Part shown: positions 1-64,000 of the stretch, one piece after another
How positions within the stretch are numbered: the first letter of the stretch is position 1
How the letters are laid out: every line of letters begins with the position of its first letter
Assembly (NCBI RefSeq): GCF_002161675.1
Contig: NZ_NFIH01000007.1
Span: 1-64,000 of the forward strand
Source of the DNA: Pseudoflavonifractor sp. An44
GTDB taxonomy: Bacteria; Bacillota; Clostridia; Oscillospirales; Oscillospiraceae
DNA length: 64,000 bases
Reading direction: 5' to 3'
Program-made: the position numbers and the translations under genes
The notes under the pieces: model-generated
What the model was told of the DNA's origin: nothing
The model's database searches: none
Seen by the model: the letters and a program-made list of their open reading frames with translations, nothing else

Positions 1-50
1 TCTTGCTTGTTATAATTTGTCTTCACAAACAAATTGTAAAGCAAATGAAA

Positions 51-88
51 CGAGAGGCCAACCCCCAAAAAGGTTAGCCTCTCGTTTT
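51..88 (+). terminator. Intrinsic terminator of an upstream gene
   Basis: The arms CGAGAGGC and GCCTCTCG, extended by AACC/GGTT, form a stem of about 12 bp followed by TTTTG. It probably ends a gene left of the window. Bases 1-50 show no other feature. Confidence 0.75.
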
Positions 89-138
89 GTTGTTCTGGCC
101 TATTTTGCAACAGCCCCTTCTTTTTTATTCCCATGACA

Positions 139-167
139 TGAATAGTCCGCCCCTCTCCCTCATAGTC
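139..167 (+). promoter_or_regulatory. Possible forespore (sigma-F/sigma-G type) promoter
   Basis: TGAATA (139-144), a 16-bp spacer and CATAGTC (161-167) resemble the forespore sigma consensus, 36 bp before the carboxypeptidase start. In Bacillus dacF is forespore-expressed, which makes this plausible. The -10 match is imperfect, so this is a weak call. Confidence 0.3.
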
Positions 168-202
168 TGGTGTTACCATACAGGAAATGAGGGATTGACA
201 CC

Positions 203-1342
203 ATGAAAGCCGTACTCGCCCTGTCTCTGGTACTGCTGTGCCTGCTGCCCACCCATGCCCGGGCCGCTGAAGTGGATATCACCGCGCCCTCCGCCATTCT
301 CATGGAGAAAAGCACCGGAGAGGTGCTCTTCGAGCAGGATGCCCACGCTGTCTACGAGCCCGCCTCGGTGACCAAGGTGATGACCCTGCTGCTGGTGATG
401 GAGGCCATCGACGCCGGGACGCTCTGCTGGGATGACGTGATCACCGCCTCCCCCTACGCCTGCTCCATGGGCGGCTCCCAGATCTGGCTGAAAGAGGGAG
501 AACAACTCACCGTCAGCGAGATGATGAAGGCGGTGGCCGTGGCGTCTGCCAATGACTGCGCCGTGGCTCTGGCGGAGGCAGTCTCCGGCAGCGAGACCGC
601 CTTTGTCCAGCGCATGAACGAGAGGGCCAAAGAGCTGGGCATGGAGTCCACCGTCTTTTGCAACTGTACCGGACTCCCCGCAGAGGGCCACGTGTCCTCC
701 GCCTACGACATCGCCCTCATGAGCCGGGAGCTGATTTTGAATCACCCCCAGCTGCGGGAGTACACCACCATCTGGATGGACACCCTCCGGGACGGTGCAT
801 TTCAGCTGACCAACACCAACCGGCTCATCTACTCCTACCCCGGGGCCACAGGGCTGAAAACCGGCTCCACCGACACCGCCCTCTACTGCCTGTCCGCCAC
901 AGCAGAGCGAGACGGCATGGAGCTCATCGCCGTGGTGATGCACGCCGCCACCCCCTCTGACCGCTTTGACAGCGCCGCTGCCCTGCTCAACTACGGCTTT
1001 GCCAACTACTCCCTCACCCAGGTCTATCCCGATCAGGTACTTCCCCCCATCTCGGTGCTGTTGGGGGAGCAGGACACGGTACAGCCTGTGCTGGACCACA
1101 ACTGCACCATCCTCACCCACCAGAGCCAGAGCGCCGCTGTCACCACTCAGGTCCATCTGCCGGAGGAGGTCTCCGCCCCGGTGGATGAGGGGCAGAAGCT
1201 GGGCGAGATGATTGTGTATCTGGACGGCGAGGAACATGAACGGGTAGACCTGGTGGCCTCCACCGGGGTGGCCCGCCTCACCGTGTGGGGCATTTTCCAG
1301 CAACTGCTGGACACCCTGCTCTTCCTCCCCACCCATGCATAA
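203..1342 (+). CDS. dacF: D-alanyl-D-alanine carboxypeptidase (DacF/PBP5 family)
   Basis: This is a penicillin-binding carboxypeptidase that trims the terminal D-Ala from peptidoglycan stem peptides outside the membrane. The 379-residue protein opens with a signal peptide (hydrophobic residues 3-16, likely cleaved near ARA-AEV). All three serine-active-site motifs are present: SVTK (55-58), SAN (115-117) and KTG (219-221). A C-terminal PBP5-like domain follows, with a final hydrophobic stretch that may anchor it. ATG 203 is preceded by a purine-rich ribosome binding site. In Bacillus dacF adjoins the spoIIA operon; here it stands alone, with sigF 14 kb away. The exact paralogue (dacF or dacB) is not decided by sequence alone. 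Confidence 0.88.
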   Translation: MKAVLALSLVLLCLLPTHARAAEVDITAPSAILMEKSTGEVLFEQDAHAVYEPASVTKVMTLLLVMEAIDAGTLCWDDVITASPYACSMGGSQIWLKEGEQLTVSEMMKAVAVASANDCAVALAEAVSGSETAFVQRMNERAKELGMESTVFCNCTGLPAEGHVSSAYDIALMSRELILNHPQLREYTTIWMDTLRDGAFQLTNTNRLIYSYPGATGLKTGSTDTALYCLSATAERDGMELIAVVMHAATPSDRFDSAAALLNYGFANYSLTQVYPDQVLPPISVLLGEQDTVQPVLDHNCTILTHQSQSAAVTTQVHLPEEVSAPVDEGQKLGEMIVYLDGEEHERVDLVASTGVARLTVWGIFQQLLDTLLFLPTHA

Positions 1343-1343
1343 C

Positions 1344-1386
1344 AAAACGGCGTAGGAAGCCCTCAAACGCTTCCTACGCCGTTTCC
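1344..1386. terminator. Bidirectional terminator between dacF and murC
   Basis: A perfect 16-bp stem (AAACGGCGTAGGAAGC with its complement at 1369-1384) has A-rich and T-rich flanks. It can end both the rightward carboxypeptidase and the leftward murC transcripts. Confidence 0.85.
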
Positions 1387-1394
1387 TATGTTGA

Positions 1395-2771
1395 TTACTT
1401 CTCGGTTGCCACCAGCATCTCACCGGCCCGGTAAATGTCGCCAGCGCCTACCGTGAGAATCAGGTCGCCGGGCTGAGCCAGCTCCCGGAGCTTGGCGGTC
1501 ACATCCTCCAGAGTGGGGCAGAAGATACTGCCGGGAATCTGGGCAGCCAGGTCCGCCGAGGAGATGCCCAAATCGTTGGTCTCCCGGGCAGCGTAGATCT
1601 CCGCCAACAGGGTGATATCCGGCTTTTTCAGCACCCGCACAAAGTCGTCAAAGAGCTCATGGGTACGGGTATAGGTATGGGGCTGGAAGGCACAGATGAC
1701 CCGCTTGTGCCCCAGACTCTTGGCCGAGTCCAGCAGCACCTCCAGCTCACCGGGGTGGTGAGCGTAGTCATCACACACCTCTGCCCCGTTGTAGTCTCCC
1801 TTGTACTCAAAGCGGCGTCCAGGCAGACGGAAGTCCCGCATGCCCTGCTCCACGGCCCAGCCGGGAACCCCCAGCACCGCAGCAGCGGCAGAGGCCGCCA
1901 GCACGTTTTTCACGTTGTGCATGCCGGGAATGGACAGCTCCACGTGGGCGTACACCTGGTCCCGGTACACCACGTCGAAGGTGGCAAAGCCGTGGTTCAT
2001 CTCCAGGTTCTCGGCGTGCACGTCGCCCTTCTCCACACCGAAGGTAATCATAGGACGGGTCTCCCCCTCCAAAGCCTTCATGGTGTTGGCATCCTCACAG
2101 TTGGCCACGATGTACCCGCCGTCTGGCACCAGATCGGCAAAGGCCCGGAAGGAGTGCTCCACGTCCTCCAGGTCCTTGAAGAAGTCCAGGTGGTCCGCCT
2201 CAATGTTCAAAATCACCGCCACCGTGGGACGGAAGGAGAGGAAGGAGTTGCAGTACTCGCAGGACTCCAGAATAATGGTGTCACCCTGGCCCACCCGGTG
2301 CCCGGCCTTCAGCAGGGGCAGAGTGCCGCCGATCATCACCGTGGGGTCCAGCTGGGCGGCCATGAAGATGTGGGTGCAGATGGAGGTGGTGGTGGTCTTG
2401 CCGTGGGTGCCGGAGATGCACAGGGCGTTCTTATACCCCGTCATGATGGCGCCCCAGGCCTGGGCCCGCTCGAATACGGGGATACCAGCGGACAGAGCAG
2501 CGGCGATCTCCGGGTTATCGTTGTGTACGGCGGCGGTGCGCACCACGCAGTCCGCCCCCTCCACACTCTCAGGCAGATGTCCAATGGTCACCGGAATGCC
2601 CAAGCTGCGCAGATGTGCCACGGTGGCGCTCTCCTGCCGATCGGAACCCGTGATGATGACTCCGTTGCCCAGCAGCACCTCAGCCAGAGAGGCCATGGAG
2701 ACACCGCCAATGCCCACCAGATGGGCCCGCTTTCCCGGTTTGATATACTCATGGATGTTATTGACTGACAT
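1395..2771 (-). CDS. murC: UDP-N-acetylmuramate--L-alanine ligase MurC
   Basis: MurC adds the first amino acid, L-Ala, to UDP-MurNAc with ATP in the cytoplasm. The protein has the N-terminal Rossmann-like motif HLVGIGGVSM, the Mur ligase P-loop GTHGKTTTTS, an ESCEYCNSF segment and the C-terminal DDYAHHPGE motif. At about 458 residues it is full length. I place the start at ATG 2771, because the in-frame GTG two codons upstream is part of the GGGGTG ribosome binding site. It is a single gene between a leftward promoter at 2835-2863 and the shared terminator at 1344. It is not clustered with other mur genes except murA at 7-8.4 kb. Confidence 0.95.
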   Translation of the reverse strand: MSVNNIHEYIKPGKRAHLVGIGGVSMASLAEVLLGNGVIITGSDRQESATVAHLRSLGIPVTIGHLPESVEGADCVVRTAAVHNDNPEIAAALSAGIPVFERAQAWGAIMTGYKNALCISGTHGKTTTTSICTHIFMAAQLDPTVMIGGTLPLLKAGHRVGQGDTIILESCEYCNSFLSFRPTVAVILNIEADHLDFFKDLEDVEHSFRAFADLVPDGGYIVANCEDANTMKALEGETRPMITFGVEKGDVHAENLEMNHGFATFDVVYRDQVYAHVELSIPGMHNVKNVLAASAAAAVLGVPGWAVEQGMRDFRLPGRRFEYKGDYNGAEVCDDYAHHPGELEVLLDSAKSLGHKRVICAFQPHTYTRTHELFDDFVRVLKKPDITLLAEIYAARETNDLGISSADLAAQIPGSIFCPTLEDVTAKLRELAQPGDLILTVGAGDIYRAGEMLVATEK

Positions 2772-2834
2772 ATGCACACCCCATATAATAAAATTATCCT
2801 AATTCTTCTGGTACTATATACTCAAAACCATTAT

Positions 2835-2863
2835 ATTATACTATGCGCCATGGAGAATGGCAA
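2835..2863 (-). promoter_or_regulatory. murC promoter
   Basis: On the minus strand TTGCCA (2858-2863), a 17-bp spacer and TATAAT (2835-2840) form a housekeeping-type promoter about 65 bp from the murC start. It lies in the intergenic space before cca. Confidence 0.8.
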
Positions 2864-2911
2864 CCGGATTCTTCCCTTTTTTCCGTTTTTCCACAAGGAA
2901 AGGAGCACACC

Positions 2912-4078
2912 ATGGATTACCTCACCCCCCTCCCACCTGCCGTCGCCCACTGCTGCCGCACTCTGTGGCAGGCCGGGTTTGAAGCTTATCCCGTGGGCGG
3001 CTGCGTCCGGGACCTGCTGCTGGCCCGCACGCCCCAGGACTGGGATATCTGCACCTCCGCCCTCCCCCCACAAGTCCAGAGCCTTTTCCCCCATACCGTC
3101 CCCACGGGCATCGACTATGGCACCGTGACGGTGGTGCTGGACGGGCATGGTTTGGAGGTAACCACCTTCCGGTGTGAGGGCGGGTACCGAGACGGCCGCC
3201 GCCCCGATGCCGTGTCCTTTGTCTCCTCCCTCACCGACGACCTGTCCCGTCGGGACTTCACCGTCAACGCCATGGCTCTGGCTCCAGACGGCACGGTCAT
3301 CGACCCCTTTGGTGGACAGGCAGACCTGGAGAGCCGGGTCATTCGCTGCGTGGGAGACCCCATGCAGCGGTTCCAGGAGGACCGGCTGCGCATGTTCCGG
3401 GCCATCCGCTTTGCCGCCCAGCTGAATTTTACCCTGGACCCGGAACTGGTCCACGCCCTGGAGGAGTTGGGCCCCCAGCCTCACCACCTGCCCGCTGAGC
3501 GCATCCGCCCCGAGGTGGAGAAAACCCTGTGTGCCCCTGCTCCACACTGGGCCGGGCTGCTGTTCTCTTCCGGGCTCCTCAGCGGCCCGGAGGTGGACGC
3601 CTCGCCTCTCTCAGGCCTTCCCCGCGAGCCTCTGCCCCGCTGGGCAGGGCTGGCCTCCCTGATGGCAGAGAGTGGCCACGACCCGCTCTCTCTGCTTCAA
3701 AGCCTCATCCGGGACAAAAAGCTCATCGTGCCCCTGTCCCGTGGCCTCGCCCTATTTCGGGTGGACCTGCCTCAAGACGCCTCTGGCTGGCGGCACGCCC
3801 TGGCCCGGTATGGTATTCCTGCCTGTGAAGCGGGGGCTGCCATGGCCCAAGTACAGGGCAAAAAGGCCCCCAGGGAACTGCTGGACCAGGTATTGGCCCA
3901 AAGGCCCTGTCTCAGTGCCAAGGAACTGGCCCTGTCTGGGCGAGATCTGGCAGCCATGGGGTTGTCAGGTCCGGACATTGGCCGAGTCCAGGGGATGCTG
4001 CTGGGCCACGTGCTAGACCACCCGGAGGACAACACCCCGGACAAGCTCCGCCTTTTGGCAACTCAGCACATAAAATAA
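2912..4078 (+). CDS. cca: CCA tRNA nucleotidyltransferase
   Basis: This class II nucleotidyltransferase adds or repairs the 3' CCA end of tRNAs. The N-terminal catalytic head has GGCVRDLLL, the metal-binding DWDICT pair and RRDFTVNAMAL. The nucleotide-specificity and neck part has EDRLRMFRAIRFAAQ. The C-terminal third is divergent, and no HD phosphohydrolase motif is visible. I choose ATG 2912 (388 residues) because AAAGGAG lies 6 bp before it. The frame is open 23 codons further upstream, but that stretch overlaps the murC promoter. Family members that add poly(A) or only part of CCA cannot be excluded from sequence. Confidence 0.93.
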   Translation: MDYLTPLPPAVAHCCRTLWQAGFEAYPVGGCVRDLLLARTPQDWDICTSALPPQVQSLFPHTVPTGIDYGTVTVVLDGHGLEVTTFRCEGGYRDGRRPDAVSFVSSLTDDLSRRDFTVNAMALAPDGTVIDPFGGQADLESRVIRCVGDPMQRFQEDRLRMFRAIRFAAQLNFTLDPELVHALEELGPQPHHLPAERIRPEVEKTLCAPAPHWAGLLFSSGLLSGPEVDASPLSGLPREPLPRWAGLASLMAESGHDPLSLLQSLIRDKKLIVPLSRGLALFRVDLPQDASGWRHALARYGIPACEAGAAMAQVQGKKAPRELLDQVLAQRPCLSAKELALSGRDLAAMGLSGPDIGRVQGMLLGHVLDHPEDNTPDKLRLLATQHIK

Positions 4079-4113
4079 GCGGACAGAGCTAGGCACTGTC
4101 CGCTTTGCTTTTG
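4078..4113. terminator. Terminator between cca and mreB
   Basis: AGCGGACAG pairs with CTGTCCGCT around a 9-nt loop. A T-rich stretch follows rightward and TATTTTAT follows leftward. It is shared by the converging cca and mreB genes. Confidence 0.75.
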
Positions 4114-4118
4114 AGTTT

Positions 4119-5141
4119 TTACAGCATCTGACGGCTGCGGGAGATGTTCATGGTGCCATCCTGCATCTCGCCCACCCAGTCCAGGCTGCGACCGGTACCC
4201 AGAGCCACACAGGAAATGGCGTCGTCGGCCACATAGGTCTCGATGCCGGTGTGGGATTCGATGAGCTTGTCAAAGCCCCACACCAGAGATCCGCCGCCGG
4301 TCATGACGATACCGTTGGTGGAGATATCCGCCACCAACTCAGGGGGCGTGCGCTCCAGCACCCCGTGGACCGCCTCCAAAATGCGGGCGCAGGGCTCCTC
4401 AAAGGCCTCGATCATCTCGCTGGAGGTGACGGTGAACACCCGGGGCAGGCCAGTCATCAGGCAACGGCCCTTGATCTCCATGCTGACCTCCTCAGGCCGG
4501 GGGAAGACACAGCCGATCTTCATCTTCAGCTCCTCGGCGGTACGGTCACCGATGAGCACGTTGTGGCGCTTGCGAATGTACTTCACCACTGCCTCGCTGA
4601 AAGAGTCGCCAGCCACCTTGATGGAAGCGGACTCCACAATGCCGGACAGGGAGATGACGGCGATATCAGCGGTGCCGCCGCCGATGTCCACCACCATGTG
4701 GCCGTCGGGCTGAGTGATGTCGATGCCAGCGCCGATGGCAGCGGCCAGAGGCTCCTCAATGAGGTACACCCGGCGGGCGCCAGCCTGGATGCCGGCGTCG
4801 ATGACGGCGCGCTCCTCTACCTCGGTGATGCCGGAGGGCACGCAGATCACCACACGGGGCTTGAACAGACGGATGGGGGCCACCTTGCGGATGAACTCCC
4901 GGAGCATCCGCTCGGTCATATCGTAGTCGGAGATGACGCCCTCCCGCAGGGGACGGATGGCCACAATGTTGCCGGGGGTACGGCCCAGCATGTTCTGAGC
5001 GTCGGTACCCACCTTCAACAGCTTCCCAGTATTCTTGTCCAGGGCCACCACGGAGGGCTCCCGCAGCACGATGCCCTTATCTTTGATATATACCAACACA
5101 CTGGCTGTACCCAGGTCAATTCCGATATCCTTTGCAAACAT
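4119..5141 (-). CDS. mreB: MreB/Mbl-family rod-shape actin homologue
   Basis: This is a bacterial actin that directs lateral wall synthesis from filaments under the membrane. The 340-residue protein has the actin-fold ATPase motifs: phosphate-1 IGIDLGTASV, phosphate-2 VVDIGGGTADIAVISL, and the adenosine motif MTGGGSLVWGFD. GTDAQNMLGRTPGNI is typical of MreB. It is monocistronic, not next to mreCD, so it may be the Mbl or MreBH paralogue. ATG 5141 follows GAGGTG at 6 bp. It has its own promoter at 5191-5219 and lies downstream of the candidate RNA gene at 5.3-5.7 kb. Confidence 0.92.
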   Translation of the reverse strand: MFAKDIGIDLGTASVLVYIKDKGIVLREPSVVALDKNTGKLLKVGTDAQNMLGRTPGNIVAIRPLREGVISDYDMTERMLREFIRKVAPIRLFKPRVVICVPSGITEVEERAVIDAGIQAGARRVYLIEEPLAAAIGAGIDITQPDGHMVVDIGGGTADIAVISLSGIVESASIKVAGDSFSEAVVKYIRKRHNVLIGDRTAEELKMKIGCVFPRPEEVSMEIKGRCLMTGLPRVFTVTSSEMIEAFEEPCARILEAVHGVLERTPPELVADISTNGIVMTGGGSLVWGFDKLIESHTGIETYVADDAISCVALGTGRSLDWVGEMQDGTMNISRSRQML

Positions 5142-5190
5142 GTTATCACCTCATAGCACTTTCCACACAATACAATGCATACTATGAAAT

Positions 5191-5219
5191 AGTATACTGG
5201 AATACAGCCATTTTTGCAA
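5191..5219 (-). promoter_or_regulatory. mreB promoter
   Basis: On the minus strand TTGCAA (5214-5219), a 17-bp spacer and TATACT (5191-5196) lie about 50 bp before the mreB start. Confidence 0.75.
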
Positions 5220-5290
5220 TGCACATTGCTCCACAAACTTCGACACCATTCGCCCCCTGGTTTTATCTGAATTTCTCCCCAAAATACACC

Positions 5291-5659
5291 AAGCCCCCAG
5301 CTGTCCCAAATCGCAGCTGGGGGCTTACTTCTGGCTAGAAATTTCCAATGGACGCTACCTACTCTTTCTTTGGATTTTTGACCTTGGATTCCGAAGAGAA
5401 ATGACGAACTCATGGTTTCTGCAAACGCTCACACCTTGGTTTCCGCCTTGTCTGCCACTGGCATCAGGGGATTCTCCTACGTGTCTTCTGCTTACTCAAG
5501 CCTGTTTGGAACTTTCCGAGTTTCACTTCACTTTGCGCAACCCAATCATCGAAGTCTGGATGTGTGTTACCTTCTTCCTTCATATTTTTCATATCGCGAT
5601 ATGTTTACTGAAGTAGTCGGTTCCGGTTAGTACATCGGACTCACCCTTCCTTTCTTCTT
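5291..5659 (-). ncRNA. Candidate untranslated RNA, ~370 nt, between rlmH and mreB
   Basis: The 624-bp gap between rlmH and mreB has a near-consensus leftward promoter (5666-5694). About 330 bp on is a GC-rich hairpin (arms AAGCCCCCAGCTG at 5291-5303 and its complement at 5314-5326), with a modest U-rich tail beyond it on the minus strand. Between them there is no frame with a ribosome binding site. The longest minus-strand ATG frame, about 40 codons starting MKNMKEEGN, has none and uses AT-rich codons unlike the neighbours. I tested by eye for tmRNA, RNase P, SRP and T-box signatures and saw none. A long mreB leader is the alternative reading. Confidence 0.45.
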
Positions 5660-5665
5660 GTCTGT

Positions 5666-5694
5666 ATTGTACTATGACCATCCCGTTTTGTCAA
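5666..5694 (-). promoter_or_regulatory. Strong leftward promoter of the candidate RNA
   Basis: On the minus strand a perfect TTGACA (5689-5694), 17-bp spacer and TACAAT (5666-5671). This is one of the best housekeeping promoters in the window, yet no gene with a ribosome binding site follows for over 500 bp. Confidence 0.8.
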
Positions 5695-5729
5695 CAGTTT
5701 TTATGAAATTTTTCTAAGAAATTTGAAGC

Positions 5730-5760
5730 AAAAACCGTGCGGCCTCAAGACCGCACGGCG
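5730..5760 (-). terminator. rlmH terminator
   Basis: CCGTGCGG and CCGCACGG (5735-5742 and 5751-5758) form the stem. On the minus strand it is followed by TTTTTGC, just after the rlmH stop. Confidence 0.8.
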
Positions 5761-5765
5761 TGTGC

Positions 5766-6248
5766 TCATTTATGGTATCCAGACCCCTCTTGGATCTTAA
5801 ATGCCCGGTAAATCTGCTCCAGCAGCATCACCCGGGCCAGGTGATGGGGGAAGGTCATGGGGGACATGGACAGGCGCAGATGGGCCTTGTCCTTCACCGT
5901 CTGGCTCATTCCGAAAGAGCCGCCCACCAGGAAGGTGATATCCGAGGCTCCCTCCACCATCCAGCGGCTTACCTGCTGGGCCAGCTGGGGGCTGTCCATG
6001 GTCTTGCCCTCAATGCACATGGCCACCACTTTGCCTGCCTTGGGCAGCTTGGACAAGATGGCCGCCCCCTCCCGCTCCAGAGCGGCTTGGATTTGGGCCT
6101 GGGTAGGACGGTCCGGCAGCCGCTCCTCGGGCAGCTCGGTGACGGTGAGGCGGCAGTACCCACCCAGACGCTTGGCGTATTCCGCCGCTGCCTCCAGGTA
6201 AAACTTCTCTTTCATCTTGCCCACGCAGATGATATGTACACTCACCAT
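5766..6248 (-). CDS. rlmH: 23S rRNA (pseudouridine-1915 N3) methyltransferase RlmH
   Basis: RlmH is a SPOUT-class enzyme that methylates pseudouridine 1915 in helix 69 of 23S rRNA, using S-adenosylmethionine. The 160-residue protein has the family length and landmarks: the start VHIICVGKMKEKFY, the knot segment FLVGGSFGMS, the RLSMSPMTFPHHLARVMLLEQIYRA motif region, and the invariant C-terminal YHK. It starts 4 bp after the walJ stop and uses GAGGTG inside the end of walJ as its ribosome binding site, so the two are co-translated. The same walJ-rlmH pairing is common in Firmicutes. Confidence 0.95.
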   Translation of the reverse strand: MVSVHIICVGKMKEKFYLEAAAEYAKRLGGYCRLTVTELPEERLPDRPTQAQIQAALEREGAAILSKLPKAGKVVAMCIEGKTMDSPQLAQQVSRWMVEGASDITFLVGGSFGMSQTVKDKAHLRLSMSPMTFPHHLARVMLLEQIYRAFKIQEGSGYHK

Positions 6249-6252
6249 GTCC

Positions 6253-7023
6253 TCACACCTCCATCCACGCCGAGGCCTCGCTGCGGGGGGCTACGCACAG
6301 CTCCACCTGCTGCTCTCCAATCCCCGCCTGGGCCGCCAGTTTGGCGGTGGCGGGCTGGTTGTTCTCCTTAGATAAGTGGGCCAGCACCACTTGCCGGGTG
6401 CCTCGCTCCACCGCCCAGCGGGTGAGCTGGGCTCCCACCTGGTTGGACAGGTGGCCCCGCTGCCCTGCAATGCGGCTCTTCAAGTATTCCGGGTAGGGGC
6501 CTGTGCGCAGCATCTCCGGGTCGTAGTTATACTCCGCCACCAGGGTGCTGGCCCCCTGTACCGCCTCCAGTACCGGCTGGGTCACCACACCCAGGTCGGT
6601 ACAGAAGGTGAGCTTCCGGTCCCCACGGGTCACAGTGTAGCCCACGGGGCTGACACAGTCGTGGCTGACGGGGAAGCTGCCCACCACCAGGTCCCCCAGA
6701 GCAAAGCGCTCTCCAGGGTCAAAGACCCGAAACCGGGACTGCAACTCTGGATTCTTTCGACAGATCTCCCGGGCCGTACCCTCGGCGGTGTACAGTTCCA
6801 CATCCAGCTGGCGGCACAGCACCGGGATGCCGCTGATGTGGTCGCTGTGCTCGTGGGTAATGAGAATGGCAGACAACTCCCCCGGCTGAATGCCCAGGCT
6901 CTTGAGCCCAGTGGTGATGCGCCGGGCGGATACCCCGGCGTCAATGAGGATATGGGTGCTGCCGTCGGTGATGACCGAGCAGTTGCCAGAGGAGCCGCTG
7001 GCCACGGTGGCAAACTTCAACAA
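6253..7023 (-). CDS. walJ: WalJ/YycJ metallo-beta-lactamase-fold hydrolase
   Basis: This is an MBL-fold metallohydrolase of the YycJ group, linked in Bacillus to cell-wall and DNA-repair coordination. The metal motif HEHSDH sits after LITDGSTHILIDAG, and further histidines follow in FPVSHDCVSP and VVLAHLSKENN. I start it at TTG 7023, because GGGAGGGAG precedes it and the protein then begins LLKFATVASGSSGNCS, matching family starts; this gives 256 residues. The upstream extension of the open frame runs back through the murA terminator and is not coding. There is no walRK operon in this window. Confidence 0.88.
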   Translation of the reverse strand: MLKFATVASGSSGNCSVITDGSTHILIDAGVSARRITTGLKSLGIQPGELSAILITHEHSDHISGIPVLCRQLDVELYTAEGTAREICRKNPELQSRFRVFDPGERFALGDLVVGSFPVSHDCVSPVGYTVTRGDRKLTFCTDLGVVTQPVLEAVQGASTLVAEYNYDPEMLRTGPYPEYLKSRIAGQRGHLSNQVGAQLTRWAVERGTRQVVLAHLSKENNQPATAKLAAQAGIGEQQVELCVAPRSEASAWMEV

Positions 7024-7040
7024 ACTTCTCTCCCTCCCCA

Positions 7041-7074
7041 CAAAAAGCGGCAGCCCCCTTGTCGGGACTGCCGC
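7041..7074 (-). terminator. murA terminator upstream of walJ
   Basis: GCGGCAG and CTGCCGC (7047-7053 and 7068-7074) form the stem. On the minus strand TTTTTG follows. It lies between the murA stop and the walJ ribosome binding site, so walJ-rlmH expression probably depends on read-through or an unseen promoter. Confidence 0.75.
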
Positions 7075-7096
7075 AGTCCATGTGTATCTTTGATGT

Positions 7097-8395
7097 TTAG
7101 CCCGCTGCGTTGGCGTTCTCCACCTGGGGATCAGGCAGGTCCACCACCTCGATCTGGGCTCCAATGCCGGTGAGCTTGGCCACGATATCCTCGTAGCCCC
7201 GCTCCACATGGCGGATGTTGCCCACCTCAGAGACGCCCTGTGCAGCCAGAGCGGCCACCACCAGAGCGGCGCCGGCCCGCAGGTCACAGGCCTCTACCGG
7301 GGCGGCCATGAGCTGGGGCACGCCCTCAATGATGGCGATCTTGCCGTCCACCTGAATCTTGGCACCCATGCGGCGGAACTCTTCGGTATAGCGGAATCGG
7401 TTATCCCACACACCCTCGGTGATGACGCTGGTGCCCTCTGCCAGACAGAGGACCGCGGCGATCTGGGGCTGCATGTCGGTGGGGAAGCCGGGATAGGGCA
7501 TGGTCTTGATGTTGGCCCGGTGCAGAGGGCCATTGCGGCGGACAATGAGGCTATCGCCGTCCTCTTCCACCTCGACGCCCATCTCCAGCAGCTTGGCGGT
7601 GATGCACTCCATGTGCTTAGGGATGATGTTATTCACCCGCACCTCGCCGCCTGCGGCGGCCACAGCGGCCATATAGGTGCCCGCCTCGATCTGGTCGGGG
7701 ATGATGGAGTATTCGCCCCCGTGGAGGTGCTCCACGCCCCGCACCTTGATGACGTCGGTGCCAGCACCGGTGATTTGAGCGCCCATGGAGTTGAGGAAGT
7801 TGGCCAGGTCCACGATGTGAGGCTCCTTGGCGGCGTTTTCGATGACCGTGAGCCCATCGGCCAGAGTGGCGGCCAGCATCACGTTCATGGTGGCCCCCAC
7901 GGTGACCACATCCAGGTAGATGTGGCTGCCCTTGAGCCGTCCGTCGGGCACCTTGGCGCACATAAAGCCGTTTTTCACTTCCACGTCCGCCCCCAGGGCC
8001 CGCAGACCCTTCAGGTGCTGGTCGATGGGTCGGCCGCCGAAGTCACAGCCGCCGGGCAGAGGCACTTCTGCCTGGCCAAAACGCCCCAAAAGCGCGCCAA
8101 GCAGGTAATAGCTGGCACGGATTTTACGCCCGGACTCGTAGGCCACCGGGCTGTTATGGATGGCGGTGCAGTCCACCTCCACCGTGGAACGGTTGATGGT
8201 GCGCACGTTGGCCCCCAGTTCCTGGAGGATATTGAGCATCAAGGTCACATCGCTGATCTGAGGCAGGTTGCCAATGCGGCACACGCCATTGACCAACAGA
8301 GCAGCGGGAATGATACCGACAGCGGCATTCTTGGCCCCGCTGATCTCGACTTTGCCATACAGCGGTCTGCCGCCGTGAATGAAATATTTTTTCAA
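7097..8395 (-). CDS. murA: UDP-N-acetylglucosamine 1-carboxyvinyltransferase MurA
   Basis: MurA transfers enolpyruvate to UDP-GlcNAc, the first committed step of peptidoglycan synthesis and the fosfomycin target. The start FIHGGRPLYGKVEISGAKNAA, with the conserved Lys-Asn pair, and the loop PLPGGCDFGGRPIDQHLKG, carrying the reactive Cys, are both present. The enzyme should therefore be fosfomycin sensitive by that residue. I choose TTG 8395 (432 residues), because GAGGTG lies 6 bp upstream. A GTG three codons earlier is part of that ribosome binding site. It has its own promoter at 8520-8548 and a leader of about 115 nt with a small TTCTATCC/GGATAGAA hairpin. Confidence 0.94.
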   Translation of the reverse strand: MKKYFIHGGRPLYGKVEISGAKNAAVGIIPAALLVNGVCRIGNLPQISDVTLMLNILQELGANVRTINRSTVEVDCTAIHNSPVAYESGRKIRASYYLLGALLGRFGQAEVPLPGGCDFGGRPIDQHLKGLRALGADVEVKNGFMCAKVPDGRLKGSHIYLDVVTVGATMNVMLAATLADGLTVIENAAKEPHIVDLANFLNSMGAQITGAGTDVIKVRGVEHLHGGEYSIIPDQIEAGTYMAAVAAAGGEVRVNNIIPKHMECITAKLLEMGVEVEEDGDSLIVRRNGPLHRANIKTMPYPGFPTDMQPQIAAVLCLAEGTSVITEGVWDNRFRYTEEFRRMGAKIQVDGKIAIIEGVPQLMAAPVEACDLRAGAALVVAALAAQGVSEVGNIRHVERGYEDIVAKLTGIGAQIEVVDLPDPQVENANAAG

Positions 8396-8519
8396 AAAAG
8401 ACACCTCATAGCGTCCCCGGCCTGGCCGGGTTGGTAATCGCTCCCTGAAATGGGGGCTATCTATATGGAAGAATTCTATCCTTTGGATAGAACGTACAAC
8501 TTTGCTTTAATGCGCATAT

Positions 8520-8548
8520 ATTATAGCATTGCCCCCACCCCATGGCAA
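8520..8548 (-). promoter_or_regulatory. murA promoter
   Basis: On the minus strand TTGCCA (8543-8548), a 17-bp spacer and TATAAT (8520-8525). The rest of the 340-bp murA-htpG gap holds the murA leader and the htpG control region. Confidence 0.75.
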
Positions 8549-8649
8549 CCTAAATTTTGTTTCTGCCGGATTTTCTCCTCTTTGCCCATAGTCTCTCCCG
8601 TTCAGGGGCTACTATTCTGATAAAGTTTGTGAATTTTTTGTTACACCCC

Positions 8650-8678
8650 TTGCAAAACATGGGAGTAAGTATTATAGT
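8650..8678 (+). promoter_or_regulatory. htpG promoter
   Basis: TTGCAA (8650-8655), a 17-bp spacer and TATAGT (8673-8678). The predicted start point falls at the first bases of the CIRCE element, so a bound repressor would block this promoter. Confidence 0.8.
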
Positions 8679-8682
8679 ACAG

Positions 8683-8709
8683 TTAGCACTCGACCAACAC
8701 GAGTGCTAA
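8683..8709 (+). promoter_or_regulatory. CIRCE operator (HrcA binding site)
   Basis: TTAGCACTC, nine bases, then GAGTGCTAA is a perfect CIRCE inverted repeat. HrcA binds this and releases it on heat shock. It is usually found before groESL and dnaK; here it covers the htpG transcription start. hrcA itself is not in the window. Confidence 0.95.
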
Positions 8710-8735
8710 AACATGCAATTCGAGGTGTACCACTC

Positions 8736-10646
8736 ATGGAGAAAAAACAGTTTCAAGCCGAGTCCAAACGGCTGATGGACCTGATGATCAATTCCATTTA
8801 TACCCACAAAGAGATCTTCCTGCGTGAGATCATTTCCAACGCCAGCGACGCCATTGACAAGCTGGCCTATCTGGCCCTCAGCGATGGCAGCATTGATGTA
8901 AAGCCTTCTGACTTTACCATCACTGTGACACCGGACAAAGAGCACCGCACCCTCACCGTCACCGATAACGGCATCGGCATGACCCAGGAGGAGCTGGAGA
9001 ACAACCTGGGCACCATCGCCCGCAGCGGCTCTCTGCAGTTCAAGCAGGAGATGGGCAAGGACAACGCCGCCGATATCATCGGCCAGTTCGGCGTGGGCTT
9101 CTACTCCGCTTTCATGGTGGCCCGCGAGGTCACCGTGCTCACCCGCCGCTTTGGCGACCAGCAGGCCTACCGCTGGGAGTCCTCCGGCGTGGACGGCTAC
9201 ACCATCACCCCCTGTGAGATGGAGGGCTGGGGCACCCAGGTCATTATGACCATCAAGGACAACACCGAGGAGGAGAACTACGACGAGTATCTGGACAGCA
9301 ACCATCTCCAGAGCCTCATCAAGAAGTACTCCGACTACATCCGCCACCCCATCCGCATGGTGGTGGAGGACTACCGCATGAAGGAGAAGCCCGCCGACGC
9401 CCCCGAGGACTACAAGCCCGAGTGGGAGACGGTGCAGGAGGAGAAGACCATCAACTCCATGGTGCCTCTGTGGCAGCGCCCCCGCTCCAAGGTGGAGCAG
9501 GAGGAGTACGACCGCTTCTATCAGGAGAAGTTCATGGACTGGCAGGCTCCCCTGGCCACCATCACCACCTCCTCGGAAGGCACCGTCACCTACAAGGCCC
9601 TGCTGTTCATCCCCGGCCAGACTCCCTTTGACTTCTACACCCGGGAGTATGAGAAGGGGCTGCAGCTGTACTCCTCCGGCGTGCTCATCATGGACAAGTG
9701 CGCCGATCTGCTCCCCGACTGCTTCCGCTTCGTCAAGGGCGTGGTGGACTCCCCCGACTTCTCTCTGAACATCTCCCGTGAGATGCTCCAGCACACCCGT
9801 CAGCTGAAGATCATCGCCACCGCTCTGGAGAAGAAGATCAAGAACGAGCTGGCCAAGATGATGAAGGACGACCGGGAGACCTACGAGAAGTTCTGGGCCG
9901 CCTTTGGCCGCCAGCTCAAGTACAGCGTGGTGGACCAGTACGGAGCCAAGAAGGACCTGCTGCGGGATCTGCTGCTGTTCGGGTCCACCGCCTCGGACAA
10001 GCTCACCTCTCTGGCCGAGTATGTGGAGCGGATGAAGGAGGGCCAGGAGTATATCTACTACGTCTGCGCCGACTCCGCCGCCCAGGCCGCCTCCCTGCCT
10101 CAGGTGGAGCGTGTGGCCGACCGTGGCTTCGAGATTCTCTGCCTCACCGAAGAGGTGGACGAGTTTGTCATGCAGGCTTTGGCTGAGGTGGACGGCAAGA
10201 AGATCAAGTCCGTGTCCGACCCCGATGCCCTGCCCGAGACCGACGAGGAGAAGGCCCAGCAGGAGAAGCAGGCCGAAGAGAGCAAGGCTGTGCTGGACTT
10301 TGTCAAGGAGACCCTGGGGGACAAGATCAAGGAGGCCCGTATCTCCAAGATCCTCAAGTCCGCTCCCGTTTGCATGACTGCCGACGGCCCCATGTCCCTG
10401 GAGATGGAGAAGTATTTCTCCCGCATGGAGGGCGCCCAGGCCGGCATGATGAAGGCGGAGCGGGTGCTGGAGCTCAACCCCAACTCCGATGCCTTTGCCG
10501 CTCTGCGCGCTGCTGTGGACAGCGGCGACAAGGAGAAGGCCGCCACCTACGTGCAGGTGCTCTACCACCAGGCCCTGCTCATTGCAGGCCTGCCCATTGA
10601 GGATGCCGCCGCTTACACCCAGCTGGTGTGCTCCCTGATGAAGTAA
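8736..10646 (+). CDS. htpG: Molecular chaperone HtpG (Hsp90)
   Basis: HtpG is the bacterial Hsp90, an ATP-driven dimeric chaperone of the cytoplasm. The Bergerat ATP-binding fold is intact: SNASDAIDKL, TVTDNGIGMT and GQFGVGFYSAFMV in order near residues 30-125. The middle domain includes GVVDSPDFSLNISREMLQ with its conserved Arg. A C-terminal dimerisation domain closes the 636-residue protein. ATG 8736 follows GAGGTG at 9 bp; the frame is open to 8703 but that stretch is the CIRCE element. It is monocistronic, ended by the terminator at 10662. Confidence 0.96.
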   Translation: MEKKQFQAESKRLMDLMINSIYTHKEIFLREIISNASDAIDKLAYLALSDGSIDVKPSDFTITVTPDKEHRTLTVTDNGIGMTQEELENNLGTIARSGSLQFKQEMGKDNAADIIGQFGVGFYSAFMVAREVTVLTRRFGDQQAYRWESSGVDGYTITPCEMEGWGTQVIMTIKDNTEEENYDEYLDSNHLQSLIKKYSDYIRHPIRMVVEDYRMKEKPADAPEDYKPEWETVQEEKTINSMVPLWQRPRSKVEQEEYDRFYQEKFMDWQAPLATITTSSEGTVTYKALLFIPGQTPFDFYTREYEKGLQLYSSGVLIMDKCADLLPDCFRFVKGVVDSPDFSLNISREMLQHTRQLKIIATALEKKIKNELAKMMKDDRETYEKFWAAFGRQLKYSVVDQYGAKKDLLRDLLLFGSTASDKLTSLAEYVERMKEGQEYIYYVCADSAAQAASLPQVERVADRGFEILCLTEEVDEFVMQALAEVDGKKIKSVSDPDALPETDEEKAQQEKQAEESKAVLDFVKETLGDKIKEARISKILKSAPVCMTADGPMSLEMEKYFSRMEGAQAGMMKAERVLELNPNSDAFAALRAAVDSGDKEKAATYVQVLYHQALLIAGLPIEDAAAYTQLVCSLMK

Positions 10647-10661
10647 CCTTCCACTTTTCTT

Positions 10662-10697
10662 AGCCCTCGCCTGATTTTCTCAGGCGGGGGCTTTTCC
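10662..10697 (+). terminator. htpG terminator
   Basis: AGCCCTCGCCTGA pairs with TCAGGCGGGGGCT, then TTTTCC. Only one base separates it from the -35 box of the valS leader. Confidence 0.85.
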
Positions 10698-10726
10698 TTG
10701 ACAACGCTCCCGATTTTGCATATACT
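10698..10726 (+). promoter_or_regulatory. Promoter of the valS T-box leader
   Basis: A perfect TTGACA (10698-10703), 17-bp spacer and TATACT (10721-10726). Confidence 0.85.
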
Positions 10727-10730
10727 GTTA

Positions 10731-10984
10731 CGGTACAATGGCTGTGATGGGAAGGAGTACCCGCCCGCTTCTGGTTCAGAGAGATGCCGGTTTGGTGCAA
10801 GGCATGGCAGAGGGCGTGGGGAAGGTGGTCCCGGAGCTGCGGCGTTGAACATAAGGAGTAAATGCCGCCGTGTCCCTACGTCAGTGGGAAAAGAGTGCGG
10901 GCTGTGTATATCCGGTCCGAATTCAGGTGGTACCGCGGACATTTTCCGTTCGCCCTGAGTCTACGACTTGGGGCGAACTTTTTC
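10731..10984 (+). promoter_or_regulatory. T-box leader of valS
   Basis: This leader senses uncharged tRNA-Val. The T-box sequence AGGTGGTACCGCGG lies at 10925-10938, with stem I landmarks AGGAGTA (10753) and AGAGAGATGCCGG (10779). The likely specifier loop reads GAAGGTGGTC (10821-10830), where both GTG and GTC are valine codons. The terminator (arms 10948-10955 and 10971-10978, then TTTTTC) competes with the antiterminator containing the T-box. Uncharged tRNA would allow read-through into valS. Confidence 0.93.
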
Positions 10985-11060
10985 TATGCAAAGCATAGAA
11001 AAAATAGGGATGTGCCATTTCCTCGCCCCTAACGTGGCAACCGGAAATGATGCACAACAA

Positions 11061-11119
11061 ACTGCATGGGCATCCATACATTTCCGTTTTCGCACTTATC
11101 TATGCCCATGCAGTTTTTA
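11061..11119 (+). terminator. Second hairpin/terminator between the T-box and valS
   Basis: A perfect 13-bp stem (ACTGCATGGGCAT at 11061-11073 with 11102-11114) and TTTTTA end 28 bp before the valS start. A GGAAATG (11043-11049) lies between two CATTTCC copies (11016-11022 and 11079-11085), so alternative pairings are possible. It is not part of the standard T-box layout. Confidence 0.65.
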
Positions 11120-11147
11120 TTGCCCCATAAAGACAAGGAGTGTTGTT

Positions 11148-13781
11148 ATGAAGAAAGAACTGCCCAAGGTCTATGAACCCCAGGAGGTAGAGGGCCGCAT
11201 CTACGAGATGTGGGAGAAGAACGGCTGCTTTGCCGGGCACCGTGACCCGGACAAGAAGCCCTTCACCATCGTCATGCCGCCCCCCAACGTCACCGGACAG
11301 CTGCACATGGGCCACGCCATGGACTGCACCCTCCAGGACATCCTGATTCGCTTCAAGCGGATGCAGGGCTACGCCGCCCTGTGGGTGCCCGGCACCGACC
11401 ACGCCGGCATCGCCACCCAGATCAAGGTGGAGGAGGAGCTGCGCAAGAAAGAGGGCCTGTCCCGCCACGACCTGGGTCGGGAGAAGTTCCTGGAGCGGGT
11501 GTGGGACTGGAAGCACCAGTACGGCAACCGCATTGTGGCCCAGCAGAAGAAGATGGGCGCCTCCTGTGACTGGGATCGCTCCCGGTTCACCATGGACGAG
11601 GGCCTGTCCAAGGCCGTGCGCCACGTGTTTGTCTCCCTGTACAAGAAGGGCCTCATTTATAAGGGAAGCCGCATCGTCAACTGGTGCCCCCACTGCGTCA
11701 CCGCTCTGTCCGACGCTGAGGTGGAGTACCAGGACAAGCCCGGCCACCTGTGGCACCTGCGCTACCCCATCGTGGGCGAGGAGGGCCGCTATGTCATCGT
11801 GGCCACCACCCGGCCTGAGACCATGCTGGGCGACACCGGCGTGGCCGTCAACCCCAACGATGAGCGCTACAAGGACCTCATCGGCAAGAAGTGTCTGCTG
11901 CCCCTGGTCAACCGGGAAATTCCCATTGTGGCCGACGAGTATGTGGACATGGAGTTCGGCACCGGCTGCGTGAAGATGACCCCCGCCCACGACCCCAACG
12001 ACTTCGAGGTAGGTCTGCGGTGCAACCTGGAGTCCATCCGAGTGCTGGACGACCACGGCGTGGTCAATGAAAACGGCGGCAAGTACCAGGGCATGGAGCG
12101 CTACGAGGCCCGCAAGGCCATTGTGGCCGACCTGGACGAGCTGGGCCTGCTGGAGAAGATCGAGGACCACCAGCACAACGTGGGCACCTGCTACCGCTGC
12201 GGCACCGACGTGGAGCCCATCATCTCCGCCCAGTGGTTTGTGAAGATGGGACCCCTGGCCGAGGAGGCCCTGCGGGTGGTGCGGGACGGCGAGACCAAGT
12301 TCGTCCCCGAGCGCTTCACCAAGACCTACACCAACTGGATGGAGAACGTCCACGACTGGTGCATCTCCCGTCAGCTGTGGTGGGGCCACCAGATTCCCGC
12401 CTGGACCTGCTCCGAGTGCGGCCACATCACCGTGTCCGAGACTGACCCCACCGAGTGCGAGCACTGCCACTCCAAGCACATCACCCAGGAGGAGGACGTG
12501 CTGGACACCTGGTTCTCCTCCGCCCTGTGGCCCTTCTCCACTCTGGGCTGGCCGGATGAGAACAGCGAGGACTTCAAGTACTTCTACCCCACCGACGTGC
12601 TGGTCACCGGCTACGACATCATCTTCTTCTGGGTGGCCCGGATGATCTTCTCCGGCTGCGCACACACCGGCAAGACGCCCTTCCACACCGTGTTCATCCA
12701 CGGCCTGGTGCGGGACGACAAGGGCCGCAAGATGTCCAAGAGCCTGGGCAACGGTATCGACCCCCTGGAGATGGCGGAGAAGTACGGCGCCGACGCCCTG
12801 CGCTTCAACCTCATCACCGGCAACAGCCCCGGCAATGACATGCGCTTCTACGTGGAGAAGTGCGAGGCCATGCGCAACTTTGCCAACAAGATTTGGAACG
12901 CCAGCCGCTTCGTGATGATGAACCTGACCATCACCGAGAATAAGCTGCCCGACACCCTGGAGCCCGAGGACAAGTGGATTCTCTGCCGCCTGGGCGAGGT
13001 CATCAATGAAGTGACCGAGAACATGGAGGCCTATGAGCTGGGTGTGGCCTCCGCCAAGGTCTACGACTTCATCTGGAGCGACTACTGCGACTGGTATATC
13101 GAGCTGACCAAGGCCCGCCTCCAGGGCGAGGACGAGTGGGCCAAGGTGCAGGCCCAGCAGGTGCTGGTGTACGTCCTCACCGAGACCCTCAAGCTCCTCC
13201 ACCCCTTCATGCCCTTCATCACCGAGGAGATCTGGCAGGCTCTGCCCCACCAGGGCGACTTCCTCATGCTCCAGTCCTGGCCCAAGGCCGATCCCGCCTG
13301 GGCAGATGTGAAGGCCAAGGAGTCTATGGAGGCCGTCATGGACGTCATCCGCGCCATCCGCGCCCGCCGCTCCGAGATGAACGTGCCCCCCTCCAAGAAG
13401 GCCGCTCTCACCATCGTCACCAACGAGGCGGATATCTTCGCCTCCGGCGAGGCGCACCTGAAGCGTCTGGCCTGGTGCTCCTCTGTCACCGTCCAGAAAG
13501 AGGACCTCACCGACACCGCCGGCATGGTGTGCGACATCACCCACATGGCCAAGCTGTATATGCCTCTGGCCGAGCTGGTGGATCTGGCCAAGGAGAAGGC
13601 CCGCCTGGAGAAGGACCTGGGCAAAAAGAAGGGCGAGCTCAAGGGCCTGGAAGGCAAGCTGTCCAACCCTGGCTTCCTCAACAAGGCTCCCGAGCACGTG
13701 GTGGCCGCCGAGAAGGACCGGGCGGAAAAGCTGAAGGTGCTCATTGCCAAGATTGAAGAGCAGCTCAGCGCAATGAACTAA
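11148..13781 (+). CDS. valS: Valyl-tRNA synthetase
   Basis: ValRS charges tRNA-Val in the cytoplasm and edits misactivated threonine. It is a class I synthetase of 877 residues: the HIGH signature appears as [15 protein letters not shown], and KMSKS as [15 protein letters not shown] Cys-rich zinc-type insert has CSECGH and CEHCHSKH. A Lys/Glu-rich C-terminal coiled coil binds tRNA. ATG 11148 follows AAGGAG at 7 bp. The frame is open further upstream through the T-box terminator, but that is leader. Expression is controlled by the T-box and probably by the extra hairpin at 11061. Confidence 0.96.
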
Positions 13782-13794
13782 ATTTTTCTTCCCC

Positions 13795-13832
13795 ATTCCG
13801 GGGTGTGCCACGCACACCCCGGAATTTTTTTG
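13795..13832 (+). terminator. valS terminator
   Basis: ATTCCGGGGTGTG pairs with CACACCCCGGAAT and is followed by TTTTTTTG, a strong canonical terminator. Confidence 0.88.
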
Positions 13833-13909
13833 CTTTTTGGCAGGCTTCGCCACGGTTCCCGTCCCACGCTGGATATAATGAGAACAATCTCAGTTCAGGA
13901 GGACAAGCC

Positions 13910-14215
13910 ATGCCCATTACCATTGACAAGCAAAACGGGGCCACCGTCATCTCCGTGCGTGGGGAGATCGACCACCACAGCGCCCGTACCATTATGGAAA
14001 ACATCGACCACACCATCTCTTCCGCCCTGCCCATGCGCCTGGTGCTGGACCTGTCCAGCGTCACCTTCATGGACAGCTCCGGCATCGCCGTCCTGCTCCG
14101 TGCCCTCAGACAGATGGACCAGCTGGGCGGAAATCTGCGGGTGGTGGGGATTCCGCCCCAGCCCCGCCGGGTGCTGGACGCCGCCGGCATCGGACGGCTC
14201 ATCACATTGGAATAA
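13910..14215 (+). CDS. spoIIAA: Anti-sigma-F factor antagonist SpoIIAA
   Basis: SpoIIAA is a STAS-domain protein. In its unphosphorylated form it binds SpoIIAB and frees sigma-F in the forespore. The 101-residue protein has the motif FMDSSGIAVLL, where the Ser of DSSG (about residue 57) is the phosphorylation site. ATG 13910 follows AGGAGG at 7 bp; the frame is open further upstream but that part lies over the valS terminator. A TATAAT at 13874 could be a -10. No clear sigma-H promoter or 0A box is visible. It is the first gene of the operon spoIIAA-spoIIAB-sigF. Confidence 0.93.
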   Translation: MPITIDKQNGATVISVRGEIDHHSARTIMENIDHTISSALPMRLVLDLSSVTFMDSSGIAVLLRALRQMDQLGGNLRVVGIPPQPRRVLDAAGIGRLITLE

Positions 14216-14228
14216 GGAGGGCTACATA

Positions 14229-14672
14229 GTGAAAGCTTTGGATCAGACCACCGTGGTGTTCACCTCCCGGTCCGCCAATGAGGGCTTTGCCCGGGCAGTG
14301 GCGGCCTGCTTTGCCACCCAGCTGGACCCCACCCTGGACGAAATTGCCGACATCAAAACCGCCGTGTCCGAGGCGGTGACCAACGCCATTGTCCACGCCT
14401 ACCCCAACACCCTGGGGAAGATCACCATGCGCATGCGGCTGTTGGAGGATCTCCAGCTGGAAATTCAAATCAAGGACAGCGGCGTGGGCATTCCCGACGT
14501 GGAGCAGGCCCGCACCCCCCTGTTTACCACCGGAAATGAGGAGCGCTCCGGGATGGGCTTTACCATCATGGAGAGCTTCATGGACACGGTGAAGGTGCGC
14601 TCCACCGTGGGCAAGGGCACCACCGTCACCATGCGCCGCCGCATCGCCCGCCGGGTGGGTGGAGGGCAATGA
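14229..14672 (+). CDS. spoIIAB: Anti-sigma-F factor SpoIIAB
   Basis: SpoIIAB is a GHKL-type serine kinase. It holds sigma-F inactive and phosphorylates SpoIIAA. The ATP-binding boxes are clear: SEAVTNAIVHAY (N box), KDSGVGIPD (G1) and GMGFTIMESFMD (G2). It starts at GTG 14229, 14 bp after the spoIIAA stop, with AAGGAGG as ribosome binding site, giving 147 residues. Its stop overlaps the sigF start (ATGA), which suggests translational coupling that keeps anti-sigma and sigma in balance. Confidence 0.93.
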   Translation: MKALDQTTVVFTSRSANEGFARAVAACFATQLDPTLDEIADIKTAVSEAVTNAIVHAYPNTLGKITMRMRLLEDLQLEIQIKDSGVGIPDVEQARTPLFTTGNEERSGMGFTIMESFMDTVKVRSTVGKGTTVTMRRRIARRVGGGQ

Positions 14673-15406
14673 ACACCCTGGACACCCTCTCTCTGCTGGA
14701 TGCCGCCCGGGGCGGGGACAACGACGCCTGTGAGCGGTTGCTATTGGAAAACAGCGGCCTCATCTGGTCGGTGGCCCGCCGCTACTATGGCCGAGGGGTG
14801 GACCCGGAGGACCTGTACCAGCTGGGCTGTCTGGGGTTTCTCAAGGCGGTGCGGGGGTTCGACACCAGCTACGGCACCCAGTTCTCCACCTACGCCGTGC
14901 CCAAGATCGCCGGGGAAATCCGCCGCTTTCTCCGGGATGACGGCTCGGTGAAGGTCAGCCGAGGCATCAAGGAGCGGGCCATGACCCTGCGCCAGTGCCG
15001 CCAGGACCTGTACCACCGCCTGGGTCGAGACCCCACCGTGGGGGAGCTGGCCCAGGCCACCGGACTGGAGCCGGAGGACATCGCCGCCGCCGAAACCGCC
15101 ACCCTCTCGGTGGCCTCCCTCCAGAGCCAGACGGGAGAGGACGGCTTCACCCTGGAGTCCATTCTGGGCTGCGACGGCATGGAGGAGGAAGTGGTGGAGC
15201 GGCTGGCCCTGCGCCAGGCCATTGACGCCCTGCCGGAGCGGGAGCGAAAAGTCATCCTGCTGCGCTTCTACAAAAATCTCACCCAGGAGCGCACCGCCCG
15301 GATTTTAGGGGTCAGCCAGGTGCAGATTTCCCGCATGGAGCGGCGGGCCATTGGGCACCTGCGGGAGTGGCTCACCGAAGAGTCCTTGCCAACCACCGTG
15401 GGATAG
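14669..15406 (+). CDS. sigF: RNA polymerase sigma-F factor
   Basis: Sigma-F is the first compartment-specific sigma factor of sporulation, active in the forespore. The 245-residue sigma-70 family protein has region 2 (DLYQLGCLGFLKAVRGFD and QFSTYAVPKIAGEIRRFLRDDG), region 3 and region 4 (ERKVILLRFYKNLTQERTARILGVSQVQISRME). Its place directly after spoIIAB identifies it as sigF rather than sigG. A promoter for the next gene overlaps its last codons. It shows the host is, or descends from, a spore former. Confidence 0.94.
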   Translation: MNTLDTLSLLDAARGGDNDACERLLLENSGLIWSVARRYYGRGVDPEDLYQLGCLGFLKAVRGFDTSYGTQFSTYAVPKIAGEIRRFLRDDGSVKVSRGIKERAMTLRQCRQDLYHRLGRDPTVGELAQATGLEPEDIAAAETATLSVASLQSQTGEDGFTLESILGCDGMEEEVVERLALRQAIDALPERERKVILLRFYKNLTQERTARILGVSQVQISRMERRAIGHLREWLTEESLPTTVG

Positions 15407-15414
15407 TCTATAAT
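15386..15414 (+). promoter_or_regulatory. Promoter of the glycosyltransferase gene
   Basis: TTGCCA (15386-15391), a 17-bp spacer and TATAAT (15409-15414) overlap the sigF stop. GGGATAG/CTATCCC (15400 and 15431) could form a hairpin over the start point. Confidence 0.65.
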
Positions 15415-15457
15415 AACAGTTAATTCAGTCTATCCCAAGGAAGAGGTGTGGGTTCCC

Positions 15458-16411
15458 ATGCAAAATACCCTCTACGTGGTGGTCCCCTGCTACAACGAGC
15501 AGGAGGTGCTGCCCGAAACCGCACGGCGGCTGCGGGACAAGCTGCAATATCTGATGAATCGCGGCCGCATCAGCCGCAAAAGCCGCATTCTCTTTGTCAA
15601 CGACGGCTCCCGGGACGGAACCTGGGAGATCATTGAACGGCTGCACATCGGAAATCATCTCTTTTCCGGCCTCAACCTCAGCCGCAACCGGGGCCACCAG
15701 AACGCCCTGCTGGCGGGTCTGATGTACGTCAAGGACCGGGCGGACATGGCCATCTCCATGGACGCCGACCTGCAAGACGACATTGACGCCGTGGACGAGA
15801 TGGTGGACAAGTACCTGGAAGGGGTGGACATCGTGTACGGTGTGCGCTCCAGCCGGGAGCGGGACACCTTCTTTAAGCGCACCACCGCTGAAGCCTTCTA
15901 CCGTCTTATGAACGCCCTGGGGGCGGAGACGGTGTTCAACCACGCCGACTACCGCCTCATGTCCCGGCGGGCCCTGGAAGGGCTGTCCCAATTCCGGGAG
16001 GTCAACCTGTTTTTGCGGGGCATCGTCCCCATGATCGGCTACCGCACCGACGTGGTCACCTACGAGCGGGGCGAGCGGTTTGCCGGAGAGAGCAAGTACC
16101 CGCTGAAAAAAATGCTGGCCTTTGCACTGGAGGGCATCACCTCCCTGTCGGTGAAGCCCCTGCGCCTCATCACCGGGCTGGGATTTTTCGTCTTTCTCGT
16201 CTCTCTGTTTATGATTCTCTACAACATTATCCGCTGGGTCACGGGCAACACCGTCACCGGCTGGGCCAGCCTATCCTGCTCGGTGTGGCTCATTGGCGGG
16301 CTCATTTTGCTCTCTCTGGGGGTAATTGGCGAATATGTGGGCAAGCTATACATGGAGGCCAAAGGCCGTCCCCGCTTCCTTGTCCAGGACGTGGTGGACG
16401 AACAAGACTGA
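15458..16411 (+). CDS. Membrane-bound family 2 glycosyltransferase (GtrB/CsbB type)
   Basis: This is a polyprenyl-phosphate glycosyltransferase: such enzymes move a sugar from a nucleotide donor to undecaprenyl phosphate for envelope glycan modification. The GT-A domain has VVVPCYNEQEVL, LFVNDGSRDGTW and the metal-binding MDADLQDD. The C-terminal third has two membrane segments (about GLGFFVFLVSLFMILYNII and WLIGGLILLSLGVIGEYVG), the usual GtrB layout. I choose ATG 15458 (317 residues) because AAGGAAGAGGTG precedes it. No flippase or second transferase is adjacent, so the sugar and acceptor are unknown. Confidence 0.85.
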   Translation: MQNTLYVVVPCYNEQEVLPETARRLRDKLQYLMNRGRISRKSRILFVNDGSRDGTWEIIERLHIGNHLFSGLNLSRNRGHQNALLAGLMYVKDRADMAISMDADLQDDIDAVDEMVDKYLEGVDIVYGVRSSRERDTFFKRTTAEAFYRLMNALGAETVFNHADYRLMSRRALEGLSQFREVNLFLRGIVPMIGYRTDVVTYERGERFAGESKYPLKKMLAFALEGITSLSVKPLRLITGLGFFVFLVSLFMILYNIIRWVTGNTVTGWASLSCSVWLIGGLILLSLGVIGEYVGKLYMEAKGRPRFLVQDVVDEQD

Positions 16412-16429
16412 GTCTGTCCTAGAAAGTCC

Positions 16430-16458
16430 TTGCTTTTTCGTCCAACTCAGCATAAAAT
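16430..16458 (+). promoter_or_regulatory. Promoter of the 16.5-kb gene
   Basis: TTGCTT (16430-16435), a 17-bp spacer and TAAAAT (16453-16458), about 48 bp before the start codon. Confidence 0.6.
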
Positions 16459-16505
16459 AGCCTCAAAGAGACTATGGGAACCATCCCCTATAAGGAGGCA
16501 CCGTT

Positions 16506-17018
16506 ATGAACATCAACATCGATCTCAACGACCTGAAGGAGCGCGCCAAGGATCTGGCCCAAAGCGGCATGGCCAAGGCTCTGGAGCTTACCGACACCGG
16601 CGTGTCCAAGGCCAAGCAGCTGGCTGAAATCAGCAAGCTCAAGGTACTCAACCTCAGCGAGCAGGACGCCATTCGTCGGGCCTATATGGACCTGGGCCGT
16701 CTGTACTACGCCGAGCGGGGCTCCGCTCCCGAGGCCGCCTATGCGGATCTGTGCGACAAGATCACCCGGTCCAAGGCTCAGATTCAGGTCAACGAGCAGC
16801 GCATTGCCGATCTCAAGTCCTCCGGCAACCTCACCGACGAGGAAGTGGAGCACGCCTGCGAGGCCGACTTCGAGGACGCCGACTGGGAGTACGTGGGCAA
16901 CACCCCCACCGAGGATGCCCAGGCCACCGCTGGCCAGGCAGAAGCAGAGGCCCAGGCGGACGACGCCGATGCCTCCGACTTTGAGGAGCCCGAGGTCAAG
17001 ACCGACGATCAGGTGTAA
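16506..17018 (+). CDS. Conserved-looking helical, acidic-tailed protein
   Basis: I do not recognise a named family. The 170-residue protein begins with an amphipathic helical segment (MNINIDLNDLKERAKDL), and has a central part with regular Leu/Ala heptads that could be a coiled coil. It ends with a strongly acidic, Ala-rich, probably disordered tail (about residues 120-170). It has no signal peptide and no membrane segment. A strong AAGGAGG lies 8 bp before ATG 16506, and a dedicated promoter and terminator make it a single-gene unit. Codon use matches the neighbours, so it is real. It may be a small envelope- or division-associated scaffold, but that is a guess. Confidence 0.8.
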   Translation: MNINIDLNDLKERAKDLAQSGMAKALELTDTGVSKAKQLAEISKLKVLNLSEQDAIRRAYMDLGRLYYAERGSAPEAAYADLCDKITRSKAQIQVNEQRIADLKSSGNLTDEEVEHACEADFEDADWEYVGNTPTEDAQATAGQAEAEAQADDADASDFEEPEVKTDDQV

Positions 17019-17032
17019 CGCCAACCAACACG

Positions 17033-17076
17033 CAAAAAGACCGTTGCAGAGAGAAATTTCTGCAACGGTCTTTTTC
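17033..17076. terminator. Bidirectional terminator before recR
   Basis: AAAAAGACCGTTGCAGA pairs with TCTGCAACGGTCTTTTT around a short loop. It serves the rightward 16.5-kb gene and the leftward recR. Confidence 0.87.
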
Positions 17077-17079
17077 TTC

Positions 17080-17682
17080 TCACATTTCCCGGCGGCCCTC
17101 CATAGCCCGCATCAACGTGGCGTCGTCGGCAAACTCCAGGTGGCTGCCCACCGGGATACCATAGGCCAGACGGCTGACCTTCACCCCAAAGGGCTTGAGC
17201 AGCCGGGAGAGGTACATGGCGGTGGCCTCCCCCTCCGTGTCCGGGTTGGTGGCCATGATGACCTCCTCCACCTCTCCCCCAGACACCCGCTCCACCAGCT
17301 GGGCGATGCGCAGGTCGTCGGGCCCCACGTGGTTCATGGGGGAGATGACCCCGTGGAGCACGTGGTACACGCCTTGATACTCGTGGGCTCGCTCCAGGGC
17401 GATGACGTCCTTGGGGTCGGCCACCACACACACGGTGTGCTGGTCCCGCCGGGGCGAGCTGCACAGGGAGCACAGCCCCTCCCCCTGGGTGAGATTCTGG
17501 CACTTGGGGCAGTAGCCGATGCTCCCCTTGGCCTGGAGGATGGCGTCGGCAAAGGCCTTTGCCTCCTCCTCCGGGCGGCCCAACACGTACAGGGCCAGAC
17601 GCTGGGCGCTCTTACGCCCCACGCCGGGCAGTTTTGCAAATTGTTCCACTAAGTTTTCCAAAGCCGGGGGAAAATAATCCAT
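17080..17682 (-). CDS. recR: Recombination mediator RecR
   Basis: RecR works with RecF and RecO to load RecA on gapped DNA. The 200-residue protein is full length, with the helix-hairpin-helix segment KLPGVGRKSAQRLA, a four-Cys zinc finger (CPKC then CSLC), and a Toprim domain with MATNPDTEGEATA. It ends in the conserved VGSHLEFADDATL region. It is the last gene of a leftward group with rpe; in many Firmicutes recR follows dnaX and a YbaB gene, which are absent here. The start codon at 17682 gives the expected N-terminus MDYFPPALENL. Confidence 0.95.
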   Translation of the reverse strand: MDYFPPALENLVEQFAKLPGVGRKSAQRLALYVLGRPEEEAKAFADAILQAKGSIGYCPKCQNLTQGEGLCSLCSSPRRDQHTVCVVADPKDVIALERAHEYQGVYHVLHGVISPMNHVGPDDLRIAQLVERVSGGEVEEVIMATNPDTEGEATAMYLSRLLKPFGVKVSRLAYGIPVGSHLEFADDATLMRAMEGRREM

Positions 17683-17708
17683 GCTCTTGCCTCCAGATCT
17701 TGTACTTC

Positions 17709-18359
17709 TTACTCTAACGCCCGCAGCGCTGCCATAGCGACGGAAAGGTCAGGGGCCTCATACAGCGCAGACCCCGCCACCAGCACGTTGGCGCCCGCCT
17801 CCACCACACGCCGAGCGGTGGAAGGGTTGATGCCACCGTCCACCTCCAGGTCACAGCTGGGGTTGTGGGCCTGGATGATCTCCCGGACCCGGGTGATGGT
17901 CTTCAGCTGGGACTCCATAAAAGGCTGGCCGCCAAATCCCGGCTCCACCGTCATCACCAGCACCATGTCCAGCTGGTCAATATAGGGCAGAATGGCCTCC
18001 GGGGAGGTGATGGGCCGCAGGGCCACCGCCTTTTTCACGCCGTATTCTCCCATGATATCCAGGGCCTTCTGGATATTCTGAGGGTGGTCCGACTCCAGGT
18101 GAACGCTCACCAAATCCGCCCCCGCCTCACAGAACTGGGCGACATACCGCACCGGCTTGTCGATCATCAAGTGTAAATCCAACTGCATGTCCGTGTGTTT
18201 GCGGATGGACCGAACCACCGGAAGGCCCAGGGTTATGTTGGGCACAAACGCCCCATCCATCACATCCACATGGAGCAGGTCGGCGGTTTGGACCCGCTGG
18301 ATCTCCCGCTCCAGATTGCAAAAATCTGCTGATAAAATGGATGGCGCAATCTTTACCAT
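17709..18359 (-). CDS. rpe: Ribulose-phosphate 3-epimerase
   Basis: Rpe interconverts ribulose 5-phosphate and xylulose 5-phosphate in the pentose phosphate pathway. The TIM-barrel protein has IAPSILSADF, DLLHVDVMDGAFVPNIT with the metal-binding His and Asp, DLHLMI, TVEPGFGGQPF and EVDGGINPST, all expected active-site stretches. I start it at ATG 18359 (216 residues), because AAAGGTG lies 9 bp upstream and the in-frame GTG four codons earlier belongs to that ribosome binding site. It is followed 26 bp on by recR and preceded by a small open frame at 18406-18546. Confidence 0.95.
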   Translation of the reverse strand: MVKIAPSILSADFCNLEREIQRVQTADLLHVDVMDGAFVPNITLGLPVVRSIRKHTDMQLDLHLMIDKPVRYVAQFCEAGADLVSVHLESDHPQNIQKALDIMGEYGVKKAVALRPITSPEAILPYIDQLDMVLVMTVEPGFGGQPFMESQLKTITRVREIIQAHNPSCDLEVDGGINPSTARRVVEAGANVLVAGSALYEAPDLSVAMAALRALE

Positions 18360-18405
18360 GTTCTCTTTCACCTTTGTCTTTCTTCTCCGATTCTTTTACC
18401 TTCTC

Positions 18406-18546
18406 TCAGGGGTTGGGGGAGCACACCGCCCACGGGCCATCCTCATAGGATACCACAAGCGGATACCGCGGTCGGCTGCCCGGGCGTTCTCCCCCCATCT
18501 CCCACGCGCGCCCGGTCTCCGGGTCGACTGTGTGCCGCATTGGCAT
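18406..18546 (-). CDS. Possible 46-residue protein upstream of rpe
   Basis: An ATG frame of 46 codons (starting MPMRHTVDPETG and ending VCSPNP) fits between ilvA and rpe on the same strand. It has a sensible composition (TGRAW, YPLVVSYEDGPW) and a high-GC third position like the neighbours. A second ATG lies two codons in. No good ribosome binding site precedes it, only the 3' arm of a 14-bp hairpin, so translation is uncertain. I know no family for it. It could be a real small protein or a chance frame in GC-rich DNA. Confidence 0.4.
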   Translation of the reverse strand: MPMRHTVDPETGRAWEMGGERPGSRPRYPLVVSYEDGPWAVCSPNP

Positions 18547-18548
18547 AG

Positions 18549-18581
18549 CCGTCCGGCAAAGGAGTCCCCTTTGCCGGACGG
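18549..18581. repeat. Perfect 14-bp stem hairpin after ilvA
   Basis: CCGTCCGGCAAAGG and its complement CCTTTGCCGGACGG enclose a 5-nt loop just past the ilvA stop. No T tract follows on either strand, so it is a stable hairpin (3' end protector or pause site), not a canonical terminator. Confidence 0.7.
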
Positions 18582-18591
18582 CAATTGGAAG

Positions 18592-19812
18592 TTATTCGTA
18601 GACGCAGGAGGTGGCCACTTCGCTCACCTGATATCCTGCCTTGGCCAGGGAGGACAGAATCTCCTCCTTGTGCTGGTGGCCAAAGGCCTCCAGGGTCACC
18701 TTCAGCTCCACACCAGCCTGACGGTTGATGTTGACAAACTGGTTGTGGTCCAGCTTGATGATGTTGCCGTTTTCTCGGGCCACCAGCTCCGCCACACGGA
18801 GCAGCTCGCCGGGCCGATCGGGCAGTTGTACCGAGAAGGTGAAGATGCGGCCCCGGTTGATGAGCCCGTGCTGCACCAGGGAGGAGATGGTGATCACATC
18901 CATATTGCCGCCGGAGAGCACCGACACCACATTCTTGCCCTTGCACTCCAGATGGCGCAGGGCGGCGATGGTGAGCAGGCCTGCATTCTCCACCACCATC
19001 TTGTGCTTCTCCATCACATCCAGGAAGGCGTCTACCAGCTCTCCATCTCCAATGGTGAGGATGTCGTCCACGTTCTTCTGGATGTAGGGGAACACCAGGT
19101 CGCCGGGGGTCTTCACCGCCACGCCGTCGGCAATGGTGTTCACGGTGGGCAGGGTGACCACGTGCCCGGCCTCAATACTGGCCTTCATGGACGCCGCCCC
19201 CGTGGGCTCTACGCCAATGACCTGCACCGAGGGGTTGAGCAGCTTGGCCAGGGTGGCCACGCCAGCGGCCAGACCGCCGCCGCCGATGGGCACCAAAATC
19301 ACATCCACATCCGGCAGGTCCTTGAAAATCTCATAGGCAATGGTGCCCTGGCCTGTGGACACGGTGAGGTCGTTGAAGGGGTGTACATAGGTGTACCCCT
19401 CCTCCTGGCTCATCAGGGTCGCCATAGATGCTGCATCATCAAAGGTCTCCCCGTGCAAAATAACACGGGCGCCGTAGTCCTTGGTGTTGTTGACCTTCAC
19501 CAGGGGCGTGGTGGTGGGCATGATGATGGTGGCGGGAATGCCGGCGGCCTGAGCCGCATAGGCCACGCCTTGGGCGTGGTTGCCCGCCGAAGCGGTAATC
19601 AGCCCCCGCTCCTTCTCCTCCTGGGTGAGGGTGGAGCACTTAAAGTAAGCGCCCCGGATTTTGTAGGCCCCGGTCACCTGCATGTTCTCCGGCTTGATGT
19701 AGACATGGTTGCCGGTGGACTTGGAGAAGAAGGTGCTGTAAATCAGGTCCGTGGGGTGGAGCACACCTTCCAGGACCTTTCTGGCCTGTTTGAAATTTTC
19801 TAGGGTCATCAT
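18592..19812 (-). CDS. ilvA: Threonine ammonia-lyase with C-terminal ACT domain
   Basis: This is a PLP enzyme that deaminates threonine to 2-oxobutanoate, feeding isoleucine synthesis or catabolism. The PLP lysine lies in TGAYKIRGAYF, and the cofactor phosphate loop is VPIGGGGLAAG. The last 75 residues form one ACT domain (FTFSVQLPDRPGELLRVAELV). A single ACT domain and 406 residues place it in the short ilvA/tdcB group common in Clostridia rather than the two-ACT E. coli IlvA. Allosteric control by an amino acid is likely. ATG 19812 follows AGGTG at 7 bp. Its promoter is at 19849-19877. Confidence 0.92.
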   Translation of the reverse strand: MMTLENFKQARKVLEGVLHPTDLIYSTFFSKSTGNHVYIKPENMQVTGAYKIRGAYFKCSTLTQEEKERGLITASAGNHAQGVAYAAQAAGIPATIIMPTTTPLVKVNNTKDYGARVILHGETFDDAASMATLMSQEEGYTYVHPFNDLTVSTGQGTIAYEIFKDLPDVDVILVPIGGGGLAAGVATLAKLLNPSVQVIGVEPTGAASMKASIEAGHVVTLPTVNTIADGVAVKTPGDLVFPYIQKNVDDILTIGDGELVDAFLDVMEKHKMVVENAGLLTIAALRHLECKGKNVVSVLSGGNMDVITISSLVQHGLINRGRIFTFSVQLPDRPGELLRVAELVARENGNIIKLDHNQFVNINRQAGVELKVTLEAFGHQHKEEILSSLAKAGYQVSEVATSCVYE

Positions 19813-19848
19813 GGCTGTACACCTGCCTATTTTATCATTCAGGCTCTC

Positions 19849-19877
19849 ATTTTAACCCACCAAATGGGGAAAGTCAA
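19849..19877 (-). promoter_or_regulatory. ilvA promoter
   Basis: On the minus strand TTGACT (19872-19877), a 17-bp spacer and TAAAAT (19849-19854). It is back to back with the rightward promoter at 19902. Confidence 0.75.
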
Positions 19878-19901
19878 TGCCTTGACCTGCGCTGCATTTT
19901 C

Positions 19902-19930
19902 TTGACACCCCCACTTTAGTGCGTTACAAT
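19902..19930 (+). promoter_or_regulatory. Promoter of the xpaC-telA operon
   Basis: TTGACA (19902-19907), a 17-bp spacer and TACAAT (19925-19930), then AAAGGAG and the GTG start at 19968. Confidence 0.85.
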
Positions 19931-19967
19931 AAAGCCAATATCACGCTGGTAGAAAGGAGCGTGCGCT

Positions 19968-20657
19968 GTGGCTTTCATTCGCAAAAAAAGCGTCCTCCCC
20001 ATTTATATGGTGGGAGGCACCTGGCTGGTGTGGTCTCTGGCCGCCCCTCTGTATAAACCCACCCACTATATTATGGCCGGTCTGGCCTCTGCGGCGGTGT
20101 ACTATCTGGGCAAGATCATTTTCCCGGACCGTGGCTACGAACTGGATGACCCGGAAGAGGAGACCTCTGAGCCCCAGGCCCAGAAAACTCAGGCTGAGCC
20201 GGTCAGCCCCGAGGTCCAGCAGCTGCTCCAGGAGCGGGACCGGGCCGTATCCGAAATGCGCCGACTCAACGACTCCATTCAGGACCAAACCCTCTCTCAG
20301 CAGATCGACCGCTTGGAGCACACCACTCAGAAGATCATGGATGCGGTGGCCAAGAGCCCGGACAAGCTGCCTCAAATCCGCCGATTCCTCAACTATTATC
20401 TCCCCACCACCCTGAAACTGCTCAACGCCTATGACCGCATGGACGCCACTGGGGTGGAGGGTGCCAACATCGACGGCACCAAGGGGCGCATCGAAGACAT
20501 CATGTCCACCATCTGCACCGCCTTTGACCGCCAACTGGACGCCCTGTACGGCCAGGAGGCCATGGACATCAGCACCGACATCGACGTACTGGAACAGATG
20601 CTGGCCCGGGAAGGCCTGGGCGATATGAATCTGTCCGCCGATGACACCCAAAAATGA
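19968..20657 (+). CDS. XpaC-like membrane protein
   Basis: This protein resembles the XpaC family (named for 5-bromo-4-chloroindolyl phosphate hydrolysis), which is regularly found next to TelA; the true biochemical role is unknown. The 229-residue protein has two hydrophobic segments near the N-terminus (about residues 10-26 and 34-50), a proline- and glutamine-rich linker, then a soluble helical domain with the family-like stretch LPQIRRFLNYYLPTTLKLLNAYDRM. GTG 19968 follows AAAGGAG. It is the first of four genes that run rightward with gaps under 20 bp. Confidence 0.8.
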   Translation: MAFIRKKSVLPIYMVGGTWLVWSLAAPLYKPTHYIMAGLASAAVYYLGKIIFPDRGYELDDPEEETSEPQAQKTQAEPVSPEVQQLLQERDRAVSEMRRLNDSIQDQTLSQQIDRLEHTTQKIMDAVAKSPDKLPQIRRFLNYYLPTTLKLLNAYDRMDATGVEGANIDGTKGRIEDIMSTICTAFDRQLDALYGQEAMDISTDIDVLEQMLAREGLGDMNLSADDTQK

Positions 20658-20676
20658 CCCGTAGGAGGAATGTACC

Positions 20677-21810
20677 ATGAACGACCATCCCGATTTCACC
20701 CCCACCCTCACCTTGAATCCCACCCTGGACTCCTCTGCCCCCGCCGCGCCCGCTGCTCCCACTCCTGCCCCCCAGGAGGCCATGGCAGAGATTCAGCTCT
20801 CCCCCCAGGAGCAGCAGATGGTGGAGGACTTTGCCCAGAAAATTGACCTCACCGACACCGCCATGGTGCTTCAGTACGGCGCTGCCGCCCAGAAGAACAT
20901 TGCCGACTTCTCGGAAAACGCCCTGAACAACGTGCGCACCAAGGACCTGGGCCAGGTAGGTCAGGCCCTGTCCTCCCTGGTGGTGGAATTGAAGACCTTC
21001 GGCGAGGAGGAGAAAAGCGGCATCTTCGGCTTCTTCCAGAAGAAGAAAAAGGAGGCCATGGCCCTGAAGGCCAGCTTTGACAAGGCCGATGCCAACGTGG
21101 ATAAGATTGTGGCAGTGCTGGAAAACCACCAGCTGACCCTGATGAAGGACATCGCCATGCTGGACCAGATGTATGATCTGAACACGAAATATTATAAGGA
21201 GCTGACCATGTATATCCTGGCTGGCAAGAAGGCTCTGGACAAGGCCCGCACCGAGACCCTGGCCCAGCTCCAGCAGACTGCCACCCAGACCAAAACCCAG
21301 GAGGCGGCCCAGAAGTACAACGACTACGCCAACCTGTGCAACCGCTTTGAAAAGAAGCTCCACGACCTGGAGCTGACCCGCATGGTGTCCATCCAGATGG
21401 GCCCCCAGACCCGAATGATTCAGAACAACGACGCCCTGATGCTGGAGAAGATTCAGTCCTCTCTGGTCAACACCATCCCCCTGTGGAAGAGCCAGATGGT
21501 GCTGGCCTTAGGGTTAGAGCACTCCCGTCAGGCCGCCGCAGCCCAGAGCGCGGTGTCGGATATGACCAACCAGCTGCTGCAAAAGAATGCAGAGATGCTC
21601 CACATGGGCACCGTGGAGGCCGCCCGGGAGTCCGAGCGGGGCATTGTGGACCTGGAGACCCTTCAACACACCAACCAGCAGCTCATCGCCACCCTGGACG
21701 AGGTCATGGACATCCAGACCCAGGGCGCACAGAAGCGCCGGGAGGCAGAGGTGGAGCTTCAGCGCATCGAGGGCGAGCTGAAGCAGAAGCTGCTGGAACT
21801 GCGGGGCTGA
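20677..21810 (+). CDS. TelA-family toxic anion resistance protein
   Basis: This is a TelA/YceH-type protein; the family is linked to tellurite resistance and to surviving envelope stress or peptide antibiotics, by an unknown mechanism. The 377-residue protein has a Pro/Ala-rich N-terminal 35 residues, then an almost all-helical, Gln- and Lys-rich body. It includes the family-like stretches LTLMKDIAMLDQMYDLNTKYYKELTMYI and IPLWKSQMVLALG. It has no membrane segment, so it is probably cytoplasmic and may act with the XpaC-like partner. ATG 20677 follows AGGAGG. It sits 19 bp after the xpaC-like gene. Confidence 0.88.
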   Translation: MNDHPDFTPTLTLNPTLDSSAPAAPAAPTPAPQEAMAEIQLSPQEQQMVEDFAQKIDLTDTAMVLQYGAAAQKNIADFSENALNNVRTKDLGQVGQALSSLVVELKTFGEEEKSGIFGFFQKKKKEAMALKASFDKADANVDKIVAVLENHQLTLMKDIAMLDQMYDLNTKYYKELTMYILAGKKALDKARTETLAQLQQTATQTKTQEAAQKYNDYANLCNRFEKKLHDLELTRMVSIQMGPQTRMIQNNDALMLEKIQSSLVNTIPLWKSQMVLALGLEHSRQAAAAQSAVSDMTNQLLQKNAEMLHMGTVEAARESERGIVDLETLQHTNQQLIATLDEVMDIQTQGAQKRREAEVELQRIEGELKQKLLELRG

Positions 21811-21828
21811 TCCCCGGGGTGACCTTGG

Positions 21829-22347
21829 ATGAAACTATTCAAACGAACCGGCGTGGCCGTCCTGCTTACCGTCATGATGATCATCCTGGCGGTGGGCATC
21901 GGCCTGGCCCGCCGACCCGGCCGCGGCGGACACGTCGCTGCCTCTCAGGACTCCCCATGGTTCGTCTCGGACCAGGCCGGGGTGCTCACCTCCTCCGGCA
22001 TCAAGCAGTTGGAGAGCAACAACCGCTCTCTGGACAGCTCCATGGGTGTGGTCATCGGCTGTCTCACCTGCAACTACGGAAAAGACGACTTGGGCAACTA
22101 CGCCATGGAACAGGCAGAACAGATGGGCCTGGGCGCCAACGACTTCATGGTGGTGCTGGACATCTCGGGAGAGAACTACTGGCTCATTCAGGGCAGCGGT
22201 CTCACCGACCTGTTCACCGACGATGACTGCGCCGCCTATGCCCATGAATATATGGAGGAGCCCTTTGCCAAGGGAGACTATACCCAGGCCCTGCTCTCCC
22301 TCTCCGACGCTCTGACCCAGTGGTATCAGACCCACTATCTGGCCTAA
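21829..22347 (+). CDS. TPM-domain protein, single membrane anchor
   Basis: The 172-residue protein has one N-terminal hydrophobic segment (about residues 10-26, possibly an uncleaved signal), then a TPM-type domain: WFVSDQAGVLTSSGIKQLE, GVVIGCLT and DFMVVLDISGENYWLIQGSGL. TPM domains occur in YgcG-type membrane proteins thought to assist membrane or photosystem maintenance. Typical relatives carry a membrane helix and a Gly-rich tail after the domain. Here that part is missing and seems to be encoded by the next gene. ATG 21829 follows GGGGTG. Third gene of the operon. Confidence 0.82.
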   Translation: MKLFKRTGVAVLLTVMMIILAVGIGLARRPGRGGHVAASQDSPWFVSDQAGVLTSSGIKQLESNNRSLDSSMGVVIGCLTCNYGKDDLGNYAMEQAEQMGLGANDFMVVLDISGENYWLIQGSGLTDLFTDDDCAAYAHEYMEEPFAKGDYTQALLSLSDALTQWYQTHYLA

Positions 22348-22360
22348 CTTGGGAGGTATT

Positions 22361-22756
22361 ATGGATATCTTAATCATCTTCCTGCTGATACTTGTGGTGC
22401 TGGCCCTGAGGGAGGGCTCCCGGTACCGCCAGTATCGGAGCGGCTACTACGGCCCCAACTACATGTACCGTCCCTTCTGGATGTTCCCCCCTCGTCCCCA
22501 CCACCATCATCACCACCCCCCTCACCCGCCCATGGGTGGGCGGCCTATGGGTGGACGGCCGGGACATGGCCCCTCCACCTCCTTCCGCGGTCCCCGTCCC
22601 GGCGGCGGGTTCGGCGGTGGACGCTCCAGCCGCCCTGGCAGTTTCGGAGGCGGTCGCTCCTTCGGGGGCGGCGGCCGTTCGTTCGGGGGTGGCCGCTCTT
22701 TTGGCGGCGGTGGAGGCCGTTCCTTCGGCGGTGGCCGAGGCGGCGGACGGCGCTGA
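22361..22756 (+). CDS. Short membrane protein with His-run and Gly/Arg-rich tail
   Basis: The 131-residue protein begins with one membrane helix (MDILIIFLLILVVLALREG). It then has a Tyr/Pro/Phe stretch, six consecutive histidines (about residues 47-52), and a low-complexity tail built from SFGGGR and GGGGRSFGGG units. The tail resembles the C-terminus of YgcG/TPM proteins, so this looks like the detached second half of the upstream TPM protein. Start ATG 22361 follows GGGAGG at 6 bp, 13 bp after the previous stop. The His run suggests metal binding; the Gly/Arg tail suggests RNA, lipid or protein contact. Both are inferences. Confidence 0.78.
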   Translation: MDILIIFLLILVVLALREGSRYRQYRSGYYGPNYMYRPFWMFPPRPHHHHHHPPHPPMGGRPMGGRPGHGPSTSFRGPRPGGGFGGGRSSRPGSFGGGRSFGGGGRSFGGGRSFGGGGGRSFGGGRGGGRR

Positions 22757-22764
22757 CTCGAACA

Positions 22765-22799
22765 AGGCTGCAAGAGCATACCCCTCTTGCAGCCTTTTC
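22765..22799 (+). terminator. Terminator of the xpaC-telA operon
   Basis: GGCTGCAAGAG pairs with CTCTTGCAGCC, then TTTTCC. It lies 50 bp before the start of the YfhO-type gene. Confidence 0.8.
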
Positions 22800-22850
22800 C
22801 ATTGCCCCCCACAGAGGCACACCAAATTTCCACCACAAGAGGTGATTTTG

Positions 22851-25169
22851 TTGAAATCCCGTATCAAGCCCACGCCCCTGCTATACGCTCTGGCTTTTCT
22901 CGTCCCCGTCCTGCTTCTGCTGGTGGTCTATACCCGTTTGGGGCTGGCCCCCTGGGGGAACAACACCATTCTGATGTCCGACATGTCATCCCAGTATGTG
23001 GAGTTCTTCTGTGCCTTGAAGCACGGGGATGTGTTTTTCTCCTGGTCCAAGGCCCTGGGCACCTCCTACATCGGGGTGTTCTCCTACTACGTCTCCAGCC
23101 CCCTGTCCCTGCTCACCCTGCTGGTGCCCAATGAGTACATGCCCATGGGATTGATGTTCCTCACGGTGTTGAAGGTGGGACTGGCGGGGCTGACCTGCTG
23201 CATCTTCCTGCGCTCCTACCTCCGGCACAGCGCCCTGTTTCTCCCCATGCTCTCCACCTGCTACGCCCTGTGCTCCTACACCGCCGCCTACTCCCTGTGC
23301 ATCATGTGGCTGGATGGGCTCATCTGGCTGCCTGTCATCCTCCTGGGATTGGAGCGGATTCTGGCGGGGCGGCGGCCCTGGCTGTTCTTTGGCAGTCTTG
23401 TGGTGTGCTTTATCTCCACTTGGTACATTTCCTATATGATCGGTATCTTCTGCTGTATATGGCTGGTCTACCGGGGGTGGTGCGAGGTCCCTGCGCGGAA
23501 GGACCTGTTACGCCACATCCGTTCTTTCCTTCTCTCCGCTCTGGCCGCCCTGGGGCTCACCGCCTGGATGTGGGTGCCCTCCCTGCTGGCCATTTTCAGC
23601 GGAAAGCTGGGGGACGCCACCATGGACTACTCCAGTCTCACCAACTTTCCCCTGTGGCAGCTGCCCAGCCGCCTGTTCTCCGGCCAACCGGCAGGACTGA
23701 CCAACTCTGCCCTGCCCTATCTGTTCTGCGGCACGGTGATCTTGATGCTGGCCCTGGTCTTTTTCTTCTATCCCGCCATTTCCGGCCGGAACAAGCTGGC
23801 CGCTCTGGCGGTGTTGGTGGTGCTGGTGCTCTCTCTGTGGCTGTCCCCCCTGGACAAGATGTGGCACCTCTTCCAAATGCCCAACTGGTTCCCCTATCGG
23901 TACAGCTTCGTCTTCTCCTTCTTCCTGGTGGTTCTGGCTGGCCAAGTGTTGGCAGCTCTGCCAAAGTCCTTCACCACCTGGAAGCTGGCCCCGGTGGTCA
24001 CCCTGGTGCTGTTCTGTCTCACCGCCTGGGAGCTGGGCTACAACACCCAGACTACCATGCTGGACATTCGGGAGGTGTTCCACTGCCAGTCCTACGCCGA
24101 CTACGTGGCCTACTATCAGGAGAATGAGGCCCTGGTGGAACAAGCTCAGGAGGCGGACACCGACTTCTACCGCATGGGGGCCACCTACGACCGGGGCGAC
24201 AACAGCCCCCTCTCCTTCGGCTATGCCGGGATCACCCACTACAGCAGCATTTATAACAAACAGGTCAACACCTTTTTAAAGCAGCTGGGCTTTGCCCAAG
24301 GCTGGATGTGGAGCGTCTACTACGGCTCCACCCCCGTCACCGACAGCCTGCTGGGAGTCCGCTATGTGCTCAGCAACCAGGAGTTCCCCGGCTATGAAGA
24401 GGCGGGCCACAGCGGCAGCCTGACCCTGTGGGAAAACCCGGACGCTCTGCCCCTGGCCTATGTCTCTCAGGGACAGGTTTCCACCATTCTTCCCCGTGGG
24501 TACACTCCCTTTGAGACCCAGACGTATCTGCTCAACCAGCTCACCGGCTCCACCCAAGAGGTATTCTCCTCCATTGACCTGGAGGTACAGGAAGGTGCTA
24601 ACCAGATCACCCTGCGCATCCACGGCACCGGGAATCCCGTCTACGCCTATCTGGACCAAAACGGGTTCACCGCTCTGTCTGTGGACGGCGAGTACCGCTG
24701 TTCCCTCACCCCCTATGAGGAGCAGCGCATCCATTACCTGGGCACTCCTGCTGAGGGAGAGAACCTGGAGGTAACCATCGCCTGCAACACCACCCTGTCC
24801 AGCCTGGACTGGAATGCCCTGGTGCAGCAGCTGGACCAGGACGCCCTCCGGGATGCGCTGGCCCTGTTGGACAACACCCAGGTGGACACAGTCACCAACT
24901 CCCGCGTCTCCCTCCAGGCCACCACTGACACACCCTCCACTCTGGTCACCACCATCCCTGCCGAGGACGGCTGGACCGCCTACGTGGACGGGAAAAAGGT
25001 GGACACCGGGGTGTGCTGGGACACCTTCCTCACCGTGGAACTCACCCCCGGCACCCACCAGGTCACCTTCCGCTATACTGCGCCCGGGCTCACCCTGGGC
25101 CTGGGTCTGGGCGGTGTCACCGTTGTAGCCTTCCTGGGCTGGCTGGTGTGGAAATGGAATAAATCCTGA
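22851..25169 (+). CDS. YfhO-family multi-spanning membrane protein
   Basis: This is a large polytopic protein of the YfhO family, GT-C-like proteins implicated in lipoteichoic-acid or other envelope glycosylation. The 772-residue protein has about a dozen membrane segments in its first two thirds, with the conserved early motif TILMSDMSSQYVEFF, whose Asp is typical of GT-C catalytic loops, and GTSYIGVFSYYVSSP. A long external domain follows with a beta-rich part (AEDGWTAYVDGKKVD), then one last membrane helix and a Lys-rich end. I start it at TTG 22851, six bases after AAGAGGTG; the frame is open upstream but crosses the Gly-rich gene and terminator. Confidence 0.87.
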   Translation: MKSRIKPTPLLYALAFLVPVLLLLVVYTRLGLAPWGNNTILMSDMSSQYVEFFCALKHGDVFFSWSKALGTSYIGVFSYYVSSPLSLLTLLVPNEYMPMGLMFLTVLKVGLAGLTCCIFLRSYLRHSALFLPMLSTCYALCSYTAAYSLCIMWLDGLIWLPVILLGLERILAGRRPWLFFGSLVVCFISTWYISYMIGIFCCIWLVYRGWCEVPARKDLLRHIRSFLLSALAALGLTAWMWVPSLLAIFSGKLGDATMDYSSLTNFPLWQLPSRLFSGQPAGLTNSALPYLFCGTVILMLALVFFFYPAISGRNKLAALAVLVVLVLSLWLSPLDKMWHLFQMPNWFPYRYSFVFSFFLVVLAGQVLAALPKSFTTWKLAPVVTLVLFCLTAWELGYNTQTTMLDIREVFHCQSYADYVAYYQENEALVEQAQEADTDFYRMGATYDRGDNSPLSFGYAGITHYSSIYNKQVNTFLKQLGFAQGWMWSVYYGSTPVTDSLLGVRYVLSNQEFPGYEEAGHSGSLTLWENPDALPLAYVSQGQVSTILPRGYTPFETQTYLLNQLTGSTQEVFSSIDLEVQEGANQITLRIHGTGNPVYAYLDQNGFTALSVDGEYRCSLTPYEEQRIHYLGTPAEGENLEVTIACNTTLSSLDWNALVQQLDQDALRDALALLDNTQVDTVTNSRVSLQATTDTPSTLVTTIPAEDGWTAYVDGKKVDTGVCWDTFLTVELTPGTHQVTFRYTAPGLTLGLGLGGVTVVAFLGWLVWKWNKS

Positions 25170-25175
25170 CAGACA

Positions 25176-25214
25176 CAAAATGCCGTGGTGCAACCAAGCA
25201 CCACGGCATTTTTC
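25176..25214. terminator. Bidirectional terminator between yfhO-like and ttcA-like genes
   Basis: AAAATGCCGTGGTGC pairs with GCACCACGGCATTTT around a 6-nt loop, serving both converging genes. Confidence 0.87.
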
Positions 25215-25217
25215 TGG

Positions 25218-25976
25218 TCAATGTTCTTTGGTGGGCTCCTCCGCCAAGGGGCGGCGGCGGTACTCTCTGGGCCCCCACTCGGGCAGGGGCAGGCGCTGCA
25301 TGGCTCCAAACACATAGTTTTTCAGATTGGGGTAGGTCTTGGACAGCTCCGCCACCAGCTCCTTCACCTCCTGACGGCGGGTGTTACCATCCGCCGGACA
25401 GGGGTTGTGGACGATGGGCAGGTTGTGCCGCTTGGCAGCTCCCCGCACCATCCCCTCCCCGCAGTAGAGCAGGGGGCGAATCTGGGTGATGCCCATGCGG
25501 TCCAGATAGGTCACCGGCTGGAAGCAGGACAGCCGCCCCTCATAGAAGAGGGAGAGGAAGAAGGTCTCCACAGCATCATCGTAGTGGTGGCCCAGGGCAA
25601 TCTTATTCAGCCCCAACTCGGCCATGGCATTGTGGAGGGCTCCACGGCGCATCTTGGCACACATGGAGCAGGGATTCTTTTCCTTGCGCACATTAAAAAT
25701 AATGTCAAAGATCTGGGTGGGGATGATGTGGTAGGGCACCTCCAGCTGGTCACACAGGGTTTGCACCGGGCCGAAGTCCATCTCCGGCACGCCGGGATGC
25801 ACCGTCAAGGCGTGGAGCTCAAAGGGCACGGGGTAGAATTTTTGCAGCCGGGCCATGGCGGTGAGCAGCACCAGGGAGTCCTTCCCCCCCGAAACCCCCA
25901 CAGCGATACGGTCTCCGGGCTGAATCATATCATAATCCTCAATACAACGGCGCAAATGGGATAAAATCAGCTGCAT
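25218..25976 (-). CDS. ttcA: TtcA-family tRNA thiolation enzyme (PP-loop ATPase)
   Basis: TtcA-type enzymes adenylate a tRNA cytidine and insert sulfur to make 2-thiocytidine, using an oxygen-sensitive iron-sulfur cluster. The 252-residue protein has the PP-loop VGVSGGKDSLVLL, then CSMCAKMRRGAL, whose CxxC contributes cluster ligands, LNKIALGHHYDDAVET, and a later Cys in VHNPCPADG. ATG 25976 follows GGAGGT. Clostridial members of this group are diverse, so tRNA position and substrate are inferred. It lies upstream of, and opposite to, rplM. Confidence 0.82.
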   Translation of the reverse strand: MQLILSHLRRCIEDYDMIQPGDRIAVGVSGGKDSLVLLTAMARLQKFYPVPFELHALTVHPGVPEMDFGPVQTLCDQLEVPYHIIPTQIFDIIFNVRKEKNPCSMCAKMRRGALHNAMAELGLNKIALGHHYDDAVETFFLSLFYEGRLSCFQPVTYLDRMGITQIRPLLYCGEGMVRGAAKRHNLPIVHNPCPADGNTRRQEVKELVAELSKTYPNLKNYVFGAMQRLPLPEWGPREYRRRPLAEEPTKEH

Positions 25977-26087
25977 TTATTTGACCTCCAAATAGCAAAA
26001 TGAAAACGAGATTTTAAGAGTATTCAAGAGAACACATGAGAATACAGGAGTATATAAAACACAAATTAAAAAAAGCATGTTTTTTTG

Positions 26088-26116
26088 TTGACACCAGGCA
26101 ACCCCCGTATTATAAT
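26088..26116 (+). promoter_or_regulatory. rplM-rpsI promoter and leader
   Basis: A consensus TTGACA (26088-26093), 17-bp spacer and TATAAT (26111-26116). The 70-nt leader has a small CCTTC/GAAGG hairpin and a T7 run at about 26155; autoregulation by L13 is possible but unproven. Confidence 0.85.
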
Positions 26117-26193
26117 ACATCCTGCGCCTTCTTGTAAAGGAAGGAAACCCCGTGTTTTTTTATAATAAATCAAGATAAATGGAGGAAACCGAT

Positions 26194-26625
26194 ATGTCTA
26201 CCTTTATGGCAAACAAGGGTAACATCGAGCGCAAGTGGTACATTCTCGATGCTGCCGGCAAGCCTCTGGGCAAGACCGCTGCCGCCGCCGCTACCCTGCT
26301 GCGTGGTAAGCACAAGCCCGAGTACACCCCCCACGCCGACTGCGGCGACTTCGTCATCGTCATCAACGCTGACAAGGCCGTCCTCACCGGCAAGAAGGGC
26401 GAGCAGAAGTTCTATCGCACCCACTCCGGCTATGTGGGCGGTCTGAAGGAGACCAAGTACCGCATCCTGATGCAGGAGAAGCCCGAGCTGGCTATGCGTG
26501 TGGCTGTGCGCGGCATGCTGCCCCGCAACATCATCACCAAGGACTCTCTGAGCCGCCTGAAGATCTATCGTGGCGACGCTCACAAGCACGAGGCTCAGAA
26601 GCCCGAGGCTTGGACTGTTGAATAA
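26194..26625 (+). CDS. rplM: 50S ribosomal protein L13
   Basis: L13 is an early-assembly protein of the large subunit. The 143-residue protein has the conserved RKWYILDAAGKPLGKTAAAAATLLRGKHKPEYTPH start and the AVRGMLPRN segment. I choose ATG 26194, 8 bp after GGAGGAAA; five codons upstream in frame is another ATG, but that stretch contains the ribosome binding site. It heads the usual rplM-rpsI pair with a 14-bp gap. Codon use is strongly biased, as expected for a highly expressed gene. Confidence 0.97.
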   Translation: MSTFMANKGNIERKWYILDAAGKPLGKTAAAAATLLRGKHKPEYTPHADCGDFVIVINADKAVLTGKKGEQKFYRTHSGYVGGLKETKYRILMQEKPELAMRVAVRGMLPRNIITKDSLSRLKIYRGDAHKHEAQKPEAWTVE

Positions 26626-26639
26626 GGAGGTAACCGACT

Positions 26640-27044
26640 ATGTATAAGAGCAAGAAGCCCTATCACTACGGCACCGGCCGTCGGAAGTCCTCCGTGGCTC
26701 GTGTGCACCTGTTCCCCAACGGCACCGGCTCCATCACCATCAACGGCCGTGACATCGAGGAGTACTTCGGCCTGGAGACCCTGAAGATGGTGGTCCGTCA
26801 GCCCCTGAACACCACCGGCGTCATCGGCAAGGTGGACGTGGTTGCCACCGTCACCGGCGGCGGCGTCACCGGTCAGGCTGGCGCTCTGCGCCACGGCATC
26901 TCCCGCGCCCTGCTGGAGATGGACCCCGAGTTCCGCGCCTCTCTGAAGGCTGCCGGCTTCCTGACCCGCGATCCTCGTATGAAGGAGCGTAAGAAGTACG
27001 GTCTGAAGGCCGCCCGTCGCGCTCCCCAGTTCAGCAAGCGCTAA
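26640..27044 (+). CDS. rpsI: 30S ribosomal protein S9
   Basis: S9 lies at the small-subunit P site and its C-terminal tail touches the tRNA anticodon loop. The 134-residue protein has [25 protein letters not shown] and the invariant basic C-terminus ending FSKR. ATG 26640 follows AAGGAGGT. Its last codons and stop form the left attachment site of the 12-kb integrated element, which leaves the protein sequence intact but moves the native terminator (39229-39267) 12 kb away. Confidence 0.97.
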
Positions 27045-27046
27045 TC
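27028..27046. repeat. attL: left 19-bp direct repeat
   Basis: AGTTCAGCAAGCGCTAATC covers the final rpsI codons and its stop. The identical 19 bases recur at 39182-39200; the bases immediately outside differ. Confidence 0.92.
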
Positions 27047-27225
27047 TCACTTACCCAAGAGATAATTTCCACTGCTTCTCAGTACGTCTTTGGACGCTGT
27101 TTTGCAGAAAATTGGATGGTTTTGGAGTTGTGAGAGTTCCTCAGGAGTGTTCCGTTTTGCTTCGTAAGAAGCAAGCAAGGAGCACACAAGGAACAAGAAT
27201 CGCAAGCGAAAACAAAAGCCTTATG

Positions 27226-27269
27226 AAGCAGGAGATCGTTCCGCAAGGAGCGTATCTCCTGCTTTTTTT
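27226..27269 (+). terminator. Rightward terminator supplied by the element
   Basis: AAGCAGGAGAT pairs with ATCTCCTGCTT, then TTTTTTTG. It stands between rpsI and the 3' end of the integrase gene and points rightward, so it would stop rpsI read-through from entering the element. The remaining space from 27047 to 27225 has no gene I can support. Confidence 0.75.
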
Positions 27270-27296
27270 GTGTTGCACGGCTTTTCCTTCTTCCGT

Positions 27297-28349
27297 TTAG
27301 ATCTTGTTGATTGCCTCCACCAGTGTTTCAATATCCAGGTGGGTGTAGACACGTTCGGTGAGCGTCATGGCACCGGAGTGTCCCACAATCTTCTTGATCA
27401 TGGTTTGGTCTACGTGGGCTTCTGTCAGCATGGAGATACAGGTGTGCCGGGTACAGTGTGGCGTTTGGTCATATCCAAGCTGCTCCATCAGGGGCGTGAA
27501 GTAACTGTCGTAGTAGTTCCTGTAGTCAAAGTGCTTTTGATCCGGTGTGTGGAGCAGATATTCACACTGAGAACCTTCGTACCACGCTTTGTAGAATGGT
27601 AGCACCTTGTCGGCAATGGGAACTTTCCGCAGGCCGTTTTCGGTTTTGCTGGCGATCACATCGAAATACTGTTCTTCCAGATGTACGTTTTCCTTTTTCA
27701 AGTCGAGGAACTCCGAGATGCGGCAACCGTTGTAGATCAGCATCAGCACGATCTGATAGTACGGGTCCTCTGCAAGCTCCCATAGGCGGGCAATCTGCTC
27801 CTTTGTGAACTTGTTCCGGTCACGTTTGTTTGGATTCTTATCCTTGTACCGGCTCAAATCCACAAACTCGGAGTAATCCTTGTTGCAGATATCGTTTTTC
27901 ATGGCGTAGGCATACAGCTGGTTGAACAGCCCCTTGAGTTTTTTCAGAGTGGGGTAATTCTTCTCACAGGTGTCCACCACAAATTGAAGATCCATCAGCC
28001 GAATATCCCGAAATACCTTGTTGTAAAGTGTTCCGCATACCCGATAGGACGCCTCATAGCCTTTTACATTTGACTTGGAGATGGTGGGAAACTTCTCCTT
28101 TGACCAGCGTTCATAGACCTCCTGGAAGGTGGCTTTGGATGCCTTGATGTCAAAGGGATTGTTGTTGTACTCTGCCAGCATTTGCAGCCCCTCTGCTCTG
28201 GTTGCCGCATAGCCGATGGTGATTTGTTCCTGAACGGTTTTCCCTGTTTCAGGATTGACGTGCCACCCTACCGTTTTCCTCACTGCATAGGGCCTTCTTC
28301 GCTTTCCGGACATTTTCTTGACGCTTCCATATCCGTTGGGTAATCTCAA
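27297..28349 (-). CDS. Tyrosine recombinase (integrase) of the element
   Basis: This is a phage-type site-specific recombinase for integration and excision at rpsI. The 350-residue protein has an N-terminal arm-binding part (LPNGYGSVKKMSGKRRRPY), a SAM-like core-binding domain, and the catalytic domain. The catalytic residues are Arg210 (NGCRISEFL), His298 and Arg301 (HCTRH), His324 (VGHSG) and Tyr335 (VYTHL). The start is TTG 28349, about 11 bp after AAAGGAAG. It lies at the left end of the element, reading toward attL, which is the usual layout. Confidence 0.92.
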   Translation of the reverse strand: MRLPNGYGSVKKMSGKRRRPYAVRKTVGWHVNPETGKTVQEQITIGYAATRAEGLQMLAEYNNNPFDIKASKATFQEVYERWSKEKFPTISKSNVKGYEASYRVCGTLYNKVFRDIRLMDLQFVVDTCEKNYPTLKKLKGLFNQLYAYAMKNDICNKDYSEFVDLSRYKDKNPNKRDRNKFTKEQIARLWELAEDPYYQIVLMLIYNGCRISEFLDLKKENVHLEEQYFDVIASKTENGLRKVPIADKVLPFYKAWYEGSQCEYLLHTPDQKHFDYRNYYDSYFTPLMEQLGYDQTPHCTRHTCISMLTEAHVDQTMIKKIVGHSGAMTLTERVYTHLDIETLVEAINKI

Positions 28350-28416
28350 AAAATCTCAAACTTCCTTTCTCCCAGCGTTTGAATTAAATTTGATAAAGGG
28401 TATGCAACACCCTTTG

Positions 28417-29043
28417 TTATTCCTGGTCGCCGTTTTCCTCGGCGGCCTTTTTCATTTTCTCCAGCATCTGCCGATCCAGTTCGTTGCGCCGCTGAATGCG
28501 CTCCAAATCGGAGAGGACTTCCACTTCCTTGTCCTGCAACTTGGCATCTGCGTAGTAGGCCAGTTCCTTTTCAATCCAGCGGTCAAAGGATTCCGCATCG
28601 GTCCAATAGGTTTCCAGTTTTTCACGTTCGTCCCGGAACTCTTCCAAAATCAGACACAGGGAATCATTCATCTCGGCGGAGTGGTCATTCCCTTTGAATT
28701 TCAGGGAACAGGACCATTCTTCGCTGTGGGGCGGGCGCTGGACATCGATCTCGAACCGGATACCGGCCTTCTTGTTTAACTGGTAAAGAACCGCAATCAC
28801 ATCAGCCAGGCTGTCCAACTGGATTTCGGGTTTCTGGTAGCCAATTAGGTCTGCCGGAGATATGTTTAAGATTTTGGCGATGGCATTGATCATTGCTATG
28901 GATGGCTCAATTTCACCGCTTTCGTATTTTTGAACTGTGCGCATCGTCTTGTCCAGGCGTTGTGCAAGCTCTGTTTGGCTCAAGTGAGCTGCCTTGCGGG
29001 CAGCTTTGATTCTCTCGCCAATTTCGGCTGGGTTGCTGTGCAT
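28417..29043 (-). CDS. XRE-family repressor of the element
   Basis: A 208-residue regulator with an N-terminal helix-turn-helix of the Cro/CI type (IGERIKAARKAAHLSQTELAQRLDKTMRTVQKYESG) and a charged C-terminal half with a long helix at the end. The C-terminal part has no peptidase motif, so SOS-type self-cleavage is not indicated. I start it at ATG 29043, 6 bp after GAGGTG; upstream in-frame GTG and ATG codons fall in the ribosome binding site. It is divergent from the small regulator at 29203, with two matching operators between them, so it probably keeps the element quiescent. Confidence 0.88.
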   Translation of the reverse strand: MHSNPAEIGERIKAARKAAHLSQTELAQRLDKTMRTVQKYESGEIEPSIAMINAIAKILNISPADLIGYQKPEIQLDSLADVIAVLYQLNKKAGIRFEIDVQRPPHSEEWSCSLKFKGNDHSAEMNDSLCLILEEFRDEREKLETYWTDAESFDRWIEKELAYYADAKLQDKEVEVLSDLERIQRRNELDRQMLEKMKKAAEENGDQE

Positions 29044-29061
29044 TGTCATCACCTCGTTTGT

Positions 29062-29090
29062 ATTGTAACACGAGGCTGTGCGAATTGCAA
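29062..29090 (-). promoter_or_regulatory. Promoter of the XRE repressor
   Basis: On the minus strand TTGCAA (29085-29090), a 17-bp spacer and TACAAT (29062-29067). Confidence 0.75.
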
Positions 29091-29096
29091 GGTCGT

Positions 29097-29179
29097 AATA
29101 CGAATAATTTTTTCGTATTCAGTGTTGACAAGCAGTCTTGGATGGCTTATAATCAAAATACGAACTAATAATTCGCATA
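29097..29179. promoter_or_regulatory. Paired operators of the XRE repressor
   Basis: AATACGAA, seven bases, then TTCGTATT (29097-29119) and AATACGAA, seven bases, then TTCGCATA (29157-29179) share the same geometry. One lies upstream of the rightward -35 box and one just after its -10, so a dimer at each site would shut the rightward promoter and could loop over it. Confidence 0.75.
29125..29153 (+). promoter_or_regulatory. Rightward promoter of the element
   Basis: TTGACA (29125-29130), a 17-bp spacer and TATAAT (29148-29153), sandwiched by the two operators. Confidence 0.85.
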
Positions 29180-29202
29180 TCAGCAATAAGGAGGTCATTA
29201 AC

Positions 29203-29436
29203 ATGGAAAAGAAAGTTTATGTCGAACTGCCGCCCTTCACTGGACGCAATGTCCCCATCACCGAGATTGCAGCCGCCATGCACAAGGATGCCCAGTATGT
29301 GCGCATTGGTTTGCAGCAGGGAATCCTGAAATTCGGCTATGCGATCAAGCTGGAAAACTCCAACGAGTACAACTACTACTGCCCCGACAGAAAGGTGTGG
29401 GAGGAAATTGGATACTTCCAGCCGGAAACCGCATAA
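29203..29436 (+). CDS. Small excisionase- or regulator-like protein
   Basis: A 77-residue protein (start MEKKVYVELPPF) with a central segment VPITEIAAAMHKDAQYVRIGLQQGILKFGYAI. This reads as a winged helix-turn-helix of the excisionase/MerR-like group: helix, recognition helix with VRIGLQQG, then a strand. Small proteins like it sit next to XRE repressors in many Firmicute elements. ATG 29203 follows AAGGAGG. It is controlled by the two-operator promoter and is followed by a hairpin and the replication gene. Excision control is my best guess; replication accessory is the alternative. Confidence 0.75.
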   Translation: MEKKVYVELPPFTGRNVPITEIAAAMHKDAQYVRIGLQQGILKFGYAIKLENSNEYNYYCPDRKVWEEIGYFQPETA

Positions 29437-29573
29437 AAAAAGAGCCCTCATCCTGGCAGATGAGAACTCTTGGCGGACAGTACAAACGGCAGCTGCCGTG
29501 TGACTATCACTCAGCAAGGATATTATAACACGACAGCTGCCAAATTCAACAATTATTTAAGGAGGAACAGAAT

Positions 29574-31883
29574 TTGACAGCTTTACCAGACAGCATCATA
29601 CAAAATGGTCTGTTCTGCTGCTGGAAGTATGAGGAACGGAATGGAAGGAAAACGAAGGTGCCATACCAGCCGGAAACCGGCCTGGGAGCGAAAAGCAACG
29701 ATCCTTCCAGCTTTGTACCTTATAAAACAGCAGTGCAGGCCAGCGGATATGATGGCATCGGAATTGGCATTTTCAACGGCATCTGTGCGATTGACCTGGA
29801 TAACTGCGTTTCAGACAGCGGCTATTACACCCAGACCGCCGCAGAAATTGTGGCCTTAATGCACAGCTATACCGAGTACAGCCCCAGTGGAAACGGTCTG
29901 CACATCCTCTTTTCGGCAAAAGGCTTTCAGTATGATACCAAGCGATTTTACATTATGAACCATCAGGCTGGAATAGAGGTTTATGTGGCGGGAGCAACCA
30001 ACAAATATGTCACCGTGACCGGAAACCGCTGTGAGGATTATGAGTATGGGGACCGGACCCAGGAGCTGCAAGTGTTACTGGACAAGTTCATGCGCAGGCC
30101 AGAGGTAGGCGCAGAAAATGCAATAAATGCAAAAAACTCTGATTTAAGCGTGGACCAGCTTCTGCAACTGGCAAAAAGCAGTAAGAATGGGGCAGCGTTC
30201 ACAGCCCTTTGGAACGGTTCGTTGGAGGGATATTCGTCCCCATCAGAGGCCGATCTGGCACTGTGCAGTCATCTCGCCTTTTGGACAGGACGGGATGCTG
30301 CCAAGATGGACACTATGTTCCGGCACTCGGGATTGATGCGGGAGAAATGGGACCGGCAGCAATCCGGCACAACGTATGGTGCAATCACCATTCAGAAGGC
30401 AATCGAGCATTGCCGGGAAATCTACACTCCAAAAGCGGAGCCGTCACCGGTTTTTCAACCTATTGTTCCGCTGACGCCACAGTGGAGTGATCTGCCTGCA
30501 TTTCCGGTAGACGCTCTCCCGGATGTAATTCGGAATTATGTGAGTGCGGTGGCCGAACACAGTCAGACTGCCCCGGACATGGCAGCGGTGATCAGCCTGG
30601 GTGTGCTGGCAACCTGCTTACAAGGAAAATACAAGATAGAGGGAACGCCGGGATACTATGAACCTTTGAGCTTGTACACAGTGGTAATCGCCGCACCGGG
30701 GGAGCGAAAGTCCAGCGTCATGCGGGATATGACCACATTCCTCTATGAGTATGAGCAGGAATATAACAAGGCGCACACCATGGAAATACGGGAAAACCAT
30801 TTGCAGCGGGAATCTCTGGAGCGCCAGATCTCCGGTCTGCAAAAGAAGCTGGAGCGCAAGGAAAGTCGGGAAATGGAGCTGGAGCTGCGGCAGCTTCAGG
30901 AGCAGCTGGAAGAAACTCCAGAATTAAAGCCGGTTCGCTTTTTTGCGGACGATTGTTCCAGTGAAGCTCTGACCAGCTTAATGGCGGCCAACAACGGAGT
31001 GTTCTCCGTGATCTCCACCGAGGGCGGTATCTTTGACATCATGGCCGGACGGTATTCCAACAAATCCAACATTGATGTCTGGCTGAAAGGTCATTGTGGA
31101 GATGCCATTTATGTGGATCGAATGACCCGTGAAGCAGAGTGCATCATGCACCCGGCACTGTCGGCTATCCTCTCTATTCAGCCCAGTGTGCTGGATGAAA
31201 TCATGTCCAATACTACCATGACCGGGCGGGGCTTGATTGCCCGCTTCCTGTATGCGTCCCCACCGTCCAAAATTGGCAGCCGGGTCTTTCGCACCCAGCC
31301 GATCCCGCCCGAGGTAGTTGCCGCTTACCGCAGCTTGATTTTTCGCCTGATGGCTCTGCCGATTGGTGGAGATGCCCAGACGGTACACCTTTCAGAAAAA
31401 GCCTTTGACCTGATGGCCGATTACTTTCAGGAACATGAGAAGTTTCTGGTTGGCGAGGGGCAGGCAATTTCCGATTGGGCAAGCAAATATATCGGTGCCG
31501 TACTCCGGATTGCGGGACTGTTGCACTGTGCTGATATGGAAGATGACAAAGCAGAAGTGACAGCTTCTACGATGAGCAAGGCGATTCAGATCGGCAAATA
31601 CTTTCTGGCTCATTCCACCTACGCCTATTCCATGATGGGCGCTGACTTAACCATCCAGAAAGCCAAATTTGTCCTGGCAAAGCTGAAAAAGAAGAACGTA
31701 TCGGTGATCAAACGTTCTGAGCTTTTTCAGATGTGCCGGGGGAAGTTCTTTAAGAAAACGGAGGAGATTTTTCCGACGCTGGAACTGCTGGAGGGACATG
31801 GATACATTCGGCTGGAAGAACCGGAACGCCAGTCTGTGGGCAGACCAGCCGATGTGAAAATCATTGTGAACCCCGCAGCATGA
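29574..31883 (+). CDS. Replication protein: primase-polymerase plus DUF3987-like ATPase
   Basis: A 769-residue protein likely to prime and unwind the element's DNA after excision or transfer. The N-terminal part is an archaeo-eukaryotic primase-like domain with AIDLDNC (acidic pair about residues 74-76) and YSPSGNGLHILF (conserved His about 110). The C-terminal part resembles DUF3987/helicase-like proteins, with the P-loop-type stretch VIAAPGERKSSV and a long charged helix (about residues 405-450). The start is TTG 29574, 8 bp after AAGGAGG. A CGGCAGCTGCCG palindrome lies in the 137-bp gap before it. Function in replication is inferred from family and position before mob. Confidence 0.83.
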   Translation: MTALPDSIIQNGLFCCWKYEERNGRKTKVPYQPETGLGAKSNDPSSFVPYKTAVQASGYDGIGIGIFNGICAIDLDNCVSDSGYYTQTAAEIVALMHSYTEYSPSGNGLHILFSAKGFQYDTKRFYIMNHQAGIEVYVAGATNKYVTVTGNRCEDYEYGDRTQELQVLLDKFMRRPEVGAENAINAKNSDLSVDQLLQLAKSSKNGAAFTALWNGSLEGYSSPSEADLALCSHLAFWTGRDAAKMDTMFRHSGLMREKWDRQQSGTTYGAITIQKAIEHCREIYTPKAEPSPVFQPIVPLTPQWSDLPAFPVDALPDVIRNYVSAVAEHSQTAPDMAAVISLGVLATCLQGKYKIEGTPGYYEPLSLYTVVIAAPGERKSSVMRDMTTFLYEYEQEYNKAHTMEIRENHLQRESLERQISGLQKKLERKESREMELELRQLQEQLEETPELKPVRFFADDCSSEALTSLMAANNGVFSVISTEGGIFDIMAGRYSNKSNIDVWLKGHCGDAIYVDRMTREAECIMHPALSAILSIQPSVLDEIMSNTTMTGRGLIARFLYASPPSKIGSRVFRTQPIPPEVVAAYRSLIFRLMALPIGGDAQTVHLSEKAFDLMADYFQEHEKFLVGEGQAISDWASKYIGAVLRIAGLLHCADMEDDKAEVTASTMSKAIQIGKYFLAHSTYAYSMMGADLTIQKAKFVLAKLKKKNVSVIKRSELFQMCRGKFFKKTEEIFPTLELLEGHGYIRLEEPERQSVGRPADVKIIVNPAA

Positions 31884-32133
31884 AACCGGAATTTTCTGCA
31901 TTTATTGCATTTCCTGCACAGAGTTGCACTCTGGTATCGCACCACCGTCCCCATCGAAAAATCCGCAGATTTGGAGATGGATGGTTCGGGAGAATCCGGA
32001 GGATTTTCCCGAACTGTGGTCGGCAGGATTGCTTACAGGAGCAAGGATGCCGGACACACCTGGCTTGCTGTGTGGATAGCACACGCAAGACAGGGAGACT
32101 CCCGCAGGAGCCGCATCCCCCAAGGGGAAGATT

Positions 32134-32168
32134 CCCCCACAGTGTGGGGGAAATGTCGCAGAGCGACA
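32134..32168. repeat. GC-rich double hairpin in the pre-mob gap
   Basis: CCCCCAC/GTGGGGG and TGTCGC/GCGACA lie side by side within the 413-bp gap between the replication gene and mob. I have seen similar paired hairpins as dispersed palindromes in Clostridia. The rest of the gap (31884-32130) holds no supported gene. Confidence 0.5.
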
Positions 32169-32191
32169 AAGGGGGAGCGGTCCGCAGGACC

Positions 32192-32240
32192 CCACGATAC
32201 TTTGCAGCCGCAGGATGAAAGTATCATAGTGGGTTATTAC
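32192..32240 (+). other. oriT: oriT of MobV type
   Basis: GATACTTT (32196-32203) and AAAGTATC (32218-32225) form an 8-bp inverted repeat with a 14-nt loop, followed by ATAGTGGGTTATTAC. This follows the pMV158-type origin of transfer, where an AAAGTAT arm is followed by ATAGTGTG and the nick. By analogy the nick lies near 32233/32234. It is 57 bp upstream of the relaxase gene. Confidence 0.8.
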
Positions 32241-32296
32241 ACTTCCGCAGGAAGTGCGCCCCGGCCCGCAGGCCGTACAAACGTGAAAGGAGCTCT

Positions 32297-33559
32297 ATGG
32301 CGAGAAACGACGGGATTGACCGTACCAGTGCAAGAAACGTAAACTTGACTGCCGCCAAAATCGGAAATGCCCAGCGGCACAATGAACGAGAAAAAGAATC
32401 CTATACCAACCCAGATATTATACCAGAATGCACCCCTCAGAACATCCATTTTAAGAAACCTACCGCCGGATATGCAGAGATGTTTGCTCAGATGGAGCAG
32501 GATGGCATAATCTCCACTCGTGGTTTGAAATCAGATGCCAACCTTTACGGGGAACTGATTTTTGATGTCAACTCCGCCTACTTCTATAACCATGGCGGGT
32601 ATGAGTTTGCCAAGCGATTTTATGGGGACGCTTACAAAGCTGCCATAGAGATCGTTGGCGGCGAACAGTATATTCTCTCCGCTGTTATGCACGCCGATGA
32701 GCGTAACCGGGCCATGTCCGAAGCACTGGGGCAGGATGTATTCCATTATCATCTCCATGTGGTTTATGTTCCAGTTGTGGAGAAGCAGATCCTCTGGTCC
32801 AAGAGGTGCAAAGACAAATCACTTGTGGGAACCGTCAAGGAAACGATCATGCAGGTGAGCAGCAGCAAAAAATGGTTGTCCAAACCGGCATTGGATGAAC
32901 AGGGAGAGCCCATTCGCCAAAAGAATGGAAAGTCCGTGCTGCGGAAGTCTTACAGCGTTCTCCAAGATGATTTTTTCAAAGCTATGCGCAACGCAGGATA
33001 TACAGATGTGGAGCGTGGAGAACGAGGCAGTTCCGAGGAACATTTGACCGTGACACAGTTCAAGGTGGAACGGGAACAGGAGCGATTGGAACAACTTACT
33101 GCACAAACGCAGCAGAAAGAGCAGCAGGCAGCTTCTCTGGAAAAGAAGATTGAGAAAATTCAAAAACAGCAGATTGCCGTTCAGGAAGTGGAGCAAATAG
33201 AACCCCGTACAGTTCCTTTTTCTACAAAAGTCATGTTGGATCGTTCTGAATATGAAAATCTGGCAGCTGCGGCAAAGAAGTTCTATGTCCAGGAGCGCAA
33301 GGAATCCAAGCTGCAAATGGCTCTGGATGCAGCGATGAAAATAATAAGTGAGTTGAAAGCAAAGGTCACCGCACTGACCGCAGAGTTGGCAGAGTACAAG
33401 TCTATTCGTGGTCAGCTTCACACAGCGGACTTGGAGAAGGAAAATGGTAATCTCCGCAGGAAGCTCCGTAGCTATGAAACTGTAATTTCTCGGAATAATT
33501 TGTGGGCGTATTTTTCGCAGCATAGAAGAAACGAGATTGATAGAGGAGAGTCGCGATAA
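32297..33559 (+). CDS. mobV: MobV-family relaxase
   Basis: The relaxase nicks the oriT strand and pilots it into a recipient with a helper's secretion system. The 420-residue protein has the MobV motifs in order: the N-terminal SARNVNLTAAKIGNAQRHNE with HNER (28-31), HADE (132-135), and the metal-binding HYHLHVVYVP (150-159). The C-terminal half is a coiled coil rich in Glu, Gln and Lys. ATG 32297 follows AAAGGAG at 6 bp. The oriT is immediately upstream. No coupling protein or secretion genes occur in the window. Confidence 0.93.
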   Translation: MARNDGIDRTSARNVNLTAAKIGNAQRHNEREKESYTNPDIIPECTPQNIHFKKPTAGYAEMFAQMEQDGIISTRGLKSDANLYGELIFDVNSAYFYNHGGYEFAKRFYGDAYKAAIEIVGGEQYILSAVMHADERNRAMSEALGQDVFHYHLHVVYVPVVEKQILWSKRCKDKSLVGTVKETIMQVSSSKKWLSKPALDEQGEPIRQKNGKSVLRKSYSVLQDDFFKAMRNAGYTDVERGERGSSEEHLTVTQFKVEREQERLEQLTAQTQQKEQQAASLEKKIEKIQKQQIAVQEVEQIEPRTVPFSTKVMLDRSEYENLAAAAKKFYVQERKESKLQMALDAAMKIISELKAKVTALTAELAEYKSIRGQLHTADLEKENGNLRRKLRSYETVISRNNLWAYFSQHRRNEIDRGESR

Positions 33560-33562
33560 TTA

Positions 33563-33602
33563 ACAAATAGGAGGTTGGGTTTTTACCTGGCCTCCTGTTT
33601 GT
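33563..33602 (+). terminator. Hairpin after mobV
   Basis: ACAAATAGGAGG pairs, with one mismatch, with CCTCCTGTTTGT. The T tail is poor. It separates mob from the promoter of the five-gene cassette. Confidence 0.45.
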
Positions 33603-33666
33603 CAAACAAGGCGGAGAAATATCTTATCTACAGCTATAAAACAAAGATGGAGCCGGTCTAAGTTTG

Positions 33667-33713
33667 TTGATTTATGTGACATTTTGTGGTACACTATTAC
33701 ACAAGTACACAAT
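33667..33713 (+). promoter_or_regulatory. Cassette promoter with three direct-repeat operators
   Basis: TTGATT (33667-33672), a 17-bp spacer and TACACT (33690-33695). TACAC recurs three times at exact 8-bp steps (33690, 33698, 33706), starting in the -10 box. Short direct repeats at this spacing suit cooperative binding of ribbon-helix-helix dimers, and the first gene encodes one. Confidence 0.7.
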
Positions 33714-33739
33714 TAAATGTGCATGCGAGGTAAACGATT

Positions 33740-33892
33740 ATGGCAGAAAGAAACATGGTAAATCTGACAATCACGATGACACGGGAAGAGCGCAAGGCGC
33801 TCAAGCAGATTGCTTTGGATAAAGACATGACGGTTTCTGCCCTTCTGCGTGAATGGCTGAAAGAATATCAGGCAAAGGAGGCAGAGCAATAA
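33740..33892 (+). CDS. Ribbon-helix-helix regulator, 50 residues
   Basis: A CopG/Arc-type DNA-binding protein. The 50-residue chain has the full fold: strand MVNLTITMT, helix REERKALKQIALDKD and helix MTVSALLREWLKEYQAKE. ATG 33740 is preceded by GAGGT. Its stop overlaps the methyltransferase start (TAATG), so it is co-translated with the cassette. Three TACAC repeats in the promoter are its probable operator, giving negative autoregulation of the methyltransferase-nuclease genes. This resembles the C-protein or antitoxin control used in restriction-modification and toxin-antitoxin operons. Confidence 0.85.
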   Translation: MAERNMVNLTITMTREERKALKQIALDKDMTVSALLREWLKEYQAKEAEQ

Positions 33893-35013
33893 TGGCAAAG
33901 AACGCTGACCTGGGTGCTGCAAGGACAGCTAAGAAGGATGAATTTTATACGCAGTTGACTGATATTGAGAAGGAAATGCGGTATTATCGCAAGCACTTCC
34001 AAGGTAAGACTGTGCTGTGTAACTGCGATGACCCGTTTGAGAGCAACTTTTTTAAGTATTTTGCTCTGAACTTCAATCGTTTGGGGCTGAAAAAGCTGAT
34101 TGCAACTTGCTACTATTCGTCTCCGATTGCAGGGCAGCAGTTACAATATGGTTGTGACGCAAACGGCCAGATGACTTTTTACTTTGAAGATAAGGGCGTG
34201 GAAGAGAATAAAAGCAAGCGTCCTTATAAGGCTGTGGTTACTCAAGTATATGACAAGAAAGGCGACGGCGGTGTGGACATGCTGGATGTGGCAGAACTGT
34301 TCCGCTCCGGCGAAAACGAGTTGGTGGAGTTGGAGGGCGATGGCGATTTCCGTTCGCCTGAATGTCTGGATTTGTTGGATGAAGCCGATATTGTGGTCAC
34401 AAATCCCCCATTTTCGTTATTCCGTGACTATGTAGCGGTGTTGATGGAACACCAGAAGCACTTCATCATAATCGGCAATGTAAACGCAATTACATACAAA
34501 GAGATTTTCCCTCTGATTATGGAGAATAAGCTCTGGTTTGGAGCAAGTATCCATTCGGGTGACCGGAAGTTCTATGTCCCAGACGATTATCCGCTAAATG
34601 CTGCGGGCTGTGGTGTAGATGAAGATGGAAAGCGGTATATTCGGGTCAAAGGTGTTCGTTGGTATACAAACCTTGATTTGAAGCAGCGCCATGAAGAGAT
34701 GATTCTGGTAAAGCGCTATAATCCTGCTGAATATCCAATGTTTGATAATTACGACGCCGTTGAAGTATCTAAAACATGCGATATTCCATGTAATTACGAT
34801 GGCGTAATGGGCGTTCCTATTACTTTTATGGATAAATACAGTCCAGATCAGTTTGAAATTTTAGGCTGCACCGAAAGTGAAGGGAAAGGATTTTCTCATG
34901 GTTTATGGCATGAGGATTCGGGTGTTGCTCAGCCCCTTATTGATGGAACCCGAAAGTATAAACGAATTTTCATTCGAAACAAACACCCAGAACCGCCAAA
35001 AGAGGTGAAATGA
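33892..35013 (+). CDS. EcoRI-type adenine-specific DNA methyltransferase
   Basis: A 373-residue methyltransferase of the EcoRI-methylase group, expected to make N6-methyladenine with S-adenosylmethionine. The catalytic motif IV is NPPF (171-174, in [18 protein letters not shown]). The family stretch [13 protein letters not shown] (about 41-53) lies where the cofactor site is expected, and [11 protein letters not shown] is a typical start. In such systems it protects host DNA from a partner nuclease. ATG 33892 overlaps the stop of the RHH gene. The DUF262-HNH gene begins one base after its stop. GC content is lower than the chromosomal flanks. Confidence 0.9.
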
Positions 35014-35014
35014 T

Positions 35015-36124
35015 ATGCAGATCAATGAACTAAAAGTGACTGTCGGTGAAGTCTGTGAGGGATACTTCAACGACGCAGAGGAAGGTGTCGTTGGCTACGA
35101 CGAGCGCCTTGATATAAGACCGAAGTATCAGCGGGAGTTCGTCTATAAAGACGCTCAGCGTGATGAAGTCATTCGCACTGTCATGAAGGGCTTGCCGCTT
35201 AACGTGATGTATTGGTGTAAGGTAAAGAAAGAGGATGGTTCCGACGGATTCGAGGTGCTGGATGGTCAGCAGCGTACCATTTCCCTGTGCGAGTATGTAG
35301 ACGGTACCTTCTCTGTAGATGACAAGTATTTTTATAATCTTCCGGCCGACAAGAAGCAGCAGATTCTTGACTATCCCCTGTTTGTGTATGTCTGTGATGG
35401 TACGGACAGCGAAAAGCTGGATTGGTTCCGTATTATCAATATTGCAGGCGAAGAATTGACCGATCAGGAGTTGCGGAACGCCGTCTATGCCGGTAGCTGG
35501 ACTTCTGACGCAAAGCGGTATTTCTCTAAGACCGGTTGCGCAGCAGGTACGCTGGCTGGTGATTATTTGAAAGGCGCTTCTATCCGTCAGGAATACCTTG
35601 AAACGGCTATTTTCTGGGCGGCCAGCGCTGAAGGAAAAACCATTGAAGCGTACATGGCTGAGCATCAGAACGACCCAAGTGCGGTGCAGTTGTGGAACTA
35701 TTTCCGCTCTGTGATCGACTGGGTACAAGCGATTTTCCCGAAAAAGCGCAAAGAAATGAAGGGGCTTCCGTGGGGCCTTTTCTACAATCAGCACGGCAAG
35801 CGGACAGACCTTGACCCCAAGAAGCTGGAGACGGAAATTCAGCGACTCATGGGCGATGAAGATGTGACCAAAAAATCCGGTATTTATGAGTACCTGCTGA
35901 CTGGCCAAGAAAAGAAATTGTCGATTCGTGCTTTTGACCGCCGAGATGCTCTGGCTGCTTACGAGAAGCAAGAACATAAGTGTGCTATTTGTGGTGAAGA
36001 ATTTGAGTTTGAACAGATGCACGCTGATCATATTACACCTTGGAGCAAAGGCGGCAAGACAACGCCTGATAACTGTCAAATGCTTTGCCGGGATTGTAAT
36101 CTAAAAAAAGGTGCACAGGAATAG
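35015..36124 (+). CDS. DUF262 NTPase fused to an HNH endonuclease
   Basis: A 369-residue putative restriction nuclease. The N-terminal DUF262 domain (ParB/Srx-like, as in GmrS, SspE and BrxU) has [12 protein letters not shown] and the hallmark DGQQR (83-87). The C-terminal HNH domain is of the zinc type: CAIC (323-326), HADH (336-339), Asn353 and CRDC (358-361), all intact. DUF262 proteins hydrolyse nucleotides and some cut DNA according to its modification. Placed 1 bp after an adenine methyltransferase, it may cut DNA lacking, or carrying, a certain mark. ATG 35015 follows AAAGAGGTG. Confidence 0.85.
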
Positions 36125-36172
36125 GCTTCAAGAGAACGTGGCTAAAGAATTGGGCTGCAAGGAGGGGATTAA

Positions 36173-37045
36173 TTGAAGAATATGTTTAATATCTACTATA
36201 TCAACAACGAGAAAGCTTCCGAAATTTCAATGTTGTTTGATAATCAGATAGTAGAGAAAATTACTCGTATTAAGAACACAGAACTATCATTAGCGGGTGA
36301 TATGGATGCCACTACAAGCGCTGCTTCAAAGATTCCCGTTATTGGTCAGTATTTGCCCAGCATAGATCTAAATGGTAATTTATCTCATAGTAGATCTAAT
36401 GGAGTGGAAGATACCGTAAAAGTAGTAAGCTCTAAATCAACAATTCTCAAACCTATTTATGAAAAAGCCAAAGAAGTGCGTCGGTTGGACGATAGCAAGG
36501 TTGGGAATTTGGTAAAAATTAAAGATGTTTACCTTACTGTCGTAAATTCCAATGATGTTTTGGCTACAAAAGCGCTTATGAGTGGTTTGGTGAGTCAAGT
36601 ACCTGTTAAAGGCATTGGTAATATGAACTTCACCTCTCTTGTGGAGGTAATGTTTAAAGGCTCCGCCTATGTTCTTTGCGGTGAGTTGCCACATAGATTT
36701 GGCTCCAATGAGCACATGATGCTCAAAATTCCCATGAGCGCTGAAAATGAAATGGAAAGTCAGTACAGCATTTCGGACATTGAGATCGGTAAAGTTACTG
36801 TGCTTGGCATTTATCGAGGAGAATTTGAACGCAGTGATGTTGAGCGAAAGATCAATCGCATGATGGCGTTAAACGATAGCAGTAAAAAGAATCAAGAGCA
36901 GACAGTCGATTTTCAAGACAGTGGTATGGATATTGAAGATGGCGTCCAAGAAGAGGCTAAAAAAGATATTCCGAATGCTTCTGGTACGCAGGGGAAGGTT
37001 CATTACATCGATGTTATTGCAATTATTCAGGACCTTAATGCTTAG
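36173..37045 (+). CDS. DUF6414-like protein of the defence cassette
   Basis: I recognise this only as resembling DUF6414 proteins, whose function is unknown. The 290-residue protein starts MKNMFNIYYINNEKASEISM and has a Ser/Asn-rich region (about residues 45-85), a beta-rich core, and an acidic C-terminal part before the final VHYIDVIAIIQDL. It has no membrane segment and no nuclease motif. TTG 36173, 8 bp after AAGGAGG, is the likely start; ATG 36182 is possible but badly spaced. From here the DNA is clearly more AT-rich. It precedes the AAA+ gene by 8 bp, so the two proteins probably act together. Confidence 0.7.
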   Translation: MKNMFNIYYINNEKASEISMLFDNQIVEKITRIKNTELSLAGDMDATTSAASKIPVIGQYLPSIDLNGNLSHSRSNGVEDTVKVVSSKSTILKPIYEKAKEVRRLDDSKVGNLVKIKDVYLTVVNSNDVLATKALMSGLVSQVPVKGIGNMNFTSLVEVMFKGSAYVLCGELPHRFGSNEHMMLKIPMSAENEMESQYSISDIEIGKVTVLGIYRGEFERSDVERKINRMMALNDSSKKNQEQTVDFQDSGMDIEDGVQEEAKKDIPNASGTQGKVHYIDVIAIIQDLNA

Positions 37046-37053
37046 GTGTTATT

Positions 37054-38217
37054 ATGGATAGAGTAAGTATTTATGAGTACGATCGAAAGAACCGAGAGCG
37101 TGTTGTTAAAGCAATTGAAGAAGCTGATGGGCAAATATTAAGTTGGTCTTTTTTCGCCAAAGATCAATCAAAATTTGACTTTCCTGCAGGTACTCGCTCG
37201 GTCTTTATTGATTTGTCTTCATTATTTTATAGCGAAGATCGGGCTGATGCTCTTGTTGCACCAGCAGAACTTATGTTGAATGCTGTTCAAAAAGAGCAGT
37301 CTGTTGCCTTGTATGTCATTATCGAGCGTCAATATAGCAAACAAGTTCAAGATTTGCTGTATTACAAAATTGATAAAGTTCTTGAGCTTGAGAGCTTCCT
37401 TAAAATTGAAAAGGACCCAATTCAAAATATTGTTGACGTTAATCAGTCTGATTTTGACAATATCTTAGATTACTTAAATCAAAATCTTTTTGGCAACGAA
37501 CTATTCAAAAAACGCTTAAAGGAGGAATTAACAAAGTATAGGCTTTTCAATCGAATTGGCCAACAGCCGATTTTCTCTGTTTTAATATGTGGTGCATCGG
37601 GCATTGGTAAAACAGAAGTCGCCAGATTGCTCCATCAGAAGTTGGCACCAGAGGAACCAATGATAAAAATTAATTTCGGCAATTATAGTGCTCAAGATGC
37701 ACTGAATAGTTTGATTGGTAGTCCACGAGGTTATATTGGCAGTAATAAAGGTGAATTACCGGACAAGCTTATGCGTAGCCGAAGTAAGGTAATCCTGATA
37801 GATGAATTTGAAAAAGCCAGCAAACCCGTTTATAACTTTTTCTTGCAGCTGCTTGAAGAAGGAAAATTTACAGACTCCTTAGGACGAGAGTATGACTTAG
37901 ATAAATACATTATTGTCTTTACTTCCAATATGCCTAAGGAAAAGATCGGAGAATTTCTTCCTCCTGAATTGCGTTCAAGGTTTAATTATAAATGCGCTTT
38001 CTGGCCGCTTTCCACAAAGGAAAAAGAACAATATGTAGCATTTAAGAGCGAACGTTATTTAGAGAAAATAAGGTGTGAATGTCCCGAAATAGATAGCGAT
38101 TTGAAGGCTTCTGATATAGTGCGTATTGATGTTTCACGCTATTCCAATATGCGTGACATCAATGGTGAAATAATGCGTCAGATCACAGACGCGCTGTACG
38201 AGCAGATCGTCGAGTAG
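37054..38217 (+). CDS. ClpB/ClpA-like AAA+ ATPase
   Basis: A 387-residue protein with a unique N-terminal part (about 1-170) and one C-terminal AAA+ module of the Clp/Hsp100 type. It has Walker A GASGIGKT (180-187), a GSPRGYIGSNKG pore-type loop, Walker B VILIDEFEKA (246-255), a sensor stretch VFTSNMP, and arginines in PPELRSRFN (about 307-309). It lacks ClpX-type zinc and protease-binding motifs, so it is likely a remodeller of the cassette's own proteins, perhaps activating or loading the nuclease. ATG 37054 follows AGGTG. Last gene of the rightward cassette. Confidence 0.85.
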   Translation: MDRVSIYEYDRKNRERVVKAIEEADGQILSWSFFAKDQSKFDFPAGTRSVFIDLSSLFYSEDRADALVAPAELMLNAVQKEQSVALYVIIERQYSKQVQDLLYYKIDKVLELESFLKIEKDPIQNIVDVNQSDFDNILDYLNQNLFGNELFKKRLKEELTKYRLFNRIGQQPIFSVLICGASGIGKTEVARLLHQKLAPEEPMIKINFGNYSAQDALNSLIGSPRGYIGSNKGELPDKLMRSRSKVILIDEFEKASKPVYNFFLQLLEEGKFTDSLGREYDLDKYIIVFTSNMPKEKIGEFLPPELRSRFNYKCAFWPLSTKEKEQYVAFKSERYLEKIRCECPEIDSDLKASDIVRIDVSRYSNMRDINGEIMRQITDALYEQIVE

Positions 38218-38226
38218 AAGTAATAA

Positions 38227-38259
38227 ATCAGCCGAGTAGCTAACTACTACCCGGCTGAT
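38227..38259. terminator. Hairpin ending the cassette
   Basis: ATCAGCCG pairs with CGGCTGAT, with an inner AGTAG/CTACT stem. It lies between the converging AAA+ and DUF6809-like genes. T tracts are weak on both sides. Confidence 0.5.
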
Positions 38260-38270
38260 CGTTGATATTG

Positions 38271-38534
38271 TTATTCGTCCATGACCTCAAGCATCATTCT
38301 GGCACCCAGCTTAAAGCTATTTTGGAACAGCAGGCACTCTGCCATGGTCTGATACTCACGAACGGCGTCCGTATATCGAGAGAACAGTTCTTTCTGTTCA
38401 TCCGTCATGGTTGCCTGAAGCTTTTCTTCATTTCGGGTAATCAGGTGAAGCACTTCCTTGTATTCCTTGCAGGCGTTTGTGTCGTATTCGGTCGGTTCAA
38501 TGTTGCCATACCAAAATTCTTCAAGAAGTCTCAT
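38271..38534 (-). CDS. DUF6809-like small protein
   Basis: An 87-residue, acidic, all-helical protein (starts MRLLEEFWYGNIEP, with MTDEQKELFSRYTDAV in the middle). It looks like the DUF6809 family, frequent on Firmicute mobile elements and of unknown function. Its ATG overlaps the tnpV stop (ATGA), so they are translated together. The gene at 39603 on the second tract shows a similar arrangement of a helical C-terminus, possibly a distant relative. Confidence 0.7.
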   Translation of the reverse strand: MRLLEEFWYGNIEPTEYDTNACKEYKEVLHLITRNEEKLQATMTDEQKELFSRYTDAVREYQTMAECLLFQNSFKLGARMMLEVMDE

Positions 38535-38920
38535 ACGGCATCCTCCCCATAGATCAGCTCTTGGAGGATGATTTCCTCTGCCCGGTTTCGGATGTTATTC
38601 ATAGCTCCCACCCATGCCATCTGATCCTGCGCTTTCAGCTGCTCATTGATACCCTCCTTCTCTGCCAGCTGTGTTATGAGCAGATGGAGTTTGTTTCGTG
38701 CCTGGGTATCAATATCAGCCAGATAGCTGAGCAATCTTCCGCTGAGAATGAGATTAGAATAGAGCATAGGTCGATGCTCTTTCAGGTATTGCTGGTGCTT
38801 TCTGCCCCACATGCCAATAGAAGATGTCCCCGCTTCATCCAGCACTAAGCAGGGGATATAGTAGTTGCCCTGGAGTGCATACCAAAGGCCGTTGCTTTGA
38901 TCGAAAATGTATTTTTCCAT
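38531..38920 (-). CDS. tnpV: TnpV-family transposon protein
   Basis: A 129-residue member of the TnpV family, carried by transposons and conjugative elements of gut Firmicutes; its role is unknown. The family-typical start MEKYIFDQSNGLWYALQG and middle GMWGRKHQQYLKEHRPMLYSNLILSGRL are clear, ending with MAWVGAMNNIRNRAEEIILQELIYG. I start it at ATG 38920 because GGAGG lies 8 bp upstream; the frame is open further but without another ribosome binding site. With the DUF6809-like gene it forms the leftward end module of the element. The 260 bp from here to attR hold no supported gene. Confidence 0.83.
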   Translation of the reverse strand: MEKYIFDQSNGLWYALQGNYYIPCLVLDEAGTSSIGMWGRKHQQYLKEHRPMLYSNLILSGRLLSYLADIDTQARNKLHLLITQLAEKEGINEQLKAQDQMAWVGAMNNIRNRAEEIILQELIYGEDAV

Positions 38921-39181
38921 TATGCTGTCCTCCGTGTCTGAATTTAATTTTGAGGTGAAGACAAGAACAGCAACCAAGTGTCTTTCCTTACCGTTGTCCT
39001 GCGTCGCCCTGGGCAGCGATACGCAAGGCACACATAAGGAGCAAAACCTGCTTTTCGTGCGTCTTGCACGAGGATGAAAATTAGAATCTGGTGTGCAGAA
39101 AAACCGCAGTATTAAGCCAAAAATCAGGTGGAAAGCGAAAGGATTACCGGATGTTTGGCAGGGACAGCACCAAGTCCTTGA

Positions 39182-39200
39182 AGTTCAGCAAGCGCTAATC
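39182..39200. repeat. attR: right 19-bp direct repeat
   Basis: Identical to 27028-27046 over 19 bases. It is followed by chromosomal DNA that contains the native rpsI terminator, so this junction is the right end of the element. Confidence 0.92.
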
Positions 39201-39228
39201 AGCACTTCAAACTGGTTCAAAGATGCTC

Positions 39229-39267
39229 AAAAACCCCGAAAAACTGCGGTTTTTCGGGGTTTTTCTA
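39229..39267 (+). terminator. Native rpsI terminator, now 12 kb away
   Basis: AAAAACCCCGAAAAA pairs with TTTTTCGGGGTTTTT. In an unoccupied chromosome it would lie about 30 bp after the rpsI stop. Its 3' arm also forms the left repeat of the second accessory tract. Confidence 0.85.
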
Positions 39268-39334
39268 TTTCACATCTTTTGTTGCCCTTTGTCTGTTTCT
39301 GGCTGGATTTGAACTGTTCTGACCCTGTTTTTCT

Positions 39335-39394
39335 TGATTAAAAATGGGGCAACAGGCCCTTTTTGACTCCGTTATGATTAAAAAATGGGGCAAC
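39335..39394. repeat. Two direct repeats with 40-bp period
   Basis: TGATTAAAA-ATGGGGCAAC occurs at 39335-39353 and, with one extra A, at 39375-39394. They lie in the 400-bp stretch after attR that has no supported gene (39201-39602). They may be recombinase arm sites of the second tract. Confidence 0.5.
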
Positions 39395-39602
39395 TGCGAG
39401 CCGAAATCGGGGTGTTTTAGAGGGCATTTTCCCCTTCATTTTTTCGATTCCATGACGGCCTTTGTGAACGGTTTTTCTTTTGAAGGGGATGTCCTGATTT
39501 GTCAGGATTTGACCAAACCGAATCCAGTTTATCTTGTCCTTCTGCCATTGCGCTGCGGGGCAGGTATAGTATAATAAAAATCGTAACAAGGGGTGATGAT
39601 AG

Positions 39603-39935
39603 ATGGACGATAGCTACTGCCTGCTCCCGGAGCGCATTTCCGAGCAGTTTTCTGAAATCGACAGCGACATTGTGATGGATTTGGCGGCTGCCAGCCCGGA
39701 ATATGCCAAGTTAAAGGCCCAGATGGAAGAACTGAAACGCCAAAATCCTGTGATTGGCGCTCTGCTGGAGGGCAAGGGAGAACTTTCTTTTACTGCTGAG
39801 GAGCATGAAGCCTGGAAGGAATTTATCCGGCTGTATATGCGGGACGATAATATGGAACGGGAACACATCTACTTCCGGGGCCATGCAGACGGATTTGCCT
39901 ATCTGAAGAAAATCGGCACTTTCAAAACGGAATAG
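39603..39935 (+). CDS. Hypothetical helical protein of the second tract
   Basis: A 110-residue acidic protein (MDDSYCLLPERISEQFSEIDSD start) without a recognised family. It has a short N-terminal helix, a central helix (PEYAKLKAQMEELKRQNPVIGALL) and a C-terminal HIYFRGHADGFAYLKKIG segment. The overall plan is like that of the DUF6809-type protein at 38271. ATG 39603 follows AAGGGGTG. It stands alone before the DUF4143 ATPase gene. Probably a mobile-element passenger. Confidence 0.65.
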   Translation: MDDSYCLLPERISEQFSEIDSDIVMDLAAASPEYAKLKAQMEELKRQNPVIGALLEGKGELSFTAEEHEAWKEFIRLYMRDDNMEREHIYFRGHADGFAYLKKIGTFKTE

Positions 39936-40046
39936 CTCTTTAGGCGGCATGGAGAAATTCATGCCGCCTTTTACATACCAAAATTCATTCAAACCCAAAA
40001 AAGGTTTTATGGATAATAAGTTTTTACGGATTACAAGTAAAAACCA

Positions 40047-40075
40047 TTGATATTCTTGGAGTTTTTCGCTATACT
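40047..40075 (+). promoter_or_regulatory. Promoter of the DUF4143 ATPase gene
   Basis: TTGATA (40047-40052), a 17-bp spacer and TATACT (40070-40075), 28 bp before the start codon. Confidence 0.75.
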
Positions 40076-40103
40076 ATTAGTAAGGAACAAGGAGGCGAAC
40101 GAT

Positions 40104-41303
40104 ATGATTATCCGACCACAATATATGAACACGCTGAAAACCTATCGGGATGTTCCGCTGGTGAAGATACTGGCAGGAATCCGGCGCTGTGGTAAATCCA
40201 CAATTTTAGATATGCTGCGGGACGATCTGCTGAAAAGCGGGATTGCCGCAGACCACATTATCAGTATGCGCTATACGTCGGAGGACTTTGACGACGGTAT
40301 GACCGACAAGGCTATGTATCAGGGCATCAAGGAGCAAATGACCGGCAATGGGCGCTACTATCTGCTGCTGGACGAAGTACAGGAAATTACCGGCTGGGAA
40401 AAAGCTGTCAACAGCCTGCTGGAAAATTCCAATACCGACATTTATGTGACCGGCTCCAATTCCAAACTGATGTCCAGCGAGATCTCCACCTATTTGACGG
40501 GGCGGTATATCTCCATCCCGGTCTTTACTCTGTCCTTTGCGGAATATCTGGATTTTAAGAAACCGGATTCCCGTTCCCCCAAGGAGCTGTTAAACGAATA
40601 CCTGCGGCTGGGCGGTTTTCCCATTGTGGCGCTGGGCAGCTTTGACGAACGCTCCGCCTATCAGATTGTGGAGGGCATTTATAACTCCGTGATTACCAAC
40701 GATATTACCAAGCGGCATAATATCATGAACTTTGATTTATTCAACCGTGTTGTCAAGTATATCGTGGAAAATGTGGGCAAGACCTTTTCCGCCAACGCCA
40801 TTGCGAAGTTCCTCAAAAGCGAGGGGCGTTCCCTATCCGTGGAGGCGGTTTACAACTATCTGAACTGGCTGGAAAAGGCGTTTGTGATCTATCGCTGCCA
40901 GCGGTATGATTTGCAGGGAAAATCCGTGCTGAAAACCCAGGAAAAATTCTATCTGGCAGACGCTTCTCTGAAATACTGCATCATGGGCTTTCATCCTACG
41001 TCCATTGCCGCTATGCTGGAAAACATCGTGTATTTTGAACTGCGGCGGCGGGGCTATGAAGTTTATATCGGGAAAAATGAAACGAAAGAGATTGACTTCG
41101 TAGCGGTGCGGCGCGATGAGCGTATCTACGTCCAGGTGTGCCGCAGGCTGCCGGAGGAATCGGATCGGGAGGTTGCCAATCTCCTCGAAATCAAAGACCA
41201 CTATCCGAAATATGTGGTAACGCTGGACGAATTGGCCACGGGAAACATCAATGGGGTGAAAATCGTGCATTTGGCGGATTTTCTGTTAAATGACACATAC
41301 TGA
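40104..41303 (+). CDS. AAA_14/DUF4143 ATPase
   Basis: A 399-residue P-loop protein of the archaeal-type AAA+ group with a C-terminal DUF4143 domain. Such proteins are common on mobile DNA and in gut bacteria; some are proposed to act in toxin-like or defence roles, but none is well established. It has Walker A GIRRCGKST (25-33), Walker B YYLLLDEVQEI, and a sensor segment DIYVTGSNSKL. The C-terminal nuclease-like part has a YFELRRRGYEVYIGKNETKEIDFVAVR stretch with the E-x-D pattern of PD-(D/E)XK folds. ATG 40104 follows AAGGAGG. It is monocistronic. Confidence 0.85.
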   Translation: MIIRPQYMNTLKTYRDVPLVKILAGIRRCGKSTILDMLRDDLLKSGIAADHIISMRYTSEDFDDGMTDKAMYQGIKEQMTGNGRYYLLLDEVQEITGWEKAVNSLLENSNTDIYVTGSNSKLMSSEISTYLTGRYISIPVFTLSFAEYLDFKKPDSRSPKELLNEYLRLGGFPIVALGSFDERSAYQIVEGIYNSVITNDITKRHNIMNFDLFNRVVKYIVENVGKTFSANAIAKFLKSEGRSLSVEAVYNYLNWLEKAFVIYRCQRYDLQGKSVLKTQEKFYLADASLKYCIMGFHPTSIAAMLENIVYFELRRRGYEVYIGKNETKEIDFVAVRRDERIYVQVCRRLPEESDREVANLLEIKDHYPKYVVTLDELATGNINGVKIVHLADFLLNDTY

Positions 41304-41442
41304 TTGATTTGTTAGGAAACATCCCAATAAAACTAGAATAGAGTAAATTTGTATAGACTTTGATGTTGAGATAGAACAAATCAGAAAATCTTAATTTATA
41401 AAGAAAGTGGCAAATTGGAATTTTACAGCGAGGTGAAAAAGG

Positions 41443-42189
41443 TTGAACTATGCTGAATATGGGAAAGGAAATAGTAATGTAATTATCCTCCTACATGGAG
41501 GTGGTTTGTCATGGTGGAATTACAAAGAAATTGCTGAAATGCTACAAACGGATTATCATATAATTATACCTATATTAGACGGTCATGCAGGAAGTGATAA
41601 ACGATTTACGACGATAGAAAATAACGCTTTAGAGATTATAGAATTTATAAATGATAAACTGGATGGTTCCGTTTTATTGATTGGAGGACTATCACTTGGA
41701 GGACAGATTTTACTTGAAATTTTATCTCATCGTAAGGATATATGTAAGTATGCAATAGTGGAAAGCGCACTTGTAATACCTTCAAAATTCACATATTTTA
41801 TGATTAAGCCTGCGTTTGGGAGTTGTTATGGTTTGATAAAGTATAAATGGTTTTCAAAATTACAATTCAAATCATTACGAATAAAGCAGCATTTGTTTGA
41901 TAATTATTACAAAGATACTTGTGCAATAACAAAGGGCGATATGATTGCTTTTTTACAGGAAAACTCATTATATTCCTTAAAAGATGGGATTGAAGAGAGC
42001 GAAGCAATTGTTCATATTTTTGTCGGAGAAAAAGAAAATCACTCAATGAAAAAATCAGCAGAACTAATTCATAAAAAACTACAGAATAGTTCTATACAAG
42101 TTCTTCCTAATATGTATCATGGAGAGTTTTCAATAAACCATGCAGATGATTATGTAAGAAGACTATTAGAAATAATAGAACAAAAATAA
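41443..42189 (+). CDS. Alpha/beta hydrolase, AT-rich origin
   Basis: A 248-residue alpha/beta-fold hydrolase. The oxyanion segment is ILLHGGGLSWWNY, the nucleophile elbow GGLSLGGQ (Ser in GxSxG), and the last histidine probably lies in NMYHGEFSINHAD. Substrate is unknown. It starts at TTG 41443, 7 bp after GAGGTG. Its base composition is markedly AT-rich, closer to low-GC Firmicutes than to the host, with AAA, ATA and TTA codons throughout. It therefore came from a different donor than the GC-rich genes beside it. The zinc-ribbon gene that follows has the same composition. Confidence 0.8.
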   Translation: MNYAEYGKGNSNVIILLHGGGLSWWNYKEIAEMLQTDYHIIIPILDGHAGSDKRFTTIENNALEIIEFINDKLDGSVLLIGGLSLGGQILLEILSHRKDICKYAIVESALVIPSKFTYFMIKPAFGSCYGLIKYKWFSKLQFKSLRIKQHLFDNYYKDTCAITKGDMIAFLQENSLYSLKDGIEESEAIVHIFVGEKENHSMKKSAELIHKKLQNSSIQVLPNMYHGEFSINHADDYVRRLLEIIEQK

Positions 42190-42239
42190 ATCCCAGTTTA
42201 TAGAACTAAGAAAATTGGAATTTTAGGAGGTAATTATAA

Positions 42240-42437
42240 ATGCGTAAATGTATCCGCTGTGGTAGTGAAATGAAAGAAAATTGTGCTATTAAGATCGAAG
42301 GAGGTGGATACGGTATTATCTTATCATCAGATGAAAATAAACTATTTGGTGGAAGGATGGGCAAACCTAAAGTAGCCATTTGTCCCAAGTGTGGAGAGGT
42401 GTCTATTTATTTGGAGGATGTTGAAAAGCTCAAATAA
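42240..42437 (+). CDS. Small zinc-ribbon protein
   Basis: A 65-residue protein with two CxxC pairs (CIRCGSEMKENC near the start and CPKCGEVS near the end) that form one zinc ribbon. Small nucleic-acid-binding proteins of this kind are widespread and uncharacterised. ATG 42240 follows AGGAGG at 9 bp. It shares the AT-rich codon use of the hydrolase upstream (50-bp gap) and is followed by a strong terminator, so the two form one transferred unit. Confidence 0.78.
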   Translation: MRKCIRCGSEMKENCAIKIEGGGYGIILSSDENKLFGGRMGKPKVAICPKCGEVSIYLEDVEKLK

Positions 42438-42455
42438 CATATAAAAAGTATAGGC

Positions 42456-42494
42456 AGAAAAAGCCGATTGGAGCAATCCAGTCGGCTTTTTCCA
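42456..42494. terminator. Terminator of the hydrolase/zinc-ribbon unit
   Basis: GAAAAAGCCGATTGG pairs with CCAGTCGGCTTTTTC around a 6-nt loop. Confidence 0.83.
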
Positions 42495-42507
42495 TATCTG
42501 AAAAGAG

Positions 42508-42583
42508 TACAGCCCCCTTTACATAGCCCTACCCCACAAGGGGCGGCTAATCTACGGCTATGTGAAGGGGGCTGTATTTTTTT
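42508..42583 (+). repeat. Long hairpin abutting a start codon
   Basis: A stem of about 20 bp (42508-42528 with 42556-42576, one mismatch) has a GC-rich loop and is followed by seven Ts and then directly by the ATG of the Toprim gene. The only ribosome-binding-like AAGGGG lies inside the 3' arm. It could be a terminator, an RNA switch or a palindromic insertion. Confidence 0.6.
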
Positions 42584-43555
42584 ATGCCTTTTTACGATTC
42601 AGAAGCCATCGAACGGGCAAGGCAGGTGGACCTGCTCACCTACCTGCAAACCTGCGAACCCCAGGAGCTGGTCCATGTGTCCGGCAATGTCTACTGTACC
42701 AAGACTCATGACAGCCTGCGGATTTCCAACGGCAAATGGTGCTGGTTTTCCCGTGGGATCGGCGGTTACAGCGCGCTGGACTATCTCATCAAGGTCAACG
42801 GCTATTCCTTTTGGGAGGCCATGGAAACCATCTCCGGAAGGGCTGCCATCCCCCCGCCTTCCTTTGTACCAGCGCCGAAAGAGGAAAAGCCCAAGCACCT
42901 GCTTCTGCCCCAGGCCGCCCCGGATAACCGGGCGATGATGGCCTATCTCAAGGGCCGGGGCATTGACCAGGAGATTTTGGACTACTGCGTCCAGACCGGG
43001 CGGATTTATGAGAGCCGGAACAAAGGCCACAGCAACGTGGTTTTTGTGGGCTTCGACAAGGACGGCAAGGCGCGGTTCGGCTGCCTGCGGGGAATCCGTG
43101 AAGCCCGGTTCCACGGGGATTTAAGCGGCAGTGATAAGCACTTTTCCTTTGCCCTGCCCGCTTGCGTGGAAAATCCGGCGGTCCATCTGTGCGAGTGCGC
43201 CATTGATGTCATGTCCTACGCCACGCTCTGCAAGCTGGACGGGATTGACTGGCGGCGGCACAACCTGCTGTCCCTGGCCGGGGTGTACCAGCCGAAGAAA
43301 AAGATGGAGGAAAGCAAGCTGCCAGTGGCCCTCACCCGGTTTTTGGAGGACCACCCCCATGTGAAAACGGTCTATCTCCATCTGGACAATGACACCGCCG
43401 GCAGGCTGGCGGCCAGGGCAATCATAGCTGTCATGCCAGCGGGCTACCGGGTGGAGAACAGACCCCTGCCCCGTGGAAAGGATGTGAACGATTTTCTGTG
43501 CCACCGGCTGGGGATTCCCATTCGGGGCAGCCACAGCAAAGAGCCGGAGCGGTGA
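42584..43555 (+). CDS. DUF3991/Toprim primase-like protein of a conjugative element
   Basis: A 323-residue protein typical of large conjugative transposons of gut Clostridia. The N-terminal part has ARQVDLLTYLQTCEPQELVHVSGNVYCTKTHDSLRISNGKWCWFSRGIGG, a zinc-less primase-like region (DUF3991). The C-terminal Toprim domain has HLCECAIDVMSY and YLHLDNDTAGRLAA, whose acidic residues bind metal. It would act in replication or transfer of the parent element, of which little else remains. ATG 42584 is directly behind a long hairpin and has no exposed ribosome binding site, so expression is doubtful. GC content matches a GC-rich donor. Confidence 0.83.
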   Translation: MPFYDSEAIERARQVDLLTYLQTCEPQELVHVSGNVYCTKTHDSLRISNGKWCWFSRGIGGYSALDYLIKVNGYSFWEAMETISGRAAIPPPSFVPAPKEEKPKHLLLPQAAPDNRAMMAYLKGRGIDQEILDYCVQTGRIYESRNKGHSNVVFVGFDKDGKARFGCLRGIREARFHGDLSGSDKHFSFALPACVENPAVHLCECAIDVMSYATLCKLDGIDWRRHNLLSLAGVYQPKKKMEESKLPVALTRFLEDHPHVKTVYLHLDNDTAGRLAARAIIAVMPAGYRVENRPLPRGKDVNDFLCHRLGIPIRGSHSKEPER

Positions 43556-43639
43556 GTTGCCGGTTTCCCAGCTTCGACAGATTCTCCCGCTTGCAAATTG
43601 TTATCATATATGTTAACATTAAAGCAGTGAGGTGAGAGT

Positions 43640-45034
43640 ATGGATGAACTGCGCAAACGGCAGAAAATCATATCCCAGCTTGTGGAGGCCCGTCTGGAGC
43701 AGGGCATTTCCCAGGCAGAACTGGCAAGGCGGCTGGGAATCCAGCGTTCCGGCATTAACCGCCTGGAAAGTGGGACACAGAACCCCACGCTTGATATGAT
43801 CTTAAAAATCGCTTCGGCGCTGGGGAAGGATGTTTCACTGGAACTAAACGACAAGGAGGAGCCTATGAGTCATGTTTACAGTCTCCGCATTTATGATACG
43901 GAGCTCATGCGCTTTTCCATGGAAAAGCAGGGCTTGTCCGGCCTTGTAGCCGAAATCTTATACACCAACGAGGAGCAGGCCCATTTGCTGCCTTTGGATA
44001 TGGAGCGCACCGGCGAGGGCGTCATTCATTGGCTGGAGCGGCGGGTTATCCCCAAAAACCGCGCCTTTGTGGACGAGATTTTGAAAACCCTTGGCCTCAG
44101 CCATAACGACACCAAGGGAATCATCGATGTATGCAAGGGGCTGTCGCTGAACGACAGCTATTGGGTGGTGCCGGAAGGATTTGAGGGGAAATTCTCCCAA
44201 TACAATCTTTACGAAAACCGCTTTTCCGAGATACTGGCGCTGGTGGCCTATACCGGCGCAGGCGGGAGCCGGCAGGCGTTTACCACATCCCCAGAGCTGA
44301 CCACAGGCGGTATGCTGCCCAAGGCGTGGCGCTATGTGGAGCACGATGGGATTTATCTCTATAAGGGCGGCACGACCGGCGCGTCCAATGCGGGCCGGGA
44401 GCCGTATTGCGAGTATTATGCTTCGCAGATTGCGGAAACCATGCGTCTGAACGCCGTGCATTATGACCTGGAGAACTGGAAAGGCATTACCGCCTCTAAG
44501 TGCGCCCTGTTTACCAACATCGACACGGCCTATATCCCCATCGGGCGAATTGTCCGAACCGGGGGCATTGCCGCCTGCCTTGCCTACTACGACAAGCTGG
44601 GGCCGGAGTTTTCCGAGCAAATCCGCAGTATGCTGGTGTTTGACGCCCTGATTTACAACGAGGACCGACACTTTGGAAACTTTGGCGTCCTGCGGGATAA
44701 CCACAGCGGCAACATCATCGCGCCAGCCCCCATTTTTGACAACGGGCTGTCCCTGTTCTGCTATGCCGGCAAGGAAGATTATGCGAACCTGGACGAGTAT
44801 GCAAAAACCCGTTCTAACCCCTACAACATCTCCTATGAGGAGGTGTGTGCGGAGGTCATGGGGCCAAAGCAGAAAGAGCAGCTCCGCCGCATGATCGGGT
44901 TCCGGTTCAAGCGCCATGAAAGCATTAATCTGCCGGAAGAACATTTGCAGGCCATTGAGAAGCATTTGGAGGGCCGGGTGCGTAAGCTGCTGGCAATCCC
45001 CACCCGCCGTCTGAAACAGGAGAAGGCGCGGTAA
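43640..45034 (+). CDS. HipB-HipA fusion: XRE antitoxin joined to HipA-like kinase
   Basis: A single 464-residue frame. Residues about 10-70 form a Cro/CI helix-turn-helix (ISQAELARRLGIQRSGINRLESG). After DKEEP a HipA-like kinase part begins at MSHVYSLRIYD (residue 76), with the catalytic-type NEDRHFGNFGVL and IFDNGLSLF (metal Asp). HipA kinases phosphorylate a tRNA synthetase and cause growth arrest; HipB normally neutralises and represses as a separate protein. A perfect AAGGAGGA sits before internal ATG 43865, so the kinase may also be made alone. ATG 43640 follows GAGGTGAG. Confidence 0.8.
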   Translation: MDELRKRQKIISQLVEARLEQGISQAELARRLGIQRSGINRLESGTQNPTLDMILKIASALGKDVSLELNDKEEPMSHVYSLRIYDTELMRFSMEKQGLSGLVAEILYTNEEQAHLLPLDMERTGEGVIHWLERRVIPKNRAFVDEILKTLGLSHNDTKGIIDVCKGLSLNDSYWVVPEGFEGKFSQYNLYENRFSEILALVAYTGAGGSRQAFTTSPELTTGGMLPKAWRYVEHDGIYLYKGGTTGASNAGREPYCEYYASQIAETMRLNAVHYDLENWKGITASKCALFTNIDTAYIPIGRIVRTGGIAACLAYYDKLGPEFSEQIRSMLVFDALIYNEDRHFGNFGVLRDNHSGNIIAPAPIFDNGLSLFCYAGKEDYANLDEYAKTRSNPYNISYEEVCAEVMGPKQKEQLRRMIGFRFKRHESINLPEEHLQAIEKHLEGRVRKLLAIPTRRLKQEKAR

Positions 45035-45078
45035 AAACGAATCTCTTTTTTGGAGAGCGTTCTGTGAACCGCTCCCCG

Positions 45079-45540
45079 TCAAGAGGACAGTGAAAAAATA
45101 TAAAGTTTTCCCGGCCAGTAGCCTATATTGAACTGCACCCCATTTGTTAGACAGTATGTTATACTGAATAACAAGTGGGGTGCTTGGGAGAGGACGTCAA
45201 AGACGATCATGTGCCGGGTATCCGGGTCAAACCGTTCCAGGGCCATGATATCGTGTCCGGCCAGCTTCTGCGCCCCGGACTTCTGCCTGGCCTCCGCCAG
45301 CATCTCCCCGATAGTCTGGGGTTTTCCCGGCAGACGGTAATTTGTCTGGACCTCCCGGATCAAATCCATGCACTCGTTGTTTGACAGGGAGCGCAGCTTC
45401 GCCATGAGGCTTTCCGCCGTATCCCTGGTAGCCTGGTTCCTTGACAGGCGCCAGGTCATATAAATTTCATTCAGAACAGCGTTCGGGTCTGTACTCTCGA
45501 TCTGGTACGCCATCCTCATTTCCGCTTCATTCAGTTTCAT
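45079..45540 (-). pseudogene. Conjugative-element protein, 3' end replaced
   Basis: The frame encodes 153 residues. Up to RHMIVFDVL (about residue 117) it looks like a conserved accessory protein of gut conjugative elements: MKLNEAEMRMAYQIESTDPNAVLNEIYMTWR and ARQKSGAQKLAGHDIMALERFDPDTRH. I cannot name its function. The last 35 residues are encoded by the inverted-repeat sequence at 45135-45183 and beyond, so the natural C-terminus is lost. The start ATG 45540 follows AAAGGAG. I treat it as a truncated gene, though it may still be translated. Confidence 0.6.
45135..45183. repeat. IS-like inverted repeat remnant
   Basis: GCACCCCATTTGTTA (45135-45149) and TAACAAGTGGGGTGC (45169-45183) are inverted repeats with one mismatch, 19 nt apart. 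The sequence TGAACTGCACCCCA at the left looks like the ends of IS3-family (IS150-group) insertion sequences. It may be an IS with its inside deleted, or a small palindromic element. Confidence 0.55.
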
Positions 45541-45905
45541 CTATCCAGCTCCTTTCCAAAAATGGGCACAAAAAAACGCCACAGGTTTTTGTACCTATGG
45601 CGTCAGTGTGGAGCAACAGAAAAGGGATACCATTGACGAAAACGGTATCCCTGCTCTGTAAACTTATTCAGTTTTAATTGCCGCATTGCCTGTTGCTATC
45701 CACAAAGCCTTGATTTTACTGGTTTCTTGCTACCATCCTTATCAAAGCCTTGTATTTCCGGGGTTTTTCTATGTATTCTACGGTATCCCTTCACGATTGT
45801 CCCTTCTTCTATGTGGATAGATCCGTTTGACAAATGGAATAGACCGTTGTAAAATGCCTTTTTATGAATTCATGATCCATTCTTTGTTTGAAAGGGACGA
45901 CTGTT
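45541..45905. other. Right junction of the second tract, no gene
   Basis: This 365-bp stretch has no supported gene. It holds hairpins ACGCCA/TGGCGT (45574-45602) and GGGATACC/GGTATCCC (45624-45651), two CAAAGCCTTG copies (45706-45715 and 45743-45752), and the 14-bp boundary repeat at 45759-45772. ACGGTATCCCT occurs at 45642 and again at 45780. The last 130 bp are the plsY upstream region. Confidence 0.6.
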
Positions 45906-46511
45906 TTGAGAACCATTCTTTACGCCTTGGTGGGATACCTCTCAGGTAGTGTGCTGTATGCCCAGATATTCGCCAGGCTTTTCCACAAGCCAGACCTCAT
46001 AGAGCGGAGCAACGACCACAACCCAGGTACCGCAAACGCCTTCCAGTACGGCGGCTTCTGGTGCGGTGTGCTCACCCTTGTCTGTGATCTGCTCAAAGGG
46101 TTTATCCCCGTATTTGCCTTCCTGGCCGGACCTAGGCCAGATCCCATTGCCTGTGCCCTGGTGCTGGCTGCTCCAGTGATTGGACACGCCTTCCCCGTGT
46201 TTTACCGCTTTCAAGGGGGAAAAGGCATTGCCGTCACCTTCGGCTGCCTGCTTGGCCTCCTCCCCATCTGGCAGCCAGTGGCGACGCTGGCCATGTATTT
46301 CATATTACTTTCTGTCGTGCTCCAAATCAGCCCCCACTTTTACCGCACCTTGGTGGCCTATCTCTGTGCTCTGGTCCACATGATTTTCATTGTGAAGATT
46401 CCCGCCATCTGGATGGGATTTTTGATCATCTCTGGGGTGGTCCTGTTGCGGCTACATATGAGCAAGGAGCAGAGAGAGCAAATTGAGGTGAAATGGGTAT
46501 GGACGCGCTGA
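45906..46511 (+). CDS. plsY: Glycerol-3-phosphate acyltransferase PlsY
   Basis: PlsY acylates glycerol 3-phosphate with acyl phosphate, the first step of phospholipid synthesis. The 201-residue integral membrane protein has five or so hydrophobic segments and the family motifs GYLSGSVLYAQ, DHNPGTANAFQYGG (normally S/N-x-N-x-G-x-x-N) and HAFPVFYRFQGGKGIAVTFG. I start it at TTG 45906, 8 bp after AAAGGGA; another TTG six codons upstream overlaps that site. It overlaps the next gene, a diacylglycerol glycosyltransferase-like gene, so the two form a membrane-lipid operon. It is the first chromosomal gene right of the insertions. Confidence 0.9.
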   Translation: MRTILYALVGYLSGSVLYAQIFARLFHKPDLIERSNDHNPGTANAFQYGGFWCGVLTLVCDLLKGFIPVFAFLAGPRPDPIACALVLAAPVIGHAFPVFYRFQGGKGIAVTFGCLLGLLPIWQPVATLAMYFILLSVVLQISPHFYRTLVAYLCALVHMIFIVKIPAIWMGFLIISGVVLLRLHMSKEQREQIEVKWVWTR

Positions 46512-47611
46512 TTCTCTCTTGTGGCACCGGAGGTGGACACGACTCCGCCGCAAAGGCAATTGTGGAAGAGCTGCACATGCGAGGCCATCACGCCGTCATG
46601 CTCAATCCCTACACTCTGCGCAGTCAGTCCCTTGCCCGCAGAATCAACGGTGCCTATATCTCCATGGTACAGAACACGCCCCGGCTGTTTGGCGCCGTCT
46701 ACACCGCCGGGGAGCTGTACCGGAAATTGCCGTGTCGGTCGCCGGTGTATCACGTCAATCATCGGATGGTTCCGTTTATGAAAAAGTATCTGGCCAGCCA
46801 TTCCTATGACGTGATTATTACCACCCACCTGTATCCAGCAGAAATCCTCACCAATATGAAAAACAGGGGCCTGCAGATTCCCAAAACCATCTTTGTCTCC
46901 ACCGACTACGTCTGCATTCCCTTTACCGAGGAGACCAACTGCGACGCCTATGTCATCCCCGCCCCGGACCTGGCCTCCGACTACGTGCGCCGTGGCATTC
47001 CGTTAGAGAAGCTGCACCCCTTGGGCATCCCCACAAGCCCCGTCTTTGCCAACCGCCAGAGCAAAGAGGAGGCCCGCAGACGCCTGCATCTGGACCCCCA
47101 CAAAAAATACATCCTGACAGCAGGGGGAAGCATGGGCGGCGGCACCATCCGAGAGACCATAGAGACACTGATGGACGGGGTTGCCCAACGTCAGGATGTG
47201 TCTCTGGTGGTTGTCTGCGGCAACAACCAAGAGCTGTACAACACCCTCATGGCCAAACGCCCAAAAAACACCGTGATCGTGGGATACACCCAGGACATGG
47301 CGGACTATATGCGGGCCTCGGACCTGTTTGTCACAAAGCCCGGGGGACTCTCCTCCACCGAAGCGGCCGTATGCGGCATTCCCATTTTGCATACAGCGGC
47401 CATCCCCGGCTGTGAAACCTGCAATGCCCAATACTTCCACACCCATGGCATGAGCCAAGTGTGTCAGGACCCCCACCAGCTCATGGCAGTTGCCATGGAC
47501 CTTCTGTTCGACCAGGCCCAGTGCGATGCCATGGTGGCCCGTCAACATGCCACGTTGGATGGGTCCGCCCGAGGGATTCTCTGTTCCTTTGCGGAATATC
47601 TATCAAAATAG
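46499..47611 (+). CDS. MGDG synthase/UgtP-like glycosyltransferase
   Basis: A GT28-fold glycosyltransferase of the monogalactosyl/glucosyl-diacylglycerol synthase family, which makes glycolipids and lipoteichoic-acid anchors at the membrane surface. The 370-residue protein has the N-terminal ILSCGTGGGHDSAAKAI, a middle TTHLYPAEIL segment, and the donor-binding region DLFVTKPGGLSSTEAAVCGIPIL. I use ATG 46499, 8 bp after GAGGTG; ATG 46493 is too close to it. It overlaps the plsY 3' end, so it is co-translated with it. Confidence 0.87.
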   Translation: MDALILSCGTGGGHDSAAKAIVEELHMRGHHAVMLNPYTLRSQSLARRINGAYISMVQNTPRLFGAVYTAGELYRKLPCRSPVYHVNHRMVPFMKKYLASHSYDVIITTHLYPAEILTNMKNRGLQIPKTIFVSTDYVCIPFTEETNCDAYVIPAPDLASDYVRRGIPLEKLHPLGIPTSPVFANRQSKEEARRRLHLDPHKKYILTAGGSMGGGTIRETIETLMDGVAQRQDVSLVVVCGNNQELYNTLMAKRPKNTVIVGYTQDMADYMRASDLFVTKPGGLSSTEAAVCGIPILHTAAIPGCETCNAQYFHTHGMSQVCQDPHQLMAVAMDLLFDQAQCDAMVARQHATLDGSARGILCSFAEYLSK

Positions 47612-47618
47612 CTCCATA

Positions 47619-47647
47619 CACCCCCGGAACACTCGTTCCGGGGGTGT
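47619..47647 (+). terminator. Hairpin after the glycosyltransferase
   Basis: ACACCCCCGGAAC pairs with GTTCCGGGGGTGT around a 3-nt loop. The tail TCGTCTTG is T-poor, so termination may be incomplete. Confidence 0.6.
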
Positions 47648-47652
47648 TCGTC

Positions 47653-47681
47653 TTGTATGGGGAAACTCCCTGTGGTATCAT
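47653..47681 (+). promoter_or_regulatory. Glycerate kinase promoter
   Basis: TTGTAT (47653-47658), a 17-bp spacer and TATCAT (47676-47681), 36 bp before the start codon. Confidence 0.6.
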
Positions 47682-47717
47682 GAACCCAAGAAAATTACCA
47701 GCTTAGGAGGTCTCTTT

Positions 47718-48866
47718 ATGAACATTGTGGTGGCCATGGACTCGTTCAAAGGCAGCCTCTCCTCCATGGAGGCGGGCCAAGCGGTCCGGGCAGGGATTGC
47801 CCAGGCAGACCCCAGAGTATCGGTGACCGTCCGCCCTCTGGCCGACGGGGGCGAGGGCACCGTGGAAGCCCTGATCTCCGGCATGGGCGGCCAATGGCAG
47901 CAGGTGACGGTGACCGGGCCGTTGGGTGCTCCTGTGGTGTGCTCCTATGGCATCCTCCCCGACTCAGGCACCGCGGTGGTGGAGATGTCCGGGGCAGCGG
48001 GCCTCACCCTGGTGCCGAAGTCCCAGCGCAATCCCCTATACACCACTACCTACGGCGTGGGCGAGGTCATCCGAGACGCCATGGCCAAGGGCTGCCGCCG
48101 TTTCCTGGTGGGCATCGGAGGCAGCGCCACCAACGACGGAGGTGTGGGCATGCTCCAGGCCCTGGGCTACGGCTTTTTCGACGCGGAGGGCCGCCCCATC
48201 CCCCACGGCGCCCAGGGGCTTTCCCATCTGGCCCGCATCACCTGCGACGGAGTTCTCCCCCAGCTGGCCCAGTGTGAGTTCCGGGCGGCCTGCGATGTCA
48301 CCAATATTCTGTGCGGCCCCCAGGGTTGCAGCGCCGTCTACGGTCCCCAGAAAGGGGCCACACCTGAAACCATTCAGGATATGGACCAATGGCTATTCCA
48401 TTACGCCCAGCTGGCCCAGGCCGTGTGCCCGGACACCGCCCACCCCAATGCACCGGGAACGGGAGCTGCCGGAGGGCTGGGCTTCGCCTTCCAAACCTTC
48501 CTCCGTGGGGCGTTGGAGCCTGGGGTTTCCATCGTGCTGGAAGAAACCCATCTGGAGGACTTCATCCGGGATGCCGACCTGGTCATCACCGGAGAGGGAC
48601 GGCTGGATGGCCAGACTGCCATGGGAAAAGCCCCGGTGGGAGTGGCCCAGCTGGCCAAACGGCACCACAAGCCGGTGGTCGCCCTGGCAGGCTGCGTCAC
48701 CCCAGACGCCACCGCCTGTCACACCCAGGGCATTGACGCCTTCTTCCCCATCCTCTCTGGCCCCTGCTCCCTGGAGCAGGCCATGGAGCCGGACACCGCC
48801 CGGGCCAACCTGGCCGCCACCGCTCAACAGGTGTTCCGGCTCTTTCAAACTGGCATGACAAACTAA
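47718..48866 (+). CDS. glxK: Glycerate kinase
   Basis: This enzyme phosphorylates D-glycerate to 2- or 3-phosphoglycerate, linking glycerate and serine use with glycolysis. The 382-residue protein has the family start NIVVAMDSFKGSLSSMEAGQA, RPLADGGEGTVEAL, GIGGSATNDGGVGMLQALG and DLVITGEGRLDGQTAMGKAP. ATG 47718 follows AGGAGG at 7 bp. The frame is open further upstream but runs back into the glycosyltransferase gene. Which carbon is phosphorylated cannot be told. It is probably transcribed alone. Confidence 0.93.
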   Translation: MNIVVAMDSFKGSLSSMEAGQAVRAGIAQADPRVSVTVRPLADGGEGTVEALISGMGGQWQQVTVTGPLGAPVVCSYGILPDSGTAVVEMSGAAGLTLVPKSQRNPLYTTTYGVGEVIRDAMAKGCRRFLVGIGGSATNDGGVGMLQALGYGFFDAEGRPIPHGAQGLSHLARITCDGVLPQLAQCEFRAACDVTNILCGPQGCSAVYGPQKGATPETIQDMDQWLFHYAQLAQAVCPDTAHPNAPGTGAAGGLGFAFQTFLRGALEPGVSIVLEETHLEDFIRDADLVITGEGRLDGQTAMGKAPVGVAQLAKRHHKPVVALAGCVTPDATACHTQGIDAFFPILSGPCSLEQAMEPDTARANLAATAQQVFRLFQTGMTN

Positions 48867-48885
48867 CCTCCTTAGAAAATCAGGG

Positions 48886-48915
48886 TTGACAAAACCAGGT
48901 AGGGTATTGTATACT
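48886..48915 (+). promoter_or_regulatory. Promoter of the ferric-reductase-like gene
   Basis: TTGACA (48886-48891), an 18-bp spacer ending in TG and TATACT (48910-48915): an extended -10 promoter. Confidence 0.8.
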
Positions 48916-48975
48916 CCCGTTCAGTTAGCTTTTGCTAACTGCCAAAAAACAAAGATTTCCCCAAGGAGGAATGGT

Positions 48976-49683
48976 ATGTACCCCTACATTCTGGTATCCA
49001 TCGCCCTGGCCCTGCTCTTCGCTGTCAGCTGTCACGGGGCTATCCGAAAGCGCCCCGGTGCCTTCTACGCCCTGGCCATCCTGTTGGTGGTGGGTGAAGT
49101 GCTCTACTACAGCCTGGGCCTTCGGGCCACGGCACCCCAGTGGGTGAACACCTACATTGTCAATCTCTTCACCCGGGGCACGCTGCCCACCGCCCTGTTC
49201 ATGGTGGTGATGTATGTGGGGGCGCTGGACCACCGCAGACCGCTGGTGCGCAAGTTGCTGGCCATCCGAGGCCCTCTGTCCATTATGGCCTGCATTCTCA
49301 CTCTGGGCCACAACCTCATGTACGGCATCCGGCATTTTGTCATGCTGTTTGTGGCCCCGGAAACCATGCGGCCCACCACTCTGGTGGCAGCCATTCTCTC
49401 CCTGCTCATGATCCTCCTCATGATTCCTCTCATGGTGACGTCCTTCTCCCGTGTCCGCCGCCGCATGAGCGCCGCCAGCTGGAAACGGTTGCAGCGCCTG
49501 GCCTATCTCTTCTTTGGGCTGATTTACGCCCATGTGATGGTGCTGTTTGTCCCCCAGTTCTCCCACAAATATCTGGACATCATCCTCTACACCGCCATCT
49601 TCGGGGGCTATCTGGTCCTCCGCGTGTCCAAAGCCCTGAAAGTTTACGAACAGAAAAAGGCGTCCTATCTCCGATGCGCCTGA
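48976..49683 (+). CDS. Ferric-reductase-like transmembrane protein
   Basis: A 235-residue membrane protein with about six helices, like the haem-binding ferric reductase/MsrQ (YedZ) domain. Histidines suited to haem ligation occur in GHNLMYGIRHFVM and IYAHVMVLFV. It may pass electrons across the membrane to a partner, but no periplasmic MsrP-type or flavin partner gene is adjacent, so the acceptor is unknown. ATG 48976 follows AAGGAGGA at 8 bp. An upstream in-frame extension covers the promoter and is not coding. It ends at a terminator shared with the lysR gene. Confidence 0.75.
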   Translation: MYPYILVSIALALLFAVSCHGAIRKRPGAFYALAILLVVGEVLYYSLGLRATAPQWVNTYIVNLFTRGTLPTALFMVVMYVGALDHRRPLVRKLLAIRGPLSIMACILTLGHNLMYGIRHFVMLFVAPETMRPTTLVAAILSLLMILLMIPLMVTSFSRVRRRMSAASWKRLQRLAYLFFGLIYAHVMVLFVPQFSHKYLDIILYTAIFGGYLVLRVSKALKVYEQKKASYLRCA

Positions 49684-49684
49684 A

Positions 49685-49722
49685 AAAACTCCCCGGAACT
49701 CATACAGTTTCCGGGGAGTTTT
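49685..49722. terminator. Bidirectional terminator overlapping the lysR 3' end
   Basis: AAAACTCCCCGGAA pairs with TTCCGGGGAGTTTT. The right arm lies inside the last codons of the leftward lysR gene. Confidence 0.8.
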
Positions 49723-50620
49723 CTGTCTCTTGGTCTGTCATCAGCCCCTTGAGCTGCTTCAAAAAACATTCCGACGCCTTGGAGAACACCTGGTAGCGTT
49801 TCCAGATGATAGACGCCTCCGACCGCATGGACGGGGACAGGGGCCGGAAACACAGAGGGCTGTCCCCGCTGACGTTGATGAGCTGATCAAAGCACAGGGC
49901 ATAGCCCAGCCCCTCCTCCACCATCAGGGAGGCGTTGAACACCAGATTATAGGTGGCCACGATGTTCAGCTTGGCATAGTCCCGCTCAAACCACTTGGTC
50001 AAAGACCAGTTGTCCGCCTTCTGGGCGGAGACAATCAGGGGCTTATCCCAGAGGTCCTGAGGCTGAATATACTCTTTGTCTGCCAGCGGGGCGTCCTTGC
50101 GCATGAGCACCCCCCAGGTGTCGTGAACAGGAACCTTCACCGAGCTGTAGATACTGGTGTCCACCGGGCCATAGACCACGCCAAAGTCGATGAGCCCCCG
50201 GTCCAAGTAGTCCTGAACAAAGGCCGCATTGCCGCTGCGCACATGGTAGTGGATGTCGGGGTACTTGGCCTGGAGCTGTTTGGCTGCCCGGGCAAACAGG
50301 CGAATCATATCCGATTCCCCCGCCCCGATGTACACATCCCCCGCCACCACCTCGTCGGACAGGGAAATCTCCCGCTCTGTGATCTGCACCAGCTCCAAAA
50401 TTTCCTCTGCCCGCTTGCGCAAAATCATCCCCTCTTCGGTGAGCAGCACCTTTCGGGACCCCTTGGTGCCCCGGATGAGCAGCTGTTTCCCCAGCTCCTC
50501 CTCCAGAGCCTTGAGCTGGGTGGAGAGGGTGGGCTGGGAGAGGTGCAGCGATGCCGCCGCCCCGGAAATACTCTGCTCTCTTGCCACCGCCAGAAAATAT
50601 TGTAATACCCGCAGTTCCAC
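49700..50620 (-). CDS. LysR-family transcriptional regulator
   Basis: A 306-residue LysR regulator. The N-terminal winged helix has ELRVLQYFLAVAREQSISGAAASLHLSQPTLSTQLKALEEELGK, and the effector domain follows (VYIGAGESDMIRLFARAAKQLQ). I start it at GTG 50620, 8 bp after AAAGGAGG; the frame is open upstream but the LysR fold begins here. It is divergent from the small protein/DUF3737 operon, which is the usual target layout for LysR regulators. The effector is unknown. Confidence 0.92.
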   Translation of the reverse strand: MELRVLQYFLAVAREQSISGAAASLHLSQPTLSTQLKALEEELGKQLLIRGTKGSRKVLLTEEGMILRKRAEEILELVQITEREISLSDEVVAGDVYIGAGESDMIRLFARAAKQLQAKYPDIHYHVRSGNAAFVQDYLDRGLIDFGVVYGPVDTSIYSSVKVPVHDTWGVLMRKDAPLADKEYIQPQDLWDKPLIVSAQKADNWSLTKWFERDYAKLNIVATYNLVFNASLMVEEGLGYALCFDQLINVSGDSPLCFRPLSPSMRSEASIIWKRYQVFSKASECFLKQLKGLMTDQETENSPETV

Positions 50621-50755
50621 GCCTCTCGCCTCCTTTTTCCCCAGTATACCACCCACAGCCATAGCTTTCAACTATGCCTCATCATTCAGTATAAGTATTT
50701 GATATATAGAAGGTTCCTCGGTATACTGGGTATCGAAATGGAAGGTGAGCAAGGG

Positions 50756-51013
50756 ATGACCACACAGGACCTGATCTTGAATCTGAAAGCCGCCGGGCTG
50801 GACGCCCCACAGGTAGAGCAGTACCTGGCCTACGCACAGGCGGAAAACACCGCTCAGCAGCTACAGCTTCTGTCCCGTCACCGTGCGGCCCTGTTGGACC
50901 GGGTGCACCAGATGGAAAAACAGATTGGGTGTCTGGACTATCTGGTCTACCGGATTCAGCGCCGCTCCGCTGACCCCCACACCAGTTCTAGAAATGGAGG
51001 AACGACACCATGA
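50756..51013 (+). CDS. Small helical protein before the DUF3737 gene
   Basis: An 85-residue protein (MTTQDLILNLKAAGLDAPQVEQYLAY start) that is fully helical. The second half (LSRHRAALLDRVHQMEKQIGCLDYLVYRIQ) looks like the antiparallel coiled-coil dimerisation helix of MerR regulators without the DNA-binding part. I choose ATG 50756 because AAGGTGAG precedes it; a start six codons upstream is possible. Its stop overlaps the DUF3737 start (ATGA). Placed opposite a LysR gene, it may act with the DUF3737 protein. Function unknown. Confidence 0.72.
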   Translation: MTTQDLILNLKAAGLDAPQVEQYLAYAQAENTAQQLQLLSRHRAALLDRVHQMEKQIGCLDYLVYRIQRRSADPHTSSRNGGTTP

Positions 51014-51855
51014 GATACATCCACCATGAAACCTTTGACCAAGAGCGAGCCCTGTATGGCCAGCGGGACATTCAGGTCACCGACTGTGCCTTTGACGGAC
51101 CCGCCGACGGGGAGAGCGCCTTCAAGGAGGGGGCCAACATCCAGGCCCTGCGCTGCTTTTTCAACCTGCGCTATCCCTTCTGGCACGACGACGGCCTGGT
51201 GATTCGAGACAGTGAGCTGACCCCCATGTGCCGGGCGGCCCTGTGGTACTCCCACCACATTGAGATCACCAACACCAAACTCCACGGCATCAAGGCGCTG
51301 CGGGAGTGTGGCCAGGTGGCCCTGCGGGACTGTGACATCATCTCCCCGGAGTTTGGCTGGTCGGTGCACGACATCACCATGGACCACTGCACCGCAGAGA
51401 GTGAATATTTTATGATGCGCTCCACCCATCTGCGCTTCACTGATGTGATCTTCCGGGGCAAATACTCCTTCCAGTACATCGAGGACGCCATCTTCGACAA
51501 CTGCCGCTTTGACACTAAGGATGCCTTCTGGCACGCTAAAAACGTGGTGGTGCGCAACAGCATAGTGAAAGGGGAATATCTGGCCTGGTACTGTGAAAAC
51601 GTGACCTTTGAGCACTGCACCATCATCGGCACCCAGCCTCTGTGCTACTGCAAGGGTCTAAAGCTAGTGGACTGCCGCATGGAGGACACCGATCTGGCCT
51701 TTGAAAAGAGTGAGGTGGAGGCCACGGTGCTCACCCCGGTGGTGAGCATCAAGAACCCTCGCTCCGGCCGCATTGTGGTCCCCTCTGTGGGCGAGATCAT
51801 CCGGGATGACCCGGAGTCCCGGGGCGAGATTCTCTGCGGCTCGGACGCCCAATAA
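51010..51855 (+). CDS. DUF3737 right-handed beta-helix protein
   Basis: A 281-residue member of DUF3737, a pentapeptide-like beta-helix family of unknown activity. The regular pattern of short strands ending in Asp/Asn-Cys is plain: VTDCAFDG, VIRDSELT, ITNTKLHG, LRDCDIIS, MDHCTAE, FDNCRFD, FEHCTIIG, LVDCRMED. It is soluble, with no signal peptide. It overlaps the small protein upstream by 4 bp. LysR plus DUF3737 pairs recur in Firmicutes and suggest a small-molecule response unit; that is inference from context. Confidence 0.87.
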   Translation: MRYIHHETFDQERALYGQRDIQVTDCAFDGPADGESAFKEGANIQALRCFFNLRYPFWHDDGLVIRDSELTPMCRAALWYSHHIEITNTKLHGIKALRECGQVALRDCDIISPEFGWSVHDITMDHCTAESEYFMMRSTHLRFTDVIFRGKYSFQYIEDAIFDNCRFDTKDAFWHAKNVVVRNSIVKGEYLAWYCENVTFEHCTIIGTQPLCYCKGLKLVDCRMEDTDLAFEKSEVEATVLTPVVSIKNPRSGRIVVPSVGEIIRDDPESRGEILCGSDAQ

Positions 51856-51858
51856 CCC

Positions 51859-52344
51859 ATGAAGCGGATTGGATATGCCCTGTGGGCCGTGGTGCTGGCT
51901 CTGTGTCTGGCGGCCTGTGCCACTACCTCCCACCCCAGTCCCACCTCTACCATTTCACCGGAATCAAAGGAGGATACCACTGTGGACACCCACACCTTCT
52001 ATCTCACGGTGGAGGGAGTCACCTTCCCCGCCACCTTTGCGGACAACCAGGGCGCCGAGGCCCTGGCGGACCTGCTCACCGACGGCCCCCTCACCCTCTC
52101 CCTGGAGGACTACGGCGGCTTTGAAAAGGTGGGCAGCCTGGGCCAGTCCCTCCCCACCAGCAACACCCACATGTCCACCCAGTCCGGGGACATTATGCTG
52201 TACCAGGGCAACCAGATTGTCCTCTTTTACGGCTCCAATTCCTGGAGCTACACCCGCCTGGGACAGGTCACCGACCTCACCGGATGGCAGGAAGCTCTGG
52301 GCCACGGCGACGTCACCGTGACCTTCTCCCTCTCCAAACCCTAA
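51859..52344 (+). CDS. Lipoprotein with cyclophilin-like fold
   Basis: A 161-residue secreted lipoprotein. The signal peptide ends in the lipobox LAAC (about residues 17-20), followed by a Ser/Thr/Pro linker. The rest (FYLTVEGVTFPATFADNQGAEALADLL and GDIMLYQGNQIVLFYGSNSWSYTRLGQV) fits the cyclophilin-like proteins found after oxidoreductase and flavodoxin genes in Clostridia. No proline isomerase activity is known for them. It starts 3 bp after the DUF3737 stop, so it belongs to the same LysR-controlled operon. Confidence 0.82.
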   Translation: MKRIGYALWAVVLALCLAACATTSHPSPTSTISPESKEDTTVDTHTFYLTVEGVTFPATFADNQGAEALADLLTDGPLTLSLEDYGGFEKVGSLGQSLPTSNTHMSTQSGDIMLYQGNQIVLFYGSNSWSYTRLGQVTDLTGWQEALGHGDVTVTFSLSKP

Positions 52345-52349
52345 AAGCT

Positions 52350-52386
52350 AAAGCGCCTGGAATCCTCGGATTCCAGGCGCTTTTTA
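52350..52386. terminator. Bidirectional terminator after the lipoprotein gene
   Basis: AAAGCGCCTGGAATC pairs with GATTCCAGGCGCTTT around a 4-nt loop, then TTTA. It also ends the leftward CPBP gene. Confidence 0.88.
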
Positions 52387-52399
52387 TATCCTTATACGG

Positions 52400-53392
52400 T
52401 CAGGAAAATAAGCTAAAGAGAAATGCCACCGCGCACAGAACCGCATAGAGAACGAAGCCTGCATTGCCGTACACCGTTTTGGCCCGGCCTTCCCGGGGCA
52501 GCTCCTCCGGGGCGGGCTGAAGGGTGAAGGACTTGCGCATAACGATCCCAATCACCAGGCCCGCAATGACCAGCACCAGCTGCACCACCACATAGGCCAG
52601 GTAGATGAGCAGGCCGGGCAGAATGGCCGCCAGCATCTCCTGGTCCAGATTCTGGGGGTTCAAGTTGGACAGGGCATCCAAGTCCAGGTTGGACACCACC
52701 CACAGAGGCACCACCGAGCCCATGAAGTTGATGATCATGTGCATCAGCACAGGATAGCGGAGGCGACGGGTGCGCAGGTACACATAGGCAAAAATCAGGC
52801 CCATGCCGAAGGCGTAGAAGAACTGAAACAGGTTCATGTGGAACATGGCAAAGGCCAGGGCGGAGAACACCATGGCAGTCTTTTCCCCATACTGGGCGCA
52901 ACGGTCCAGCAGCTGCTTACGGAAAACCAGCTCCTCCATCAGCGGGGCCAAAATTACCACGGTAAACAGAATCAACGGGTTTCCACCGCTGACCATGGCC
53001 TCCACACCATTTTGTGCTGTTCCGCCGGACAGCAGCCCGGACAAGAAGGTGCCAACCAGATTTCCGATGAACATCACCGGGAAGCACATCAGCAACAGCG
53101 CCCAAAACTTTCCTCCCCCCAGTTTGGTCTGGGACTGCTCCACCACGGGCATCTTGCGGAGGATCAACAAAAACAGAGGCACACCCACCAGGTACTGCGG
53201 GATAAAGGAAGCCGCCCACAAAAACCAGGCGTTCTCTAACACGTTCACACCCATGGCAAACAACACGCCCCCAATCGCCACTGCCACAAGCTGCAGCACG
53301 ACAATGACCATCGCATAGGCACACAGGGCCCATCCCAATCTGCCAAAGCAGGACTTTGCTTTCTCCACTGATACCAAGTTCTCTTCCTCCAT
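52400..53392 (-). CDS. CPBP-family intramembrane metalloprotease
   Basis: A 330-residue polytopic protein of the CAAX protease/bacteriocin-processing (Abi) family. The signature motifs are MEELVFRKQLL (EExxxR), FAMFHMNLFQF (FxxxH) and LMHMIINFMGS (HxxxN), all within membrane segments. Such proteins process or give immunity to peptides, or act in signalling; the substrate here is unknown. It is divergent from the BlaI/M56 operon, whose operators lie about 130 bp from its start. It may respond to the same signal. ATG 53392 is the likely start. Confidence 0.87.
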   Translation of the reverse strand: MEEENLVSVEKAKSCFGRLGWALCAYAMVIVVLQLVAVAIGGVLFAMGVNVLENAWFLWAASFIPQYLVGVPLFLLILRKMPVVEQSQTKLGGGKFWALLLMCFPVMFIGNLVGTFLSGLLSGGTAQNGVEAMVSGGNPLILFTVVILAPLMEELVFRKQLLDRCAQYGEKTAMVFSALAFAMFHMNLFQFFYAFGMGLIFAYVYLRTRRLRYPVLMHMIINFMGSVVPLWVVSNLDLDALSNLNPQNLDQEMLAAILPGLLIYLAYVVVQLVLVIAGLVIGIVMRKSFTLQPAPEELPREGRAKTVYGNAGFVLYAVLCAVAFLFSLFS

Positions 53393-53511
53393 GTGGTATT
53401 CCCTCCCATTTCTCTCTCGTTTGAGGTCTTGCTTTCGCCCATTCTCTCATATCTTCCACAAAGAATCAATCCCCCTGTGCAACTTCTCTCCCCTCATCCT
53501 CTATCTTTCCA

Positions 53512-53566
53512 TTGACAGATTCAATCGAATGCGTTAGACTGGCAGTGTAATCGAACGCATTAGACT
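53512..53566 (+). promoter_or_regulatory. Promoter with duplicated BlaI-type operators
   Basis: TTGACA (53512-53517), a 17-bp spacer and TAGACT (53535-53540). AATCGAATGCGTTAGACT (53523-53540) recurs as AATCGAACGCATTAGACT (53549-53566), 26 bp apart. Each contains the imperfect dyad TCGAA-N4-TTAGA. The first copy overlaps the promoter and the second the start point, as expected for BlaI autorepression. Confidence 0.85.
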
Positions 53567-53580
53567 AAGGAGGTGACACC

Positions 53581-53952
53581 ATGGACACGCCGAAGATTTT
53601 CGAGAGTGAGTACCGTTTCTGCCTGATTTTGTGGGAGCACGAGCCCATCAAAAGTGGGGAGCTGGTGGCCCTGTGCAAGGAGCAGCTGGGGTGGAAAAAC
53701 TCCACCACTTACACGGTCATCAAGCGTCTGGCCCAGCGAGGGGTGCTGAAGAACGAGAACACCATTGTCACCTCTCTGGTCTCCAAGGACCAGGTGCAGG
53801 CCGCTGAGATCGACGAGCTGGTGGAGACCAAATTTGAGGGTTCGCTCCCCGCCTTTGTGGCGGCCTTTACCCGCCACCAGAAGATGACCCAGAAGGAGAT
53901 CGACCAGGTACAGGCGATGATCGACCAATTTAGAAAGGGGAATGGGCCATGA
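53581..53952 (+). CDS. BlaI/MecI-family repressor
   Basis: A 123-residue winged-helix repressor. The fold is visible as ESEYRFCLILWEHEPIKSGELVALCKEQLGWKNSTTYTVIKRLAQRGVL, followed by the C-terminal dimerisation helices. In classic systems the M56 sensor cleaves the repressor when beta-lactam binds. ATG 53581 follows AAGGAGGTG. Its stop overlaps the M56 gene start (ATGA). It should repress its own operon through the two operators just upstream. Confidence 0.92.
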   Translation: MDTPKIFESEYRFCLILWEHEPIKSGELVALCKEQLGWKNSTTYTVIKRLAQRGVLKNENTIVTSLVSKDQVQAAEIDELVETKFEGSLPAFVAAFTRHQKMTQKEIDQVQAMIDQFRKGNGP

Positions 53953-55757
53953 CTGAGCTGTTTTTGCACATCGTAAACATCAGTATTTCTGCCAGCTGGC
54001 TGGTGTCGGTGGTACTTCTGGCCCGCCTGGTGCTGAAACGGGCCCCAAAATGGGCCCATGTGCTGCTGTGGGGCATTGTGGGAGTACGGCTCATCTTCCC
54101 CTTCTCCCTGGAGAGCGCCCTGAGCCTCATTCCCAGTGCCGAGACCATCTCCCCTACCATTCTCACCGACGGCATCCACAGGGTCTACACCGGATTTCCC
54201 ACCCTGAACCAGTCCATCAATCCCGTACTCTCCCAGGCCGCTACCTCTACCACGGACGCCGCCCCCAATCTCCTGGAGATTTGGCTTCCGGTTCTGGCGG
54301 TCCTCTGGTTCTTTGGTGTGGCGGCGCTGCTAGGTTGGAGTGCCGTGAGCTATCTGCGCCTGCAGCGGCGGGTGGCCACGGCGGTACAGCTGGAGAACAA
54401 TCTCTACCAGAGTGAGGCGGTGCTCTCCCCCTTCGTGCTGGGGTTGGTTCACCCCCGGATTTACCTTCCCTTCTATCTGGACCAGGACACCATGGAGCAC
54501 GTGGTGGCCCACGAGCGGGCTCACATCCAGCGCAGAGATCACTGGTGGAAACTCCTGGCCTTTGTGCTGCTGAGCGTGTACTGGTTCAACCCTCTGCTGT
54601 GGCTGGCCTATCTGCTGCTGTGCCGAGATATTGAGCTGGCCTGTGACGAGAAGGTGGTGCGGGGCATGGAGCCCCGGCAGCGGGCGGACTACTCCCAGGC
54701 ACTGCTCTCCTGCTCGGTGCGCCGCCCTGCCATTGCCGCCTGTCCTCTGGCCTTTGGGGAGGTTGGGGTGAAGCAGCGGGTGAAGTCGGTGCTGCGCTAT
54801 CAGCGGCCCACCGTTCTGGCGGTGTCCGCCTCGTTGGTGGTGTGCGCCATCGTTGGAGTGTGCTTTCTCACCAATCCCCCCATGTCCCGAGGCTTCCCCA
54901 TGCAGGGACACAATGTGGCAGATTTAGACCCCCAGGAGATTGTAGAGCAGATCGCGCACATAGAGCATCTCCAGTATCCCTCCGAGCTCAACGTCAACAC
55001 CGACCAGTTTGAAGTGCTCCTCAACGCAGACTTTCAGTGGGAAAAATCCGGCACCGTTCGCTTTTTCTACACCCAGCACAACCAGACTTACCGCGCACAG
55101 CTGCGGCTGAATCTGGAGGACAGCACGTATACGGTCACCCAGCCCACCACCTGTCCAGAGCAGACTACCATATACAAACTGCGGGACTATTTGGAGGCCT
55201 TGAAGTATCTGCCCCAGGAGGAAATTCGCCGTCTGGCCCCAGATGCTGACCAATTTTCCATCACCCATGTGGCCGAGGGTATTCCAGGTGGTGAGCGCAC
55301 CATCACCTACACCGACGACGGGGTGAGTGACCTGGGTGGATGGTTCATCCACCTGGTGGTTCAGCCCCTGTACCAAAAAGCCAATGGAGGGTACCACGGC
55401 ACCGGAGACGAGACCATCCACCTGTTCTACGGCAGACCCCCCGCCCAACGCCTGGCCACCTATTGGGGCGCAGACCTCCCCGGCACCTTTCATCTGAAAA
55501 CTCCAGACACCACCCTTGATTTTGACGCATCGTATCTGGAGCTATTCAGTGATGGCTCCTTCACCTGGTCCCGCTCCATTCTCATGAGTTCTGTCACTCG
55601 GGGGTACTATGAGGAGACAGCGAACACCCTGACCTTGTATATATACAGCGACACCATCTATGTATTTGATAAGAAGGGGGACTCCCTGATCTACAATGCG
55701 GACGCCTCCACGCAATCTCTGCCCATGGAGGAGTGGGCATATCTGCCCGGCGCATAA
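53949..55757 (+). CDS. BlaR1-type M56 membrane metallopeptidase
   Basis: A 602-residue sensor protease. The N-terminal part is a BlaR1/M56 module with about four membrane segments and the zinc motif VVAHERAHIQRRDHW (HExxH near residue 186), plus ELACDEKVV further on. The extracellular C-terminal part (about residue 320 on) is not a penicillin-binding domain: no SxxK/SxN/KTG set is visible, so the signal is probably not a beta-lactam. It likely senses an envelope ligand and inactivates the BlaI partner. It is co-translated with the repressor. Confidence 0.88.
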   Translation: MTELFLHIVNISISASWLVSVVLLARLVLKRAPKWAHVLLWGIVGVRLIFPFSLESALSLIPSAETISPTILTDGIHRVYTGFPTLNQSINPVLSQAATSTTDAAPNLLEIWLPVLAVLWFFGVAALLGWSAVSYLRLQRRVATAVQLENNLYQSEAVLSPFVLGLVHPRIYLPFYLDQDTMEHVVAHERAHIQRRDHWWKLLAFVLLSVYWFNPLLWLAYLLLCRDIELACDEKVVRGMEPRQRADYSQALLSCSVRRPAIAACPLAFGEVGVKQRVKSVLRYQRPTVLAVSASLVVCAIVGVCFLTNPPMSRGFPMQGHNVADLDPQEIVEQIAHIEHLQYPSELNVNTDQFEVLLNADFQWEKSGTVRFFYTQHNQTYRAQLRLNLEDSTYTVTQPTTCPEQTTIYKLRDYLEALKYLPQEEIRRLAPDADQFSITHVAEGIPGGERTITYTDDGVSDLGGWFIHLVVQPLYQKANGGYHGTGDETIHLFYGRPPAQRLATYWGADLPGTFHLKTPDTTLDFDASYLELFSDGSFTWSRSILMSSVTRGYYEETANTLTLYIYSDTIYVFDKKGDSLIYNADASTQSLPMEEWAYLPGA

Positions 55758-55758
55758 C

Positions 55759-55801
55759 AAAATCCCACGGAAACCCTGAATGGGTCTCCGTGGGATTTTT
55801 T
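55759..55801. terminator. Bidirectional terminator before codA
   Basis: AAAATCCCACGGA pairs with TCCGTGGGATTTT, extended by ACCC/GGGT around a short loop, then TTT. Confidence 0.87.
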
Positions 55802-55814
55802 CATGCCATCAGAA

Positions 55815-57053
55815 TTAGAAGAACACCTGCTTGTCCACAGGGGCGGTGCTGGCAATCAGCTTGCCCTTGCGGTAGTTGCGCAGGACGTTGGCGTCATAGT
55901 TCAATGCGTCGTACCAGTCCTTGGCGTCCAGGATGATGAAGTTGGCATCGTTGCCCTCCTTGATGCCATAGGCATCCCCCAGGTGGAGGGTACGGGCAGC
56001 GTTGGTGGTGACGAAGCGGTAGGAGTTGACGATCTCCTCATAGCCCAGCATGTGGCCCGCATACAGGCCCATGAACACCTGGTCCCGCATTTTGGCATTG
56101 CCCAGAGGATTCCAGGGGTCGAAGATATCGTCGGAGCCGAAGGAGACGTTGATGCCCTCGTCGGTGAGCTCCTTCACCCGGGTCATGCTGCGGCGCTTGG
56201 GGTAGGTGTCAGTGCGGCCGCCCAGGTGGACGTTGACGCAGGGGTTGGCCACAAAGTTGATGCCGGACAGCTTGAGAAGCCGCATCAGGCGGATGACGTA
56301 GGCGTTGTTGTAGCTGTGCATGGCGGTGGTGTGGGAGGCGGTGACCTTCTCCCCCATGCCCATCTCATAGGCCCGGGCGGCCAGGGTCTCCAGACCACGG
56401 GAGGCCTCGTCGTCGATCTCGTCACAGTGGACATCCACCAGCTTGTTGTACTTGGCAGCCAGGTCCATGCAGATGTTCAGAGACTCCACGGAGTACTCCC
56501 GGGTGAACTCGAAGTGGGGGATGGCTCCGGCGGCGTCCGCTCCCATCTCCAGGGCCTGCTCCAGCAGCTTGGCCCCGTTGGGGTAGCTGAGGATGCCGTA
56601 CTGAGGGAAGGCCACGATCTGGATGTCCATGTAGTCACGGACCTCTTCCCGAATCTCCAGCATGGCCTCCAGGGCGGTGAGCTTGGGGTCGTTGATGTCC
56701 ACGTGGGTGCGGACGTACTGGATGCCGTTGGCCGCCTGCATGCGGATGGCCTGGTTGACCCGGGCCTTCACGTCCTCATGGGTCAGGGAGGGCTTGTACT
56801 CCTCCCAGCACTGGATGCCCTCAAAGAGGGTACCGCTGAGGTTCCAGCGGGGACGGCCAGCGGTGAGGCAGGTGTCCAGGTGCACGTGGGATTCCACAAA
56901 GGGCGGCAGAGCCATCTTTCCGGCGCAGTCGGCCACCACTTCCTCCCCAGGCAGGGGCTCCAGGTGGGGAGCGATGGCGTCAAACTTGCCGTCGGTGACT
57001 CGAATGTCCACCGTGTCCTGGGCATTGCCCAGGTGAAGCTTTTGAAAGAGCAT
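55815..57053 (-). CDS. codA: Cytosine deaminase-type amidohydrolase
   Basis: CodA converts cytosine to uracil in pyrimidine salvage. The 412-residue amidohydrolase has the metal motif ESHVHLDTCL, later HFEFTREY, the catalytic VDVHCDEIDDEAS, SHTTAMHSY and FGSDDIFDPWNPLG, matching the CodA group. The TIM-barrel core and a C-terminal beta part are complete. It lies 21 bp after codB on the same strand, so the pair forms the usual codBA transport-deamination operon. Related members use creatinine or isoguanine, so strict substrate is inferred from codB. Confidence 0.9.
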   Translation of the reverse strand: MLFQKLHLGNAQDTVDIRVTDGKFDAIAPHLEPLPGEEVVADCAGKMALPPFVESHVHLDTCLTAGRPRWNLSGTLFEGIQCWEEYKPSLTHEDVKARVNQAIRMQAANGIQYVRTHVDINDPKLTALEAMLEIREEVRDYMDIQIVAFPQYGILSYPNGAKLLEQALEMGADAAGAIPHFEFTREYSVESLNICMDLAAKYNKLVDVHCDEIDDEASRGLETLAARAYEMGMGEKVTASHTTAMHSYNNAYVIRLMRLLKLSGINFVANPCVNVHLGGRTDTYPKRRSMTRVKELTDEGINVSFGSDDIFDPWNPLGNAKMRDQVFMGLYAGHMLGYEEIVNSYRFVTTNAARTLHLGDAYGIKEGNDANFIILDAKDWYDALNYDANVLRNYRKGKLIASTAPVDKQVFF

Positions 57054-57074
57054 GGTAAAATCCTCCCTATTTGT

Positions 57075-58316
57075 TTAGTTGTGTTTTTTACCCAGCAGTT
57101 CCCCCAGGAAGAAGCACACCGCCGCCACGATCATGGCGTTGATGGCGGCAATGCCCCAGGGGAGGATGTTGGCTGCCACAGCACCCACCACGATGCCGGC
57201 CATGTTGAACCAGTTGACGGTCACTCGCCGATCGGCGTCCCGGAACTTGCTGCGGTTTTTGAAGAAGTCCAGAATGACAATGGCACCGATGGGGGGCAGC
57301 GCGCAGTTCAAGATGTTCAGCCAACCAGTGAAGTTCCAGTACAGCCAGATGGCCAAGGCGGTACCCACGATACCGGCAATCCAAGTGGTGAACTTCATGC
57401 GCACCCCGGAGACGTTGGAGATGGCCAGGCCGCCGGTGTACAGAGCGTTGTTGTTGGTGGTCCAGATGTTGGCGCCCAGCACGATGAGGGCGGGGATAGC
57501 CAGACCCTGGGCGATCATCACATAGAAGATATCATCCTTCCCGGTGAAGGCGCCGCCCACAGCGCCGAAGCAGAACATCAGAGTATTTCCCAGGAAAAAG
57601 GCGATGACGGTGGTCCACACCGCGATCTTGCTGTTTTTTGCAAAACGGATGAAGTTGGGGGTGGCGGTGCCGCCGGAGATAAAGGAGCCGATGACGTAGC
57701 CAATGCCAGTGACCAGGCTGATGCCGCCGGCAGACTGGGCGAAGATGGCGGTGAGTCCGCCGCCCTCTCCGGTGGCGGTGATCATGGAGTACATGCCCAG
57801 TACCACAATGAGGGGCACGGAGATATAGCTGACGATCTCCAGGGCCTTCATGCCGGTGGCCGCGGTGGCGGTCATCAGCAGGCCAGCCACGATGGTCAGA
57901 GCCCACGCATTGACCCCCAAGAGCTCGGCAGCAGGAATGGAGAACATGGCCACACCCACACCAAACCAGCCGATCTGGGTAAAGCCCAGAATGGCGGAGG
58001 ACAGGTAGGAGCCCTTCTCACCAAACGTCTTACGGCACAGCAGGTCCATGTTCAACCCGGTGCTGGAGCCAATGTAGGCCAGGATGCCGCAGTAGGCGGA
58101 GAGAATCAGGCCGCCGATGAGGCAGGCCCAGGCAAAGCCGGACAGGTCCAGGCCGTTGCCCAGCTTGGCGCCCACGCTCATGCTGGCAGAAAAGAAGGTA
58201 AAGCCCAGCATGACAAAGAACATATTCCAAAAGCCTTTCCGGGCTGAGGCGGGCACCGCCTCCAGGGAATAGTCGGCGTCTACCTGGTGTTGTTTTTCTC
58301 GTTCGTGTTTACTCAT
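57075..58316 (-). CDS. codB: Cytosine permease (NCS1 family)
   Basis: CodB brings cytosine into the cell with a cation. The 413-residue protein has about twelve membrane segments and NCS1 hallmarks: GFTFFSASMSVGAKLG near the start, QIGWFGVGVAMFS, and NIWTTNNNALYTGGLAISN. I choose ATG 58316, behind GGGAG; a TTG two codons upstream is possible. It is first in the leftward codBA operon. The 599 bp to its right carry the promoter and leader of the GH84 gene. I see no convincing codB promoter or purine riboswitch. Confidence 0.92.
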   Translation of the reverse strand: MSKHEREKQHQVDADYSLEAVPASARKGFWNMFFVMLGFTFFSASMSVGAKLGNGLDLSGFAWACLIGGLILSAYCGILAYIGSSTGLNMDLLCRKTFGEKGSYLSSAILGFTQIGWFGVGVAMFSIPAAELLGVNAWALTIVAGLLMTATAATGMKALEIVSYISVPLIVVLGMYSMITATGEGGGLTAIFAQSAGGISLVTGIGYVIGSFISGGTATPNFIRFAKNSKIAVWTTVIAFFLGNTLMFCFGAVGGAFTGKDDIFYVMIAQGLAIPALIVLGANIWTTNNNALYTGGLAISNVSGVRMKFTTWIAGIVGTALAIWLYWNFTGWLNILNCALPPIGAIVILDFFKNRSKFRDADRRVTVNWFNMAGIVVGAVAANILPWGIAAINAMIVAAVCFFLGELLGKKHN

Positions 58317-58591
58317 ACGCAATGAATCTCCCTCTCAGTTTCTTATTTCATGGAGTCTACACTCAGTTGAATAATATACCATGCTTTTGACAGAAATGTC
58401 CACCTGCCCTTTCCCTAAAAAATGTCGAAAATCCCCCCACCTCTCCCAGCAAAATTATCCTTTACCAGAAGAGGAATAAAATGCACCCATGTAGCCAGTT
58501 TGTCTCCACTTCTCCATATAATTCCTCACAATTTTTATATACCATCTTCTATTTCGCATAGTTTCAATTCCATTTTACTTCGATTCTTTTG

Positions 58592-58915
58592 TTGACTTTT
58601 CACAGTTTCCGGTCTACAATAGGTGGGTAAAGGCCTGGAATGGGTATCGTTTCCCCCGTCCCCTTTTCCAGCGCATAATCCTCACAAATTGTCAACCCCG
58701 TACCGAACCGCAAGGCACAGTTGGAGGCTTCCCCCAAAGTGTTGGAGTGTCGTTTTCCCTTTCCTGCGTTCTGGTGGGGTTTTCCTTTGTATGGACCAGA
58801 GATGGCAACAGGGCGGCCATAGACCCCCTTTTACCATAGATGAGAGCATAGGAGGCGAAAACAGCAAACAAGCGAAAGAAAGAAAAGGAGCAATCTTGAC
58901 AAAGGAGGAACTATC
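58592..58915 (+). promoter_or_regulatory. GH84 gene promoter and ~290-nt leader
   Basis: TTGACT (58592-58597), a 17-bp spacer and TACAAT (58615-58620) are followed by an untranslated leader of about 290 nt. The leader contains CTGGAA/TTCCAG and other pairings but no riboswitch core I recognise. AAAGGAGG precedes the TTG start. The 58323-58590 part of the gap is AT-rich with no gene. Confidence 0.65.
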
Positions 58916-61900
58916 TTGAACAAACTCGTAAAGTGCATCACAGGTGCAGTCCTGGCGGTATGCATGGTCACCACCGGTATGCCGGGCCTGGGACTGCTCT
59001 CCCAAACCGCCCAGGCTGCCGCCGACACCAATCTGGCCCTGAACAAGACCGCCACGGCCAGTGATGTGGAGTCTGGTACCAGCTTCACCGCTGACAAGGC
59101 TGTGGATGGCAACTCCAGCACCCGCTGGGCCACCAACGCCGACAGTGCAGGCACCGCTCCCAAGTGGCTGCAAGTGGATTTTGGCACCACCACCACCTTT
59201 GATACGGTGGATATCTCCTGGGAGCAGCAGAACATCGTGGAGTACAAGCTGGAGGTGTCTGACAACGCCGACAGCTGGACCACCGTGTTTGAGCGCAACT
59301 CCAACCCCACCACCAAGGACGAGAGCATCTCCCTGGAGGCTCCCGCCGTGGGCCGCTATCTCCGGGTGTACGTCAGCCGCTACGACCAGGCCGACTGGAA
59401 GTCTGTGTCCATCTTTGAGCTGGCTGTGTACAACTCCAAGGATGACACCCCCGATGTGTCCGGCGGCAACTACACCATCTACCCCACTCCCCAGAAGGTG
59501 ACCGATGAAGAGGGCACCATCACCCTCACCGACACCATCAACGTCATCCAGGGTGAGGGCATCGACACCGTCACCGCCAACCGCATCAAAGAGGTTCTCA
59601 CCGACAACGGGTACACCACCCAGGTTGCCGACCAGGCCTCTGAGACCAACACCAACCTGTATGTGGGTATCAACGGCTCCGGCGACGCCGCCGACACCTA
59701 TGAGGGTGTGCCCAAGGATGTGTTCACCGAGGGCGAGAACAAGTACGACATGCACGTGGTGAAGGTGTTTGAAAACGGCGACATCGTTATCCTGGGCCAG
59801 GACAGCGACGCTGCCTACTACGGTCTGGCCACTCTGAATCTGATGCTGGAGCAGACCACCGACCGCCAGATGAAGATCTCCACCTTTGAGGACTACTCCT
59901 TCCAGAAGTACCGTGGCTGCGTGGAAGGCTACTACGGCTACCCCTGGAGCGTGGAGGGCACTCTGAGCTGGTTCGACTTCGCCAAGCGCTACAAGATGAA
60001 CATCTTCCTCTACGGCCCCAAGACCGACCCCTATCACCTGGGTCAGTGGGACGAGCCCTATCCTGAGACCGTCACCGAGGAGGAGTCCGCCATCGGTATC
60101 CGCACCCGCAGCGAGATGCAGCAGTTTGCTGAGAAGGCCACCGAGTGCAACGTGGACTTCGTCTGGGTGGCTCACCCCGCCATGAAGAAGCCCATTGACT
60201 TCACCAATGAGGAGACCGTCAATGAGGGCGTGGACCGCCTGATGGCCAAGTTTGCGGATATGTACGACCTGGGCGTACGCCAGTTCGGCATCTTCGTGGA
60301 CGACATCTCCAACTCTGAGGCCGCCCGCACCTGCGACATGCAGATCTACATGCTCAACACCACCCAGGAGCGTCTGTATGAGACCTACAACGGCGAGGGC
60401 ACTGCAGCGGAAGACCATGTAAAGGGCCTGTTCTTTACCCCTGCTTGGTATACCACCGGTTCCAGCGGTGCTTCCACCTACATGCCCAAGTTCCGCAATG
60501 TGCACGAGGACATTGAGATCTGCTTTACCGGCAGCGACGTGTTCTCCAGCATCAGCAACACCTCTGCCACCACCTTTAAGAATTGGATTGGCCGGGACCC
60601 CGTGCTGTGGTGGAACTACCCCGTCAACGACAATGTGGACAACGTCTACTACACCAACCCCATCAACCACTACTACTCCCTGGACTCCAACCCCACCAGC
60701 CTCAAGGGTGTGCTGTCCAACCCCATGAACTACTCCGAGTCCTCCAAGGTGGCGTTCTTCGGCATCGCCGACTACACCTGGAACCCCAACGCCTTTGACG
60801 CCATGGAGAACTGGGAGAACTGCTTCGACGGCATCTTCCCCGACGACCCCGACATGGCACAGGCCCTGAAGGTGGTCTACGGCAGTCTGAACACCAGCTA
60901 TGAGCCCGCTGAGCTGACCCGTCTGTACGCTCAGTACGGCAGTGGCAGCGCCACCGCCGCCGCCAGCCTCATGGAGAAGATGTATGAGATCGTGGACTCC
61001 ATCGAGAAGCTGGAGACTCTGAAAAACAGCGACGATCCCGTGGAGCGCCTGCTGGTGGAGGAGGCTCAGCCCGCCTTCAACAAGCTCTATGACATGGCCG
61101 CTGCCATCGGCGGCGCTATGGCGGTGGAGTCCTCCGACGATCCTCTGGTGCAGACCCACGGCTACTACCTGGCCAAGGCCGCCTATGAGCGTCTGAGCAT
61201 CTATCGCAACCCCCGCTATCAGATCATCGCTCTGGAAGGCTCCGGCGCTGACATCTACTACAGCACTTGGGAAGCTGAGCCCTCCAACGGCAAGATGAAG
61301 GCCTTTGTGGAGACCGCCATGAATGCCATTGCCGATTTCGACGTCACCTCTCTGGACACCAGCGCCGCGGACATCCAGTCCGTGCAGATTCTGCCCAATG
61401 AGAACGTGGAGGTCCGTCAGGGCACCACCTGCCAGTTCACCGCTCAGGTCACCGCCAACGGCGAGAACCTCAGCGACGTGATCTGGACCGTGGAAGGTAA
61501 CACCGGCGAGAACACCACCATGAACTTCAATGGCATCCTGACCATGGATACCAACGAGCTCTCCCCCACCGTCACCGTCAAGGCTGTCTCCGCCTATGAC
61601 GAGACCGTGTTCGCCACCGTGGAAGTAAAGGTCACCGACCGCATCTATGTGGATCCCACCATCCCCACCAACCAGGCCTACGGCGCCGCCATTCTGGGTG
61701 GCTCCGGCAATCCCGGCGTGGGCGGCGGCCCGGAGAACCTCTTCGACGAGAGCGAGGACGGCTCCAAGTGGTGCCCCGGCGACAACACCCGCTACAACCA
61801 GTGGGCCGCCTTCGACCTGGGCGCAGACAAGACCATCTCCTCCTGGCAGACCGTCCACGCAGGTGTGGAGCACGAGCTGGACATCTCCTCCAACTTCTCC

Positions 61901-63433
61901 CTGCAGGTCCTCAAGGACCCCAATGCCACTGAGGAGCAACTCCACGACAAGTCCTACCTGGGCAACAGCGCCAACTGGGTCACCGTGGCCGAGTATGTGA
62001 ACAACACCGAGAACATCACCACCTATGAGTTCGAGGAGCCCGTGACCGCCCGCTACTTCCGTCTGTACATCGCCGACGGCTGCCAGCCCGGCGTGCCCTA
62101 TGCCGCCACTCGTATCTATGAGTGCCGTCTGTTCGGTGTGGACACCGCCACCGTGGAGCGCACCCACAGCCTGACCATCGCCGACGGCATTGCCAACGGC
62201 ACCATCACCACCGACGCCGCCAACTACGAGGAGGGCGCCAAGGTCAACGTGTACGTCACCCCCGACGAGGGCTACCGCCTGAAGGAGGGCACCCTGAAGT
62301 ACAACGACACCGTGATGGAGGGCACCAGCTTCCTGATGCCCGCGGAAGACGTGGTCATCACCGCCCAGTTCGAGGTGGATTCCGGCACCGAGCCCACCGT
62401 GGACAAGACGAAGCTCCAGGCCGCCGTGGACGAGGCCTCCGCTCTGAAGGAAGCCGACTACACCGCCGAGACCTGGACCGTGTTTGCCGCCGCTCTGGCC
62501 GACGCCCAGACTGTCCTGGCCAATGACGAGGCCACTCAGAAGGACGTAGACGAAGCTCTGACCGCCCTCAACGCTGCTGTGGAGCAGCTGGAGAAGGTTC
62601 AGGAGCCCGGCCAGGAGGCCAACAAGCTTCTGCTGCAAAAGACCTATGACTACGCTCTGACCCTGGACACCACCGGCGTGGTGGACTCCGCTGTGGCCGT
62701 CTTCCAGAAGGCTATGGACGAGGCCAAGGCCGTGCTGGACGACCCCAACGCCACCCAGGATCAGGTGAACACCGCTTGGGACAACCTGCTCACTGGCATC
62801 TGGTCCCTGGGCCTGAAGCAGGGCGACAAGACCATGCTGGAGGTACTCATCGTCAAGGCTGAGTCCATGGTAGCCAACCAGAGCAAGTACATGCCCGACC
62901 ACTGGCAGGAACTGCTGGACGCTTTGAATGCCGGTCAGAAGGTCATGGACGACGGCGATGCCCTCCAGGGCGATGTGGAGACCGCTGTGGAGGCTCTGAT
63001 GAACGCCATCCTGGCCCAGCGCTACAAGGCCGACAAGTCCATCCTGGAAGACCTCATCGGCAAGGCTGAGAGCATCGACCTGACCGGCTACACCGCCGAG
63101 TCCGTGGCCATGTTCCGCTCCGCTCTGGCCTCTGCTCAGTCCGTGCTGGCTGACGAGACCCTCTCTGAGGACGACCAGGCCACTGTGGACAACGCCGTGG
63201 CCGCTCTGTCCGCTGCCATGGACGGCCTCACCGCCGGTGGTGCTCCCGAGACCACCGACAAGCCCGTGGCCTCTGAGAAGCCTGAGACCACCGACAAGCC
63301 CCAGGCCACTGAGAAGCCCGAGAACGTGCCTCAGACGGGCGACGAGGCCATGATTCAGATTTGGGTGGCTCTGGCCCTGGTCAGCACCGCCGCTCTGGCT
63401 CTGGCTGTGACCAAGAAGAAGCACAACGTGTAA
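58916..63433 (+). CDS. Secreted multidomain GH84 beta-N-acetylglucosaminidase
   Basis: A 1505-residue extracellular enzyme expected to release N-acetylglucosamine from mucin or host glycans. In order: signal peptide (1-35), F5/8 type C carbohydrate-binding domain (39-172), a GH20b-like alpha/beta domain (188-322), GH84 catalytic barrel with VEGYYGYPWS (about 335) and the catalytic Asp pair in FVDDISNSE (about 462), a helical region, a Big-like domain (822-908), a second F5/8-like domain (915-1075), an InlB-type repeat (1082-1156), three to four FIVAR helical repeats (1162-1438), a Thr/Glu/Lys/Pro linker, and a cell-wall sorting signal VPQTGD-membrane helix-KKKH. The start is TTG 58916. Confidence 0.9.
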   Translation: MNKLVKCITGAVLAVCMVTTGMPGLGLLSQTAQAAADTNLALNKTATASDVESGTSFTADKAVDGNSSTRWATNADSAGTAPKWLQVDFGTTTTFDTVDISWEQQNIVEYKLEVSDNADSWTTVFERNSNPTTKDESISLEAPAVGRYLRVYVSRYDQADWKSVSIFELAVYNSKDDTPDVSGGNYTIYPTPQKVTDEEGTITLTDTINVIQGEGIDTVTANRIKEVLTDNGYTTQVADQASETNTNLYVGINGSGDAADTYEGVPKDVFTEGENKYDMHVVKVFENGDIVILGQDSDAAYYGLATLNLMLEQTTDRQMKISTFEDYSFQKYRGCVEGYYGYPWSVEGTLSWFDFAKRYKMNIFLYGPKTDPYHLGQWDEPYPETVTEEESAIGIRTRSEMQQFAEKATECNVDFVWVAHPAMKKPIDFTNEETVNEGVDRLMAKFADMYDLGVRQFGIFVDDISNSEAARTCDMQIYMLNTTQERLYETYNGEGTAAEDHVKGLFFTPAWYTTGSSGASTYMPKFRNVHEDIEICFTGSDVFSSISNTSATTFKNWIGRDPVLWWNYPVNDNVDNVYYTNPINHYYSLDSNPTSLKGVLSNPMNYSESSKVAFFGIADYTWNPNAFDAMENWENCFDGIFPDDPDMAQALKVVYGSLNTSYEPAELTRLYAQYGSGSATAAASLMEKMYEIVDSIEKLETLKNSDDPVERLLVEEAQPAFNKLYDMAAAIGGAMAVESSDDPLVQTHGYYLAKAAYERLSIYRNPRYQIIALEGSGADIYYSTWEAEPSNGKMKAFVETAMNAIADFDVTSLDTSAADIQSVQILPNENVEVRQGTTCQFTAQVTANGENLSDVIWTVEGNTGENTTMNFNGILTMDTNELSPTVTVKAVSAYDETVFATVEVKVTDRIYVDPTIPTNQAYGAAILGGSGNPGVGGGPENLFDESEDGSKWCPGDNTRYNQWAAFDLGADKTISSWQTVHAGVEHELDISSNFSLQVLKDPNATEEQLHDKSYLGNSANWVTVAEYVNNTENITTYEFEEPVTARYFRLYIADGCQPGVPYAATRIYECRLFGVDTATVERTHSLTIADGIANGTITTDAANYEEGAKVNVYVTPDEGYRLKEGTLKYNDTVMEGTSFLMPAEDVVITAQFEVDSGTEPTVDKTKLQAAVDEASALKEADYTAETWTVFAAALADAQTVLANDEATQKDVDEALTALNAAVEQLEKVQEPGQEANKLLLQKTYDYALTLDTTGVVDSAVAVFQKAMDEAKAVLDDPNATQDQVNTAWDNLLTGIWSLGLKQGDKTMLEVLIVKAESMVANQSKYMPDHWQELLDALNAGQKVMDDGDALQGDVETAVEALMNAILAQRYKADKSILEDLIGKAESIDLTGYTAESVAMFRSALASAQSVLADETLSEDDQATVDNAVAALSAAMDGLTAGGAPETTDKPVASEKPETTDKPQATEKPENVPQTGDEAMIQIWVALALVSTAALALAVTKKKHNV

Positions 63434-63447
63434 GCCCTTCCCCTTCT

Positions 63448-63479
63448 GTACCGCTCCGCCCACCGGGGCGGGGCGGTAT
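63448..63479 (+). terminator. GC-rich hairpin between the two glycosidase genes
   Basis: TACCGC-CCGCC and GGCGG-GCGGTA pair at 63448-63478. No T tract follows, so it is probably a processing or partial-termination hairpin within the operon. Confidence 0.5.
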
Positions 63480-63510
63480 AGAAACCTGACATCGGAAAGG
63501 ATTTGAAACA

Positions 63511-64000
63511 ATGAAAGCAAAGAACAAACGGGTGGCCGCCCTGGCACTGGCCACCGCCCTGACCTTCAGCCTGTCCGCCCCCTTTACCCTGCCCCAGGCT
63601 CGAGCCACGGACAACACCTCCGTGTCCATGAACGTGCGCAGCAGTGAGGACCTGGCCACTCTGGTCAACCCCATTGTCCAGAAGTACACCGTGGACGATT
63701 CCCAGCAGACCTGGGTGATGTCTCCCTCCACCCGCCTGGCTGTGCTGGCCACCCAGGAGAACGTGGAGAACGAGCGTCTGGCCGAAGTGGTGAAGCTGGT
63801 CAACTCCGAGTTTGTGGAGAAGGAAGTGGTCTCCTCCACCCCCTTCACCATGGTGTACGCCAACGAGGAGGACGTGGCTTCCGCTGATGTGCTCATCAAG
63901 CTGGACACCGACAGCTCCCTGTATGACGGCTCTGAGAGCACCGAGGCCTATCGCATTGACATCGGCGCCGACGGCGTGGTCATCACCGCCGCCAGCGAGA
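63511..64000 (+). CDS. Secreted GH20-like beta-hexosaminidase, cut by window end
   Basis: The first 163 residues are present. A signal peptide (MKAKNKRVAALALATALTFSLSAP start) is followed by a GH20b-type N-terminal domain: TWVMSPSTRLAVLATQENVENERLAEVVKLVN and AYRIDIGADGVVITAAS, the usual prelude to a family 20 hexosaminidase barrel. The catalytic part lies beyond the window, so GH20 versus another GH84 cannot be settled. ATG 63511 follows GGAAAGGA. It is 77 bp after the GH84 gene, and the two probably form a glycan-degradation operon. Confidence 0.75.
   Translation, partial: MKAKNKRVAALALATALTFSLSAPFTLPQARATDNTSVSMNVRSSEDLATLVNPIVQKYTVDDSQQTWVMSPSTRLAVLATQENVENERLAEVVKLVNSEFVEKEVVSSTPFTMVYANEEDVASADVLIKLDTDSSLYDGSESTEAYRIDIGADGVVITAASE

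Follow-up and report, generated by a model that had tools for sequence, protein, structure and literature searches.

The mreB-proximal region of Pseudoflavonifractor sp. An44 contains, with very little doubt on our part, a real and conserved RNA gene that carries two mini-ORFs. The gene occupies a promoter-to-hairpin interval of about 375 nt that is devoid of any conventional gene, and is built from a promoter, a Shine-Dalgarno (SD) sequence leading a two-codon frame (SD1-ORF1), a second SD sequence leading a seven-codon frame (SD2-ORF2) and a terminal hairpin. These elements, their linkage, their conservation and their independence from the neighboring genes can be read directly from the DNA of this organism and its relatives. 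An initial sequence-only reading of the locus had proposed an independent RNA without a protein gene; contrary to that reading, the RNA is apparently translated. With its two conserved, very short SD-led frames it is better called mRNA-like or dual-function than non-coding, and it most likely belongs to an undescribed class of translated RNAs that engage ribosomes.

Locus, promoter and predicted transcript

In the window (the whole 64,000-nt stretch of DNA analyzed), the RNA gene is preceded by rlmH (PF02590) and followed by mreB (PF06723). The TTGACA-N17-TACAAT promoter of the sequence-only reading is present on the minus strand at 5694-5666, with the -35 hexamer TTGACA at 5694-5689, a 17-nt spacer and the -10 hexamer TACAAT at 5671-5666, and matches the consensus at 11 of 12 positions. 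The predicted transcript (5285-5660, minus strand, ~375 nt) has its start estimated from the -10 box and its end from the hairpin; transcription, translation and termination of the RNA are all inferred from such sequence features. The transcript segment is the unit conserved within the genus, has homologues family-wide and folds, as a single sequence, more stably than its shuffles (z = -2.9). Since the promoter and 5′ end lie outside every search model described below, their conservation constitutes a set of independent tests. Of 127 homologues, 116 have a promoter with at least 10 of 12 consensus matches, in 115 cases with a 17-nt spacer, versus 2.1% of shuffled upstream sequences.

The sequence-only reading also assigned mreB a promoter of its own. 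A promoter-like site (TTGCAA-17-TATACT) does lie at 5219-5191, but it matches the consensus at only 9 of 12 positions and is the sole basis for that claim. Elsewhere in the window, on the plus strand, a T-box leader (RF00230, 124 bits; 10735-10960) lies directly upstream of a valyl-tRNA synthetase-like ORF (10968-13781).

Distribution in the genus, family and class

A DNA search of relatives returned matches in 33 of 60 genomes, every one of them in the window's genus. Close relatives, among them Candidatus Enterenecus species and Pseudoflavonifractor capillosus An386a by their record names, contributed 33 mreB loci (L031-L063). The RNA lies upstream of mreB in 31 of these, and one of the two loci without it ends at a contig edge. 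It is absent from the more distant mreB loci of Flavonifractor, Intestinimonas and other Pseudoflavonifractor. Members of the genus differ in the promoter spacer and the middle region, but scarcely at all in the promoter hexamers, the 3′ hairpin, several unpaired blocks and the first 25-30 nt.

R1, a covariance model that was trained on genus sequences only and spans the 3′ 146 nt, matched 55 of 301 family genomes, representing 25 of 106 genera and nearly always once per genome. A wider model (R2, E ≤ 0.01), whose weakest matches may include false positives, matched 181 of 401 family genomes in 63 of 106 genera. The third model (R3) describes a sister group, in which ORF2 starts with Met-Leu-Asp, and matched 73 of 394 order genomes and 21 of 391 class genomes. 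No single model covers both the family and the sister group; they are connected by their shared layout and by intermediates such as L135, which matches R1 with E = 2e-6 and has the family's 5′ motif, ORF1 and loop. Judged by these matches, the RNA gene is present in Oscillospirales and in other Clostridia.

Copy number and surroundings show some local peculiarities. One genome (G251; L197 and L198) contains at least seven copies of the RNA, five of which are arranged in tandem within ~3 kb and have diverged terminators. In L199 (G136) two more copies of the terminator hairpin follow the first downstream (2396-2440, 2614-2658 and 2832-2934), in tandem units of ~218 bp. A divergent member of the genus (L200, G011) has two tandem copies 447 bp apart, with an ORF2 of 13 codons (MHYWNTSTNPSEK) and an unrecognizable 5′ SD/ORF1 motif; L053 is similar. 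The RNA is also found on four IMG/VR “viral” contigs (L277, L278, L279 and L280). In L278 (9937-10395) and L279 (6691-6983) it is located between a phage tail gene cluster (Baseplate_J PF04865; Mu Gp48-like) and mreB, an arrangement indicating that a phage or tail cassette adjoins the RNA in some relatives. Shortly downstream of one sister-group copy is a Gut-1 RNA (RF01706; L286, 1816-1890).

The 5′ end: SD1 and a two-codon frame

SD1, AGAAAGGAAGGGTGAGTCC (5637-5655, minus strand), is an extended complement of the 3′ tail of 16S rRNA. As the tail pattern is absent from the organism's own draft assembly, duplex energies were calculated with the tail of its relatives. The SD1 duplex has an energy of -21.4 kcal/mol, against -12.0 (sd 2.9) for shuffles, of which 2 of 500 were equally low, and is stronger than those of the mreB site (-15.8) and the rlmH site (-16.1). 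Over 101 homologues the median is -19.9 kcal/mol, compared to -9.6 for shuffles. SD1 leads ORF1, ATG TAC TAA (two codons and a stop; 5627-5635, minus strand), so that positions 5655-5627 have the layout of a two-codon minigene, i.e., SD, AUG, one sense codon and stop. The same layout is seen in 74 of the 101 homologues, with TAA as the third codon in 36, TAG in 25, TGA in 13 and TGG in none; since the homologues are related by descent, these counts, like those for the promoter, do not represent independent events, and the stronger argument for ORF1 is the use of three different stops together with differing second codons. Codon 3 is not a stop in the remaining 27, and the ATG is missing in L119 and L120.

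The corresponding position of the sister group holds mostly 2-3 codon ORFs whose residues change (MYR, MFK, MRK, MKS, MW, MF). In L285 three tandem SD-ATG-TTC-CGG-stop units lie ~120 nt upstream of the R3 match and are followed by ORF2 and the terminator, the structured middle region being almost gone. Residues that are free to vary, a length that is kept and the tandem units of L285 suggest that translating itself matters, rather than the product of ORF1.

The 3′ end: SD2, ORF2 and the terminal hairpin

SD2, AGAAAGAGTAGGT (5357-5369, minus strand), is an AGAAAG..AGGT-like tract present in nearly all homologues; its duplex energy is -15.6 kcal/mol, with 4 of 500 shuffles equally low. It leads ORF2 (5325-5348, minus strand), which has seven codons, TTG GAA ATT TCT AGC CAG AAG TAA, encoding MEISSQK. 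The sequence-only reading had described ~330 bp lacking any ribosome-bound frame, a description contradicted both by SD1 with AUG-UAC-UAA (5655-5627) and by SD2 with its UUG-initiated ORF (5369-5325). An SD, a start, 6-13 codons and a stop placed 0 or 1 nt before the C-run were found in 128 of 130 homologues versus 4.1% of shuffles, although the presence of ORF2 is partly selected for because it falls inside the search models. Starts (TTG 77, ATG 36, GTG 15), stops (TAG 71, TAA 40, TGA 17) and length all vary among the homologues while the frame is maintained. The sister group shows the same fixed placement of the stop at the hairpin in 55 of 59 cases. The sister-group peptides are MLDIKSEQK-like, and over 56 ORFs their Leu codon (TTA 51, CTG 4, CTA 1) and Lys codon (AAG 47, AAA 9) show synonymous changes only. 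Between genera the ORF2 peptides diverge widely (MEISSQK, MIEPQVEK, MDNQTQK, MITEQVA); they are consistently hydrophilic, often rich in E/N/P/Q, with a Gln near the end, and no signal sequence was found in them. A search confined to the main texts of open-access papers did not find these peptides, and an earlier description elsewhere is possible.

The stable downstream hairpin of the sequence-only reading was found as a GC-rich, terminator-like structure (5290-5327, minus strand) whose stem overlaps the ORF2 stop codon, the latter sitting at the foot of the stem. That reading had also proposed looking for covariation in related genomes. Over 36 sequences the hairpin stem covaries strongly, with 99.8% of cells paired and 80 cells changed on both sides; shuffles gave 24.7 such cells (0/500) and slid controls 1-4. 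A CGNNGGA-like apical loop is retained in the family although the stem sequence changes, which suggests more than a mere terminator, as this would not need such a loop. The tail, TTGGTGTATTTT (5281-5292, minus strand), has a weak U-tract, as do several relatives; even so, termination at the hairpin is likely.

The variable middle region

Small conserved elements are embedded in the middle of the RNA. An GTTCCAAAC block followed by a small hairpin, GCTT-GAGT-AAGC, is located at 5490-5512 (minus strand); the block is near-invariant in the genus, and the small hairpin is present with altered sequence in other genera. A further small hairpin block, GTTTGCAGAAAC (5415-5426, minus strand), is likewise near-invariant in the genus. 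We rejected a global conserved secondary structure, as RNAalifold supported nothing beyond the terminal hairpin and a few small stems. A conventional small protein or decayed gene was also rejected, as indels that are not multiples of three break all middle-region frames in the genus alignment; L053, an outlier, looks coding-like over one stretch. We also discarded a kissing interaction of the 5′ UCC motif with the GGA loop, since the bases, judged by eye, seem not to covary.

Neighboring genes

The sequence-only reading regarded the RNA as independent of mreB, and its neighborhoods outside the genus support this. There (INDEPENDENCE) the RNA is not adjacent to mreB, and at 11 of the 23 loci examined spoVAC/spoVAE-type genes precede it. 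The genes downstream are unrelated: murC, metA (twice) and a radical SAM gene are convergent, and miaB and spoIVB are co-directional. Downstream genes so diverse, and so often on the opposite strand, indicate that the RNA is its own gene and not a leader.

Comparison with known RNA classes

The impression that the RNA belongs to no known class agrees with a search of Rfam 15, in which the window segment had no match at the gathering threshold and, even at E ≤ 10, none better than expected by chance. The RNA had no match at 41 further homologous loci either. The same genome has a 6S match on contig C26 and a tmRNA match on C15, both above cut-off, as well as an RNase P-like match (G000:C12:115269-115605) that scores 44.7 bits with the class B model, below its 97-bit cut-off, and is possibly a class A RNA. 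As the genome's matches to these three RNAs are located elsewhere, we rejected them as identities for the present RNA. A CsrB/RsmZ-type CsrA sponge was rejected because CsrA (PF02599) was not found in the organism's own genome, the control genomes being positive. Neither of two genome-wide ncRNA surveys mentions these genera in its main text, the part that our search covered.

Several characterized systems resemble parts of the RNA. STAB-SD type 5′ stabilizers (cry3A) have extended 16S complementarity near the 5′ end. The RNA described here is similar in this respect; unlike in STAB-SD, its 16S-complementary element precedes a conserved start and stop codon. The bar gene of phage lambda is a two-codon minigene. 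Minigenes of this type in the axe-txe leader (mg2) and the LEE1 leader reportedly affect RNA stability and downstream translation (PMC8708949). The predicted 5′ unit of the RNA shares with them a strong SD, an AUG, one codon and a stop, but whereas mg2 and the LEE1 minigene lie in leaders of protein genes, the one here opens an independent RNA across many genera and is sometimes in tandem. Dual-function sRNAs (RNAIII, SgrS, SR1; VcdRP, PMC8672173) are independent regulatory RNAs carrying an ORF, and by its sequence the RNA is likewise an independent unit with its own promoter, terminator and conserved ORF, as the ORF2 counts (128/130) and sister-group codons indicate; their ORFs, however, encode proteins of tens of residues, in contrast to the ~2 and 7 codons seen here. 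The uORF attenuators (ilvB and fthC motifs) have a very short SD-led ORF with its stop in or beside the terminator stem, as does ORF2, but calling a uORF requires a consistent downstream gene (PMC11109978). The definition therefore fails here, mreB being the consistent neighbor inside the genus only. Minigenes, dual-function sRNAs and uORF attenuators each share one feature with the RNA and none combines them.

Possible functions

The function that we put forward, as a serious possibility that we hold with somewhat less than even confidence, is that the RNA works in trans through ribosome engagement, and that the junction of ORF2 stop and terminator lets translation set the 3′ end and hence the amount of RNA. 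A consensus sigma-A promoter would give the ~375-nt transcript, whose 5′ end would bind 30S subunits through the extended SD and run the two-codon ORF1. The 5′ minigene may thus load and recycle ribosomes and protect the 5′ end against decay, with the variable middle and its small conserved hairpins separating it from SD2-ORF2. On completing ORF2, a ribosome would unpair the foot of the hairpin; efficient translation would therefore weaken the 3′ end through readthrough or decay, and poor translation would allow the hairpin to close and the RNA to accumulate. In this way the capacity for initiation would be reported, or buffered, by how much RNA is present and how heavily ribosomes occupy it. 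The separately conserved promoter, the strength of SD1 with its stop at codon 3, an ORF2 stop fixed to a covarying hairpin, the diverse downstream genes and the reported effects of two-codon minigenes (PMC8708949) speak for this model; the homologues that have lost the ORF1 start or stop speak against it. More speculatively, and with only a modest chance of being right in full, these “mini-ORF RNAs” may be widespread in Clostridia, with neither a protein nor an antisense seed but ultra-short translation units as their working parts: ribosomes would be loaded on 2-3 codon minigenes (in some species in tandem), the end of a 6-13 codon ORF would be coupled to the RNA's own terminator, and the RNA, acting in trans, would both sense translation initiation and serve as a sink for it.

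The evidence of the two ORFs also bears on another explanation, in which the RNA is the messenger of an active peptide of 6-13 residues, with ORF1 and the middle region as a regulatory leader. We consider this somewhat unlikely. An ORF2 frame that is held while its start, stop and length vary, the consistently hydrophilic products with Gln near the end and the purely synonymous changes in the sister-group Leu and Lys codons are what a peptide would predict; the conserved residues of that group favor a peptide function and count against ribosome engagement in trans. The wide divergence of the peptides between genera and their lack of a signal sequence speak against it, and a messenger leaves the locking of stop to hairpin and the tandem ORF1 units unexplained. 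If instead the single-stranded blocks (the GTTCCAAAC block and the CGNNGGA-like loop) paired with target mRNAs, the ribosome binding at the ends could serve mainly for stabilization; in Bacillus, SD sequences near 5′ ends stabilize RNA. The near-invariance of the unpaired blocks in the genus, a loop conserved where its stem is not and variable neighbors would all suit such a base-pairing sRNA, which has no need, however, for the frame of ORF2, and the GTTCCAAAC block is not kept in every genus. We regard base pairing in trans as unlikely.

A cis-acting mreB leader (attenuator or riboswitch), with readthrough of the hairpin governed by translation of ORF2, is improbable. Such a leader would account for the invariable position of the RNA upstream of mreB in the window's genus, and a stop codon within a terminator stem is typical of attenuators. 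It is difficult to reconcile with the unrelated and often convergent genes (murC, metA, radical SAM) that follow the RNA in other genera, with the mreB genes of those genera that lack it, with an RNA-to-mreB distance that ranges from ~140 to 700 nt within the genus and with the 9/12 promoter-like site of mreB itself. That a known RNA (6S, RNase P, tmRNA or a CsrA-binding RNA) was missed by the library, or that there is no functional RNA at all, we consider most improbable: the length does fall within the range of tmRNA and RNase P and there are several GGA motifs, but the other matches in the genome, the apparent lack of CsrA and the Rfam results oppose the former, and conservation far above chance opposes the latter.

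Significance

An RNA gene that is widespread in gut Clostridia is thus missing from the Rfam library. Absent from Rfam and with frames too short for gene callers, it belongs fully to neither category, “non-coding RNA” or “protein gene”. Should the mini-ORFs function as units of translation, they would be, to our knowledge, among the shortest conserved translated frames, and the question whether bacteria employ dedicated RNAs to sense or buffer ribosome availability would become directly testable. The ~190 unique copies examined, including those with tandem minigenes and those with lost start codons, provide a ready comparative experiment.
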